Assembly: GCF_964204645.1 (NCBI RefSeq)
Contig: NC_134033.1
Span: 12,960,155 to 13,024,154 of the forward strand
Direction: 5' to 3'
Origin: Tubulanus polymorphus
Lineage: Eukaryota > Nemertea > Palaeonemertea > Tubulaniformes > Tubulanidae
Length of the DNA: 64,000 bases
Positions 1 to 64,000 of the stretch are shown here, in pieces. Below the pieces are notes generated by a model. That model saw only the letters and a program-made list of their open reading frames with translations. It ran no database searches and was not told where the DNA came from. Made by a program: the position numbers and the translations under genes. Numbering within the stretch: position 1 is the first letter of the stretch; each line of letters begins with the position of its first letter.

Positions 1-227
1 CCTCCCCCGCGTCGTCCATGCTAGAATATCAAATGGCCAGTTATGCTTGGGTTGGAATATCTTGTTCCCTATCCTTGTATTGGTAAATCTAATTTCTAAT
101 TTAAAAAAAAAATTCCAACGGTATATTCAACTTCTTCGATGCATAAATAATTCAATACATAATCATTTATACAACGCTCTTTTGAAACGGCTGCCATCAT
201 GAGGGCCAACTTTGGTTTTTGTAGCTA

Positions 228-440
228 GTCGACAAGTGGTCGGAACTAATAACCGGACGGTCTTAGCTCAGTCGTAACGTATTTCACAGTGTCGGCCAGC
301 TTGAACCTAGATCCAAACTATAGCGACCGTGCTAAATTGCGTGGTCGACCATTTCCGGACCATAGTTCCGACTAACAGACATTCGGTTTCATTTAGTTCG
401 ACTATAGTCGACTAACTCCGATAACCGAAGTTGGTCCAGG
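228..440 (+). repeat. Dispersed repeat family alpha, copy 1
   Basis: Shares the ordered words GTGTCGGCCA, CTATAGCGACCGTGCT, GGTCGACCATTTCCGGAC, AGTTCCGACTAAC, GACATTCGGTTTCA and GTCGACTA with copies at 20.5, 32.5 and 37.5 kb. About 210 bp; no coding content. Confidence 0.7.
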
Positions 441-3400
441 CTGCCGAGTTTAGTCTTAAGTAGTTCACTTTAAGTACGTTGCACCCTTATGAAATATGTA
501 TCACATATTCAACGAAGAATCGACCCGGTTAAATATCTCCTATTGTAGATGTTACGTGAGAGATGTTCGAATACAGATAAGCTTAATGGCGAATATGAAT
601 TAATAATTGAACGTTAAGTTCTCGAGTGAAAATTGCTACAAATATTGATATGAATTGCGGTGGATTGTTCCGAACTCGGTGTGAGAGGTGAAGATTAAAG
701 AAAACACGATGAATGAACACGAACAAAATCCGCTCGTCGTAGTAGCCACAATCTTGTCATGAATCAGGCATTTAATGATCACTTCTAGACCCTTTCTTCA
801 TATGCACTGTTTTTTTTTTTTACTAAGTAAAAACCGTAAATATATATTTATATACATTGATAACGCGTAATCCAAGGGGTTCTGTGTGAGTCGATGTGCA
901 CTACGTCATCAATATTGGTGATAACAATTACAATTTTTTATTTTGGCATTTATTTTGTAACGCTTACGAATTTAGAATTGCGGACTTTTTCCTTTCCTAT
1001 CACTTCTGAATTACATTTCGGTAGCAGTTACCTTTCACAAAGCCATTTCCGATGTCCCGCCTGCGTTGGGAACGCTCAGGGCTAGGATCTTCGATGATCC
1101 AACATTTCAGAATCGAATCTAGACCACCGACACCACATCGTCGTCAGCGTATTCTAAATAGTATTTGATTCTACAATCATCTGCGTTTAATCGACATGGT
1201 CCCGGCGAGGTTACTGCACGATTTGCCGCCGGCGCAAATTGAAATCAACAACTATTAGAAATGTATACACATTCGTAGATAGATGAAATAATATGTGCGC
1301 CAAGTGCACTCGTATCGACTGAGATCGTCGTCAAACTGCAGAAATCGTTTCAATCGAATTACTTCCGTTTATGCGCAGTGGGGGCTTATCGAGTTCATTT
1401 ACGAAATGAAAGACTCGATATCGCTTACAGATATCACCAGGGGTAAAACAGGGGTAGTCTTCGACGCGCATTTTAAGAAAGATTGCTTTTCAAAATCTGC
1501 CGACAATTCTTTAGACACTGAAAGGCTGGTTCGGAATACTTATGCAATCTTACCGAAGTCTCGCGTCTACGCAGCAAAATCCAAGATGGCCGCTTAGATG
1601 GTATTGATCCTTAAACTTAACTAATAACTAATTCATATTCATAAACGCAGAAATGAGGTTCAAATTCGCACGCCTAAAACATCGACTAATTTTATATGAA
1701 ATCTATATACTTCACTAACGTAAATGTTAATTTATTGATGTTGCTTCTATACATCTTGGTCAGGTAAGAAATTTCACAGAATACGAAGACACACACACAT
1801 ACATTATATTTACAAACAGGTGATAATATTAGACATCGATATAGATAGTGATAAATACAGGTTCCCCACGCGCGGAATACTAAGTATTGTGAAGAAGTAA
1901 TAATCGAGTATGTTTCGCTGGTAAAACTAAAACAGCAACTTTAAAAATGTGCAGTTCCGAATACACTGCGATCACGCGCTTCTAAACCCCTTGCGTTGGT
2001 CAATATCAATCAGCGTTCGGCAGACTTCTTTTGCCAAACAAGGGTGTGGCTAGTTTTCAAATGAAAACATTCGGTTAGCAAACAAACCATCAATCATTGC
2101 CGAATATCAGCGCGTATATTCAAATATAATCTAACGCTCCTCCTCATTTGATTTTATCAATGTTGATAACGTTCCGACATCAATTTTCGATCTTGCACGC
2201 AATGTGTAATTACGGGCTTCTTTTATTATTCCATTATTCAATTTGAAATCACGCCATAAATTCGACGGATAGAATGCATTTTTACGGGGGATCGGTCGAC
2301 TGAAACTAAGTACATAAACGATGTCTAACACGAACGCACTTAACCCGGCTCGATTTAACATAGCGTTTTCAATAATTTCACCATCGCCATGATAGAATCA
2401 TTTGGAATTGTTTTGATATCACAATCATTCAGTTTACATCAAGGGCAAGCTTCTAACTGTATAATTACACAATCATGATAAAAAAGGCCAGCTTCAGTCT
2501 GGTCTAAAGGTGTTAGATCGGCCTTAGAAAGAAGATGGCCGTGATTTGAGTTTTGCTGCTTGTGAAGAAGATATGACTAAGTTAAAGCTACTCCATAAAA
2601 CTGGCCATTTTCGTACTGGAACTTGTATTGTTGATCAGACCTGTCTTTTAAACGTATCGGTAAGCCTCTCTTTGTCTGGATGTAAAGTTCTTTTTGTGGT
2701 TTTATTGCTTATTTCTATATCGATTCGCACGGCGAAGAGATACTACATCTAGTCGAATTAGCTTCGTTTATAGAATAACCGAAGCTCTTATTAGATCAGA
2801 GCCACTGACTGTGCAACCATAATGCTTACAGTGAGCAATGATGAAAATATAATTCCTACGGTACTAAGAAAGCCGTGTCAGTTTTTTTTTTGGTCTGGAT
2901 CACGAGCTGATGTTCACTATGTTGCGTCGGGAAACTTGATAACCACTTTTTTGATAGAACGTCTAATATCTGGCGTTCGTAAACTATTTGTTAAAAACAT
3001 CACGACAGGTGAAGTCCTGAACATCAAATGAAGCTTGGACGTTTGACAGGTTTGTCGATGAAATGTCTTATGCCAGGCGTTTGTAGTTCGTGTGTTAATT
3101 AATTTTCAATTCGAAATGTTTCCGTGAAGTGCTGAACACAAGTAAAGACTAGACGCGCAAATATTGGAAGACCGTCTTCTAAGATCTTGGTCCAGGCAGC
3201 GTATTGATATCTGTGGCATCACATTTGAGTTAAGTCATTAACTAACATTTAACGAGAAGAAAGACGATTGATTAGAATTAGATGTGAAACGTTTCAATTC
3301 GTTCTTCAACCCGGTTTTCCATTCAGCAAACGCAGAGAGCGAGTCCGTCCTTCAGCACCTGCATTCGTAGCAGTTTTTCCCGATCGATAGCAATATTCAC

Positions 3401-6400
3401 TTTAAGCACAAAGCAGATGAAAGCCGGAACACTCGACGGTTCGACCGGCGATGTTCGCCGATCCTATTTTTATAATCGCCCGAGGCGAAATCGCTCGGAA
3501 AGTGACGAAACGACGATTTAGTATTTAAATTGATATCGATCGCGATACAGGGGCTGAATGGATAACAGACGCGTTGGGCGCGACACCGACACTTCACTTT
3601 TACCGACTGCCTGGGAAATGAACAGATGTTTTATTCCGGTTCGATACGGTCTGATGAAATATTGACATCTTCCCTCGCGCGCACCGGCCACAAACCCACC
3701 TTGTTACCACCGCGACGCGACTAGTGTCCTGGTGACGATATGAAGTGACTAGGTGTGAATCTACATTTCAATTCGGAATTATTAGATTGCTGTTGTAATA
3801 TTTATACAGAAACTCCGGTGTTAGTCAATAGCTATGGCTGTTATTGGCTTCGGTAAATCATTCTCAATATCGAAAACTAACTTTCATCTACGCTTGAAAA
3901 CCCGATATAGGAAACTTCAACAGCGATCGATCCTTCGATGAGTTAAGATATGAATCTCCTAGGTTGAAATATCGGTAAACAAGAGAACAGATTAATTTTG
4001 ACCCGCATAAAACTGAACGGTGATAGAGTAGCCCTCGAAGTTGACTGCAACTTATAAACAGACACACGAACGATGAGAATCATAACGAATCTACGGAGAT
4101 TCAAAAAGTGATTAAAAATGAATGGCCGTCGATGAGCTGAGACGAGAATATGGTGCCTGCTAATGAAGTTGTTATCTGCCGTGCAACCACACATGACTCG
4201 TCGAATTCACTGTGGAAATAAAAGGCATGGCTTTTACCGGTGGAGCTGATGGCGCGTTGTCAGTACGAAATGATAAATGAAAGAGTAAAAGGTTCAATGG
4301 TTAATCAGTTCAAATAATCCCCTTTTTGATCGAACGAACGACGTGGACAAAACGAATCTATTCTCGGGGTCGTATCCCGACGGGATCGGATGAAAACGAT
4401 CTCGTAACAAACTACGGTTACATCAACACGTTTTCTTTGAGCGCGCGATGATCCGGATATTCATGGTATTCGAACCGGTTGCTAGGATAACCCGTGGACG
4501 TCATACACACAAAAGCCAATGCATCTTGAACTGCGAATGATTGTCCTCGGCTCCGAGTTGAATATTTAAAAGCCGCGTCGACATGCACTGGCGATTAAAC
4601 TCCATTACGTTTGAGTACCATGTCAAATGAAACGGTTATTTAATGGACTGTTCGCGTTGCAGTTCTCAATTTCAGAATCTCCACTCAGTCGATTCCTCGC
4701 CGAGTTCGTCGAAAACCGATGTCGTCCCAGGGCTCAAAATTCGCTGCGATTATTTTTGGTTGTTTCGCTCGGTTCGTTATGAACGATTTTGATTTTAATC
4801 GCAACCGGAAGAGCACCACTTTACACCGGTTGTTGTCGCTAAAAATGCACACATGATTGATGTTTGTAATAGGGAACCTTCGACGCTACTGTGGCAATCG
4901 AGGATTCTACTTATGGCAAGCAAGGATCCGCCAGGTTCGCTCGGAGTTACTTCCGCGTTCAATCTCTTCTATGAAAACCGAATGAACTTTTCTCTTAAAT
5001 AGATCAATTGTTCATGAAAACTCTACCGATTACTGAGATGAAAAATGATTCAAAACTATATATTGTGGGTCATGCGATAATGTATGGATTGAGGAACCTA
5101 AGAAATTAACTAATTCGCCACGCCATCTGATGGGATTAAAAGGTGTTGTGTCCCATTGAGCCCTTAGTCCCATTTAACCCTTGCCTATTTTTTCGCTGCC
5201 CATTTTAGAATGCACTGCACCATACTTTATGATATTCAAGTTTACATTTTAAAAAACAAACCGGAAAAAATTAGATTTTTTTGTTACGGCTCGACCCAAC
5301 TTAACCTGCCATTTGTTATCGCCAGTCCAGGTGGCGCTAGTCGACGGTAGTCGCAACAACGAGCGGTAAGCGATTAATGATGGCGAATCTAGCATCAGTC
5401 AGTCGGCGGTGCTATTGACCCGGCGCGAGATAATTTATATCAGGTAATACCTGTCGTTGGCTCGACGGGAGATATGCGAAACCGGCGCGTAGCATCGGTG
5501 ATTGATCGGTCAGATTATTGCGTATTGATGTTTGGCTGGTGAAAGTGCGGCATTAATAGGTTTATCAATTATAGAGCGCCCGCAACTCTCAACGCGTACA
5601 CACGCATAGCTCACGCCGAGATTTAAAGCGCTTATTATCGATCCGACCGCCGCAGCGTATGAGTCAAAAGAAAGACTTCGATTTGTTTTTTCCGTTCGGT
5701 GGGAAATCTCGTTGAGGCTACATACGTGTACATAGAATATGTACGCGCTTCTGAAATCCGATATAAAAATAACAGAGCTCTCTCACACTCATACACAGCG
5801 CTCGAATCGGTTATGACTTTTTTTAATGAGCGTGTCTGATTTGGAGTAAAACAATCGAAGCACCGACACACCACCAGATGGCGGTACTTGCAGTCGGGTT
5901 TCATGTACATTTTTTGAACTGAATTATTTAGGCACCCGAATTCGAAGAATTATCTTCATACGAGCCACCAAAACATATATATATATTGACTTATCTAGTG
6001 GAAATTCGGTAGAGTTTTCGTCGATGAGTGTTTAAGAAAAAAGGTGGTTCGATGTTTAACAGCGACCAAATAACTACTAGCGAACCTGGTGGATTCCGTG
6101 GAATGCTTGCTTGCCACAGCAGCGTGTTGTCCGCACCCAACAGTTCCACTGTATGCATTGATTTCCACAGTTATACGGATGTATTTTGATTTTTTCTATA
6201 GTTAAAAGAACCCACTGCTTGGTGTGGTTATTCTAAAATCAAAAGACTTAGAAAGGGCAGGGTCCAGGCGTTGTGGAACATAATAATCATGAAGCCTTTG
6301 ATGAAACGGCTAAGAAGCCTACAACATCAGAAATAGTTCTAATTCCACACGCCCTAGAGTCAAATGGTTGAATTTTCCATGTGACTCTGTAGTCAGCCGA

Positions 6401-6868
6401 GTGAAAATGAATTGATGTTGACTCAATGGTCGGGAAGTATATTGAAACGATTGACCCGGTTGCGCGTATGATAATGTTTCTTCACGGTCGGTTTGACGAC
6501 GGAAAGCGATATTCAACGTTATACAATGACATGATTGATTATCGGGCTATGATTGCATATTAACGCCGTTTATGTACGGGAAATTGTACGGCGAATTGTC
6601 CATCAATTATTATATTGCGTTGAGTATAAACCGGTATAACAGAGCACCGCGACGCGCGTGCGCCGCCAGAGACCGCCGCATAATAATCATCGACCAGTTC
6701 ACAGCGAATGGTTGGTTTACCAGCACTGTCGAGTGGTGCTCAGAGCGATGGAAAAAAATCCATTTTGAAATATGTCAAATTCGCTAATGAAATAGTACTT
6801 CACATACAGTCGTCTAATTGACGGTAATTTGCATACTTTTGCACACCCGCTAGATGGCGTTTATCGCC

Positions 6869-7098
6869 GGGGCGGACCCAAGGTGAGAGTGCATCCCGTC
6901 AAAGTGCCTAAGTCAAGTTTCCCTGAAATTTTACGGGAAAAATGAAAAATATTAAACCGATACCCAAAAAAGTTTAAATTCATTAGTCTCTCTCTCTAAT
7001 TCCAAACTTAATGTTTTCTAATGAGCTTTTTTCGGGGTGCCCTCTTTATTATATTATAGGGGTGCATCCCTGAGTCAGACCCTAGATCGGCCCCTGAT
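6869..7098. mobile_element. Element with GGGGCGGAYCC / GGRTCCGCCCC-type ends
   Basis: GCCGGGGCGGACCCAAGG at the left and TAGATCGGCCCCTGATC at the right. Similar termini occur at 8,738-8,805 (CCTGGATCCGCCCCTGG) and 48,868-48,960 (AGGGGCGGATCCAGG). No coding content; presumably a dispersed non-autonomous element. Confidence 0.45.
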
Positions 7099-9679
7099 CG
7101 TTACTGTAGCATCCAATTATATAAGTCTAATGGGCATATTTCCTAGATTGCGTCGAATACTATCAGAATATATATCAAAATTTTAGAGGATTAGCCTTCC
7201 GAAGTTATTTAGATCAAACTTCTCCAAAAGCCGGGATAATTCTATCGAATACGGTTGTTTATTAAAATGTTTCATTTGAACCTGTCCAGTCGTAATGAGT
7301 GTTCTCAGTTATGATTGGTTGATTTGTTTAGATTTCTCGTAATACGGATCAATCACAGGTGACGTCGTTTTTACATATCATCAAGAAATCACTGATTCTT
7401 ACTTCTTGTCATAAACCATTTTTTTTCTTTTTTAGTTTCCGTTTATTTCATTGTTTGAGTTTTCGATCTCTTTTGATAAATTGCTTTAACTTTTATTCGT
7501 CTTTCATCTTTTAATCACTCGCTTCTTTCCTTTGTTCTATTCTTCCATGTATATCCTGCAATTATATTCTATGTCTCACGATGGCCATTAGAATAATGAA
7601 GACAAGTCGTAGCTCAATGTAATCAGCTGACATTTCGTCTTTTTTATTTTGCGATTTTCTTGGTACAATAGAACTTGCTTAAGATTTTTCAATGCGGATT
7701 TTTACTTAATTCGGATGAAATATTTGGTCCACTTAACCTATGGAAATGTGTAAACTATCATTCATGATTCGTCGGATTTTACTTAATTCGAAGAAATCCC
7801 GACAATCCCCCAGTCGTCCGAATAAAGTAAGTTCTACTGTATTTATCTCCTCGTTCCCTTTTTAGTTGCGTTCTCATATTGTGATCGAGAAATTTCGCCG
7901 AAATAGCAGCTACTTCGATGCGATGATGCTCCCGCAGAAGTGATGCGCGTCCTTGGAATGTCAACAACGTCGAACCCTTCCTTGCCCATTAATATGTGCT
8001 AACCGGAAATACCTAGCTTCAATCATTTCGAATCTTTGTGCCCTATTATGGAATGTCATATCGTCGCTTCGCCGAAGCGATTTTCACTTTGATCAAAGAC
8101 AGTTTATGTCTTCAACTGTCTGCGTGTGGAGCTTGTTAGTATAATTGAGACGTTCGTTACCGAGAACGAAACGATGCTCGGATTTCCGCGTACCTCCTTT
8201 GTCAGATATATTCTCGAATCTCTGCCTGTAATTCTAACCCTTTTTCGTTTGAAATCTAACCTCTAAATACCGGGATAGACATAGGTATACCTCGATAAAT
8301 CGGCCGATACCGACTTACTCGGATCCAGGGTCGGATTAGATCCGAGCTGGATCCATATAGAAGGATATCGATATCGGGAGGTACCGGATTCTCCGTAGTC
8401 ATTGCTTAGACCGTCTTAGTTCCTTAGCCAATCCTACAACTAAAGGCCGGTCTTAGATACATAAGACCACTCTACATGTCTCGAAAATTGGAAGCGGATC
8501 CAGAATCAAGCTATGTCCTCGACTGTGAATTATTCTCCAGAGCAAGAGACATTTCGTTCGAGGCTGTCGTTTCAAATTATTCATTGTTTCAATATTTCCG
8601 ATTTGAAAAATTGATCTTTTGTTGTTTTTGTGCTTAAATGTGGATGGTTGTGATATAAAGCATCATGACTTCAAGATGCCTCTAAAATGCATCTAGCGGG
8701 CTTCGTTTTTTAAAAATCTGGAAAAACCCTACTTGTTCTGGGACCATGGGTCCTACTTTATATAGTGCCCTCACCCCTAAAGGAACTCCTGGATCCGCCC
8801 CTGGTTTAGCAAGATATTTTTGTTTCGTGCAGTAGGAACAGTGCACTAAAACGTGACAAAAACATGCGACTCTTTAGGCCATTTACCGCGTGAATGACGC
8901 GACATTTCTTCGTGAACGTTCTCCAAATGATGACGTATTATCAATACGCAAACGACATTCTTACCGAGAAGCGGGTGATTTTTAAGAGGGTTCGAAACGT
9001 GACGGCTGCGCGCAGAAAGCAATTTTCCTACCTGCTAACTTTCTCGCTAGATCGGAAAATTGCTTGTTTTGTCCGCATCGTAAAGGCATATCGTCCATTT
9101 TGTTCATTAAATACAGCACGCCCGATTAACCATAAGCGCGCCGGTAAATCAACAGATTCTGATACGCGACGGTCGAATCAGTGAGCGCGTTCCGATGTTC
9201 TGCACGCTAAAATACCGGAAGCGATGTTAGAAATAACACTGGTGACTGGTCAACACTAATTCACGGTACACAGCGCGCACGAATAACAAACAGCCATCAG
9301 CGTAAAGAACACTGAACCAAAAAAAGAAATGACTTAAATAAACTGGTGAAATGAAAGCGTTCTATTTTCAAGTAGAATAAGAATTTCGTTATAAAGTAAT
9401 TCATTTATATAAGACCTTAATCTATGGTGGCTGATTCGGGCCATACTCGCGCGAATATTCCAAGCCTTTTGCTCAATTCTAACTCGGGGTCATAGTTTAT
9501 TTTATAGTTTATTGTTTATCTCTTCTATACGGTTAAGCATTGGGTATATAAAAAAATCTTAACTCTCTGATCAAACTTAAATTGATTCTCAAAATGCGGA
9601 AATATAACACACTCTTAGAATGTTAATTGCGATCTTATATATCAAAAATGGTGATATTAACTAGAATGAATGACCGCAA

Positions 9680-9774
9680 ACACAGACATCCCAATGATAC
9701 ACAGACATCCCCATGATACACAGACATCCCCATGATACACAGACATCCCCATGATACACAGACATCCCCATGAT
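9680..9774. repeat. 19-bp tandem repeat, 5 copies
   Basis: Five head-to-tail copies of ACACAGACATCCCCATGAT; only the first differs (CCCAATGAT). Confidence 0.95.
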
Positions 9775-10765
9775 ATTAGGCGTCTTGTTTATCATATATA
9801 CATTCGGCGCTCTTTCCGAGAATTCTTGTATCGTCTTCTCAAAAAGCGGATAACAATATTTCTTCTCTTCATTGTGCGAGATTGGTTCCAGTGCTTTCTT
9901 ATTCCGTCGATTCGATTACCTAGATTGTCTTTTTAGATGTCACCAAATTCGTATCGCATCCCTAGGTATCCGACGACACCGATCTGCGGGTATATATGTA
10001 TGTGACCAGAGCGATAGACATTATTATTAGGTATTGAACGCACATGCGGCGGCAGCCGCGGCGGCGACTGAGTTATTTGATGTGCATATCTATGTATCGA
10101 GAAAAACCGGATGCAATCAAAGAAGTGAAGATGGTTTCCATTATTATTGTCTATGAAATACTCAACTCATAGGTATGTAATGTACGTACGACCACAAGAA
10201 GATGTTTTTTTGCGTGGCAAGAAAACTCAAGTGTCTTCCAAATGAACGTGTCTTCGATCGGGCTGAATATTTTAGTTTTCAAATGGTCTCGTATCGCTAT
10301 TGTGAAGTGCCATTATGGAATTATTTTTTGGGATCAAATTGAACACAAGGCTGAGGCAAATCAACCTGAGGCACCATTGAACTGGGTTCGCACTCAAATA
10401 AGCCGCACACAACTTTAGGACTGTTCAAACCAAACACTGACGACCCAGAGTCACATTAACCCCACGACTGTGAAATTTCGTCCATCAGAGCGAACTTAAA
10501 CTCGCTGTTAAATCATAACCCACAGATACGATACTATAGGCCCGGATAGTCGAGTTGATATGAAATAAACCAATCAAAATATTTCACTCTTTGAAGATGA
10601 AGATCTGAAAAACTTTCAGGCATTTTCTTCTGAATTTCCAGATGGAGTGTGGACCTCAACGAGCCATTGAAAACAGTTCTCTCGTGATAATAACCTCCAC
10701 TATCTCATCAAGCGCCTTAGAGCTTTTAAGGAATTAAGCGGTGTGTAGGTTTTAAACACTGATAC

Positions 10766-10817
<52 letters not shown>

Positions 10818-10820
10818 AAT
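10766..10820. repeat. (GAT)n microsatellite
   Basis: About 16 GAT triplets, ending in GATAATGAC. Confidence 0.95.
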
Positions 10821-13499
10821 GACAAACAGTTAAACAACGAGAGAGCTTGGAGAGTTAAAATCACGAAATTCCGACGACGACGTGAGACTCATCGCTCGCC
10901 AGACGAACCGTGCAATTTTAATGGCTGCTCCGATCGAAACGCGGAATTCAGCCTCGAGCTACGGCAAACGTTTTACTGTCTTCCTATTTAAATGTTGATC
11001 GGGTTTACACGCTGGTTATTTAATAACCCTTTTGCCTGTACCTATTACGGTTAATTATAATTTCATACCTGCTCGATTCATCGCCGCCACCGGCGATAGT
11101 TCTCGCGCGCCGCGCAAAATGTCGCGTAGCCACCGGAGCAAAATTTATCGTTTATCGCCTGCTATTGGATTTGAAATGCCCGGATTATTTCAATCCCGTG
11201 GAAAAGCATTTTTAGATCGTAGGTCGTTGAGACTGTATTGTTGTATCGATGCGGATAAAGAAACTATCAACAACTAAACGAGAAGAAATGAACTGTCGAA
11301 GGAACTGCCCTGAAATGAGTAGTGTCATTACGCATTGCGGGTGATAACGCTGCCTTCGCTACTATGTATTCGCATGCGGTTCAGGGGACTGTGTTGCGAC
11401 AGTGAGGTGGAAACCGAGGATGAGCTGACGTCGACGGTCACCGAACACCGGGCTATTTCGAATGGGGTGCCCACCGGGACAAAAATGGCCTAAGTTTCAA
11501 TGCAGCGGTATGAAATTTAACAGTATACATCTCGAGACTTTCGGGTGAAATGCGGCAATAAAACCAGGGGAAGACATTGACAGGACAGAACTGAAAAGGG
11601 CATATACTTAAAAAGGGCAACAATTTACTAAAGTATCGACGCAGCCAAAAGAACGGTCTGGAAATTTTAAAATTTCATTTATTTGCATACAATTTCGAGG
11701 CACTTGAGGGACATTTTCTTAAGAGAACAATCGCTCAATCATGCGCTGCAGACTGCTGTCAGTCGCGGGTGAAAAAGTGCCCTGAAAAAGTAAATTGACA
11801 TTGCATTTTCAAAAGGGCACATTAAGAGAATTGTGACGGGTACACGTATGCTCTTTTTGCTCCCGTCCACCCCTGAAAACAAAACAAAAAAACCCACGCG
11901 CTACAATGCGTCATGACTAATATTCATTACTTTCAATCGTAGAAAACGCAAATGAACGCACCGCACTCGCAACGCACCGCAAGATGAACCTGGTGCTGCT
12001 GGGATTCGGTGACTTGTTAATCCAGCGGCTGTCGTCGTCTGACCACGAGAAGATAATACGACGGTGATGCGAAGCATACTGTAAATAGATTGAATGTCAA
12101 CAGACCGAATTACCAATCTCTCGCTCGCTCGGTACTGGCTTCTGATATACACCATGTCATTCGTTTGCCTTGAAGAATACGAGTATGAATTTACATGAAA
12201 AGCGCACAGCAGCATATACTGGAAGCAGCCGACAGTACGGTTGAGTCGTTGTTTAATCCTCGTACGGCCAGCGCGCATATCGCTCAAGTCAGTTTGATTG
12301 GATCAGCGATATCTTCGAGGTGACAGCACTCCCCCCTGCGTGACACCCTGCACTACGTTTAACCCTGGAAAATATATTAGTTAACCGATGTATGACAAGT
12401 TTCGAGTTTGATCGATCGGGCAATAGTTTGTTTGTCGAGTTTTATGTCATAATTTTGTCGTCGCCGGCACCGAGCGCGGTACGGAGCGTATTCTGACCGG
12501 TTTTATACCACGAGATTCCGCGAGGATGTTTAGGTGTCCAGGACTGTACGCTTCGAACCCTCGAATCTTGTCAGCTGGTGACAGCCTACGTTCCACGAGA
12601 CGTGATTGATGTTCGTTTAATTGCGTCTCGCTGGTGGCGTGTTTTCCGCTCGCAAATTTTTAATTTCGTGTTTAATTGAATTCGAAAAATGCCGTTACGG
12701 AATTCGAAATTTGATTCCGCGATGAAGTTCCCTCGTCTCTCGTAGACAAGGAGTTTTTTCCTCAATTTCGTTCTGAAGGCACCCCCAGTATCGAGTTACG
12801 GTTGAGCTGTCATCGGTAAAATTTTCCCGAGTCGAAGAAAATGCGCTAAAAGATATTAATGCCGTAATAAAAAATAATCATTACGATAGCTATACAGCCG
12901 ATGTTGTAAATGCAGCCCCGCAACGCCAGTATGACACAAACGCAGCCATTGACAGCTTTTCGAATCCTGCTCGAGTGTGCGTCGCAAATTCTAATTTAAA
13001 TGTAAATGAATGCAAAGAAAGAGAGTAAATCACCAAGGTTACATTTCTTGTTTGAATAAACAATGTTGATTCGAAAATTTGGAGGCGTGCATGTGAAACG
13101 AAGTCTTCTATGTTACTTTTAAGTATTCAAATGAGAACCAGCCCGAATCCCACCTCCCCGCCCCGAATACGTGTTCGCTGCCGTCATCAAGGACAGGTTA
13201 AACGAGTTTGCCTTTGAAGGTCGGAGGATGTGCGTGCGACAAGTGTGAATTAGAGCCCACACATTTCCCGATTTAACTTCACTGAGAACCTTAGTGTCAG
13301 TGGTATATCGCTAACGCGACCCCTGTGGTTCACGCGAGCTCTTTAGTATATAGGCAGTATACGGAGCTCCGCGAACCGGCCATTCTCAGGACTGGGTGAA
13401 GATTTAACTAGGCCAACACGTAGTTACCGTTTGCAAAACAGTGCACCGATAGAAATAGAGCAATCCATGGACTTTAAAAAATAATTTTTAAATGCCTTA

Positions 13500-13620
13500 A
13501 CCCACTGAGCGCCACGCAATTTCCAATGGAAAAGAGAGTGTCGCCACCAGGGTTCGCAACTATAAACCCTAGATTGACGAGACCAGTGACGGGTGCTAAT
13601 CCACTCGGCCACTGCGCATC
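13500..13620 (-). mobile_element. tRNA-derived SINE-like fragment
   Basis: On the minus strand, GCAGTGGCCGAGTGGATTAG (A-box like, as in Ser/Leu tRNAs) is followed about 45 bases later by AGTTGCGAACCC (B-box like). No acceptor stem closes, so it is a tRNA-derived repeat and not a tRNA gene. Confidence 0.5.
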
Positions 13621-15161
13621 ATCTAGACCCTGCAAATGAATTTAAAGTCTAAATCTTATCCCACTGACGATGTTGGTGTAGTTGAGATATATTACAAAAA
13701 AATGATACACCGGGCCCGTGCCCATAGGGGTGGTTCGGGTAGCGAACAATGCACCTCGGTAATCAAAACCAACTTTGGAAATCGAATTTGAATCGGAGAA
13801 TTCTCGTTACCACACGTAAACAAACACTGCTCTCATATCTTAAAGACATAACGCAATTCGCCAGGTTATTAAAACAGTCCATCCCAGTGATGACAGAAAT
13901 TTTGGTGTAGTTCAGATATCCAAAAACAAACATCTCGGTAAACAAACTATCATTAAAATTCGTGAATTCTATAATGATAATGACGGTAAGGTTCAGACAT
14001 ACATATGCACCTGATGTCGAGTCGTATGCCCTCCCCTAGCGTACACCGCTCATTTACCGCGTCCTTTTATCGTCGTATCATGTGTCATAATTAGCGACTT
14101 TCGCTGTTGACCACCACCACACTTATTAGGCGCATGTATTTTAAGATGCCATAGTTTCCATGGTAACGAAAAAATCTGGGTGGAGGAGAGACGACCCGGA
14201 AAGTCGACTCGTCGTGTTACTCGTCGTTGAGACGCAAACGACGTCGGCTTTGCATTGACGCATCGCGTATCGCGTCAAAATCTGCATTCTTACGACGCAG
14301 ATATACTACGACTACCCGGTACTACTATATACGGGAAGGAGAAAATTCCGACGAGTTTCTCGAACGGGGAATTGCGTTCAGTATCAAAATATGCGATCTC
14401 TAGACTGGGGCGTCACCGGGCATCACCGGCTATCCCGACAGATGGCGTGACTACGTTGTCAGTCGCAAGAGGGTTCGAGTCCTGCTGACTGCTTACAGCG
14501 TAGGCGGGCAACACTTCAATGGCGGCGGTCCCGTCTTGGGGTTAAATGAACAATCCAAATAGGGTTCAGGCTTGGGAAAGATCCGAACGACGTTCAGGCG
14601 AAAACAGACTAAAAAACGTAAAATTTCGCTCCAACTTTCAAATGGATTTTTAAGAATCCCGAATGAAAATATCATTACCAGCCTAGGTCTGAAATATTAT
14701 GTATACATGTATTTATAATCCGTGAAAACGAACGACTGATCGAATGATTTTGGGTTGGATACGTTCGATGAGCCCGCACGATTCGCGAATATATTCTCCC
14801 CCTATAAACTGCCAGCCGAGATCGAGCGTTCCGTAATCAAATTCGATGGAAATAAAATTTCAATCCGGCTGATCGAGTTGAACAGCAGATTAGCGCCGAT
14901 TCACTGTGCCTTATTATAGAGACTCGATCTCTCGTTACAGTTTAAGGCTATAGTTTCGAATAAATCAATTTGCGCGTACATCTCGTATACACGCGCGCGA
15001 CACAATACCCTTGAGTGAGACTTTTAATGAATAAGTAAGTACGTTTTAGAGGCGGTCAATACGACATCAGTCGGCGTCAAATAACCGCTGAGAAGAATTA
15101 TATATGTTCACGTACTATAGCTATCGATTCTTTCGACTGATAGTAACAGTTTATCTTATAC

Positions 15162-15395
15162 CAACCTCGCCCGGTAGGGATTCGAACCTGATGGCGTTGT
15201 GAGGCATTACCGCGTTACGTGTACGATGTCGTCATAATCAGTCAAATGGTATCTATAGACTGGTTGCCGATCTCTACCTGCCGACTGGGATATATGGGAT
15301 TCTATTTCTAATTGCAGATAGAGACTGGTAACCAGTCTATCTACCATTCTAACGGCGAATGCAGGTGGCACAGAATTGGACAGGCACCCAGTCTA
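15162..15395. mobile_element. SINE-like element with a tRNA-derived head
   Basis: On the minus strand it contains AGGTTCGAATCCC (Pol III B-box type). Next to it is a body with AGACTGGTTGCCGATCTCTA and GGTGGCACAGAATTGGACAG. The body matches the inverse of 30,150-30,240, which also has a B-box next to it, so the two form one family. Confidence 0.6.
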
Positions 15396-16938
15396 ATGAT
15401 ATGTATACCTTCTGCGGCAATGCTCTATCTTACGCGAATCCCAAACTCTAATTGGTCGGTTTCCTATATATACATACATTATGATCCAATCAGAGTGGGT
15501 TTTAGATTTGTACCTTTCATATACACTCTGGCCAATGGGAAAAGATGTTACTTATCCATTTGTCTCATTGAGCATTCATATAATACAACACAGTGCACTA
15601 TATTACAATGAAATACAATAATTTACATAAATAATGAATTACTAGAAGAGCACCTGCTTCTAGCCAATCAGAGAGGGCGTCATATTTACATCATGCCATG
15701 GTTACTGGTTCTGACTTCGGCAGCTCGTATTTCCCAAAATTACGATATTATATTATGATGTGTGAATGTTGACGCATCAGCGGCGTATAATGCACGGTAC
15801 ACCGTCTGCGGGTCCCTGGAGTATCGGTAACGAGGTGAAAAAGCACTCTGTATTCAAGCGGCTCGGTTCAGAGCTCAGTAGGATACGCATAATACATCGA
15901 ACTCGACTAGTCTGCCTGCTCTATTAGGCAGTTCGTATCATTTACCGCGCGTCAAAAGAAATGTGATTTACTTCGTAATTTTGTCGTTAAGAAAAGGAAA
16001 TGAAATTCCAAAAGTGTAATGTGAAATTGCGCACGTTTGCGTCGAAGTAATGCTATATGCGGTGCTACTTAATGGCAAGGTGACAGGCTGCAATATCGAG
16101 AGGTGCCACAGACTCAGGAAGCCGCCATCTTTTACCTAATGATCCTAAATTGTATCGACACAAATTGCGTTATAAGACACAACCCCAGTGCAGCGATGAG
16201 GTGTCGCGCCATTATATTATTGGCTTTCCTCCAGTTGATTAGGGTTGAATTTGATCGGCTGGGTGTTACTACGAAAAAGGGAGAGAGAGAGAGAGACTTT
16301 CGTCTCGTGTCGACTCGGTGACATTTCAAGGCTGTCCTGGTGACGTGTGTCTGGCGGGTGGTTATCGTTTAAAGGTAGAACTGGCCATATCGCAGATTAA
16401 GTTTGTTAGTTTCACTGCAGGGGTTGCTTTAACCGCTCGACAATGATTGCCTTTGATCACTGTGAACATGTTGATTGAGGCTAGCATGTGTAATTAGCGT
16501 TGTACTGCGCGTTACGGTGACACTTTCCCGATTGTGCGGCCATCGGATTTTGCCCCGAGACCAGCTGGAAATAATCAATGCAACGAGGAAAAGCGGCGGT
16601 AGCCATTACAATCAAAACACCTCGACAAATTCGATAAATCGTGTGCATTAAGGGAACTGTTTAAAGAGGCGTAGGCGTGCGGGTTAATTCGATTCTAACC
16701 GGCGAGAAGACTTTTCCCATTTGAAGTAATGGAGTACAGGCACACCAGCTATCCTATCAGATGGTGCCACTTAGATATCACACGAACATCATTTTCAATT
16801 AACTTTAAACTCTATTTTCGGTCTTCAGATCAAAAAATTAGGCAAACTCTGATTAATCTTAAAAGATGTGGCACAATTTTCGTACATCATGCATAGCATT
16901 TGAGAAATAAGTGTTTGTCGAGTTTGTGAAGAAATCCA

Positions 16939-17044
16939 GCGTTGACGTCATATCGTACACTAGCGACGCCTGGTAGATTATGGTGGATCCCGCGTTGACG
17001 TCGTACTGTACGCTATAGCATATCTGGCGGATTATGGTGGAATT
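16939..17044. repeat. 53-bp direct duplication
   Basis: Two adjacent copies begin GCGTTGACGTC at 16939 and 16992 and end GGTGGATCCC / GGTGGAATTT. Differences are scattered point changes. Confidence 0.75.
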
Positions 17045-20000
17045 TTGCCTGCCACAGTGTAGCGTTGCCGTTGTAGAAGTTCGCCACAACCGAAATGCCG
17101 AAAATGCATGCGCATTTACCTATGCATGGTCACGTAGGTTTTAGTTTTACGAAATTCAATCCAACAACACCATCTTATTCGACGACACTGGAAAAGCCAA
17201 TATCGCAAGAGAGCTCCGTAAAATAAACAATGGCTAGCCGAATGAACGTTTTCGCTGTGCAAATAGATAACGAGCCCCGGTTTCTAAGAAAAGTAATATC
17301 CATAACGATTTACATATACGATTCTGAAGAGGGGACAACGATAATGAGTCGGTATTAATTTCTGTGCCTGTGAGCGCCGTACGGACGCGCGAGATCTCGT
17401 TGGCGCAATTATCGAGTCGTAAGATGACGATCGCCGATCGGTCTGCGGCGCATTGCATCTAATAGCCGTCTCCTTAGCCGGAATCTAGTAGCCGTCTTCC
17501 GCGCAAGACTCTGAAATAATGCAACACACGTTTATAGGCTTACTACGTCGATTTGAATCTTGTTGTTGCGGATGGCTTTTCGATAACCGATCGACAAACG
17601 AAGCAAAGAAATGCGGCCACATTAGTTATATATAAATCGAATATGAAATATCGCCTAAACTCAACGTTTGTCTTCATATAATCATATACCGCCGCTTTCG
17701 ACATTACGTGGGCTATTTTGATATGCCTCGACAACACCTACACGTATTCAATGGGATTCATGATTTATAAGTCTGGTCTTATACGAGGCAGCGTAATTCG
17801 ATAGTCCACCCACTCATCGGATGAACTTGCATGATTTTTGAAGATAATTCAACCTTGGGGAAGATTTATTCATGCCACGATTTCTTCATGATTGCGACGA
17901 TAGGTATACATGGCGTCATAACGGATCGGATTTCCTTTGCAATTTCTTCCCAACCTGCCAAACACGTTAAACAGTGGCTACCTGAAAGTCCAGATATGAA
18001 GTCTAGAAGCTCGCCGCACACGGCAAAACGTTCGTTTCATCAAGAAAAACGAAGAAAACGTTTTGGGTCAAAGTTTGACCTGCAAATGATAAAACGTTCA
18101 CCGCACAAAACATAACAGCGCGCAGCGAAAACTTTTTTCGCGAGGGACGTTTTCTTTCCTTGCCGTTTGTTGCGTGCGTTGTGGGCTGGTAAGATGTAAT
18201 GAAACAAACTCGAACTCTTGTCTCCGTAACTGGCCCGTGGATTGTCGGTCATTCAACGATTCGACGTATCTAGATTCTGATTCAACGGACCAATGGATGC
18301 GTACATCTTGTATACCACAAACTCGGTATACAGATTAAATTCCTAACGCGCAATCAGTTCTCCGACGTGGTTAAAGATGTCCTCGGCGCGTTGGAGAGCT
18401 GAGCGAGGACGATTTTTAAATCTTCAGGGGATTAAACGATACGCCGTAACGATACGCCACACGGCGAACGCCCGCTACAGCGAAGAACACACCGGATGAT
18501 AGAAAATATGGCGGTGAAGAGAAATCAATCACTCTTCAAAATTGCGTTACGTGACCCCTCCATCTCACGCGCCAAGTTCATCTTGTTCATAATAACAGTT
18601 TTATCCATGTATTCGGCAAAACCATATGAATACTTTCTATTTGTTTTCCTAGCCAGTGTTTTGTCGTATAAACTGTTCGTTACCGATATTTCTATGAAGT
18701 TCTGCAACACTCGTTTGTTTGTAGATGACGTTACAAATTATTTATTTATATACCCAACGATTTACGATTCGTGATAAACTCAGTGTTAGCCTCGAGGTTC
18801 AGATGTGTATGTTTCTAAAACTGCGATACGTTTACATTTTACAACTTGTGAAGAATCAGTTGATAATTATAGTTCAATGTTGACTATAAGTATATATAAT
18901 TTTGTTTCCACGTCGCCCGGGAAATGTCTCGATGATCGGTTCGTGTATCTACGCCTTCCAGAATTATAGGCTAGGAGCAAATCGGTCCCTAGCAGCATAA
19001 ACTGGACAAGAAAATTCTATGTTTTGAACATCATACTTAATGATTCATTCAAATCATCATCAGAGAAATAAACTCCGAAACTGATAAGAAATAACTTATT
19101 ATTAGACACCAACGGTGGGTTTTGCTTAAATCTGAATACTGAGATCTATATCATTCTATAAGTCAACTTTTGTAACGAGCTCACAAGGCCAACATCTAAC
19201 TTCCAATTACAGAGTCTAGTTACCATACAAATACCCTAACCATCTCCCATAGGAGACTGGCCAGACGACAATCCCTCACACTTCCATATTCTCCGTCAAG
19301 TCTTGTAACTGCAGATTATGTACAGAGGTTTCGAGGACGGATCCTTGACACGATGCTGTCACGGTCTCTTGCCAGTTCTAGCAGTGAAAGCGAAGATCGT
19401 TTTAAAAAATGACATTGTCCTCTCTGAATGTCAATAAAATGAACATGTATATTATGATATTGACACAGTAGTATAATATGTAATCTGCACGACTAGCGCG
19501 TATGTATTGTAGCTAACGGGCAGGATCTAAATTTAAACATAAACGATCAATTCGACGACGATGCGAAATTTTGTTCGCCTAGAGGTTTGGCACGTTCACT
19601 TTTTCGAAGCGCTCTGATAAAATGCGCTCGAGCAATCCCAGTCGATGTGTCATATGTGCGTAAACGTACACGAAAAGTGATGACGCAATGCACGTGATTA
19701 GACCTTTAAAACAGTCAATGGATGAGTTATTTCACTGGATGCAGGTAATAAGAAAATGTCCAATTTCAAGTACAGGTCGAATCTATGCGTGACTTTTTGA
19801 ATCAACTGCTTTTTGGTGCAATTTCCAAGCAATAAATGAAGTCCTGGTGCTATGGGTTTTCTAGAAAATTTACTACATTAAGATGTACAGTTTCCAGACG
19901 ATAAAGATGGAATCCTGAAGAATGGTGTACTGGTGCGCCTTTTGTTGAAAATGATCGGCCTCGTCTTGTAGAAATGTGCCCCTTTCTACTTTTGGGATTG

Positions 20001-20545
20001 ATAGGGACGACTGAATGTACCTACAGTGCTTACCTCTGAATCCGCACCTTATTTGTCACTTTTATGGTGCTCATTGTAAAGTTCGATATAGATTTTCCCT
20101 AAAAGATGCCAGTAGCTAGTATAGCTCTAGTAGCTGGTAATCGGCGGCGTCGTATTCTCGTCGTATTCTCGTAGTTTAACGCGAGATATCATCGCCATGT
20201 ATAACAAACCGATTTCCATTCTCGTCTGCAACAGCTTGAACAATATTACTGCGCGTTTTATTCGCCGCGCTGTCTATGTACACAGCACAAATAAATGACC
20301 GCCGTGACAGTTCCGATGATAAACGACGCCGCTTCATTTGTCCTCGGTCGGGTCTTATATTGCTACGCAGACAATAGCCCGATCGCGTTCGTTCGTCAGA
20401 TAATATTCCCGGCTCATGATATTAGAAAACGGTACATATATTGTATGAAAAACGATGATGAATTGCCTCTTATAGCCTTTCACTCCGCTCAGACTCTACA
20501 ACGCAGCCATTCCACCCGGTGCAAACTTCGGTTCTCGCGGTTTTT

Positions 20546-20745
20546 GTCGACCAATGGCCGGTGGTGATGACCGAACGCACTATAGTTCGGTTTTAACGCA
20601 TTTCGCATTGTGTCGGCCATCTTAGAACTAGGTCTGAACTACAGCGACCGTGCTCAATCCTGTGGTCAACTATTTCCGGACTAAAGTTCCAACTAACTGA
20701 CATTCGGTTTCACTTAGGTCGCAAATAGTTGACTATAATTGCAGG
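20546..20745 (+). repeat. Dispersed repeat family alpha, copy 2
   Basis: Same orientation as copy 1, with the same ordered words (TGTGTCGGCCATCTT, CTACAGCGACCGTGCTC, CATTCGGTTTCACTTAG, GTTGACTATA). No coding content. Confidence 0.7.
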
Positions 20746-21504
20746 CTAGACTGATATATAATTACACTAGTATTTTCGAAACCTGAATTGTCAGGCAGCG
20801 AAAATAGACAGATAACCATCATCAAGTGGAAATAAGCATACAAAAAATAAATGCCTCCTAAAATAGCCAAATTAGGAAAAGTCTTTATCGACAATCTCAA
20901 AAGTGGAAAATCTAATATGATTATGGCATCCATGCACAAATAAGCATCACCAGTCAGAATTTAACATACAAAAATACGAAACTCATTAGGTGGAATATAG
21001 CATACAAAAAAATTCTTGGCATATGCAAATTAGGTCTTTAGATCTTAAGTCTTTATAAACATTGTTTGCTTTCATAAGTCTGAGTAAGGACGAAGTCCAT
21101 GGTCTTAGAACATAATATGATTATGGCATCCCTGAACTGTAGCCTTTCGTATAAAACTCTATTCTCCGCGGAGTCCTCGCTGTTTATGCTTACGATGTAC
21201 ATCATGTTTTTTATTATTCCAATAGCGAGGGAATATTTGTTGATGGTGCTGGACTCGTCGTAAAACCGTGACGTAATCCCGGCACAACATAAGCCGCTAA
21301 TTATACGATGCTCATGTGGTTTCCGTTGGAGGATAATGAAGTCAATGTCTTCGGTTTAACGTAACGTCCCTTGAGCCTATTGTATTCGCTTAATCAGCGC
21401 GCATCGTGTGTGCCATGCGCTAATCCGAGCGTTCAACATGCCGACACGCTCTGTCGTAGTCGAATTGCTCGAAATCGCCACTTCCGTAATGACTTAATTT
21501 TCGC

Positions 21505-21585
21505 CATCCTCCCTCGGCAGGGATTCGAACCGAATGATAATGAATCTTTATACCGCTCCGCAGAACCGACCTCCCTCTTAACAAA
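21505..21585 (-). mobile_element. tRNA-derived SINE-like fragment
   Basis: On the minus strand, TCGGTTCGAATCCCTGCCGA (B-box) is preceded by GCGGAGCGGTATAAAGATTC. The CCCTGCCGAGGGAGG context resembles the 15.2 kb copy (CCCTACCGGGCGAGG). Confidence 0.5.
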
Positions 21586-22459
21586 ATAAAGGATTTGCGA
21601 TAGTACCGTGAATAACGCCACTACTTGAATCCCAACCAATACGTATCCATCCTTCTCACTCGCTCGGCCGAGGTAGGCATATTCCCCGTTTCCCCGTTTC
21701 TGATAGGCTACCCTGTCACGAACCCCAGCCTTAGAATTCCACCTCCTTCTCAATCGCTTAAGGATCGAATTTGATGACATCATCATCAAACTCAGTCCCG
21801 GTCGCAGTAAAATCGTCAGCTAAGGTCTGAATATCCCCGGGATCCCATCCAGTTCTGCTCGCACTGTATCATAAACCCCTGCCATTTAGGCATATAGACC
21901 GCATCCTTTTCACTCGCAACATGCGAATATTTGCCACGGTACGAACCCCAGCCAAAGCAACCTGTTCCCCTCGCAGAAATAGACGAACCTTTCGACGAAC
22001 CTGGAGAGCCCCACTCCGTACCAGCATGCAGGTACTCGTGAGTGGTGTCTCAGAGAATATTTTGATTTTTATTTGCATCGATCTTCACCATCGTAAACAG
22101 CGGTTTATAAAAGGGTACAACGTGCGCATATGATGACTATAATATCAACATTAATCGCGCGCCAATCGAAGGATGGACATCGCGTATAGCATCCCTTCCC
22201 AGCTCTCGTTGGTGGTCGCAATTAAGTCGAATAGTCGCGGGAACTCGCGATGAATTATTGAAAACTGATTTTGTATTCAGTTGTATACCTTTGATCGAAA
22301 CGAAGAGCGAGCGAAATTGAATAATATATGTTGATGTATAATTTGATATAATTCAGAAATATTCGAATCGCGTTTCAGCCCTTAAGCGCACACGGGTAGA
22401 TCTCGTGTCCGTCGTCGTATTACAAGAGCGTGTCTGATGGATTTCAGTACGTTGCTTTT

Positions 22460-22735
22460 CGGGGTACTCCAAGGTTGCATAGTGTGGACACTTATATTTC
22501 GATCTAAGTGAAGTTCAGCTTATTAAGATTATTTTTCCGAGCACAAACTTGTCAACTCTTGGTTATCGTCAGGCTTAGGTTTCTTTACTTAAAGCCTGGT
22601 GGATCTGGTGGTTACGTTATATATGTTTTAAAACTTTAGTTAGAACATTGTGACGTACATCTGGGGGTACTCCAAGGTTGCATAGTGTGGAAACTCATAT
22701 TTCAGTCTGAGTGAAATCTAGCTTATATCTTAAAT
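22460..22735. repeat. Direct repeat pair about 203 bp apart
   Basis: GGGGTACTCCAAGGTTGCAT and the following 45 bp occur at 22460-22523 and again at 22664-22735. The spacer is not repeated. Confidence 0.75.
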
Positions 22736-24600
22736 TGTACGTCGAAAGAAGGTCAAGGATTTTCAACAACGACAACTTTCCGAAGGCTAGCTTCATAAAT
22801 TCTAAAACTCGACGCCAGAATTCCATCAGACGACGCGGAATTTATAAATATTTGATGTCTTATGCATAAGAGGTATACGTGATGTCTCAGTCACTTCGAC
22901 GAACGGGGAAACGACTTCGACAGCTTCTCGTAATTAAAACTAGACAAAGAGTTACTGATTGTATATTCTCAGACAACCATATCGTGACCAGGATGGCTAT
23001 TTCTATCGTGTGGCTGAATATCCTTGTTTACCTGGATGAAAATTGTTAATCGAATCAAGACGAACACCCCCAACCCATCCCCACCGCCCCGATCGGATTT
23101 CTAGAAAATTTTATGGATTATGGTTTTCGACGCAACATCAACGCGCACCTGCCAGTAGGTGATGATTTCTCCGCTCGCTGATTGGCTCGCAGTGCTGTGT
23201 CTTTGTAATAGAGATTTTCAGCCGGAAATCGTGTGACTGCTATAGTCTCGAAGCTATACTTTCATCAACCTGACTGGCACCGAAATGCGGTGAAAAAACA
23301 CGAGCGAATATTTTCCAGCTAATTTGCATATCGAATGTGATAGACGTGTGAAACCTAAGCGCCATGAATGCTGTCAGAAGTCGATGAAACGTCGCGGCCT
23401 GAGCGACACGGCAACAAGACGTATATATTGCCACATATTGGAATGGTTTCTAACTCTTCAGATGCGCGCGGCGCTGACGATCGATTTTTGACTACAAATG
23501 AAAGGCTCTTAATGACTATGGTGAACACGTCTAAATCAATTATATCGCCTGAATTCGGGCGAATTGATGAAATTTTATAAACGACGTCGAGCACTCGGCG
23601 CCGTGCGAGGCACGTTATCCAGGCAATTTGACGACGACTTGTATTGTTTTCCACAGTTTCGAGAATTGAATTAATCGCATTCGATTGCAATCTGCGAACT
23701 GATTTTAATATTGACTGCTAGAGAACTTATGGGGGTCTCTTTATTTAATGAGAAGGCTTTGTCATCGTATCGTACAAGAGCAAAACTGACACAGTGTTCT
23801 ACTGTTTCATAGTATTCCATCTTTTCAAATCTACTGGTGACTTCTGTAACTTTAGCCTGACGCACACGGCAAAGAAACACGTTTTCGATGTGTTCTTTTA
23901 TGCCATATGCGTTGGGGATTCTGATTCAAAACGTTTTCTGAAAGATTTGTTTTCTGTTTCGATGAAAGAGAACGTAACGTTTAGCCGTGTTTGAGCTTTA
24001 CAATCAATTTTTGCGTTTCCAATCTATTTTCAAGTTTGTTGAAAATATCTACGATTTCAGTGATATTTCAACTCTTTTGTCGAGATACCATTCATCAAGC
24101 ATTGTATACGTATAGGGCGAGGGGCTTAAAAAGCGGCCACTTCTCTCGATGTAGTAACACCTGACACTTAAAACTGCTTACACGAGGGACTATGTATGAA
24201 AATCGGCAAAATTTGGCGTATATATACACGTACTTTATGCACAGTCCATGCCTGAACTGACATGAAGCACTTTTTATCCACGACACTCAAACAACGTTTA
24301 AAAAATTCATGTTTTCCCTCTTTACGTCGTGTCGATAATTCGCTGCCGCAAAACATCGATTCTATGATGAATTCGATGTATGTATAGGCGTCACTGTGTC
24401 GTTCATAACGCATCGAAAGCACTACAAAATTGTCGATGTGCTGTTTTTTGATATATCGGAAACAAACCGAATATAAAAGGGAAAACATTGAAATTCGATT
24501 GTTGTCATGTTTACGTGCTTAAATCTACATGAGATATTTCGCCAGTCACTGAGTGGAGATACAGGTAATATTGACGACACATTACCAGAAAACTCTGTAC

Positions 24601-24700
24601 TTGTATATAGGTGACGTACCTGTATATAGGTGACGTACCTGTATATAGACGGCGTACCTGTATATAGGCGGCGTACCTGTATATAGGTGGTTAATAGGTG
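24601..24700. repeat. 19-bp tandem repeat, 5 copies
   Basis: Unit CTGTATATAGGTGACGTAC with variants GACGGC and GGCGGC, decaying into GGTGGTTAATAGGTGGTTA. Confidence 0.9.
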
Positions 24701-24997
24701 GTTAATTTTCCCGATTCAAAATAGAGTTCCTTGTAAATATCTGAAATGCCAGGCTCGTTCCACGCATCGAGCAAACTCTTTCAGAATATTGCACATAGGA
24801 CGAGAAAAACGAACGTCAATAGCAATTTATTCATAATTCTGAATAGCGTTTCACTCCCTGGAGACCGTCTGCAGAATAGCTGTATCTTTTTAAAGATGTT
24901 TTCGAATCTTTTTTATCAAACGACTTAGTCGAGAATGTTTTTCGTAAATCAATTTTGAAAGTCTATCAATTCCTATTGCGTACACACTTCTTAGGAT

Positions 24998-25512
24998 CTG
25001 GGGCCAGTTGCACAGTCATGACTTAAGTCCAAAAGTGGTCTCAAATCTTAAGACTGGTCTTAAATTGTTAGATTGGCTATAGAACTAAGTTGGACTTAGA
25101 CCGGTGTTAAGTCTAAGCCATGACTATGCAACCAGCCCCCTGCGGCTTAGATTTAATTCCCATCTGATACATGTGTTCTAGGGCCAGTTACATAGACGAG
25201 GGTTTAGTACAAAGGTGGTCCCCAACTTTAGGACTGGTCTTTAGTTGTTAGATTGGCTATATAGACCGAGTGGTCTATACGTCTTAGTCATGGGACCGGC
25301 CCTGCTCCCTCAGCCAATGTTACAATACAACTAAGAATTCAAGCCCACTTTTGGGCTTTTGAAGTTACCACTGTGCAACTGGCTCCTGGGGCTGGTCGCA
25401 CAGTCATGATTTATGTCCATAAGTGTGGTCGATCTTGAAAACAGGTCTATTACTACGATGGTCTTTGACTGTGGTCTCAAGTCTAAGCCGTGACTACGTA
25501 ATTGGCTCCTCT
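24998..25512. mobile_element. Array of three MITE-like palindromic elements (family beta)
   Basis: Three related elements lie in a row, at about 24998-25141, 25180-25304 and 25383-25512. Each begins with GGGGCCAGTTGCACAGTCAT or a close variant (the third with GGGGCTGG) and ends with its inverted form (ATGCAACCAGCCCC, GGGACCGGCCCT, GTAATTGGCTCC). The interior holds pairs of GGTCTTA / TAAGTCTAAG words. A fourth copy sits in P450 B intron 3. No protein is encoded. Confidence 0.65.
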
Positions 25513-26139
25513 TATCCTGAAAAGTGGAAACAGGTTTTAGTGATACGTCGTGCCATATAAATGCAGTAATTTAAGTCAAACGTCAGCGTGACTACTTGAA
25601 CGCGCGCCATCACTATTGTATAGAAGATTATCGTTGCCTGCAGACACATGAAAGGATATGATTTCGACTATTATTGACCTGTTATTGAATATTAAATTAT
25701 CCCGGGCATTCTGAAGGTATAATCATATTTTCTTTTACAATCGATCGCGTCAATGGAACGCGATGCGGCGGGTGTCTATACGTTTAGCGACAATTTCAAT
25801 CGACTGCGCACACTAGAGGCACGACGAGCCAACGCAATAATCGGTGACGCGCCCTCTCTTCGTTTCTACGCTTCCGGCGCCGCGAATGAAAAATCTGTCC
25901 CAATAACCTTGACCTGATAGAGGCCGTACTCGCGTTGGTGATTCGCCGAACACATTACGCAACAATTTAGAAGCTGTCAGTCGATTTAGCGGGAATGTGT
26001 CATGTAAATCGCTGTTGACCACCAATATAGCGTCGAAACGGGTCACGTTGTTATGGCTGACACAACTTTCATTGAAAGAGCGCCCGCGTTATGAATTAGC
26101 ATCACATATGCTGAACCTAAGGTTACGATTGTTTTATGT

Positions 26140-26335
26140 TTAGGCAAAAATAAAATGATACTTTTTGTTTCGGGCGGGTTACAGCTGCAATGAAATTTGT
26201 AATCAGTTCATTTCTAAAGCTGCCGGGTCGGTTATGGTTAGTTTGACTATTACTAAGAAACGTAATGTTAGGGTAAATAGGCGGCCGGTCGCGTCAACAT
26301 TTAAGGTCAGCAGAAATGAGAAACAAGGGGTGTAC
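26140..26335. mobile_element. Terminal-inverted-repeat element (family gamma), intergenic copy
   Basis: Starts near AGGCAAAAATAAAATGATAC and ends near ATGAGAAACAAGG. The interior shares TCATTTCTAAAGCTGCCGGG and AGGCGGCCGGTCGCGTCAAC with the copy in the PARG intron. Confidence 0.7.
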
Positions 26336-29300
26336 TCTTTTATCAGATCGTAGAATCCGTTTGCATCCAATCGTACTCTATTGTTGGTCACGTGACTTTT
26401 TGGAGTCTCCGAAACCACCTTTCTGTCGAGGAGGTGCGATTCGGATTTTGTGTGGAGCCAACTGGAGATTTCGGATGGAGACCTTGGAGTTCATAGACGA
26501 TGAGCCCAAGGTATCAATTATTTAAGGTATCAAATCTCGGAAGTCGCCGTATTTGTCAAAGATGGAGGAGGTTTGAACCCCTGCTCAGCCAGAGTTATTT
26601 TGAACTGCCCTCAAACGGACGGAACCTATCCTTATGGTCAAACCGCTCGTAACAAGTAAACAGATTGTGCGCGTCTTCTAATTCAAACCGCCAAAGAAAA
26701 CAATGCGGAATCTAGGCACGAACATTTGTATTCATATTCGCGAAACGAGCATTAAAGCATCTTAGAAGAGATTTTCATGAATATTCCATCCTCACTCGAC
26801 TAAGCTGTATTTGTTCCGATTAGCCGGTCGTCCTAATCCGCCATCATCCGAAATAGACGTCCGTTAACGATCTAACGAGGATATCCGTTTTCAATGAAAA
26901 TGCTAATTTCGGATTGAATAGCGAACGAATTGACGACAGTCGCGGTAATACATCGCGGGTTAATTAGATGAATTACTGACTGTGTCTTCACTATATATAT
27001 CAATGTATATACATAAACAAAATAGATATTAGCGTTTTAAAGCTTTTTCAAAAAACCATTTCATCTCGTTAGCGTCCCTGTTAATGACAAGCGCGGGCAT
27101 GCAGTATCTATGCATACCGTGCAAGTATAAACGTATTGTCAAAAATTCGATAGTCTATATAAATTTTTGGTATTATACACACCTGCGCCGTGTTGGCGAT
27201 AAGACTTTCGATGATATGGTTTTTCAGTTCGACCAGTCCTCTGGAAGTGGCTGCTTGTATCCACAGTGATCTACGTAGCCCTCTACAATCAGTAAACCAA
27301 AGATCAGACACAGTTTTGTTGGTGGAGGTCGCAGAAGTGCGTGCGTTGGTCTGTCTTTTTTGCGTTGACGCGTTGAAATGTATTCACTAACATTTCAAGT
27401 TATCTCATCAGATCTTCGTGCTGATGCGTATTAAGTTGGCGCATCGATGCGACAGACATGAAATTCCAAGCCTCCTGAACTCTGTTGCAGAACGTGGAAG
27501 ATCCCCGAAGCCTATTCAGTTTCTAAACGTTACCTTATAACCTAACCTAATTCAATTACAGTCAAGTTCGTTTAATTCGTATCACTTACGGCCGGCAGCT
27601 TTCTCATGAATTAAGTGAAATACGAAATATGTGACTGAATTACTATAGGATATGCAAAAAAGAAGTGAAAATTACTAACAAATTAAGTGAAAATACGCAT
27701 TAATTATTACGAATAAAACATACTTGAATGCACGAATCAGTCATCAATGAGTCATAATACGGTCAATCACATGATTAAAGTTATAACTTGGTCGTCTACC
27801 AAGTTGTATAGAATTAACTCCAAGTTGTATAGAGTTAACTGCAACTATGGACGCACGATGAGAGGTCCGTGCCCAAAACTAAGCCTACAATGGGCTCATC
27901 GCTAATTAAGATGAGCTGGGACAAGGTATATCGGCTTTCTCCGACCAACTCCTATATAGATTTCGATATTAAAGAAAAAACTGTCAGAAGATAAGCATTC
28001 TTTTACTTAGAATACATTAAGAACCGGTTTGTGAAAAACCCGCTCTATCTTTACAGCCGATGTCTGCGTTTACAAAGCTTGCAAAATACAAACAAAATCA
28101 CAGACGATAATTAGAAAACCACCAGAAGAAATAGAAACAAGAAAATTAATTTTAGAAAATTATTTGACGCCTGGGAAAAAAATGTAGAATTTCTGGGCTA
28201 AGCTAATGTGGAATTGCAAATTTGAAATCGAAGTTTTAAGAAATTTGGGGAATGATGAGATTTGGCGATTGGGTAGATGATACAGGTCTTCGACTCTAGT
28301 AGTGGTTTAAATTTTTTTATTGAAAATTCTCAATAATTGATCGCGAACTTGCGACCTAGAAAAAAATCTTACGTTTAGAAATAACTGTTACATACCCCTG
28401 TTATATTCATTTCAGTGTATATAAATCCATGCGTAGCGTTTCGATGTAATCTTTTTTCCGAAAACGACGAAGTTTTTTTTCTAATTTTTTTTTTTTACTA
28501 CCGCCAACCTGCATTCGCCATACGTATCATCTATTATACATATAAGTAAACTTCAAGATTTCAGAATATCCTGTAAAGCCTGTGTGCGTAAGCGTTTTTC
28601 ACGAATGTTTCTCTATTAAAGTCAGCTGTTCGTTTAGCATAATAATATCCTTTCGCTTTTGTAGGTTTTTCTATTTTTTTTTTAATCGTAGGCAAAAACT
28701 GCTCGTACGCAACATCGATGAGGTGTTCGTACGATTCCTAAACTCGATGTATATATGATATTATTTCTTGCGAGCCTATATAGCAAAGACGATATAGCGG
28801 CAGCAAAAAGCGATGATCTCTAAACGCGTGATAAGCCGAATGCGACAATAACCGAAAAAGATGTTGAGATGTCTCTATTTCTAGGTCTCCGGCAGCACGA
28901 ACGAATCTACTGTAACGCTGGCGACGACGAGCGAAATTCAAGCCGAACTAACGATGCCGTTGCCTCATGGCGACACTGTGAGCTCGCGGGATACACACTC
29001 TATACAACCATCTAGCCGAGCAACAACGATGATGTCATCGGTGACGTAGCGCCAGTACTTGTGACACACCGGCAGTTACTGAGCGCACGGGGCGGGGATA
29101 TACTCCGCACCGTATCAAAAACTGAGAGAAAGAAATATTCGCATAAGTGTAGAAGTAAAACCGACGGGGCATTGCCATCATTCAGGAAACAGTAACTATC
29201 GTTGATAAGCGGTTCGATTCATTGCCGCAGTATAGGATGAGTCTATAAATTCATCGATTCGAGTCATTTGCATTTTATCGGCTACACGTCGCGCGGTGAT

Positions 29301-30149
29301 CATCGGGAATTCGCATTTTCGCGCGGGAATGAGCAAATCGTTGACAGCGAGCGCTACGCGACGGTAGACCCCGGAACTAAACGGTAATAATGGCTACACC
29401 GCGCACCATCGGGCTCGGGAAACTCGGTCGTTTATAAACGTCGTTTTTCGGCTCCATATTTCACGCATGAAAACTCGCTCGCCATTTCAATAATGTCGAC
29501 GTCAGAAAAATAGTCAGAAAGCGTTATTTAATTAAGATTAAATGACATTTAACGCGTTGATAGCGGTCGATTTATTTGCGTGGATGTCGCTACAGGAAGT
29601 TAATAGTGACGAATAACCATATTTCGCCGATTGATTGAGCAAACACGTGTTTGCGCTGCGGGTTAATCGCATTCAGCATCGTTGGCTATGGCTTACGTTA
29701 GGTACAGGACGTTTTGTATCGATACGCCATGAATTATTGTTATATATCGCATGATTGAGTACAAACTTGTTGCCTCGGTTATCGCCAGGCAAAGTCCTGT
29801 ACGCAATATATATATATATGTCTTAACTTTACAAAGGTGGATCAGGGGTTGTGTTGTATCTGTGTTTTTAACTGTATTGGTGATATCCATCCTCGCTTGC
29901 CAGGGGTCCAGTATCGCTTCCACCAGCCCCCTGGCATCACGTGACGCGTGATTTCATTACTGGTGCTTTTGCGCTGTGCAACGCATTGCCAAATTTGGAA
30001 TGGAACAAATGAATAATACTTCCTTGTTGGCTAAAATGTTCGCTGATTGGTCCATTTGACAGGATATCTAGTCGTTCGTCACAAGCTGCCCGTTGGTTCG
30101 ACTTACCGGATTCTGGTCGGCTAGTTATACGTCTCCAACGAGTCGCGAG

Positions 30150-30297
30150 GTCAATAGACTGGTCGCCTGTCCAATTCTGCGCCACCTGTATTCGCAGTCA
30201 GAATAATAAGGTAGAGACCGGCAACCAGTCTATGAGGTCAAGATTCGAGGAACAGCTTTAGCTTAGTAGGTTCGAATCCCTTGACAGGTAAAGATGG
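30150..30297. mobile_element. SINE-like element, opposite orientation to the 15.2 kb copy
   Basis: Body words GACTGGTCGCCTGTCCAATT, GCGCCACCTGTATTCG and GGTAGAGACCGGCAACCAGT match the 15.2 kb element in reverse. The + strand B-box GGTTCGAATCCC follows at about 30,270. Confidence 0.6.
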
Positions 30298-31473
30298 ATG
30301 ACATCGTTATGCGCCCACTAGCCGTCCAGATGCCATTTCTTATTTTTTCTACTTTTAACAATAAACTATTGTACAATTTTATAAATACGGCATCAGCTAA
30401 TCCAGTAAAAAGGGAAACGGACAATGGTTTGATAGGACCTACGTCACTCGTACGCACGTATATGGGTATTAGAGCGCGATGTCCATTCTTGTGTGCTAAA
30501 TTGAATATGAATACATGTCCTGCGGAACAGGAGAATTGATCTAATTTAGTACAATCTAATTAGCACGGACAATTAGCGTCATCGCGACGGCGGTGGCTAG
30601 CTGCGAACCCGTCATCACGTCATGACGTCATCACGTTTTTATCGTTCGGCGACGAACATGAAATAACGTCCGGCGTCGTTTTTGCATGTGAGCCAATCGA
30701 CGGGCGAACGAACGAACGAATGAAGGCACCGCGTAATAAAATAACTGAGGGCTAGTATTAACTTAACACTTCAATAACACTTCGTCGATTAGCATTGCGC
30801 CGAGCCGCCGTCTTCGCGTCAGTTATATATTCACGGGTGGGATTCAACAAAAAACGGGGAAAATCGAATCGCGTATATTTTTCAGGAGCTGACCTACAGA
30901 GCCATACCTAGACGATACCCGATCTTCTTATTATCGCACCCTGGAACTGGAAGGGATAGAAACTGATGGTAACTAGTTTTAAAAAGAAGACACGACCACT
31001 ATTGAAAATAAGTACGAGCTCTATGTATCTTTTTCTCATTTTCCATTAGAACATTGTTAAGTTTTTCTACCCGATCGCCGGATGTCTTCCGGTTACCGAG
31101 TGTCGCGTAGTGATTTCATCGGTTAAAATCGGATTCGAAGAGCGCGCACCGTGTATCTGTTATACTGTTGCGCTCGGGTGCGGTTAGTACTGCGTGATTG
31201 GAACCCGTGGGCATTTTGTGAATCGCTGTTCCGAACGTGCGACACCAATCACTCCTCCCATTCGGTAAATTGCCACGATCGAGATCGGTTTAGAATCTCA
31301 TCAAGAAATGAGTCGGTTTGTTAAACAATTTACGTGTTGACGAATAGTGCTAACGTGTTACGCTGTATCGCACATTCCACGTCTTTATCACATGCGATTT
31401 GCAAAGTGCCATATATAAATTGGGTATGATTCTATTATCTAGCCCCTAGAAATCTTTTTAATACTTAGTGAGT

Positions 31474-31706
31474 ACCACTCGGGGCATTATTTGTAGAACC
31501 GTAAGCTCGTTTTAGACTGTATGGGAGGATAGGAAGTCGCTTCAGTCAAAATGAAGTCGCTTCTAAGATCACGATCACGATGATCATCACCATTCGGGAC
31601 AGTGTTAGTAGAATCGTGAACTCTAGTTTTGTTTTTAGAGTTCATGGTAGGATCCAGGTATCGTTTATAAAGCCGGTTCAGTTAAAATGAAGAGGCTACC
31701 AGTCAA
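31474..31706. repeat. Imperfect direct duplication of about 110 bp
   Basis: GTAGAACCGTAAGCTCGTTTT ... TCAGTCAAAATGAAG recurs as GTAGAATCGTGAACTCTAG ... TCAGTTAAAATGAAG. Confidence 0.6.
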
Positions 31707-32508
31707 AGTCACGTTGCAAGCGCACGACCCAAAACTAGACCTAATGAAAGCCGAGACGATCCACGGTCGCGGTCACTGAAAACGTTGATTATCTTCTTAA
31801 GCAACATTCAGGGCGTTTACTGTTGACGAGAGTGTATTGGTTATAAATAACGTTGCAAAGTGTTTTTGCCCGAGAGAGGTTATGTGTGTCTACGGTCTAG
31901 TCTATCTCCTGGACAGTCGACTGGTTATCGGTTTTTTTCTCTCGCTGTTCGGCTACACCTACACACACGACAACGTCGTGTTCGAAGCAGCAATTCATCA
32001 ACTTGATGGAAAAATATTTACCGATTAAATCTAGCTCGCGTGGGACTTAGTCAATGGGTCTGAATCACCCGTAGAGTGATTGGACGAGACCGCAACTACG
32101 TCTGACCTTCACGTGCTCCGTCTGACATTACTAACGACCTGACGAAGCGAGTTCTAGGAAGAACGCGCCAGCTTCACTCCACTGTCACCAGTGGTTACAA
32201 ATACATACATCGGATTAAGGGCAAATGGCGGAAAAACGGCGACAGAATCAACAGCGTAATCACATCTATTTCACCGGTAATCGAAATTGATGACGTCATC
32301 GCAACCAACCGGAAGTACATTGAAACTACGCGTGACCTTGGACGAAACGCTTCTAAAAAATTTATTTACTTACATAGATACATTATGATGTTGTCAACTT
32401 ACAGAAGAATAAAAAGTTATACAATAATAAGATATCCATACATACATACTATTGTAATATGTATTATAATACAGTATTCGGAATAGGGGGAATCACCGAG
32501 AGATCAGC

Positions 32509-32662
32509 TTCGGCCAAATACAGTTAGTGGAGTTAGTCGACTATTTGCGAACTAAGTGAAACCAAACGTCAGTTAGTCAGAACCATAGTCCTGAAATAGC
32601 GATATAGCCTGGTGGTCGCTGCAGTTCAAACCTGTATAGTTCCAAAATGGCCGACACAAAGA
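32509..32662 (-). repeat. Dispersed repeat family alpha, copy 3, downstream of P450 A
   Basis: Inverted copy (read on +: GTTAGTCGACTATTTGCGAA, AATGGCCGACACAAAG). It lies about 230 bases past the stop codon of P450 A. A matching copy lies at the same relative place after P450 B, so it was probably carried along in the tandem duplication. Confidence 0.65.
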
Positions 32663-32894
32663 CAAATATGTAAGATGCGCTAGGAAACTGGTATTGAATA
32701 GTCATGTGGAAAGTTATATAATGATAAATGACCCATTGACCTAGATATTTGGTTTCAGCTTTTTACCCCAAAATTCGAAAAATAATATATATCAACAGAT
32801 GGAACTATATAGTGCATTCTATTCTCAGCTCCAACTGCGCTACTCGACTATTTACAGAATCCAAAGTTCTTCTTCGACGATGCAGTTAATGTTT

Positions 32895-35800
32895 TTAATT
32901 CGATGGTCGCGGCGTTGCGCATAGGCGGAATGGTTTTGGGCTGCGAACCACGCCAACCACAGGGTCTGATATCAACGCGTCGGCGTCTTCACCCGGTGCC
33001 AGTTTCACAGTGAACGCCTGCATCAAAGATACGTAAAAAATGAACAGTTCCATTTTCGCCAGTGATTCACCTGCGCACTGCCTTTTACCTGAAATAAACA
33101 AAAGACAAAAGAGACTGAATAATTGAATATCCTTGAAACATTTTAATGCAAAATGAAAGTCTTAGGTAACTTCCAACATTTCTTTCAACGACATATAGTA
33201 TATCGTGTGCAGACCGAACCCTAGTGACAAGAAAAACTTCCTTGAAAAATACGCACCGATCGAGAATACAGCAATTTTATCCCTGTTTATCGGCTGCCCA
33301 TCGCTGTCGATAAAATTGCTGACATCAAACTGATCCGGATTCGGCCAGACATTTTTATCTCGATGTAACGCCCACAAATTCGCGAGCACGAGCGTGTCCT
33401 ACGAAAAATAAACAAAGCGAATCAAATGCGAAAGTCAACTACGAATAATCGTTCAGTTTAACTAATAATTTTCGCGATTTTCTAAGTGAGTTTAAGGTCT
33501 CGATTTCGTACTTTTTTAACAGTGTATCCTCGCAGTGTTGTAGTTTCCGTAGCTCTGTGCGGTACTAACGTCACCAGAGTGCCGACTCTCAAGATTTCTA
33601 AAATCACCGCATCTGTGTACGGCATTTTCAGCTTGTCTTCGATACTGGGCAGTCGATCTCGACCAATCACCGAGTCGATCTCTTCTTGAACCTTGTTCTG
33701 AAAAATTTATTGAAAACCCACGTAGTCAATAACGAGACTGTGTTTTTGTCGTCTGGATATTTTCAGCCTTATTTGGCTCGACACCAAAAACTATGTTAAT
33801 AAATCACGACAGGGGTCCTGGTGTCGGATAGCCCTTTTGATATCACTGATTTCAAGATATCAATGACAATGGATGATTCTAATGGTCCATACCTGCACCT
33901 CGGGGTTTGCGCACATTAGTAGCAGTGACCATCGAAGCGATGTGGAAGTTGTTTCCGATCCAGCTACGAACATTTCAAACACTGTTCTTCTCATTTGATG
34001 ATCTGAAAAATGCTCTACATCGTGAATTACATTCTATCAATTAAATCAGTTATCATCGATTATCGCATTGCGAATGAACGAGCGCAAAACAGCTTTAGTC
34101 AAAGTTACCGTTGAATATTTCAGTTTTCTTCCCGGCATTCTCTTGAATACGACGCATATACGCATGCGTGAAGTCGTTGACGTTATTTGGATCGAATGTT
34201 CTCCGGTGCTCGTCGATGTACGGCCCAATTACATTCTGGATGTACTTGATGTTAGCTATGAACTGCTTAATGCCTGTTACATCGCCCGGTAGGTGGCGCA
34301 GAAATGATAATCTGGACATGCGTAATACGTTCCTAGAAACGTTCGAAGTGATCGTTCTCAAAATCGCTTTCGAAGTTTCCGAATAGTAACTTTGATTTTT
34401 GGCACCGAAAACTAAACAACAGATGACGTTGGAAACAGTGACACCTATCGTTAGCTTCGGGTCGAACGGTTGACCGTGTTGCTCGTTAAAGATGTCGATT
34501 AGATGACTGGCTTCATCTTGAATAGACGGCACCATGGAGGATTTACCCATACCCAGATCTCTCATGGCGTTCAGCGTAAAACGCCGCTGTTCTTTCCAGA
34601 CTGGGCCATCGGTCGCAAGCAGTCCTGGAAATACAGCAGAGTATAACATGGATGAAATATGTTATGATAATTTATTCTAATTGGATGTCCGATGAAAGCG
34701 AAAGAACCAAAATTTCGATCCGTAGCTTAAACCACTTTTCTAACTCTGGGATTCTGTCATTGAACACGTTTTTGTAAAATCCGTGGATTAATGCATTGTA
34801 TCTAATTGATTAACTTTAAGCCGGGCGTAGGTCGACCTTGCGACGCGACGCGATCGCAGTGAATTGCGTCGCAATGAGTCGCAAGGCCGACCTACGCCCG
34901 CCTTAAAGTGGGGCCCTTAACCCGGACGTAGGTCGGTCTTGCGATGCGATGCGATCGTCGCGTTGCATCACAAGTGGAGGTGCGGTGAAGTCGGTTGCGA
35001 CGCGGTTGTCAGCGATTTGTGCGACTAGTTGCTTCCAGTCGTTGAAGTCGTAGAAGTCCCATGTTCTACTTTCTGCGACGCGACGCGACCGTCGCAACAG
35101 ACTTACGCGCTCAGTCGCACACAGTCGCAGACAATCGCGTCGCAACCGACTTCACCCCACCTCCACTTGTGACGCAACGCGACGATCGCATCTCGTCGCG
35201 TCGCAAGGTCGACCTACGTACGCCCGGCTTTAGATGCAGAATATTCCTAAGTAAGCCTCAACAGTTTCTTCAAGCTAGGATAAAGCATACTTTGTATAGG
35301 CTATTAGCATATTTTGTATAGGCTATCATATCTCTGAGAAACCTACCGGCATTTTTTATCACGTCACTACGTAAATAACTAAATGGTTTTCCGGTGATGG
35401 CGTCTCCCTTCTTCTGGAACCCCTCGCGGACTGCGTCGTGCGTGTTCAGAATGACGTTGCCTCGCCCGAGCAGATTTATCGCGTATACGTCACCGTACTC
35501 GTCTTTCAACGCGGTCAGCATTTGATGCGGTAGTTTAAAACCTGGCCGAAACAGAATCAGGATTTGTTAACAAAACGAAGAAGAAGATTTTGAAGTCGTT
35601 TTCCATAGACAGAAGTCGTTAATTGAATTGACGATGAAATCCATTGAAGAAAAACTACCATTCTGATATTTCATAGCAATTGAGTCGAAAGTCTCGATAA
35701 GTCTATTCTCTATTTTCTTTTCAGGATTTAAATTTGTTCCGATCACTTCCGAAATGAACGACTTTCACAAAGAAACGACTGTAGCACACAAACTTACGAC

Positions 35801-36045
35801 TTCAATAAATCGCGCCTTGACGCTTATGTAAAATATGAAATCAAGCCAATACCTGTTTTCCACGGACATCCAATAAAAGGGAGAGATATCCACGGCCCGG
35901 GAAGCGGTTTCGTCGGTACGCCGCCTGTCGCTTCCGGTTCCGCCCGCCGGACAATCATCAGCAACGAAAGCGAAACGAGAAGAATAGCGGCCAAAAACAC
36001 GGTGAATTCCGAGGAACTACCGAGAAAGTATTCTATGAATGACAT
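32895..36045 (-). CDS. Cytochrome P450, CYP2-type, tandem copy A (7 exons)
   Basis: Family role: a membrane-bound haem-thiolate monooxygenase of the endoplasmic reticulum; substrate cannot be told. Minus-strand exons in coding order: 36045-35853, 35541-35347, 34624-34109, 34002-33893, 33697-33512, 33398-33257, 33088-32895. All junctions are GT-AG, the phases agree, and the product is 511 residues, usual for the family. Visible parts: N-terminal anchor (about residues 14-31), proline hinge KPLPGPW (46-52), C-helix WKEQR (139-143), I-helix AGSETTS (315-321), K-helix EILR (372-375) and haem loop FSIGKRQCAG (445-454) with ligand Cys452. The start was set at MSF because copy B has no in-frame Met upstream; a Met 15 codons earlier also exists in copy A. 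Nothing is broken, so it is probably functional. The CYP2-clade call rests on the WKEQRR, AGSETT and haem-loop style; the exact subfamily is unknown. Confidence 0.93.
34820..34902. mobile_element. Short TTAA-flanked inverted-repeat element (MITE) in intron 2 of P450 A
   Basis: This is an 83-bp near-perfect hairpin. The left end GCCGGGCGTAGGTCGACCTT pairs with the right end read in reverse, GGCGGGCGTAGGTCGGCCTT. It is flanked by TTAA at 34816-34819 and TTAA at 34903-34906. Copy B keeps the empty TTAA site at 39767-39770. TTAA target duplication is typical of the piggyBac superfamily, so this is probably a non-autonomous piggyBac-like element; that assignment is inference. Confidence 0.8.
34921..35228. 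mobile_element. 308-bp TTAA-flanked inverted-repeat element (MITE) in intron 2 of P450 A
   Basis: Related to the hairpin 18 bases away. The terminal inverted repeats are about 105 bp (left end CCCGGACGTAGGTCGGTCTT; right end in reverse GCCGGGCGTACGTAGGTCGA) around an 80-100 bp centre. It is flanked by TTAA at 34917-34920 and TTTA at 35229-35232, the second probably a mutated TTAA. Copy B shows the empty site as TTTA at 39780-39783. It holds no coding capacity beyond chance ORFs. Confidence 0.8.
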
Positions 36046-36477
36046 GTTCTTCTCTCGAGGTTGGCTGAAATTGGAAGAATAATTTTTCATTTAACTGTAT
36101 TCGTTCGTAGGGAAACCTCGAATTGCATACCGTATCTAAAACTAACAGAAGATTGATCTTTTTACTCAATTCTGTGAGCTACCTTCAAAACCTTTTTTGA
36201 AAACCGTGTGCATTAAGTCATAGAATTGAATCGAAAAGTCTCTATGAGCCACGTTCAAAATTTTGGAAAAAAAGATTTTGAATTTAGTCGAAATGTTACT
36301 GAATTATATAATCTTAGATTTTTATCTATAATCGTTGATTTCTTTTCCTTACTGTCTGAATTGATGGCTAGAATTCAACTTACGGTACTAATATACACGA
36401 AATGCCATATATGCGAACTGTGTACAGAAAACCAATGACACCGCGGAAGAATATACCCCGGTATATATTCCGTGAAA

Positions 36478-36567
36478 TATTTCTGCTAACTAGTAACTCA
36501 CACCAATGTGCCAGAACAGATTGCTGTTGGTTTCTGAAACGCTAAATCAGCAGTGTTGTTTTATTCC
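36478..36567 (-). promoter_or_regulatory. Putative core promoter / 5' leader of P450 copy A
   Basis: Read on the minus strand, a weak TATA-like GGAATAAAAC (36567-36558) is followed by a stretch with the core CAGAAACCA.CAGCAATCTG, which is also found upstream of copy B. Conservation of this block outside the coding region suggests transcribed leader and promoter sequence. It lies about 450 bases before the start codon, so a leader intron is possible. Inferred from comparison of the two copies only. Confidence 0.4.
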
Positions 36568-37479
36568 CCTACGAGTTCTCACACTTACGCGCGCGCGTGA
36601 TTGTGTCAGGTTATTACCATTATTAGCAATTCAAAATAGACCCGGGCGACGAGACAGTACTGAACGTCGCCGGGTTGAAAATCTAGGACGCGATAAAACT
36701 GATATCCGTGACGATTACAAATATTAGTAAACAATAACGCCTTTATCTGAGCAAGATAACGATCGTAGTTTTTCCAATCTAGAGCATTATCGTGGTTTTT
36801 GAATTCATTGAATAGGATTTTTAATTCCACAACCGGTTTCACAGAGTTCATTATCTGGGACGTCGTTCCACGCGGCCACGTAACGCGAGCTCCGATTTTG
36901 AAAAACCTGCCGGAACTTAATGCCCAGTCCGGGGTCAAAATATAGGACTGAATCCATTAATACAAACATCGCGCAAATGTTATTCATAGATGAAGATGCT
37001 AAAAATCACGATATGCAATTAATTTCTGCGAAGTCAATATCATATATAATGATAATCTATAGGTGATTTCAAGTGGTTTTAGATACGGCATGCAATGCTA
37101 TTGAGTGAAAACCCACAATGTAATCGAATTTATACATGACCGTTCTACAATAGCATCATTGAATTGTTACTGGAAAGCATGCGACGAGTTGCAGCCAGTA
37201 GATCAAGTAAAAATCTCATAATTCAGAATCCACCGAGCACTCGGTGATTACCGTTATTTCGTATAACTTCACCTCGCGTAGATCGCGTTAAACATATCTT
37301 TAAGTTAGGTCAAATTTCATATCTGAATGTGGGAAAAGGTTTGATAGAAAATGAGAATAATGTGAACAAAGATACAGAGTTTTATTTTCAATTAACAGAA
37401 CAATATAAGGTTGAATCATTAGATATTTATACGTAATTTGTGATACAGTTTTCGGAATATATAAACCCACAAAGAGAAC

Positions 37480-37615
37480 AGCTTCGGCGAATTTCGGTTA
37501 GCGGAGTTAGTCGGAACTATAGTCCAGAAAAAGCGAACCACACAACTGATCACGGTGGCTGTAGTTCGGACCTATTTCCAGGATGGCCGACACAATGGCT
37601 GATACGCAACATCGA
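37480..37615 (-). repeat. Dispersed repeat family alpha, copy 4, downstream of P450 B
   Basis: Inverted copy (read on +: GTTAGCGGAGTTAGTCGGAA, GGATGGCCGACACAATGG), about 80 bases past the P450 B stop. It marks the downstream edge of the duplicated block. Confidence 0.65.
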
Positions 37616-37694
37616 ACTATAGCGCGTTCTGTCATCATCTCCAACTGCGACTGATTACAGAATCCAAGCCTTCAATGATGTCGCAGTTAATGTT

Positions 37695-40572
37695 TTAATT
37701 CGATGGTCGCGGCGTTGCGCATATGCGGAAAGGCTTTGGGCTGCGAACCACGCCGACCACAGGGTCTGATATCAACGCGTCGGCGTCTTCACCCGGTGCC
37801 AGTTTCACAGTGAACGCCTGCATCAAAGATACGTAAAAAATGAACAGTTCCATCTTTGCCAGTGATTCACCTGCGCACTGCCTTTTACCTGAAATAAACA
37901 AAACACAAAATAGACTGAATAATTGAATATCCTTGAAACATTTTAATGCAAAATGAAAGTCTTTGGTTTAGGTAACTTCCAACATTTCTTTCAACGACAT
38001 ATAGTATATCGTGTGCAGACCGAGCACTAGTGACAAAAAAACTTCTTGAAAAATACGCACCGATCGAGAATACAGCAATTTTATCCCTGTTTATCGGCTG
38101 CCCGTCGTTGTCGATAAAATTGCCGACATCAAACTGATCCGGATTCGGCCAGACATTTTTATCTCGATGTAACGCCCACAAATTCGCGATCACGAGCGCA
38201 TCCTGCGATAAAGAAACAAAGCGTCAAAATGTCAAACTCAACTACGAATACTAAACGAGTTTTAGTTCTCGATTTCATTGATTTCCGTACTTTTTTAACA
38301 GTGTATCCTCGCAGTGTTGTAGTTTCCGTAGCTCTGTGCGGTACTAACGTCACCAGAGTGCCGACCCTCAAGATTTCTAAAATCACCGCATCTGTGTACG
38401 GCATTTTCAACTTGTCTTCGATACTGGGCAGTCGATCTCGACCAATCACCGAGTCGATCTCTTCTTGAACCTTGTTCTGAAAAATTTATTGAAAACCCAC
38501 GTAGTCAATAACGAGACTGTGATTTTGTCGTCTGGAAATTTTCAGCCTTATTTGGCTCGACACCAAAAACTATGTTAATAAATCACGACAGGGGTACTGG
38601 TGTCGAATAGCCCTTTTGATATCACTGATTTCAAGATATCAATGACAATGGATGATTCTAATGGTCCATACCTGCACCTCGGGGTTTGCGCACATTAGTA
38701 GCAGTGACCATCGAAGCGATGTGGAAGTTGTTTCCGATCCAGCTACGAACATTTCAAACACTGTTCTTCTCATTTGATGATCTGAAAAATCGGATTATTA
38801 TTGTATAAAACTGTTAACATTGCTGACCACTGTTTTTTGAGATTTGATATCGTAGGCTTATCTTACTGAATCTGGGGCTGGTTGCGCAGTCCAAACGAGG
38901 GCTTTTATCTTATGACTGATCTGAAGTCGTTAGATTGGCCATAACTAAGTCGGTCTTAGACTCGCCTTGAGTCTAAGCGGTAGATATGGAACCAGTCCCA
39001 TGTTATTCTCAAAATTGATTAGTTCGATTAACTCCGCTAAGGAAGTGAGTTCAACTTTCTAAATCAAAGTTACCGTTGAATATTTCAGTTTTCTTCCCGG
39101 CATTCTCTTGAATACGACGCATATACGCATGCGTGAAGTCGTTGACGTTATTTGGATCGAATGTTCTCCGGTGCTCGTCGATGTACGGCCCAATTACATT
39201 CTGGATGTACTTGATGTTAGCTATGAACTGCTTAATGCCTGTTACATCGCCCGGTAGGTGGCGCAGAAATGATAATCTGGAGTTGCGTATGATATTACTA
39301 GAAGCGTTCGAAGTGATCGTTCTCAAAATCTCTTTCGAAGTTTCCGAATAGTAACTTTGATTTTTGGCGCCGAAAACTAAACAACAGATGACGTTGGAAA
39401 CAGTGACACCTATCGTTGTCTTTGGATCGAACGGTTGACCGTGTTGCTCGTTAAAGATGTCGATAAGATGACTGGCTTCATCTTGAATAGGCGGCACCAT
39501 GGAGGATTTACCCATACCCAGATCTCTCATGGCGTTCAGCGTAAAACGCCGCTGTTCTTTCCAGACTGGACCGTCATTCATAAGCAGTCCTGGAAATACA
39601 GCAGAGTATAAGATGGATGATATAAGCTATGATAATTTATTCTAATTGAACGTCCGATGAAAGCGAACCAAAACCAGAATTCCTATCCGTAGTTTTAAAC
39701 TATCTTTTTTTAAGTTAAAGATTCTGTCGTCTCTGCAAAATCCGTGGATAATTGCATCGATTAACTTTAAGCGGTGCCCTTTAATGCAGAAAACCCTCAG
39801 CAGTTACTCGGAGCAAGGATAAAGCATATTCATTAAGCCAAGTATCTTATGAATCTTACCGGCATCTTTTATCACGTCACTACGTAAATAACTAAATGGT
39901 TTTCCGGTGATGGCGTCTCCCTTCTTCTGGAACCCCTCGCGGACTGCGTCGTGCGTGTTCAGAATGACGTTGCCTCGCCCGAGAAGATTTATCGCGTATA
40001 CCTCACCGTACTCGTCTTTCAACGCGGTCAGCATTTGATGTGGCAGTTTGAATCCTAACAAAAGTAGAATCAAGGTTTGTTTAAAAAAAGAAGATTTGAA
40101 GTCGGTTCTCACATAAACGAGTCACTCTCTTTTGAAGGAAAATGGCCATTGACGAAAATGTATCATTTTCATAGCTCATAGCAATTGAGTCGAAACGTCT
40201 CGATAAGTCCACTCTCCTATCTTATCTTCAATGTGAACCTATTTCTTTCTTTTATTTAATTTTGTTCCGTTCACTTCGAAATCAATGACTTTGACAAAGA
40301 AACGACTGTAACACACAAACTTACGACTTCAATAAATCGCGCCTTGACGCTCATGTAAGATATGAAATCAAGCCAATACCTGTTTTCCACGGACATCCAA
40401 TAAAAGGAAGAGATATCCACGGCCCGGGAAGCGATTTGGTCGGTACGCCGTCGGTCGCTTCCGGTTCCGCCCGCCAGACAATCATCAGCAACGAAAGCGA
40501 AACGAGAAGAATAGCGACCAAAAACACGGTAAATTCCGAGAAACTACCGAGAAAGTATTCCATGAATGACAT
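37695..40572 (-). CDS. Cytochrome P450, CYP2-type, tandem copy B (7 exons)
   Basis: Paralogue of copy A, lying just upstream of it on the same strand. Exons in coding order: 40572-40380, 40054-39860, 39589-39074, 38781-38672, 38476-38291, 38202-38061, 37888-37695. Every exon has exactly the same length as in copy A and the product is again 511 residues. The membrane anchor, WKEQR, AGSETT, EILR and FSIGKRQCAG are all kept, so this copy also looks functional. Differences cluster in exon 1 (for example [14 protein letters not shown]), at the start and middle of exon 3 ([18 protein letters not shown]) and in a few scattered sites. The end of exon 3, exon 5, and exon 7 are almost identical between the copies. 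A MITE-like element sits in intron 3 (38872-39000) and is absent from copy A. Confidence 0.93.
38872..39000. mobile_element. MITE-like palindromic element (family beta) in intron 3 of P450 B
   Basis: The ends GGGGCTGGTTGCGCAGTC and, in reverse, GGGACTGGTTCCATATCT are inverted copies. The inside repeats the TTAGATTGGC and GTCTTAGAC words of the elements at 25.0-25.5 kb. Intron 3 of copy A is only 106 bp and has no such element, so it was gained by B or lost by A after the duplication. Confidence 0.65.
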
Positions 40573-40739
40573 GTTCTTCTCTCGTGGTTCGCTGAGATCC
40601 GAATAGTAACCTCGTATCTTCCTGAATCACAATTACCAAGAAATCGACGCCGAAGAAATTGAAGAAACTGAAAATAAAAAAGAAAATGAATTCAAGAATT
40701 CACCCACATTTATAAAGAAAACTTGTCGACAAGAGAGGA

Positions 40740-40832
40740 TTACCACTGCTAACTAAAATCTCACACGAATGAACAATCAGATTGCTGGTGGTTTCTGAAG
40801 TACTATGGTACACCAGCAGCGGTATTTATATG
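40740..40832 (-). promoter_or_regulatory. Putative core promoter / 5' leader of P450 copy B
   Basis: On the minus strand a good TATA box, CATATAAATA (40832-40823), lies about 25-30 bases before a block with the core CAGAAACCACCAGCAATCTG that is shared with copy A. The start codon follows about 170 bases later. A possible leader intron could run from a GGTAATCC donor near 40740 to an acceptor TTTTATTTTCAG near 40670. The transcript start is not proven. Confidence 0.45.
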
Positions 40833-42626
40833 CCTCACTACGCGCTGCGTAAGGTTTTTTTCCATTATTACGCAATTCAAAATACTAGCTCTCACGGCCA
40901 GGTCAAAATATAGGATATCTTCGAACTATCTCCAGGTTCAAAATATAGGACGCCGATCGTTCATTGGCACCGGAAGCGACCTATTTTAGTAAACCGTTAT
41001 GATGATAAGACATAAAACGCCTTTATCTTGATGACAGTATTTTCCTATCAGAGTTTTGAGTGGCTTTTCACGGACAGAGTCATTCTTTTCTGGGACGTGG
41101 TGCGCATTGAATGAAATTTCCGCGACCGCGTAGGCGCGCTCCGACTTTGAAAACCTGCCAAGTTACGAAGTCCGGGGTCAAAATAGGACTGGATTCAAGA
41201 ACACAAACATCGTGCAAATGTAGATGAGATGGTTAAGAATAAAACTTAGGTTATTGCAAGAAACTTATGCGTATGTTATCATTGATAGCAAAAAATACAT
41301 CTTTATGTATTCACTGCCTCTCGATGATCCATGGTAAAACACTTGTAGTTAAGCGGTAAAATGTTTTTAATTTGAAATAAACATATATCGTGGTAGCCCC
41401 GGCATTACTTATATATTTCTTATTTATTGGATGTGATACAGGTAACAAACAAATCCCCGTTTCTTAGAAAAATCGGATTCCTCCAGGGCCCCTTGAAAAT
41501 GGTTCTTAGTTGACACCCGGAAATTCTTAATAAATTGTTGAGTATTTTGATGTAACCAAATTTAAAACTGTTTGGCTTTTTCATTAGGATATCACTCCCG
41601 AATCCTCCACCGCGACAATACAACCTGCTGTGCATGGATGTAATCGAGGATTCGAACCCGCGACATTAGTTATGGTACCGGCACGGTAAACCAGATGGCG
41701 CAACGATCGAATGCGGAAGTAAATAAACGATGGATTTAGAAATATCTGCGGCAAATAAACGAAGACATTCGACGATTTGTTGACTTCTGCTGGCGATTAT
41801 TTAGCTGTAGATTGATCCGGGAGATTAAGCAGTAAATATACTTTATTTATCATCTGTAGCTTCATGTTGAATTTCTAAGGAATCACGTTTAAAATGCGCA
41901 AAAATGTACGACTAAGCCTGTAGTGTGTGTGGTGGCAGTGCCATGTCAGTGGCAGTATTAGTATTCCAGTAACATTCGAATTTCCCCATTTCTTTACGCC
42001 GCACAATCAATGCCATGTTCCTGTCAATCTACACCTTTCAATCGTATGTCACTTGCGTGGCTTTGTACGACAGACCTATGGGATCCAGAATGGAAGTTAA
42101 CTAGGCCTTGGCCTAGCCCCTAACTTAAGCAGGAATGGATATGGTTGAAGTTGTTGGGTCAGGGGTTAAAGGATAAGGGTTAGGCCTATGGGAGGAAAAC
42201 GATGAAGTCAATTATGTGATATGGGTACTATATGACACTACAATATCTAAATTTGAAATCTTATATAAGTCTAATAGGCCCACTGATGAGAATAAGTAAA
42301 GATGGTGTTACCTGCACAAGAGGCTCTCTGTTGAAAGCATACAGGGGCTCTGAACATAGTGCTGATTTTTATGAAATTCTATGGTAGGTCTAGATAGGTT
42401 GTGGTTGACAAGTTCCAGTGAGTTTAAGACTAATGCATCAACAACTTCTATGAGAATTCACCAATTAGTTTTCATTTTCCATGCAATATTATCGACTAAG
42501 ACAGTAGACGACCCAACCGTAAGAGCACCATCAATAGAAGCCTTAAAACGAGGTTCCACTGTTACTTACCCTCTATCACGTATCATCAACCACGTGTCAA
42601 CATTGGTTCCGGATGTACCAGATCTA
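40833..42626. other. Upstream flank of P450 B, then unassigned DNA
   Basis: Positions 40,860-41,225 share phrases with 36,630-36,990 upstream of P450 A (GGTCAAAATATAGGA, ACAAACATCG.GCAAATG), so the tandem duplication includes about 0.6-0.9 kb of upstream sequence. From 41.25 kb on I see only a SINE-like fragment before the minisatellite. Confidence 0.55.
41635..41712 (-). mobile_element. tRNA-derived SINE-like fragment
   Basis: On the minus strand, GCGCCATCTGGTTTACCGTG ... CGCGGGTTCGAATCCTCG. Good B-box, poor A-box and no cloverleaf pairing, so a decayed tRNA-like SINE head. Confidence 0.45.
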
Positions 42627-44752
42627 GATTCGGTCTTTCACGTACTGGTCTCATCAATCCAGGATTCATGTGTTTGAATCCTGGTAGTAGTAGCCAGTCA
42701 GTCTTTCACTGGTCTCTCATCAATCCAGGGTTCATGTGTTTGAATCCTGATGGTAGCAGTCAGTCAGTCTTTCACTGGTCTCTCATCAATCCAGGGTTCA
42801 TGTGTTTGAATCCTGATGGTAGCAGTCAGTCAGTCTTTCACTGGTCTCTCATCAATCCAGGGTTCATGTGTTTGAATCCTGGTGGTAGCAGTCAGTCAGT
42901 CTTTCACTGGTCTCTCATCAATGCAGGGTTCATGTGTTTGAATCCTGGTGGTAGCAGTCAGTCAGTCTTTCACTGGTCTCTCATCAATGCAGGGTTCATG
43001 TGTTTGAATCCTGGTGGTAGCAGTCAGTCAGTCTTTCACTGGTCTCTCATCAATCCAGGGTTCATGTGATTGAATCCTGGTGGTAGCAGTCAGTCAGTCT
43101 TTCACTGGTCTCTCATCAATCCAGGGTTCATGTGTTTGAATCCTGGTGGTAGCAGTCAGTCAGTCTTTCACTGGTCTCTCATCAATGCAGGGTTCATGTG
43201 TTTGAATCCTGGTGGTAGCAGTCAGTCAGTCTTTCACTGGTCTCTCATCAATTCAGGGTTCATGTGTTTTAATCCTGGTGGTAGCAGTCAGTCAGTCTTT
43301 CACTGGTCTCTCATCAATTCAGGGTTCATGTGTTTGAATCCTGGTGGTAGCAGTCAGTCAGTCTTTCACTGGTCTCTCATCAATTCAGGGTTCATGTGTT
43401 TGAATCCTGGTGTTTGCAGTCAGTCAGTCTTTCACTGGTCTCTCATCAATCCAGGATTCATGTGTTTGAATCCTGATGGTAGCAGTCAGTCAGTCTTTCA
43501 CTGGTCTCTCATCAATCCAGGGTTCATGTGTTTGAATCCTGGTGGTAGCAGTCAGTCAGTCTTTCACTGGTCTCTCATCAATCCGTGGTTCATGTGTTTG
43601 AATCCTGGTGGTAGCAGTCAGTCAGTCTTTCACTGGTCTCTCATCAATCCAGGGTTCATGTGTTTGAATCCTGATGGTAGCAGTCAGTCAGTCTTTCACT
43701 GGTCTCTCATCAATGCAGGGTTCATGTGTTTGAATCCTGGTGGTAGCAGTCAGTCAGTCTTTCACTGGTCTCTCATCAATCCAGGGTTCATGTGTTTGAA
43801 TCCTGATGGTAGCAGTCAGTCAGTCTTTCACTGGTCTCTCATCAATCCAGGGTTCATGTGTTTGAATCCTGGTGGTAGCAGTCAGTCAGTCTTTCACTGG
43901 TCTCTCATCAATGCAGGGTTCATGTGTTTGAATCCTGGTGGTAGCAGTCAGTCAGTCTTTCACTGGTCTCTCATCAATTCAGGGTTCATGTGTTTGAATC
44001 CTGGTGGTAGCAGTCAGTCAGTCTTTCACTTACTGGTCTGTCATCAATCCAGGGTTCATGTGTTTGAATCCTGGTGTTAAGCAGTCAGTCAGTCTTTCAC
44101 TGGTGTCTCATCAATCCAGGGTTCATGTGTTTGAATCCTGATGGTAGCAGTCAGTCAGTCTTTCACTGGTGTCTCATCAATCCAGGGTTCATGTGTTTGA
44201 ATCCTGCTGGTAGCAGTCAGTCAGTCTTTCACTGGTCTCTCATCAATCCAGGGTTCATGTATTTGAATCCTGATGGTAGCAGTCAGTCAGTCTTTCACTG
44301 GTCTCTCATCAATCCAGGGTTCATGTGTTTGAATCCTGATGGTAGCAGTCAGTCAGTCTTTCACTGGTCTCTCATCAATCCAGGGTTCATGTGTTTGAAT
44401 CCTGGTGGTAGCAGTCAGTCAGTCTTTCACGGGTCTCTCATCAATCCAGGGTTCATGTGTTTGAATCCTGGTGTTAGCAGTCAGTCAGTCTTTCACTGGT
44501 CTCTCATCAATCCAGGGTTCATGTGTTTGAATCCTGGTGGTAGCAGTCAGTCAGTCTTTCACTGGTCTCTCATCAATGCAGGGTTCATGTGTTTGAATCC
44601 TGATGGTAGCAGTCAGTCAGTCTTTCACTTGTCTCTCATCAATGCAGGGTTCATGTGTTTGAATCCTGATGGTAGCAGTCAGTCAGTCTTTCACTGGTCT
44701 CTCATCAATGCAGGGTTCATGTGTTTGAATCCTGATGGTAGCAGTCAGTAGG
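42627..44752 (+). repeat. 66-bp minisatellite, about 32 copies, open in one frame
   Basis: A 66-bp unit is repeated head to tail about 32 times; a typical unit reads GFMCLNPGGSSQ followed by SVFHWSLINP. The first unit (from 42,627) is degenerate. Because 66 is a multiple of three, an open frame runs through many units. It is broken by TGA at 43067-43069 and by small insertions near 44,030 and 44,080. Variation between units falls mainly on amino-acid-changing positions (CCA/GCA/TCA for P/A/S, GGT/GAT for G/D), which argues against selection on a protein. No signal peptide, start context or splice sites tie it to a gene. I treat it as a satellite, not as a CDS. Confidence 0.9.
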
Positions 44753-45722
44753 CGTGAATTGCGATGTAGAGTTATATTTCATCATATGAACAACAACGCG
44801 TTTAGAACTGAAAACTAAAAACATCAATCTGTGTCGTGTGATATCGATGGAGACATCATAACGTCGTCATCATCATCAGCGGAAATCTGCTGCCAGCTCG
44901 GTCGGATTCAACTCTCACTCTGAAATCAATAAATACAGAACGCACTATGAACCGTCCTCGGTTGTTGTCACCGGGGTTCGGCGTTGTGCGCGACGTGTTT
45001 CCTTGGTTACAACCCGATTCGACTCAACAAAGCGAGCCCCCCTAATGACAATCACCTTAACGACGTCGTCGACGATCGCGAGGGATTTTTCGCCAATCAA
45101 ACAGGGATTTCGTTCGGGATCTCGTCGCCACTGATAAAGTAGAGCGTTTATGCTAGAACGTGATTAACCCGCCGGTCTCCGCGCTGCGAGGTAACGGAAG
45201 CCTTCATGCGATATTTTTTCGTAAGTTTTTCGAATTATTTCGTCATCAGACATTTAATCTCGAGTCCAGATGAGTCACCTCATGGTAAGTTGAAGTTGCA
45301 GTTACTGTTTGTCAGGTTCACTAGTACTTAAGTCGTTCTTCGTGTTTCAATTCCTTTTAAATGTCGACTGAAAGTGGAATCAACTTTTTTACTGGAACCA
45401 ATTCCAAGAATTCAATTATAAGAATATTGTAAATAACCTGATTCTAACTTGCAGTGAACTTCAATCTTTAAGTAACACCATATTTGTCAAATGATTACTT
45501 AAAGCTTTCAAGTTAGTTTTCTTGTTTTAATTATGATTATTCTTATGATAATCGAGTAGAAAATGAACTGATTTTGACCAAACGTATGACGGATTAGGAT
45601 TTTAGGATTTTATTTACAGTCCAACCATTTCTGTGGTACATGGAGGGATACTTATACAAAGTATACAATATTTACAATTAACAGAAAGTATAAACTTGTT
45701 TTCATGAAATAAAAATATCGAA

Positions 45723-45908
45723 AAATATCTGATTTTGTCGCAACTATCGAAACTCGATGATCTGCAAACCGATATGGCCGCCGTGAAAGAAGCGCTCGAA
45801 TATTGTCACGAGGACGTATGACAACTAAAAAACGAAAACCAAATCCTCAAAAACAAAGTTCACGAACTCGAAAAAGTTGTAGCCGAACAGGATGCGTTAC
45901 TGACTTAA
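45723..45908 (+). pseudogene. Degenerate coiled-coil ORF fragment, probably retroelement-derived
   Basis: One + frame reads SQLSKLDDLQTDMAAVKEAL...HEDV, then a TGA stop (near 45,820), then QLKNENQILKNKVHELEKVV and a final TAA. The heptad-like L/V spacing and the K/E-rich composition suggest a coiled coil, as in LINE-type ORF1 proteins or related element proteins. There is no start codon and one internal stop, and no partner domain is visible nearby. The retroelement origin is inference; an old exon remnant of a host gene is also possible. Confidence 0.45.
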
Positions 45909-46214
45909 TCAGTAGCACGCCATCTGGTGGGTAAGCTGGTTTTCGGGGATGCAACGGAACGTGTATAATCCGGATTATTTTCCGCGGTTTCCCGTGGATC
46001 GTACATCGTGACTCCCGGCGTTTCAAATTAACAACACGCGGTTTTGTAAAAAAAAAAGTACATTACGTTGCCATGGAAACCGAAATTGTATTAAAAAACG
46101 GAAAAATGTGAAATTCTGACGAACGTTGCTGAAGGGAAAATGACGGATTTAGTTAGAAATATTACGTATTGCGAAGACAGTTCGGAGCTTCGCGCATGTA
46201 GTGCTCGCTGATCT

Positions 46215-46345
46215 TCTCCATTTTTGACACATTTTCATCCCCTCACTGCCTCGTGAGACGTGTTCATCCTCTTTGTAATGTTTATTCCTTCACTCTACTT
46301 TTTTCAATGTTAATTCCCTCGCCCTATATTTGTAATGCCACAGCG
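46215..46345. repeat. Outlying copies of the 54-bp minisatellite motif
   Basis: TTTTGACACATTTTCATCCC, CTCACTGCCTCGTGAGACGT and similar words repeat the motif of the 47.6-48.3 kb array, 1.3 kb upstream of it. This suggests an older dispersed copy or a once longer array. Confidence 0.55.
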
Positions 46346-47689
46346 TCATCATGGGCCGCAAATGCGTGTAGGCCTACATAGTGACCATCCTTGTGTACCA
46401 CCTTTTTTCCCAAAAGCTAAATCTGTTTTAAATGCAGTGATTGCGCAACCGGCCATGGGAGATTTCGATTCACAACTAGCTATTGTATAGGGTTGTAATA
46501 TCCACCGAGGGCCCGTATTATGATAAAACCGAATTTAAACCCTCGACAACCATTATCGCGTAATTGGTTTCTTGTCGGGTGTCAGGCGTTCGTCGATTGT
46601 GTTGAACGGTGATCGTTCGGTTCATCGCGATTAATGATACCAATAATAATACGACCAGTAAATCATACTTAATTAACTGTTTATGACGAATCTCGTTCGT
46701 GAACGTCGTTTCGAGCCTTACGTGTTTCATTAAGTTACGCCTTATTGATTTGACTCGCTACGGTCATTTCGATTCGTCAAAACATTCGTTTATACGTTTA
46801 ACAGTTGCATTTCACACAGTCGCTACGACTCATCAGTTTCGCAGAGTTTCGGTCACAATTTACAATTCTTCCTTCTTAACAGAAAATGCTTTTAAAGATG
46901 CTTGAAACTCCTTGAATTTGATCAAAATGCCCAAAGCTCCTTTAAAACTCCTTCAACTTTGCAGACGCTTCCTCGAAATTTGTAATTTACACCTTGAAAA
47001 CTCCTTATCCAGGAATGACTGATCTGTAGGGCTTCTGTTTGATATTCTTGTGCAATAGAAAAGGGTTTAGTCAATTTATCTGGATTAGTTGCAATGCCTC
47101 CCCTATATATGGTTGCACATGTCCTCTTTTTGTCTCCTTTCCCCTCTCTCTGCACTCTTTCTCTCCCCACCTGCCATTCATTCCTTCTCTTTCATTTTCT
47201 CACATCTCTATTCGGCGACTTTTATTCATTTCTTTCTCTGTCAATCTGTGTTTGAATGCTGTCAGAGCGGCGTGCGGTGTACAGTAGCTGACTGCTGTCG
47301 GTGCTGCAGTTATTATTGGCTTCTCTAGACGATGACGACGAGATTGATGCCTGACTACCGACGAGTCAGTTACTCTACCTCTCAGTCGAATCCATCAACA
47401 ACAACGACATTCATATCATTCGAGTGCAGTGGTTTTTATTTCAGATGGAAATGAAGTTTCACCGATCCATTTGAAGGTAATTCATTCATCAGCAGCTTAT
47501 TTCATGCGATTGACTATTTCGATTTGCATACATTTACATTATATCTTTTCTAATTCTAGCGATCTCTTTACTCCATTTTTGACATATTTCATCCCCTCAC
47601 TGCCTCTTGGGACATGTCCATCCCTTAACTCTATCTTTGTGATGTTCATCCCCTCATTCTATCTTTGAAGTTCTTATCTGTTCACTCCT

Positions 47690-48260
47690 ACACCCCTGTG
47701 TTGAGTGTTCATCTCACACCTTCTGTGAGACATGTTCATCCCCTCACTCCATCTACTTTTTCTGTGAGAACATCTCTCACACCTTCTGTGAGACATGTTC
47801 ATCTCTCACACCTTTGAGACGTTCATCCTGTCACTCCCTGTTTAAGACATGCTCATCCCTTTACTCCATCTTTGAGACACGTTCATCTCTCACACTTTTG
47901 AGGCGTTCATCCCTTTACTCCATCTTTGAGACACGTTCATCTCTCACACTTTTGAGGCGTTCATCCCCTTACTCCATCTTTGAAACATGTTCATCTCTCA
48001 CACCTTTGAGACGTTCATCCTGTCACTCCCTGTTTAAGACATGGTCATCCCCTTACTCCATCTTTGAAACATGTTCATCTCTCACACTTTTGAGGCGTTC
48101 ATTCCCTTACTCCATCTTTGAAACATGTTCATCTCTCACACTTTTGAGGCGTTCATTCCCTTACTCCATCTTTGAAACATGTTCATCTCTCACACTTTTG
48201 AGGCGTTCATTCCCTTACTCCATCTTTGAAACATGTTCATCTCTCACACCTTTTTCAGAA
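47690..48260. repeat. 54-bp minisatellite, irregular copies
   Basis: The unit is 54 bp, built from two related halves (words GTTCATCTCTCACACTTTTG and TTACTCCATCTTTGA). The last four units are nearly identical, while earlier ones vary in order and length. On the + strand it gives an open frame of 164 codons from 47,814 with no recognisable domain, so this is a repeat and not a gene. Looser copies of the same motif run back to about 47,560. Confidence 0.85.
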
Positions 48261-49539
48261 TTTTCAAATTATCTTCAGCACTATAGGGTATTAATTAGCC
48301 AGCACTGAAAGGGTTAATCCCCCTCTCCGAGATCCGTTTATCAACGCGCAGCGTACCATTTGATACGTTTCGCATTAGACCTGAAGCTAAAATGCCTAAG
48401 TGATACGATCAGGTATAGATTGATTTATTGAGTTACGACAATAAGTTTATCATAATAGAAACACCTATGACGGATTATAGAGTCGTCCGTGACAATCACA
48501 CCTAAGCCCGAACCGGATAACGACGCGCTTCCATCGAGAGACGCCGAACGGATGTCGCTAGATGAAAGCTATGAACGGTCTCGTATTCTGATTATTAATT
48601 ACGATGTCACGCGCGCGCGCGTTGTCCGCGGAACCTGGTTTTATCAGCGACGTTCCTCACGACAGTTCATCGATAGTTCACTTTGATTTGCACCTTCTAT
48701 TCTTCAAACGTAGCAATCTTTCAGCTGTTGTGATTCATCATCGTCGTTAGCTATATATGTAATAGATCAGTAATTTACGCCCATGTACGCACCGAGTACG
48801 TCCGAACTCATTTTTCACCTGCCTTTCTGATCTTCTCCTTGTCTATAGCTTTAGTCGCTTGTAACGCAGGGGCGGATCCAGGAAAATTGGAAGGGGCCGG
48901 TCCAGAAAGAAGAAAAAGGGCATTACTCGGATAAAGTAGCCACGTCAAAGGCCACAAACGGGGCGCCACTCTGCAGTGTTAGGATATCTTTGAAGAAGAA
49001 CATTCTAAAAGATGCAAATTCCTGGGATGAGTGTCAAATTATCAGGAATTGCAACTTGTTCCAGTTGTCACTACGCCAGCGTTGTTGAGTATCGAGTGAG
49101 TGGTTTCCGTGTGAACGCTCTCTCTAATTAAGCACGGGCCAAATTTGACTCCGGGCCCGATCTGTGCCAATTTGGCCCGGGCCGCATCGTCTCTGCGTCA
49201 TCCCGGCTTTTATTTGCGACGCATTGCGAATTTGTACCTCTTCATGGACTGATATTATCTGTTATTACAAGCACCGACCGCTGCGTGTGTTGTGTGTTTG
49301 AAGTTATCATCAGGGTAGCAGGTGGGCCTACGCGGTTGCCAATAATGCACGTATATTTATCCAATCAGTCTTTTCATATCTTTCACCCCCCCCCAACCGT
49401 CGATCTCGATTGCGCTGCGTCTGTCGTGGAATGTGACGGCGAAAAAACACATCTTGTCGCGAGAAAATCAATGTTCATCAATATTTATATGGCAATATGA
49501 CAGAGTAACCGATGGATTCATCGTTAAGACAGCGCGGCC

Positions 49540-49790
49540 ACTGACCTGGAAAACTCAGGGAATCAGGAAAATTGAGAAAAAAATCAGGGAAAACTCTTGC
49601 AATTTGGATGTTATTGACCATGCATTTCTTTATCAATTGGTGAAAATAAATAAAACGCAACATTTTAAATCTAGAAATTCTTCGCATTCAATCAGGGAAT
49701 CACTGTACGTGTTATGACACGGAAAAATCAGTAAAAACTCGGGGAATTTGTGAATGACGTAAAATGGTCACCATGTTTGAGTTAATTTCG
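49540..49790. mobile_element. Probable non-autonomous element of the same GGCCAC-ended type
   Basis: Begins GCGGCCACTGACCTGGAAAA and ends near AATGGTCACCATG. The interior has repeated CAGGGAAT / CAGGGAAAA words. ORFs crossing it have no recognisable domain. Confidence 0.45.
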
Positions 49791-49974
49791 TTAACGATAA
49801 CCCTATAAGAGACTTCTGATTTTTTGCAACCCCGCAGACTCCGGAAGGCGATGCATTAAGCAAAGCCGCGCGTGAGATACCGTATATCAATCTACTGTCT
49901 GGAAGCTCATACCTCAAATATTGACCTTCTGCTTGGTAAAGTCTGAACGATCGTTTTGAAATGTGTTCATATAA

Positions 49975-50285
49975 AACATCGGTGTTTGTAGTTGATTTTC
50001 GATTAAGAATGTCTTGGGTGAAGAGGTCATGAACGGGCGATAATGCCACAGGTAAAAATGTCTGAGTTAAAAATATACTATAGGTAAAAATAACCTCCGG
50101 CATTATTACCACATCATGAATGGTGAAGTGTGTTTGATGTCGTTGTGAAAGGGCGCTAAAAATGTCTTATGTCTGGTGTTTGTAGTTGATTTTCAATCAA
50201 AAGATCAGTTTTTGGAAGTGTGCTGATAAAATGTCTAATATCTGGTGTTTGTAGTTGATTTTCAATTAAAAATGTCTCAGGTGAA
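49975..50285. repeat. Three copies of a ~60-bp dispersed repeat, also at 2.95-3.12 kb
   Basis: The core GTGTTTGTAGTTGATTTTC, preceded by ATGTCTTATGTCTGG-type sequence, occurs near 49985, 50178 and 50246, spaced 60-190 bp. A looser pair lies at 2953-3115 (GGCGTTCGTAAAC, GGCGTTTGTAGTTCG). On the minus strand it reads LIENQLQTPDIRHF twice inside an 81-codon ORF that has no other support. Confidence 0.6.
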
Positions 50286-50524
50286 GTTCTCCTAAATTCA
50301 TGAAACGTCTGAATGATCATTAATTGGTAGAATCGCGATAAAGCATCGATCATCGGCGCGGTTCCTGTAGCAGATTGCGACGCCGATAGATACAACCACA
50401 TGAGACCGATTCATAATATCCATTATTCTATTCTATTTCCCAGGTCGACATCGCTGAAATGACGTGAAGAAATATCTGCTTAGGACGAGGTAAATCGCTT
50501 TCTTAGCGTCGAGATTGTTACGCG

Positions 50525-53500
50525 ATGGCGACTCGCGGCGCGATGCACGTCGTATTCCCGAGCGACGTCGAAGCGTGGCCCGGTATCCGCGACGCGTTGC
50601 TGCGCCTGAAGACGATCGACGACGACGACATCGACGAGTTCGTCAAAAGTCTCGAGATCATTCACAAACTCGTGCACGGGACGAGTTTTCCGCCGGAGCG
50701 CGAGAATATGATCCTGCGTAAATGCGTGTTTTACGGGGTGAAGCGGTTTTTCGACAAGGAAGCGTCCGCCGAAGAGCGTCGTCGGTTCTTCGAGGAAACG
50801 TTGCCGTTCGTCGTCGACGCCGCCGTCGATATCGAGAATCGTAAACCTCCAAACGGTCTTCAATACAGTCTTCAAAGTGAACGTACGTAAAACGCAAAGA
50901 TTCAGGCTTCTATTTCTTGAAAGATCTGAAACTTAAAACATTGGCGAAGAACTTTCGTCTAAATTTTCAATAAATACCAATAACAGCTCATAGAAAAAAA
51001 CAAATTTCAGATCTTAAGTGAAGATATTTATTTGACTCTGGATCCAGTTCTTCAGATGCGTGGGTTTAATTTCACTCTGAATCCAGTTGCACTGTGGTGT
51101 GGGTTTAATTTCACTCTAAACCCAGTTCCACAGTTGTGTGAGTTAAATGCGATTCTGGATTCACTTCCACAGTTGAAAGAGTTTCATTTGACTCTGTATT
51201 CAGTTCCCTCAGATGCGTGGGTAAAATGCGATTCTGGATTCAGCTCCACTTTTGTGTGGGTTTAATGTTACTCAAGCCCTAGACATCCCTATCCTATTCT
51301 ACTGTATGGTTCTTGCTGGTTATATATCGGTACAAAATGCTTATAACTCATTTAAACTGTTTAACTGTATTTTCAGCCGGTGACGTAGAATTGTCGAGAT
51401 CGTTCATTTTATCGGTAATCGCTTGTGCCTTTCTCTGCCTGTTTCCGAGGCGACCAAAAGAAATCGAGGCCAGCCTGAATGACATCAACTTCAATAACTT
51501 CTTTCATTATTTACCGAGGTATGATTTTGTCTATTGTTTAGACACCGCAGCATATCTTTTAGCTTTTACACGGTGCATCATTTATGAAGTATGAATTCAT
51601 TTACAGGGGGCGAGGAGTATGTAGAAAATTGGTCATTCTCCCTACATTCATTATGCTTGAAAATTACCGAAGTTTTGTGTACCGGTAGTTTCTAACAGCC
51701 CTTATTGCTGAGAGGTTTTAATTTCTCATGTTTATTTTCAGTACTCCTCAAAGCGGAAAATTGAGGTGCATTTTGCATTATTTCGAACGAGTTTCGAAGA
51801 TGGAAACGGAATTGAGCGGCAAAGTGACTTTCTCCAGACAGGTATGTACGTACTGGGTTGTAGGTAAAAATCCCCAAATCATCATACTAGGTAAAAATCC
51901 CTGAGTGGCGACTTTCTAGAACATTTCGAAACAGGTTATTTCTCCTATTCATTTGCAATAAAACTGCAATCTATACTAAGGCTAAACAAAAATGATACCT
52001 TGTTTCTCCGCAGCGGCCGGATCATTTTTGTAAAATATGATAAAATTTATAAACAGTTCATTTCTATAGCGGCCGGGTCTGTTATGGTGAATTGATCACG
52101 ATTTTAAAAAAAAGTAATGTATAGGGTAGATAGGCGGCCGGCCGGGTCAACATTTAAGCTCAGCAGAGCGGAGAAACAAGGTATCAATTTTTTTGGCCTA
52201 AACATGATATTATCGATACTGGGTTTGAATCCCACTATAACCGTTGTTGTGTAGCAGACAAAAAATGAGCCCGAGCGAATTCGGGCGGCTTGAGGAGTTA
52301 TAGGCAGGGCAGAAACGTGTGGCTTGAAAAGTAATAGGGTAACCCCTCGAATAAAAAGTTGATTACTTTTCCAGGTTCTTCCCGATAGCGAGAAGCTAAC
52401 GTTGAAGCTACTGTCGGACAGCGTTCGGCCGTTGTGTCCGTTATACGTCGATAAACACGGCAAAATCGAAGACTCGGGATCTCACACCGTTCAAGTAAGA
52501 GATCGGCGCGTTCATGAGAAAACAATAATAAATGCCCGCTCTGTACCTTAATTTGCAGGGAAAGAGGTTGAAAATCAGCAAAATTCCTTGTTTGTACTTA
52601 ATGAATGCCTCCTGCCTGATTCAAATAGTTTTCGTCACCACTTTCATGCGCTATATCTCGTATCGATTGTTATTTTGATAGGTAGATTTTGCCAATAGTT
52701 ATATCGGAGGTGGAGTACTTCACGTTGGCCGTGTTCAGGTAAGCTTTCTATTTCACGATGTCTTCATATCTGTTAGAGTAGAATCTGCCTTGCTCGATAG
52801 AGGTTTGGAAATATTTCGCTGAGTTGAGAATCTACGAATTTACTTCAGTACAAAATTTACCAAGTTGATAGCTGGTCCAAGTAAGGAAGAGTCTACTGTA
52901 GTGACAACTAATAATGATGCCCTTTCATTCATTGAGATTTCTAATTTTACCCACAAATAATATAATAATAATTTTTCTTGCGGTGATTGGCAAATTTAAA
53001 AGTTGACAAATTCAAATTTCTGAGCTACATCCATCTTGAAAATTTCTCATCAGAATCTTTGAATTTAGATGTCTGTCTTGTAAAATTCCGACCAAATTAT
53101 ACAGTACCCATTCATATGCTATGTCCAAATTAGTTGCACACCGTAATCTTCCGCTAAAACATCGGCCATTTTGATTACAATTTCAGGAAGAAATTCGATT
53201 CTGTTTGAGTCCAGAGTTGATCGCGTCGATGTTGTTCATGACGTGTATGGAAAAGAATGAAGCGATTGTTATTCGTGGTTTTGAACAGTTCTCTGAATAT
53301 TCCGGTTATTGCGATTGTTTACGATTCGCCGGTGATAAAATCGACGAAAACCAGGTAAAAATGAACTCATTTCACAGTCGTGTCTGGATATAGGGTTTAG
53401 TTTGGCTGCTAGTATTTGGTTGAACTGAACTTAGATTGTAGGTTTAATGCATCTCTGGATCATACAGTTCCACGTTGTGTGGGTTTGATTTGACTGTGGT

Positions 53501-56500
53501 TCCAGTTCCATAGATTTGTCGGTTCAATTTCACCCTGGACCCAGGACCATCACATTTTTGTGGGTCTGATTAAACTCAGGGGCCAGTTGCTCAAACGTTA
53601 GTTAAAGATAACCAAGTGGATAAATACCATAGCAACAATGTACTTTCAATTGTCACCATGTGAACTATCCACTGGTTAACTCTAACCAACTTTTGAGCAA
53701 CTGGACCCTGAAAGTTAAACATTTATGGTTTTAACTTTGCTTTTTACTAGTTCAACAAACCCAAAGCTCTGCACTACAAAACTGTGGCCAAAGTCGATGA
53801 AATTAAATGCTAGTGAGTGGTATCCAAGTTGAAATATTCATGTGTTCTCATTTTATTTTCCTATATTAGCGCGATGAAGAAGGGAACATTCACTCGTGTC
53901 TATGCGCGATCGACGCTATACCGTACATGTGGGGTAACAAGTACGCGCAGTACTCCGGGTCGAATGTGCTTCGCGAAATCAACAAGGCGTACGTCGGATT
54001 TTCTTCAACAGCCGCGGTGGCGACCCCCCGCGACGAGACTGACTGCTTGAGAAAAAGAAAACGTCTGCGCGATCGACTGTCCGAATCTTCCGAGGAATTT
54101 TATAGCGCTCCCGAAAGTTTAGATGATGAAGGTAATGGATGTAGAAAGACATACTTGACTTGAGTTCCACAGTTCTACAGTTTGTGATTAAATTTGGCTA
54201 ACTTATAGCGATCACGTCCCGAGAAATGACCCACAATTTGACGTTAAAACAGTTTAGGTTAGGGATGTGTAACTTAGGGGGTTGGAAAATTATGGAAAAT
54301 GTGTAAGAAAATGGGAAATCTGTAAGAACCCTGAAATAGTTCCAGCGTTTCTCTGTAAATGGCGGTACTTTCTCATAGAAAATGTCCTGACCTTGTGGCA
54401 TGAAAACTAAACTGTGAAGGTGTCTTATATGAATGAACGTGCTATTTTTTCAGGTGGGCCGGATACAGCCGAGTCAAGTCAAGGGAAGGTAAGGCCACCA
54501 ATCTTCTCATCTAACATACCATCATCGCCTGTACGTTTGCACTTTAACACTTCACCCGTGTTTCACACTTCTGAAGTCGTCCCATCGTCCGAAAAACAAC
54601 AACAACAACAACACCCGACTGCCGCAGCCTGCTCGGCGTATCCCAGCCTGCTCGATATCGAAACGATGCGTTTAGAAAATGCTCGGCGACGCGGTTCGAA
54701 CCTGAGCGATTGCGGCGCGTCGACGACGAGCGGCGGCGGCAGCTCGCGGCGGAGCAGCTCGCGTCCGAGTTGCGAGTTCTCCGACTTCGAATCGTGGGCG
54801 AGCAGCTTCCGCCGGCGCAGTTCGAATTTGAGCGATCTGTCGTCGTCGCGACGGAGCAGCAGCAGCACGCGTTACAGCTCGGATTTCAGCTCGGAGTTCG
54901 AGGAATATTACGAATCGTTTCAACGACAGGAACATCGAAAAATACAACACGAGTCGATCGTCGAGGAAAGCGCCGTTCCGTTCGTCGTCGATTACGCCGG
55001 GAATCTGGTCGCGAACGCGCCTGAGGAGAGTGCGTCTTCCGTCGAGGCCTCCGGGGGCAGCGGTATGGCGGTGTTCGATGCGAAGCAGCCTCAAATCGCG
55101 AATATCACGCGTCCGAAAGCCGTGCGAGTGACGTCGAGACACGTCGGGCAGGCGCCGTTTCTACCGCCATTAACCGACACGCAGAAATACTACGGGCGCG
55201 ATGACACGGACAGCAGCTCGGAAAACAGCCCGACCCACAGCTCCGCCGACAGACGTCGCAGACACCGGCTGCGAGTGGCTTCCGAAAGCGAACGATCGAC
55301 TTTAACCGGTGAAAGTCCGTATTTCTACACATCCATCGATTACCATCAGAGATTCATCCCGAGTTCCGAATTTATCCCGTCGCGTCGAAGCTCGTCGCGG
55401 TCCGAGCCGATGGACAGCGCCTTCAAACACGGGTCAACGATTTCGGACATCAATATAACGGACGACGGTCGATTTCACTCGGATGATCACGACTCGGATA
55501 TCGATTTAAACACGCCTCAGAACGTTCACGACGCGTTCGCGGATCAAATCGCGAAATCGATGATCACAGACGCCGTCGGGAATATCATGTCGTTTACGCG
55601 GCAGCAGCAGCAGCCGCAGCGCAGTTCATCCAGCGATTCGTCCAGTGAAGCTCTCTCGATCGCCAATCGCATCGTCAGTAAACTTTTCGACGATCTACAA
55701 GAGGAGTTCCGTCAGAGTATTCCCGACTCGATGAAACTCGAAGAGAAAGCCGTCGTCTGCGGGAGTAATTCGCAGCCGACGATCGCGCCGAAAATCGTCA
55801 TTTCGCAACACGTAACGCCGGCGGCGACGGCGAGTTTAGACACGTTCGTCGATGATTTCGTCGCGCAAGCGCTGTGCGAATCGGCCGCCGAACTCGGCAA
55901 CGCGGAGAACAGCTCATCGTCGGACGTGGCGACGCGATTGAACGTAAATCTGACGTCGCGTTATAGCAAAATGGTGAACGAAAGCGTTTCGTACGAAGAG
56001 ATCTATCGTTACGAAGGCGAACGAAGGTCATTCACTCGTAAAGACGAAGACGCGTACGAAAGCGTAAACATCGACCGGTATTTCGATCATCTGGTCGGGA
56101 AAGCTTTAGGCGACGTTTATAAGAGTTTGGGATATCGTAAAACGACCGGCGTTCAAGGTTACGCGGATAGTTCTTCCTCGACGGGCAGCAGTAGCGCGGC
56201 GAGCAGCAGCGGCGGCTCGCAGTGTTGTAAATATCTCGACGTGCACTGGATGTCGATGAGTCCGTCGACGAATTCGTCGTCGGCGAGTTTGACGTCGTAC
56301 GCGCGACGTAAAGCCGCGCGTAAACACCGCCGCGAGCGCATCAAATCGAACAGTTTCAGCAGCTACGGCGAATTCGAGAACGCCATGGACGACCAGAAGT
56401 CGATGCGACGTAACAGCGCCGGTACTTTCGTTGATCCGTTGCTGTCGCGGTTCGCCGAGGAGTTACAGCGCAGCGACCCGAATAGCCCGTCGTTAGAGTT

Positions 56501-58726
56501 GTACGGTGACGGCAGCGTCTGCTCGACATCGCGTCGCGGCAGTCGCGATTACGACAAGAGAGATGCCGGCGCCGTGCCCTTTGAGGTGGAATTATGCCGC
56601 ACTCCCGATTTAGATATCGATCCTGTGGCCTTATTTCCTCCGCTCGGCACCGATTCCGAGTTGGAACCGTCGCTGTTCTTAAGCGGGAACGCGAATGACG
56701 CCACGGAGAAGTCTCGTCATCGTCGGTGTCGACGTCATCGCCGCGCGACCTTGAAAGCGTTTTATAAATACGCGAAGCAATTGTCGAAAACGGTGATCAA
56801 AGACGCGATCAAAACGGTGACATCGCGCACGAAAACGACGAACCGGTTTACGGACGCGTTACGCGTGTTCGGCGGTGATTTAGTCGACGAAGCGTTTCAC
56901 GAGGCTTTAAACGATGTACGCGTGCGCGGCGGCCGGTATCGAAACGATGACGTGATCGCCACGCGTTTTACGAATATGGAGGAGTTCGCGAGGCGTCTTT
57001 GCGACGACGTTTTACATGATGCTTGTTTCGTAATAACCGGATCGTACTTTCCGACCAGTTCGCCGCCGTCTGCCGTGCGACTCATGCAGATCGACATCGC
57101 CGACGTAGAACGGTTGAAGGTCTGTATTTGATTATCGATTACCCCTAGTATTCGTTCTCGAATCCGTGTTTCTTGTTTTTGTCGTCGGTGTTTCACCAGT
57201 TTTTGTGAACTGATTTACGATTCTTGTCGACGTGTCTTCCAAATTCTTTCTGTACTCTTATGAAGTTATGTTGTCTCATCAGTTAACCCAGTCTTTTGAA
57301 GTGTGATATATATTCTGTTTTAATACTCAACAACATTATTCAGTAATGGTGGTGGTGGTGGTTCATATCAATCTACAGCTTTTAACAAATTGATGGTGTA
57401 CCGGCCAGTAGAACATGTACTTAGTCAAAGTTTCATATCATCAATCTTTTTAACTCAATGCCAATGCTCACTGCGAATTTAGGCTTCAAAATTCTAATTT
57501 GCCCTTTGAAGTGTCTGGAAGCCACTAATGTTCATGTTTGCAGCCCTCTGCCAAATCTGCCCTTTTCAAATTCAATGCCTATTCCAAGTTTTAGGTCAAC
57601 CTCTTTCAAAGAATCCTAGATCTCCCCTTGTCTAACGTAAACATTCTGCCTAATCTTGCTTGAATTTAATGAAAAAACAATTCTTCATAATGGCCAATCC
57701 GTATAGAAAATACGTCTTACACTTTAGAATTAAATACAGATTGTTGTTTAGGTTCATATTCTTTGGCGTGATTTATACTTGTCTTCGGTAGAAGCCCTAC
57801 AGCACACTAGCGCACCTGGTGGAACCTCAACTGCCGCAGTAGTTCTATAATTGTTTCATCTGCTGCTCTAATTATTGTTATGCTCATCTGATGAATATGT
57901 TTCTGTCGATAATATATTTCAGGCTTGGCCGATAGCTACCGGAAACTGGGGTTGTGGAGCATTTGGTGGAGATCCTCAACTGAAAGCTATCATTCAGTGG
58001 ATAGCTGCGTCATATGCCAGTTCGTCGGCCATGATTTATTACACTTTCCAAGATCCACGCGTTGAAAAGGTAGGAATAAAATTTCATCGGCTTCAAATGA
58101 TTCTGATTTAATCGAAATTGCAGATCTTCAAAAGAATAATTCAAATCAAGGTTACTATGAGTAACTAATAGTGCTGGTGTTTGCTTTGAAAGTTTTTAAT
58201 AACGTACCAGCACTATTACACTGGCAAGCAACGATACACCAGGCATCTGCCAGGTTTGCCAGTGCTTAAATATCTTCATTTCTGTTAGAATTCGAATCAA
58301 CTTACCCAATTCTACGTATGCACGCAGCTAAAACAAGGGTCTAGCAAATTTTGAAATTTCTGAGCATTTTCATAGAATTGCTGTTGACTGCTGTCTTAAT
58401 TAGTTGTGGGTGAAAAACGTGCCCTGAAAACTATTGCCATTGTATTTTCGAAAGGGAACGGGAAAATTGCGACGGGAGCGCGTGCTCCTATCTGGATCCT
58501 CCAGCTGGTGTGTGCCGCCGTGTACCTCATTGATAATCACAATACTTACTTCATTTTTCAGTTTCCGGACGTCGTTAATTTCGTGCGCGGGAACAAACTG
58601 ACGGTGAAATGGATTGTGGGTCGCGTGCAGGAATACTGTCGCGTCGCGTTAGACGAACACGAACAACGCGACGAGATCACGACGCAATTGTTCGATTTCT
58701 TGTTGAACTCGGACGACTCGCAGTAG
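50525..58726 (+). CDS. PARG: Poly(ADP-ribose) glycohydrolase with a ~936-residue insertion in the catalytic fold (11 exons)
   Basis: Family role: hydrolyses ADP-ribose chains made by PARPs. Exons: 50525-50882, 51377-51518, 51742-51841, 52375-52494, 52682-52738, 53187-53354, 53751-53792 (end uncertain), 53870-54131, 54454-57119, 57923-58069, 58562-58726; product about 1408 residues. Residues 1-200 match the PARG accessory domain (FPRRP, INFNNFF, GKVTFSRQ). Then come VDFAN, the signature GGG-x7-QEE (249-261, catalytic Glu pair kept), EQFSEYSGY, CAIDA, NKAYVGF, ATGNWGCGAFGGD and YYTFQD. The family order is complete, so activity is likely. It starts at the accessory domain, without the long N-terminal region of human PARG. 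The exon 7 donor is awkward: the strong site at 53813 breaks the frame, while weak sites at 53793 or 53784 restore it. Introns hold MITEs. Confidence 0.92.
51025..51285. repeat. Tandem 36-44 bp repeats in PARG intron 1
   Basis: About six imperfect units built on GGGTTTAATTTCACTCTGAA and CCAGTTCCACAGTTGTGTG. The same words recur in PARG intron 6 (53,430-53,575) and at the ends of the inverted repeat at 60.7 kb, so this is a family and not a private array. Confidence 0.7.
51980..52203. mobile_element. Terminal-inverted-repeat element (family gamma) in PARG intron 4 (between exons 3 and 4)
   Basis: The left end GGCTAAACAAAAATGATACC, followed by TTGTTTCTCCGC, is mirrored by GCGGAGAAACAAGGTATCAA ... 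TTGGCCTAAAC at the right end. The interior carries GCGGCCGGG and TAGGCGGCCGGCCGGG words. Related copies lie at 26.1 kb and 62.0 kb. Confidence 0.75.
53430..53575. repeat. Copies of the intron 1 repeat in PARG intron 6
   Basis: Three to four degenerate units (GGTTTGATTTGACTGTGGTT, CCAGTTCCATAGATTTGT and similar) matching the array at 51.0-51.3 kb. Confidence 0.6.
53578..53710. mobile_element. MITE-like hairpin in PARG intron 6
   Basis: The left end CAGGGGCCAGTTGCTCAAAC pairs with the right end in reverse, CAGGGTCCAGTTGCTCAAAA. The arms are about 40 bp and enclose a short centre. It lies just before exon 7. The terminal style resembles family beta but the interior differs. Confidence 0.65.
54454..57119 (+). 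other. PARG: PARG exon 9: Ser/Arg-rich insertion with repeated AKAP-like helices
   Basis: This 2666-bp exon adds 888 residues between NKAYVGF and ATGNWGCG, where vertebrate PARG has a short loop. With 43 residues from exon 8, which include a basic RKRKRLR run (390-396), the insertion is about 936 residues. Seen: a Q-run near the start; RRGS, RRSS and RRNS kinase motifs; Ser-rich blocks; His/Arg clusters. Spaced amphipathic segments lie at 55536-55595 (QIAKSMITDAVGNI), 55653-55709 (NRIVSKLFDDLQEEF), 55836-55898 (DDFVAQALCESAAEL), 56070-56129 (DHLVGKALGDVYKSL), 56847-56918 (GDLVDEAFHEALNDV) and 56976-57036 (RRLCDDVLHDACFVI). These fit the hhxxhhxxhhxxh pattern of PKA RII-binding helices. PKA anchoring is inference. 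Exon phases are 1 in and 0 out, so the exon cannot be skipped in frame. Confidence 0.8.
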
Positions 58727-59274
58727 AGTACATCGTCGATAAATACAGTAAAACAATTGTCTTAGTGCCATTCGTTCGCGGTCAGATATTTTTTTAAGTC
58801 AGTCATATTTCAGACCCTCAGTGTTCGAAAAGATGTATCTTGAAACATTATGAAGTTGAAAGACATTACACTTACAACTATTTCAACATAATACATGTAT
58901 ATGATCGCTTTGAGGTCATATCTGAGCATCATAATTTTCAAGATTTTTCCGGGGGAAGGCCGACATACCTGCATTCAGTTCTTAAAAAAAAAACGAAACG
59001 CACCTCCATATTCCTCGTGCTACAGGCACGAAATTGTCCGACAGTGGCGATCTTTACTGTGCAGCTTTCATTCACGAACACACAGCAGGCCTTTCTACCA
59101 CTTCTATTCTACTGTACCTTACTACGATTCATGTCTTAATCCTTTCAGTGCATCTACACCGCAGTGCGGTGCATGAATCGGTGATGGATTTTGCCACTCA
59201 TGTCACTCCTGAAATCACATGTTGCCAATGATACGACTTGACACGACTTAAAACTTGAACATGACTTAAAATGC

Positions 59275-59390
59275 TTGGCCCAGTTTTATAGACTGGTATT
59301 ACCTTTAACCCGGGGGCTAACTCAATTCATTTTCGATTCGAGTTAACCCCCGGGTTAAAGGTAACACTGGTCTATAAAACCAGCCCCTTA
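59275..59390. mobile_element. Near-perfect hairpin element
   Basis: Two arms of about 46 bp: TTTTATAGACTGGTATTACC then TTTAACCCGGGGGCTAACTC, and the inverted GAGTTAACCCCCGGGTTAAA ... CTATAAAACCAGCCC. They enclose a 16-bp loop. Probably a small MITE; lies about 550 bases past the PARG stop. Confidence 0.7.
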
Positions 59391-59945
59391 TGATTGGAAA
59401 AGGAAAGACTTTAAAAAGGCCAGTACAGTAGCTCGTTTTAGTTCTATAGCCGTAACCGATTGAGATTTTGCGTCGTCAGACAAATTTTTTACTCATCACC
59501 ATGCAACTGAGCTCATAGATTATCATCATGAAGAGGAAAACTGTTTATCTTTTTTTTTTAAATCACTTTTAATTAGAATAAATGCATCGATTAAGGAAAT
59601 ACAGTGTTACATGGTGATATAATGAATTCAGATGTAATGATTAATCAGATAAAATAACCCTAGAAATAAACTTGAACCATTTGATTGATTTCATACTGGA
59701 TACAGCCATTGGTTTTAATGAAAATATTTTCATGTCCCCCTGAAATTCGTTGTAACTAGGAGTTTCACTGTACTCGTCCATATGTTACTTAGTGTTAATA
59801 CAACATGACTCGTCTTAAATGTATCGCTAGAGTTTGTTTCATAAGAATATCTGTTACATATGTAATATCTGTGACTGGTGAAATTGTACTAAAACATTGA
59901 CACAATTCTTCACCGGGAGCAAAATATTTCTCCATTTGGCAGCAA

Positions 59946-59948
<3 letters not shown>

Positions 59949-59989
<41 letters not shown>

Positions 59990-59990
59990 T
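59949..59990. repeat. (AAT)n microsatellite
   Basis: About 13 uninterrupted AAT triplets. Confidence 0.95.
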
Positions 59991-60049
59991 TCTACCAAGA
60001 CAGACAATTTACTGACATGGTCAGAACAAATTAGGCAGTCTAGTGTCTA

Positions 60050-60128
60050 TCAGCAGTGTGGCCACTTTCCACCCGGGGGGGGGGGGGTTCCAATTCCCTA
60101 AGTTTACGGGTCAGTGGCCACCCTGATT
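60050..60128. mobile_element. Short inverted-repeat element with a poly-G tract
   Basis: CAGTGTGGCCAC at the left and, in reverse, CAGGGTGGCCACTGAC at the right, around CACCC and a run of 13 G (60075-60087). The CAGGGTGGCCAC terminus recalls hAT-type elements; this is inference. Confidence 0.45.
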
Positions 60129-60417
60129 AGCCTGTATATCCCTATTACATGTTATAGTTTACTTGAATTCCAAATGTCTCCTGATTACCTATCATCGTAC
60201 ATTCAGCTACCATTGTACCTCAGTTTTGACCCAGCTTTGCATTTTATATACGTTTACATAGATATCTCATGGCTATATCTCTATGCAAAATCACCTTAAC
60301 CCAAGTCGAACTAATTCGGCTTAAAATATTCATTTTTCCCGCAATTAAGTTATCTTTGAATTTATAAAACTAGTTTCCAAGTTTGTAGTTGACGCCTCCT
60401 GTATAACTGATCAACGT

Positions 60418-60702
60418 ACAGGGTGTCTCAGAAAATATGTCACCGAAGCTTTATGATTCATTATTCATTATATTCACTATAACTGAAATTCATTTTGGGG
60501 GGGGGTTAGGTTGGTAGACCTGCATGTCTGCTTGAAGATGGAATGTTTGAATGCAGTGAAAAGCCATACACGACTTATGATTGTATTTCAACATTCTATC
60601 ATCGAGCAAACATGCAGGTTTACCAGCCTTACCCCCCAAAAATTATACATGCCGAATAATCAATCTTAAAACTTAGGTTACACATTTTCTGAGACACCGT
60701 GG
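60418..60702. mobile_element. 285-bp inverted-repeat element
   Basis: The left end GGGTGTCTCAGAAAATATGT is mirrored at the right end (in reverse GGTGTCTCAGAAAATGTGTA). The arms extend about 115 bp, with matching GGTAGACCTGCATGTCTGCT and, in reverse, GGTAAACCTGCATGTTTGCT. Fold-back/MITE structure with no coding content. Confidence 0.75.
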
Positions 60703-60705
60703 ACC

Positions 60706-60816
60706 CAGTTCCACAGTTGTGAGTTAAGATTTGACTCAAGAGTTAACTCATTAAAAATGAACTAATCTTAACTCAGAGTTAACTCGAACTCACAACTGTG
60801 GAACCGGATCCTGTAT
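60706..60816. mobile_element. Hairpin element adjoining the 60.4 kb element
   Basis: GACCCAGTTCCACAGTTGTG is followed by GAGTTAAGATT; the inverted arm AATCTTAACTCAGAGTTAAC ... CTCACAACTGTGGAACCGG closes it. The end words match the tandem repeats in PARG introns 1 and 6, which suggests those arrays grew from such an element. Confidence 0.65.
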
Positions 60817-61479
60817 AACCCGACATTGATAATTGTGTAGCTGAAATCTGTAGTTATATTTGTATCCGTTCACTAATGGAGTTTGTCTATATTCAACTGC
60901 ACCGACTCAACGAATCGAAACCCTTAATCAGATCCACAATAACCGACCCTTTAGGTGTTAAAATCCAGTCAAGTTTTAGACCAGAAGTATGGAACTGGGT
61001 CTTTTGTTACGATACAATGAAATTATTTGCTAAAAAAAGAATTACACGTATTCTTGAAATCGACTTTGTAGAAACGAAATATTTTATACGTAGGAAATAA
61101 CGATTAGGCAGTGTAGTTCCGTGCCGATATTTTTTTAGATATTGTGATGAAAAATGTGAATGTTGGAATGTTTGTTACGATATTGTACATGCATAAACGT
61201 TTTACGTGTAGACTTTCATAAAAATGGTCGACACTGGGAAAACTGATGGCTTACTGTATACAAATTCCTACGCTTCGATAGTTCCGAAATTGTGGTGTAG
61301 TATAACGTACGGAAACCTATACGGCGCCAGTTTCAATGTAACGTATGGATGTTTTATAAGTTCGGAATGCAATTATAAATTCCACGTGAAAAGGTTAAAG
61401 TGTCTTTTTGTCTTAATTTTGATTTTTCTATCATTTCTATTACCGCGAAAGCCAACTAAGAGGAGTATCGTACAGAGCT

Positions 61480-61662
61480 GCCAACACTGATCCTGATCGT
61501 CGGAGAGAGTCCCTGAAAATGTCTCACTGTCCCTGATGGTGGTTTTTTGATCTATTGCTGTCCCTGAAGTAATTTTGCACTGTCCCTCTAAAGATTGTTC
61601 TGATTCTTAATGTTTCCTTATTTTTGTCCCTGATGTGGTAATTGATAGGTTGGCAGGTTTGA
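61480..61662. mobile_element. MITE-like element downstream of METTL27
   Basis: Starts GAGCTGCCAACACTGATC and ends, in reverse, CCTGCCAACC. It contains four repeats of the word GTCCCTGA. Short inverted ends and internal simple repetition fit a non-autonomous DNA element; superfamily unknown. Confidence 0.5.
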
Positions 61663-61797
61663 TCGTATTGATAATATCTAATCGAAATTAAGCGATTTAT
61701 AATTAGGTTCATGAAGAGACACCGATTCCCGAGCCCGGCGGGAGGCAATCAAACCCTGGCAAGCGAGCATGATGAAGAGAGCCGAAGTTGAAAGGAG

Positions 61798-63885
61798 TCA
61801 CATCTTTTGATAGACGTAGACGATGCCGTCGTTTTCCCACGAATAGTTGTTGACTATAGTCCGTTCCAGCAATGTCCACCTGCCTTCCGCCACCATTTGT
61901 TCCATTTTTGGTTCCAATCTCCCGTTGTATTCCTGCACTTCGGTTAAATACGCCGCCCTCATTACGATACAGATGAATGCGCCTGAAAACATCGGATAGG
62001 AATTCCTTGGAATGTTTGAGCTTTTCTAAAAAGATTGACACCTTTGTTTCTCATTTCTACTGAGCTTAAAAGTTGACTCAGCCGGCCGCCTATCTACCAT
62101 GTACATTACTTTTTTAAAATCACGATCAAGCTTCTCATAACCGACCCGGCAGCTACAGAAATGATCAGATTACAAATTTAATTGCGGTTTACAAAAGTGA
62201 CTCGGTCGATTAGGAGAAACAAGATATCAATTGGTCTATCATATTTAAATTAGTTTTGATTATTTTAACGCACCTTGTCTGGCCAGTCTCAGCAGTTCGT
62301 CTAGTCCCGCGCATGGAATGTGACCTTGACCCATACCCCCAGCAGTTAACACGCAGTCGTATGTTTCTATACGATGTAAGGACAAAACAAACAAAAAAAC
62401 ATCACGATTATAAATTCATCAGACTGAATCATATTTCGTGATTAAATCCAAATTTAATAGTTGCTTTCAACATTGTGTTCAATACCTGATGGAATTGAAG
62501 TCGGTTTATCAGTGATCAGTTCGGTGGAGATATTCGTGTAGAGTTTTTTCCCATTCGCTATTTGCACCAATGTTTCACTCGGTTCCAAGGCGTCCAAATT
62601 ATCGAAGCCGTATCTGTTTAACAACTGTATAACGACGAAAACAAAATGAACGATAATCATCAAAATGGCTGTATGTATTATATATGAGTGCTTCGTGTTT
62701 TGTATTATTGTAGAATCAAATCTCTAAGACTAGAAACGGTTGCCTCATGCCCTAACGCCATCCCGAAGTTGAAATTTGAGTTATTCTATGCGTCATACTC
62801 AAGTTACACATGATTGTCAATAAAACAAAAGTTAAAAGGGAAAAGAAACAGCAGAAAACAATAGATATACATGTATATATTCCGAGCTGCAAACGGGGAA
62901 ATATTCATATGCAGATCATTTCATAGTGCTACAAATACAGTAAACCTCGCCTTAATCTCACATGGCCAACTCAGACTTTGACCAACTCGGACAAAACAAA
63001 ATCAGTTTCCGACCTCCGAACGTATTTCCTCATCCTTAACTCGGACTTCACTACTTTTCTGGCCCCAGTTTGTTCGAGTTGGTTGAGATAAACCGTATAA
63101 TTCTGAAAGCCAAATTCGCCTCAGATTTATCAATTCGGATTTAATCTTCATCGTTAGAATATCTACTCAAGTCATTCGCGCTGATAGGTATTCAGACACT
63201 TACATGTTCAGCGACGAGCCCAGTACCCGCGGCCACATCGAGAATCTTCGCCCGTTTATCGGTGAGGTATTTATTTACGGTGTCTGCGATTATTCTAGGA
63301 CCTCTGTAGTTATTTTCCCTCATGTCCTGAAGTGAGAAAACAACTGTGCATCGTTTTAACGGAATGATTGGCGTAAGCTGAGAGCCAATGACGCAAATCT
63401 GCGCCCCCTGTAGGTGAAAAATGAGTTAGTGTTGTCTGAATAGAAATGTCTTCAGATTATTCTTGAACTGCTGTTGAGAAAAATGAATGATATGTGCCGT
63501 ATATAGCGCTTGCTAAATCCAGCGACGCTTTACATTTTTCGGTATCATTACACCCCAGCCATTCAATACATCTCTCAATCGGGAAAAGTAACACACATCA
63601 GGCCAGGACCCATTTACTCCTGGGTGGAGAGAGGCAATGAGGATAAGATTCTTGCCCAAGGACACTACGGTAATGTACCGGTACGGAGTTCAACCCTCAA
63701 TGATGGGGCGTAAACAAAAAGCCAATTACGCACATCTGTGAATTTTACAAGGCGTCAAAAGACATTCGAGGATTACTTACATCGTCGTATGAATTCCAGT
63801 CGTTGTAACTATTAACAACCTGTACCGTCGACATGCCTGGGTGATGTCTGCGGGCGTTTCTTTTGGCTATATCTGTATCATTCAT
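61798..63885 (-). CDS. METTL27: METTL27 (WBSCR27)-like SAM-dependent methyltransferase (5 exons)
   Basis: Exons in coding order: 63885-63781, 63326-63204, 62624-62486, 62366-62274, 61982-61798. Junctions are GT-AG with consistent phase; the product is 214 residues. It begins MNDTDIAKRNARRHHPGM, then has YNDWNSYDD as in the YDRWAPDYD region of human METTL27. Motif I is ILDVAAGTG (63-71), followed by LDALEPSE (86-93, acidic residue after strand 2), TYDCVLTAGGMGQGHIPC and DELLRLARQG. This is the class I methyltransferase core. The C-terminal WTLLERTIVNNYSW resembles the family tail. The methyl acceptor is unknown for this family as far as I know. The gene is tail to tail with PARG, 3.1 kb away. 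Start chosen as the first Met in frame, 17 codons before a second one. Confidence 0.88.
62037..62236. mobile_element. Terminal-inverted-repeat element (family gamma) in METTL27 intron 4
   Basis: Reverse-oriented relative of the 26.1 and 52.0 kb copies, with TTTGTTTCTCATTTCTACTG at one end and GGAGAAACAAGATATCAA at the other. The interior has GCCGGCCGCCTATCTACC. It sits wholly within the intron between the last two exons of the methyltransferase gene. Confidence 0.7.
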
Positions 63886-64000
63886 CGTAATTCAGACCCT
63901 AAACTAGATAACGATGCGATTTCACAATTTATGCCTTTTTCAACAAATAAGGAGTAGGGATTTTTAAACACAAATTGGGAGGGTGAAAACAAAAATATGA

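Follow-up and report, generated by a model that had tools for sequence, protein, structure and literature searches.

Does the gene at this locus encode an enzyme that turns over ADP-ribose and at the same time anchors PKA, or is its likeness to the A-kinase anchoring proteins of some other origin? A preliminary description of the sequence had proposed a PARG with a long insertion, in which a series of AKAP-like amphipathic helices and PKA consensus sites would recruit PKA, or another docking/dimerisation protein, and be phosphorylated by it. We followed up this proposal in a window of 64,000 nucleotides (the whole stretch of DNA analysed here) from the nemertean Tubulanus polymorphus, and in the genome from which it comes.

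A PARG gene with an interrupted macro domain

The splice model was read by eye and checked by script. It gives a + strand PARG gene of ten exons, with the coding part at 50525-58726 and GT-AG introns, that reads through 1394 residues without a break. The coding part of exon 1 (50525-50882) and exons 2 (51377-51518), 3 (51742-51841) and 4 (52375-52494) were placed by the splice model, and alignment further located VDFAN..GGG in exon 5 (52682-52738) and the catalytic EE (human 755/756) together with SEYSGY (human Tyr792/795) in exon 6 (53187-53354). Exon 7 (53870-54131) continues the macro domain as far as REINKAYVGF, where it is broken, and then encodes residues 1-43 of the interruption. The remaining 889 of the 932 interrupting residues come from a single large exon, exon 8 (54454-57119, 2666 bases), which lies within one open frame (54411-57131). 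The macro domain resumes at AWPIATGNWGCGAFGGD, restarting in exon 9 (57923-58069; ATGNWGCGAFGGD...YYTFQD; PARG_cat_C E 3e-20). Exon 10 (58562-58726; splice model and alignment) encodes a C-terminal tail with the AKAP-like end QLFDFLL and runs up to the stop codon. The interruption thus falls after the NKAYVGF helix and before the ATGNWGCG strand. Exon 7 joins exon 8 in phase, and a transcript without exon 8 would be out of frame because the upstream phase is 1 and the downstream phase is 0.

Pfam profiles detected PARG_cat_N in exons 1-7 (residues 81-199; 89.1 bits, E 3.3e-25, cut-off 25.6) and PARG_cat_C (cut-off 26.3) on both sides of the interruption, at 175.6 bits (E 1.3e-51) before it in exons 1-7 and at 70.4 bits (E 2.2e-19) after it in exons 9-10. 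The equivalents of human Glu727, Asp737, Asn740, Glu755, Glu756, Tyr792, Tyr795, the GAFG loop (873-876) and Phe902 are all present; the roles of the catalytic and ligand residues of human PARG have been described (PMC3519477). Judged from its sequence, the gene is a PARG by family membership, and the catalytic residues suggest that its product may hydrolyse poly(ADP-ribose). A basic run in exon 7, RKRKRLRDR (protein residues 376-384, about 54050-54076), just ahead of the FFAT motif described below, is a possible nuclear signal.

We searched the host genome (268 Mb, 77 contigs) for further copies. A bantam microRNA match in it, barely over the threshold (62.9 vs. 61 bits), points to a protostome, as bantam is protostome-specific. 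PARG_cat_C matched at two loci, the insert-bearing gene and a gene on contig C4 (G000:C4:26176800-26181300, L009), which is a canonical PARG without insert and reads FVNSGVAAKHLSAIATGNWGCG at the interruption site. Canonical PARGs (human PARG and the C4 gene) have the helical and macro domains and the same catalytic residues as the insert-bearing PARG, whereas the distance from GF to [IV]ATGNW is 12 residues in them and 935 (932 plus AWP) in the insert-bearing gene. The C4 gene is close to human PARG, scoring 111 bits against it over the C-terminal part, vs. 48 bits for the insert-bearing gene. Two tandem-repeat stretches between exons of the C4 gene are open in all three gene-strand frames and have a protein-like reading. 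When exon 8 was used as the query, its sole match in the genome was exon 8 itself, and therefore there is no sign of a spread repeat.

Elsewhere in the window, two near-identical open frames on the - strand (34095-34661 and 39051-39626) are likely a tandem duplicate; we take them, by their look, to be a CYP2-type cytochrome P450 exon. A minisatellite at 42649-44749, whose 66-base unit is repeated 31.8 times with 96% matches, has long open stretches on the + strand and is probably not coding. Another tandem array, nested and with periods of 54, 108, 138 and 192 bases, lies at 47785-48254.

Helix segments, docking-like motifs and candidate phosphosites in the insert

Six or more segments with paired hydrophobic residues had been noted in 55536-57036. 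They are there, and those quoted share the one open frame that holds exon 8. Seven were taken as helices 1 to 7: FADQIAKSMITDAVGNIM (55536-55589), IANRIVSKLFDDLQEEFR (55659-55712), FVDDFVAQALCESAAELG (55845-55898), YFDHLVGKALGDVYKSLG (56079-56132), YAKQLSKTVIKDAIKTVT (56769-56822), FGGDLVDEAFHEALNDVR (56868-56921) and FARRLCDDVLHDACFVIT (56985-57038), all on the + strand. They roughly fit F/Y-x-x-x-[LI]-[VAS]-x-x-[AVM]-[LI], with small departures in helices 2, 3, 6 and 7. The hydrophobic moment is ordinary for helix 1 (49th percentile) and helix 3 (35th) and high for helix 2 and helices 4-7 (88th to 99.5th). Predicted helices had been named as a check on the proposal. AlphaFold2 with a single sequence put all seven segments in helices (helix 4 except for its last two residues), a result that weighs little because the mean pLDDT was 38.5 and 280 of the 540 model residues were helical. 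Helices 5-7 were again helical, at very low confidence, in a second, shorter AlphaFold model.

The generic pattern hh..hh..hh has seven matches in the 889 residues of exon 8 vs. a mean of 0.56 after global shuffling or 0.70 after local shuffling in 45-residue blocks, and the published consensus LxxxAxxIVxxAIxxA (PMC3682517), once widened, has five vs. 0.13-0.14 expected; the p value for the hh..hh..hh excess (0.0005, the floor of 2000 shuffles), like the other pattern p values, is optimistic because the segments had already been seen when the patterns were drawn up or widened. Six of the seven hh..hh..hh matches are helices 1-4, 6 and 7, and the other is FVDPLLSRFA at 56427; helix 5 is absent from this set and is matched by other patterns. 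As regards the docking consensus that marks AKAPs as a functional class, the insert holds the five widened matches and the RIAD-like helix 5.

The human AKAP4 used for comparison is a reconstructed sequence, written out after the window had been seen, and not a database entry; it was checked with Pfam, where AKAP_110 (PF05716) gave 383 bits to the whole sequence and 120.5 bits to its tail. The density of hh..hh..hh per 1000 residues was 7.9 in exon 8, 8.2 in the reconstructed AKAP4, 5.6 in the gene's own PARG N part (two in 359 residues) and 2.0 in an E. coli control (37 of the 45 coding features in one stretch, eight having been dropped as cut, tiny or membrane). With polar spacers required, the E. 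coli density fell to 1.2 vs. 7.9 in exon 8. The pattern h..hh..hh..h is denser in the PARG N part (5.6) than in the insert (4.5). FxxxLVxxALxxA with polar spacers has six matches in the insert, none in AKAP4 and two in E. coli (0.16 per 1000), and the widened consensus with polar spacers has just one in AKAP4. The seven hh..hh..hh segments of AKAP4 do not cover its one RII_binding_1 site (215-232), and the paired pattern alone is therefore no marker of a PKA site. As far as can be read from the sequence, the run of such helices makes the insert resemble AKAP4 but does not in itself point to PKA docking.

The helices had been compared with those by which AKAPs dock the RII dimer, and a profile search did not bear this out: Pfam RII_binding_1 (PF10522) matched none of the seven, while all three control peptides were listed, RIAD and Ht31 passing the cut-off and AKAP-is falling short of it. 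We then slid six published anchoring peptides (PMC4526808) along the insert and scored them with BLOSUM. The RI-anchoring disruptor RIAD (LEQYANQLADQIIKEATE) resembles helix 5 (FYKYAKQLSKTVIKDAIK), scoring 36 (global shuffles p 2.5e-4, local shuffles p 4e-4; 0.0015-0.0024 after correction for six peptides), although RIAD matches RII_binding_1 and helix 5 does not. Helix 5 is the best candidate for a PKA-RI site. AKB-RI also fell on helix 5 (p 0.075 global, 0.030 local), and helix 7 was the place for AKAP-is (p 0.010 global, 0.060 local) and super-AKAP-is (p 0.005 global, 0.005 local). Ht31 (p 0.129, 0.119) and AKB-RII (p 0.522, 0.483) did no better than chance along the insert in global and local shuffles, respectively.

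Pfam scans of the insert, by exon and by fragment, gave sub-threshold matches only. SmAKAP on helix 5 (E 0.055 in a fragment scan, below the cut-off) disappeared when the peptide was scanned alone, and was given little weight because Ferredoxin_N on helix 6 (best E 0.0037) scores better in the same fragment. A further sub-threshold match, to Ribosomal_L37, lies over a basic stretch. Neither exon 8 nor helix 5 had a useful match in the PDB.

The insert had also been called rich in RRxS sites, and this holds. RRx[S/T] occurs nine times in it, vs. 1.7 (global) and 2.0 (local) expected by shuffling, and nowhere else in the protein. Five of the nine, two of them overlapping, lie in 54687-54860, and the other four start at 55383, 56406, 56532 and 56739 (+ strand). 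These sites, together with helix 5, suggest that the protein may bind PKA and be phosphorylated by it. In the host genome we presume that one docking-domain locus is RII-like (L010) and another RI-like (L011). Two more RIIa-domain loci on contig C6 (L012 and L013) are possibly ropporin or SPA17-like, and would be alternative partners for the helices.

Ahead of the helices, exon 7 ends with a phospho-FFAT-like motif, EFYSAPE (54095-54115, + strand, found by pattern), in an acidic/serine flank (LSESSE-EFYSAPE-SL) followed by a few residues. In shuffle tests its p value was 0.005 for a strict pattern, which was written after the motif had been seen, and 0.09 for a looser definition; for these reasons the motif is supportive and not decisive. 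It was reported previously that a protein called AKAP110, also SKIP/SPKAP, carries lSSiEE-DflTaSE-HL, and that AKAP11 has DFVTA-E near its amino-terminus (PMC3261905). The former motif was assigned to SPHKAP in another work, where Phe212 and Thr214 were needed for co-localisation with VAP and the motif sits in the half without the RI-anchoring sites (PMC10460453). SPHKAP thus resembles the insert-bearing PARG in having a phospho-FFAT motif before the helices. MSP domains, the VAP-type domain, were found at two places in the host genome, and their identity as VAP is putative.

Relation to AKAP11, SPHKAP, AKAP3 and AKAP4

Human AKAP3, AKAP4, AKAP11 and SPHKAP were reported to end in the C-terminal half of the PARG macro domain (PMC11377751, 2024). 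On the reconstructed AKAP4 tail PARG_cat_C was weak (E 0.0044) and below its cut-off. We compared AKAP4 with the C part of the insert-bearing gene and with canonical PARGs, which match it far more weakly. hhalign gave E 2.6e-7 for the insert-bearing gene vs. 0.0066 for the C4 PARG and 0.0086 for human PARG. Smith-Waterman z scores were 13.3 vs. 5.0 (C4), 4.4 (human) and 5.4 (mouse PARG), and over the last part beyond the shared core only they were 3.1 vs. 0.8 (C4) and 1.5 (human). When the insert plus the C part was compared with whole AKAP4, the single significant alignment ran from NWGCG/NNQCS to the C-terminus (QLFDFLL/QLLDWLL), the next having E 0.6. This alignment starts seven residues past the PARG resumption, and the PARG-like part of AKAP4 therefore begins where the PARG of the insert-bearing gene resumes. 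A z score of 19.2 between the window and a reconstructed C-terminus of AKAP11, which AKAP_110 matches at 37.9 bits, was given no weight, because that sequence was written out after the window had been seen.

The insert proper did not align with AKAP4 (p 0.13; hhalign E 0.6), and the two agree only in hh..hh..hh density. Nor did the end of the insert (helix 7) align better than chance with the last helix region of AKAP4 (p 0.76). Scanned as separate pieces with Pfam, the gene gave no AKAP_110 match at E up to 10, in a program whose filters remove most weak matches. As the PF05716 model is not reached, we do not class the gene in the AKAP_110 family. An AKAP_110 search of the host genome gave no match, nor did its controls, and so it does not prove absence. 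The insert-bearing gene thus differs from the AKAP_110 family in that its pieces fall short of the AKAP_110 and RII_binding_1 models, and from AKAP11, SPHKAP, AKAP3 and AKAP4 in that it keeps the front half with the catalytic residues, where those have the PARG C half only.

A gene of lampreys and hagfish offers the nearest published parallel. In Table 3 of Kariyayama et al. (PMC11788884), CGG08 PARG_homolog g7740 combines PARG_cat and AKAP_110, a domain pair classed as cyclostome-specific, i.e., not found in the outgroups, which number 10 invertebrates, a limpet among them, in their ranks. In the accessible text of that paper the entry is tabulated without discussion, and cyclostome-specific pairs are read as domain shuffling. 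Judged by the published table entry, the cyclostome gene resembles the insert-bearing gene in combining an AKAP part with a PARG catalytic domain. Our literature search, at the level of titles and abstract openings and with most subscription journals outside its coverage, found no other published PARG-AKAP protein. The earlier remark that no PARG of this kind had been described was nearly right, this one table row being the exception.

Taken as a whole, the preliminary interpretation came through in part. The likeness to the AKAP11/SPHKAP/AKAP3-4 group is supported by evidence that the preliminary description did not have: the PARG-derived C-termini of those AKAPs, the C half closer to AKAP4, the phospho-FFAT motif and the cyclostome PARG-AKAP_110 gene; helix 5 also resembles RIAD. 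The reading of the helices as RII-type PKA sites is not supported, as none of them matches RII_binding_1.

The same results could come from a divergent PARG paralog with a disordered, Ser/Arg-rich insert, whose helices serve self-association, another D/D protein (ropporin, SPA17) or nuclear targeting, the AKAP likeness being convergent or due to chance and PKA not being docked at all. We regard this as rather unlikely. Such a paralog would fit the seven helices that RII_binding_1 does not match, the insert that does not align to AKAP4, the generic segments of AKAP4 that differ from its RII_binding_1 site and a PARG N part nearly equally rich in such segments; it fits less well with the RIAD-like helix 5, the C-terminal AKAP likeness, the FFAT motif and the cyclostome gene, all of which are independent of helix counts.

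AKAP-like material might also have been put into PARG genes separately, here and in cyclostomes, with the gnathostome AKAPs not among the descendants. The classification of the PARG_cat/AKAP_110 pair as cyclostome-specific (PMC11788884) agrees with this, but the rule behind it requires an AKAP_110 Pfam match below 1e-3, which the pieces of the insert-bearing gene also lack; invertebrate genes of this kind would therefore escape it, which can make the pair appear restricted to cyclostomes. A PARG-derived C-terminus in all four human AKAPs (PMC11377751) and the coincidence between the start of the PARG-like part of AKAP4 and the point where PARG resumes here also argue against independent gain, and we consider it improbable.

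It is very improbable that exon 8 belongs to a nested or alternative AKAP-like transcript of exons 8-10 only, with the PARG half made separately. Exons 8-10 alone would indeed be laid out like AKAP4, with the PARG C half behind the helices, but the phases of exons 7 and 8 leave no full PARG without exon 8, and the FFAT motif is in exon 7. A separate nested gene was set aside as unlikely from the exon phases.

Proposed origin and function

The reading that we favour, and hold to be probable, is that the gene product is a complete PARG with an AKAP-type scaffold module breaking its macro domain, and that the gene is most likely the protostome counterpart of the AKAP11/SPHKAP/AKAP3/AKAP4 family, predating the loss of the front half. 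In the simplest history, a PARG duplicate would have acquired the scaffold in an early bilaterian. The whole form would have been kept in the present lineage, and perhaps in cyclostomes, whereas in jawed vertebrates it would have been cut down to the scaffold plus the PARG C half, so that the AKAP family would derive from a PARG duplicate.

The protein would most likely work as a VAP-tethered scaffold like SPHKAP or AKAP11, but with a complete PARG built round it. The phospho-FFAT motif may tether it to VAP on the ER, and one or more helices, helix 5 first, may dock PKA regulatory subunits, probably of type I. PKA anchored in this way could phosphorylate the RRxS clusters. The PARG domain has its catalytic residues and could bind or hydrolyse poly(ADP-ribose) at the same place; one activity might then regulate the other. 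We put forward more tentatively, as possible but not yet probable, the stronger form of the favoured reading, in which the protein is a living, uncut representative of the ancestral type of AKAP11, SPHKAP, AKAP3 and AKAP4: a PARG that is active, is anchored to the ER through VAP and gathers PKA by means of several helices.

If this is true, the psychiatric-risk gene AKAP11 and the AKAPs of the sperm fibrous sheath would be broken PARGs, and in the bilaterian ancestor a single protein would have combined cAMP signalling with ADP-ribose turnover. It would account for the half-PARG ends of the four human AKAPs, the AKAP part having arisen inside a PARG whose front half was later lost, and it suggests that AKAP11 may have kept the ability to sense ADP-ribose through its leftover PARG half. 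Where the AKAP11/SPHKAP family came from would become testable in invertebrates, and PKA anchoring and poly(ADP-ribose) removal could be studied jointly in one protein.
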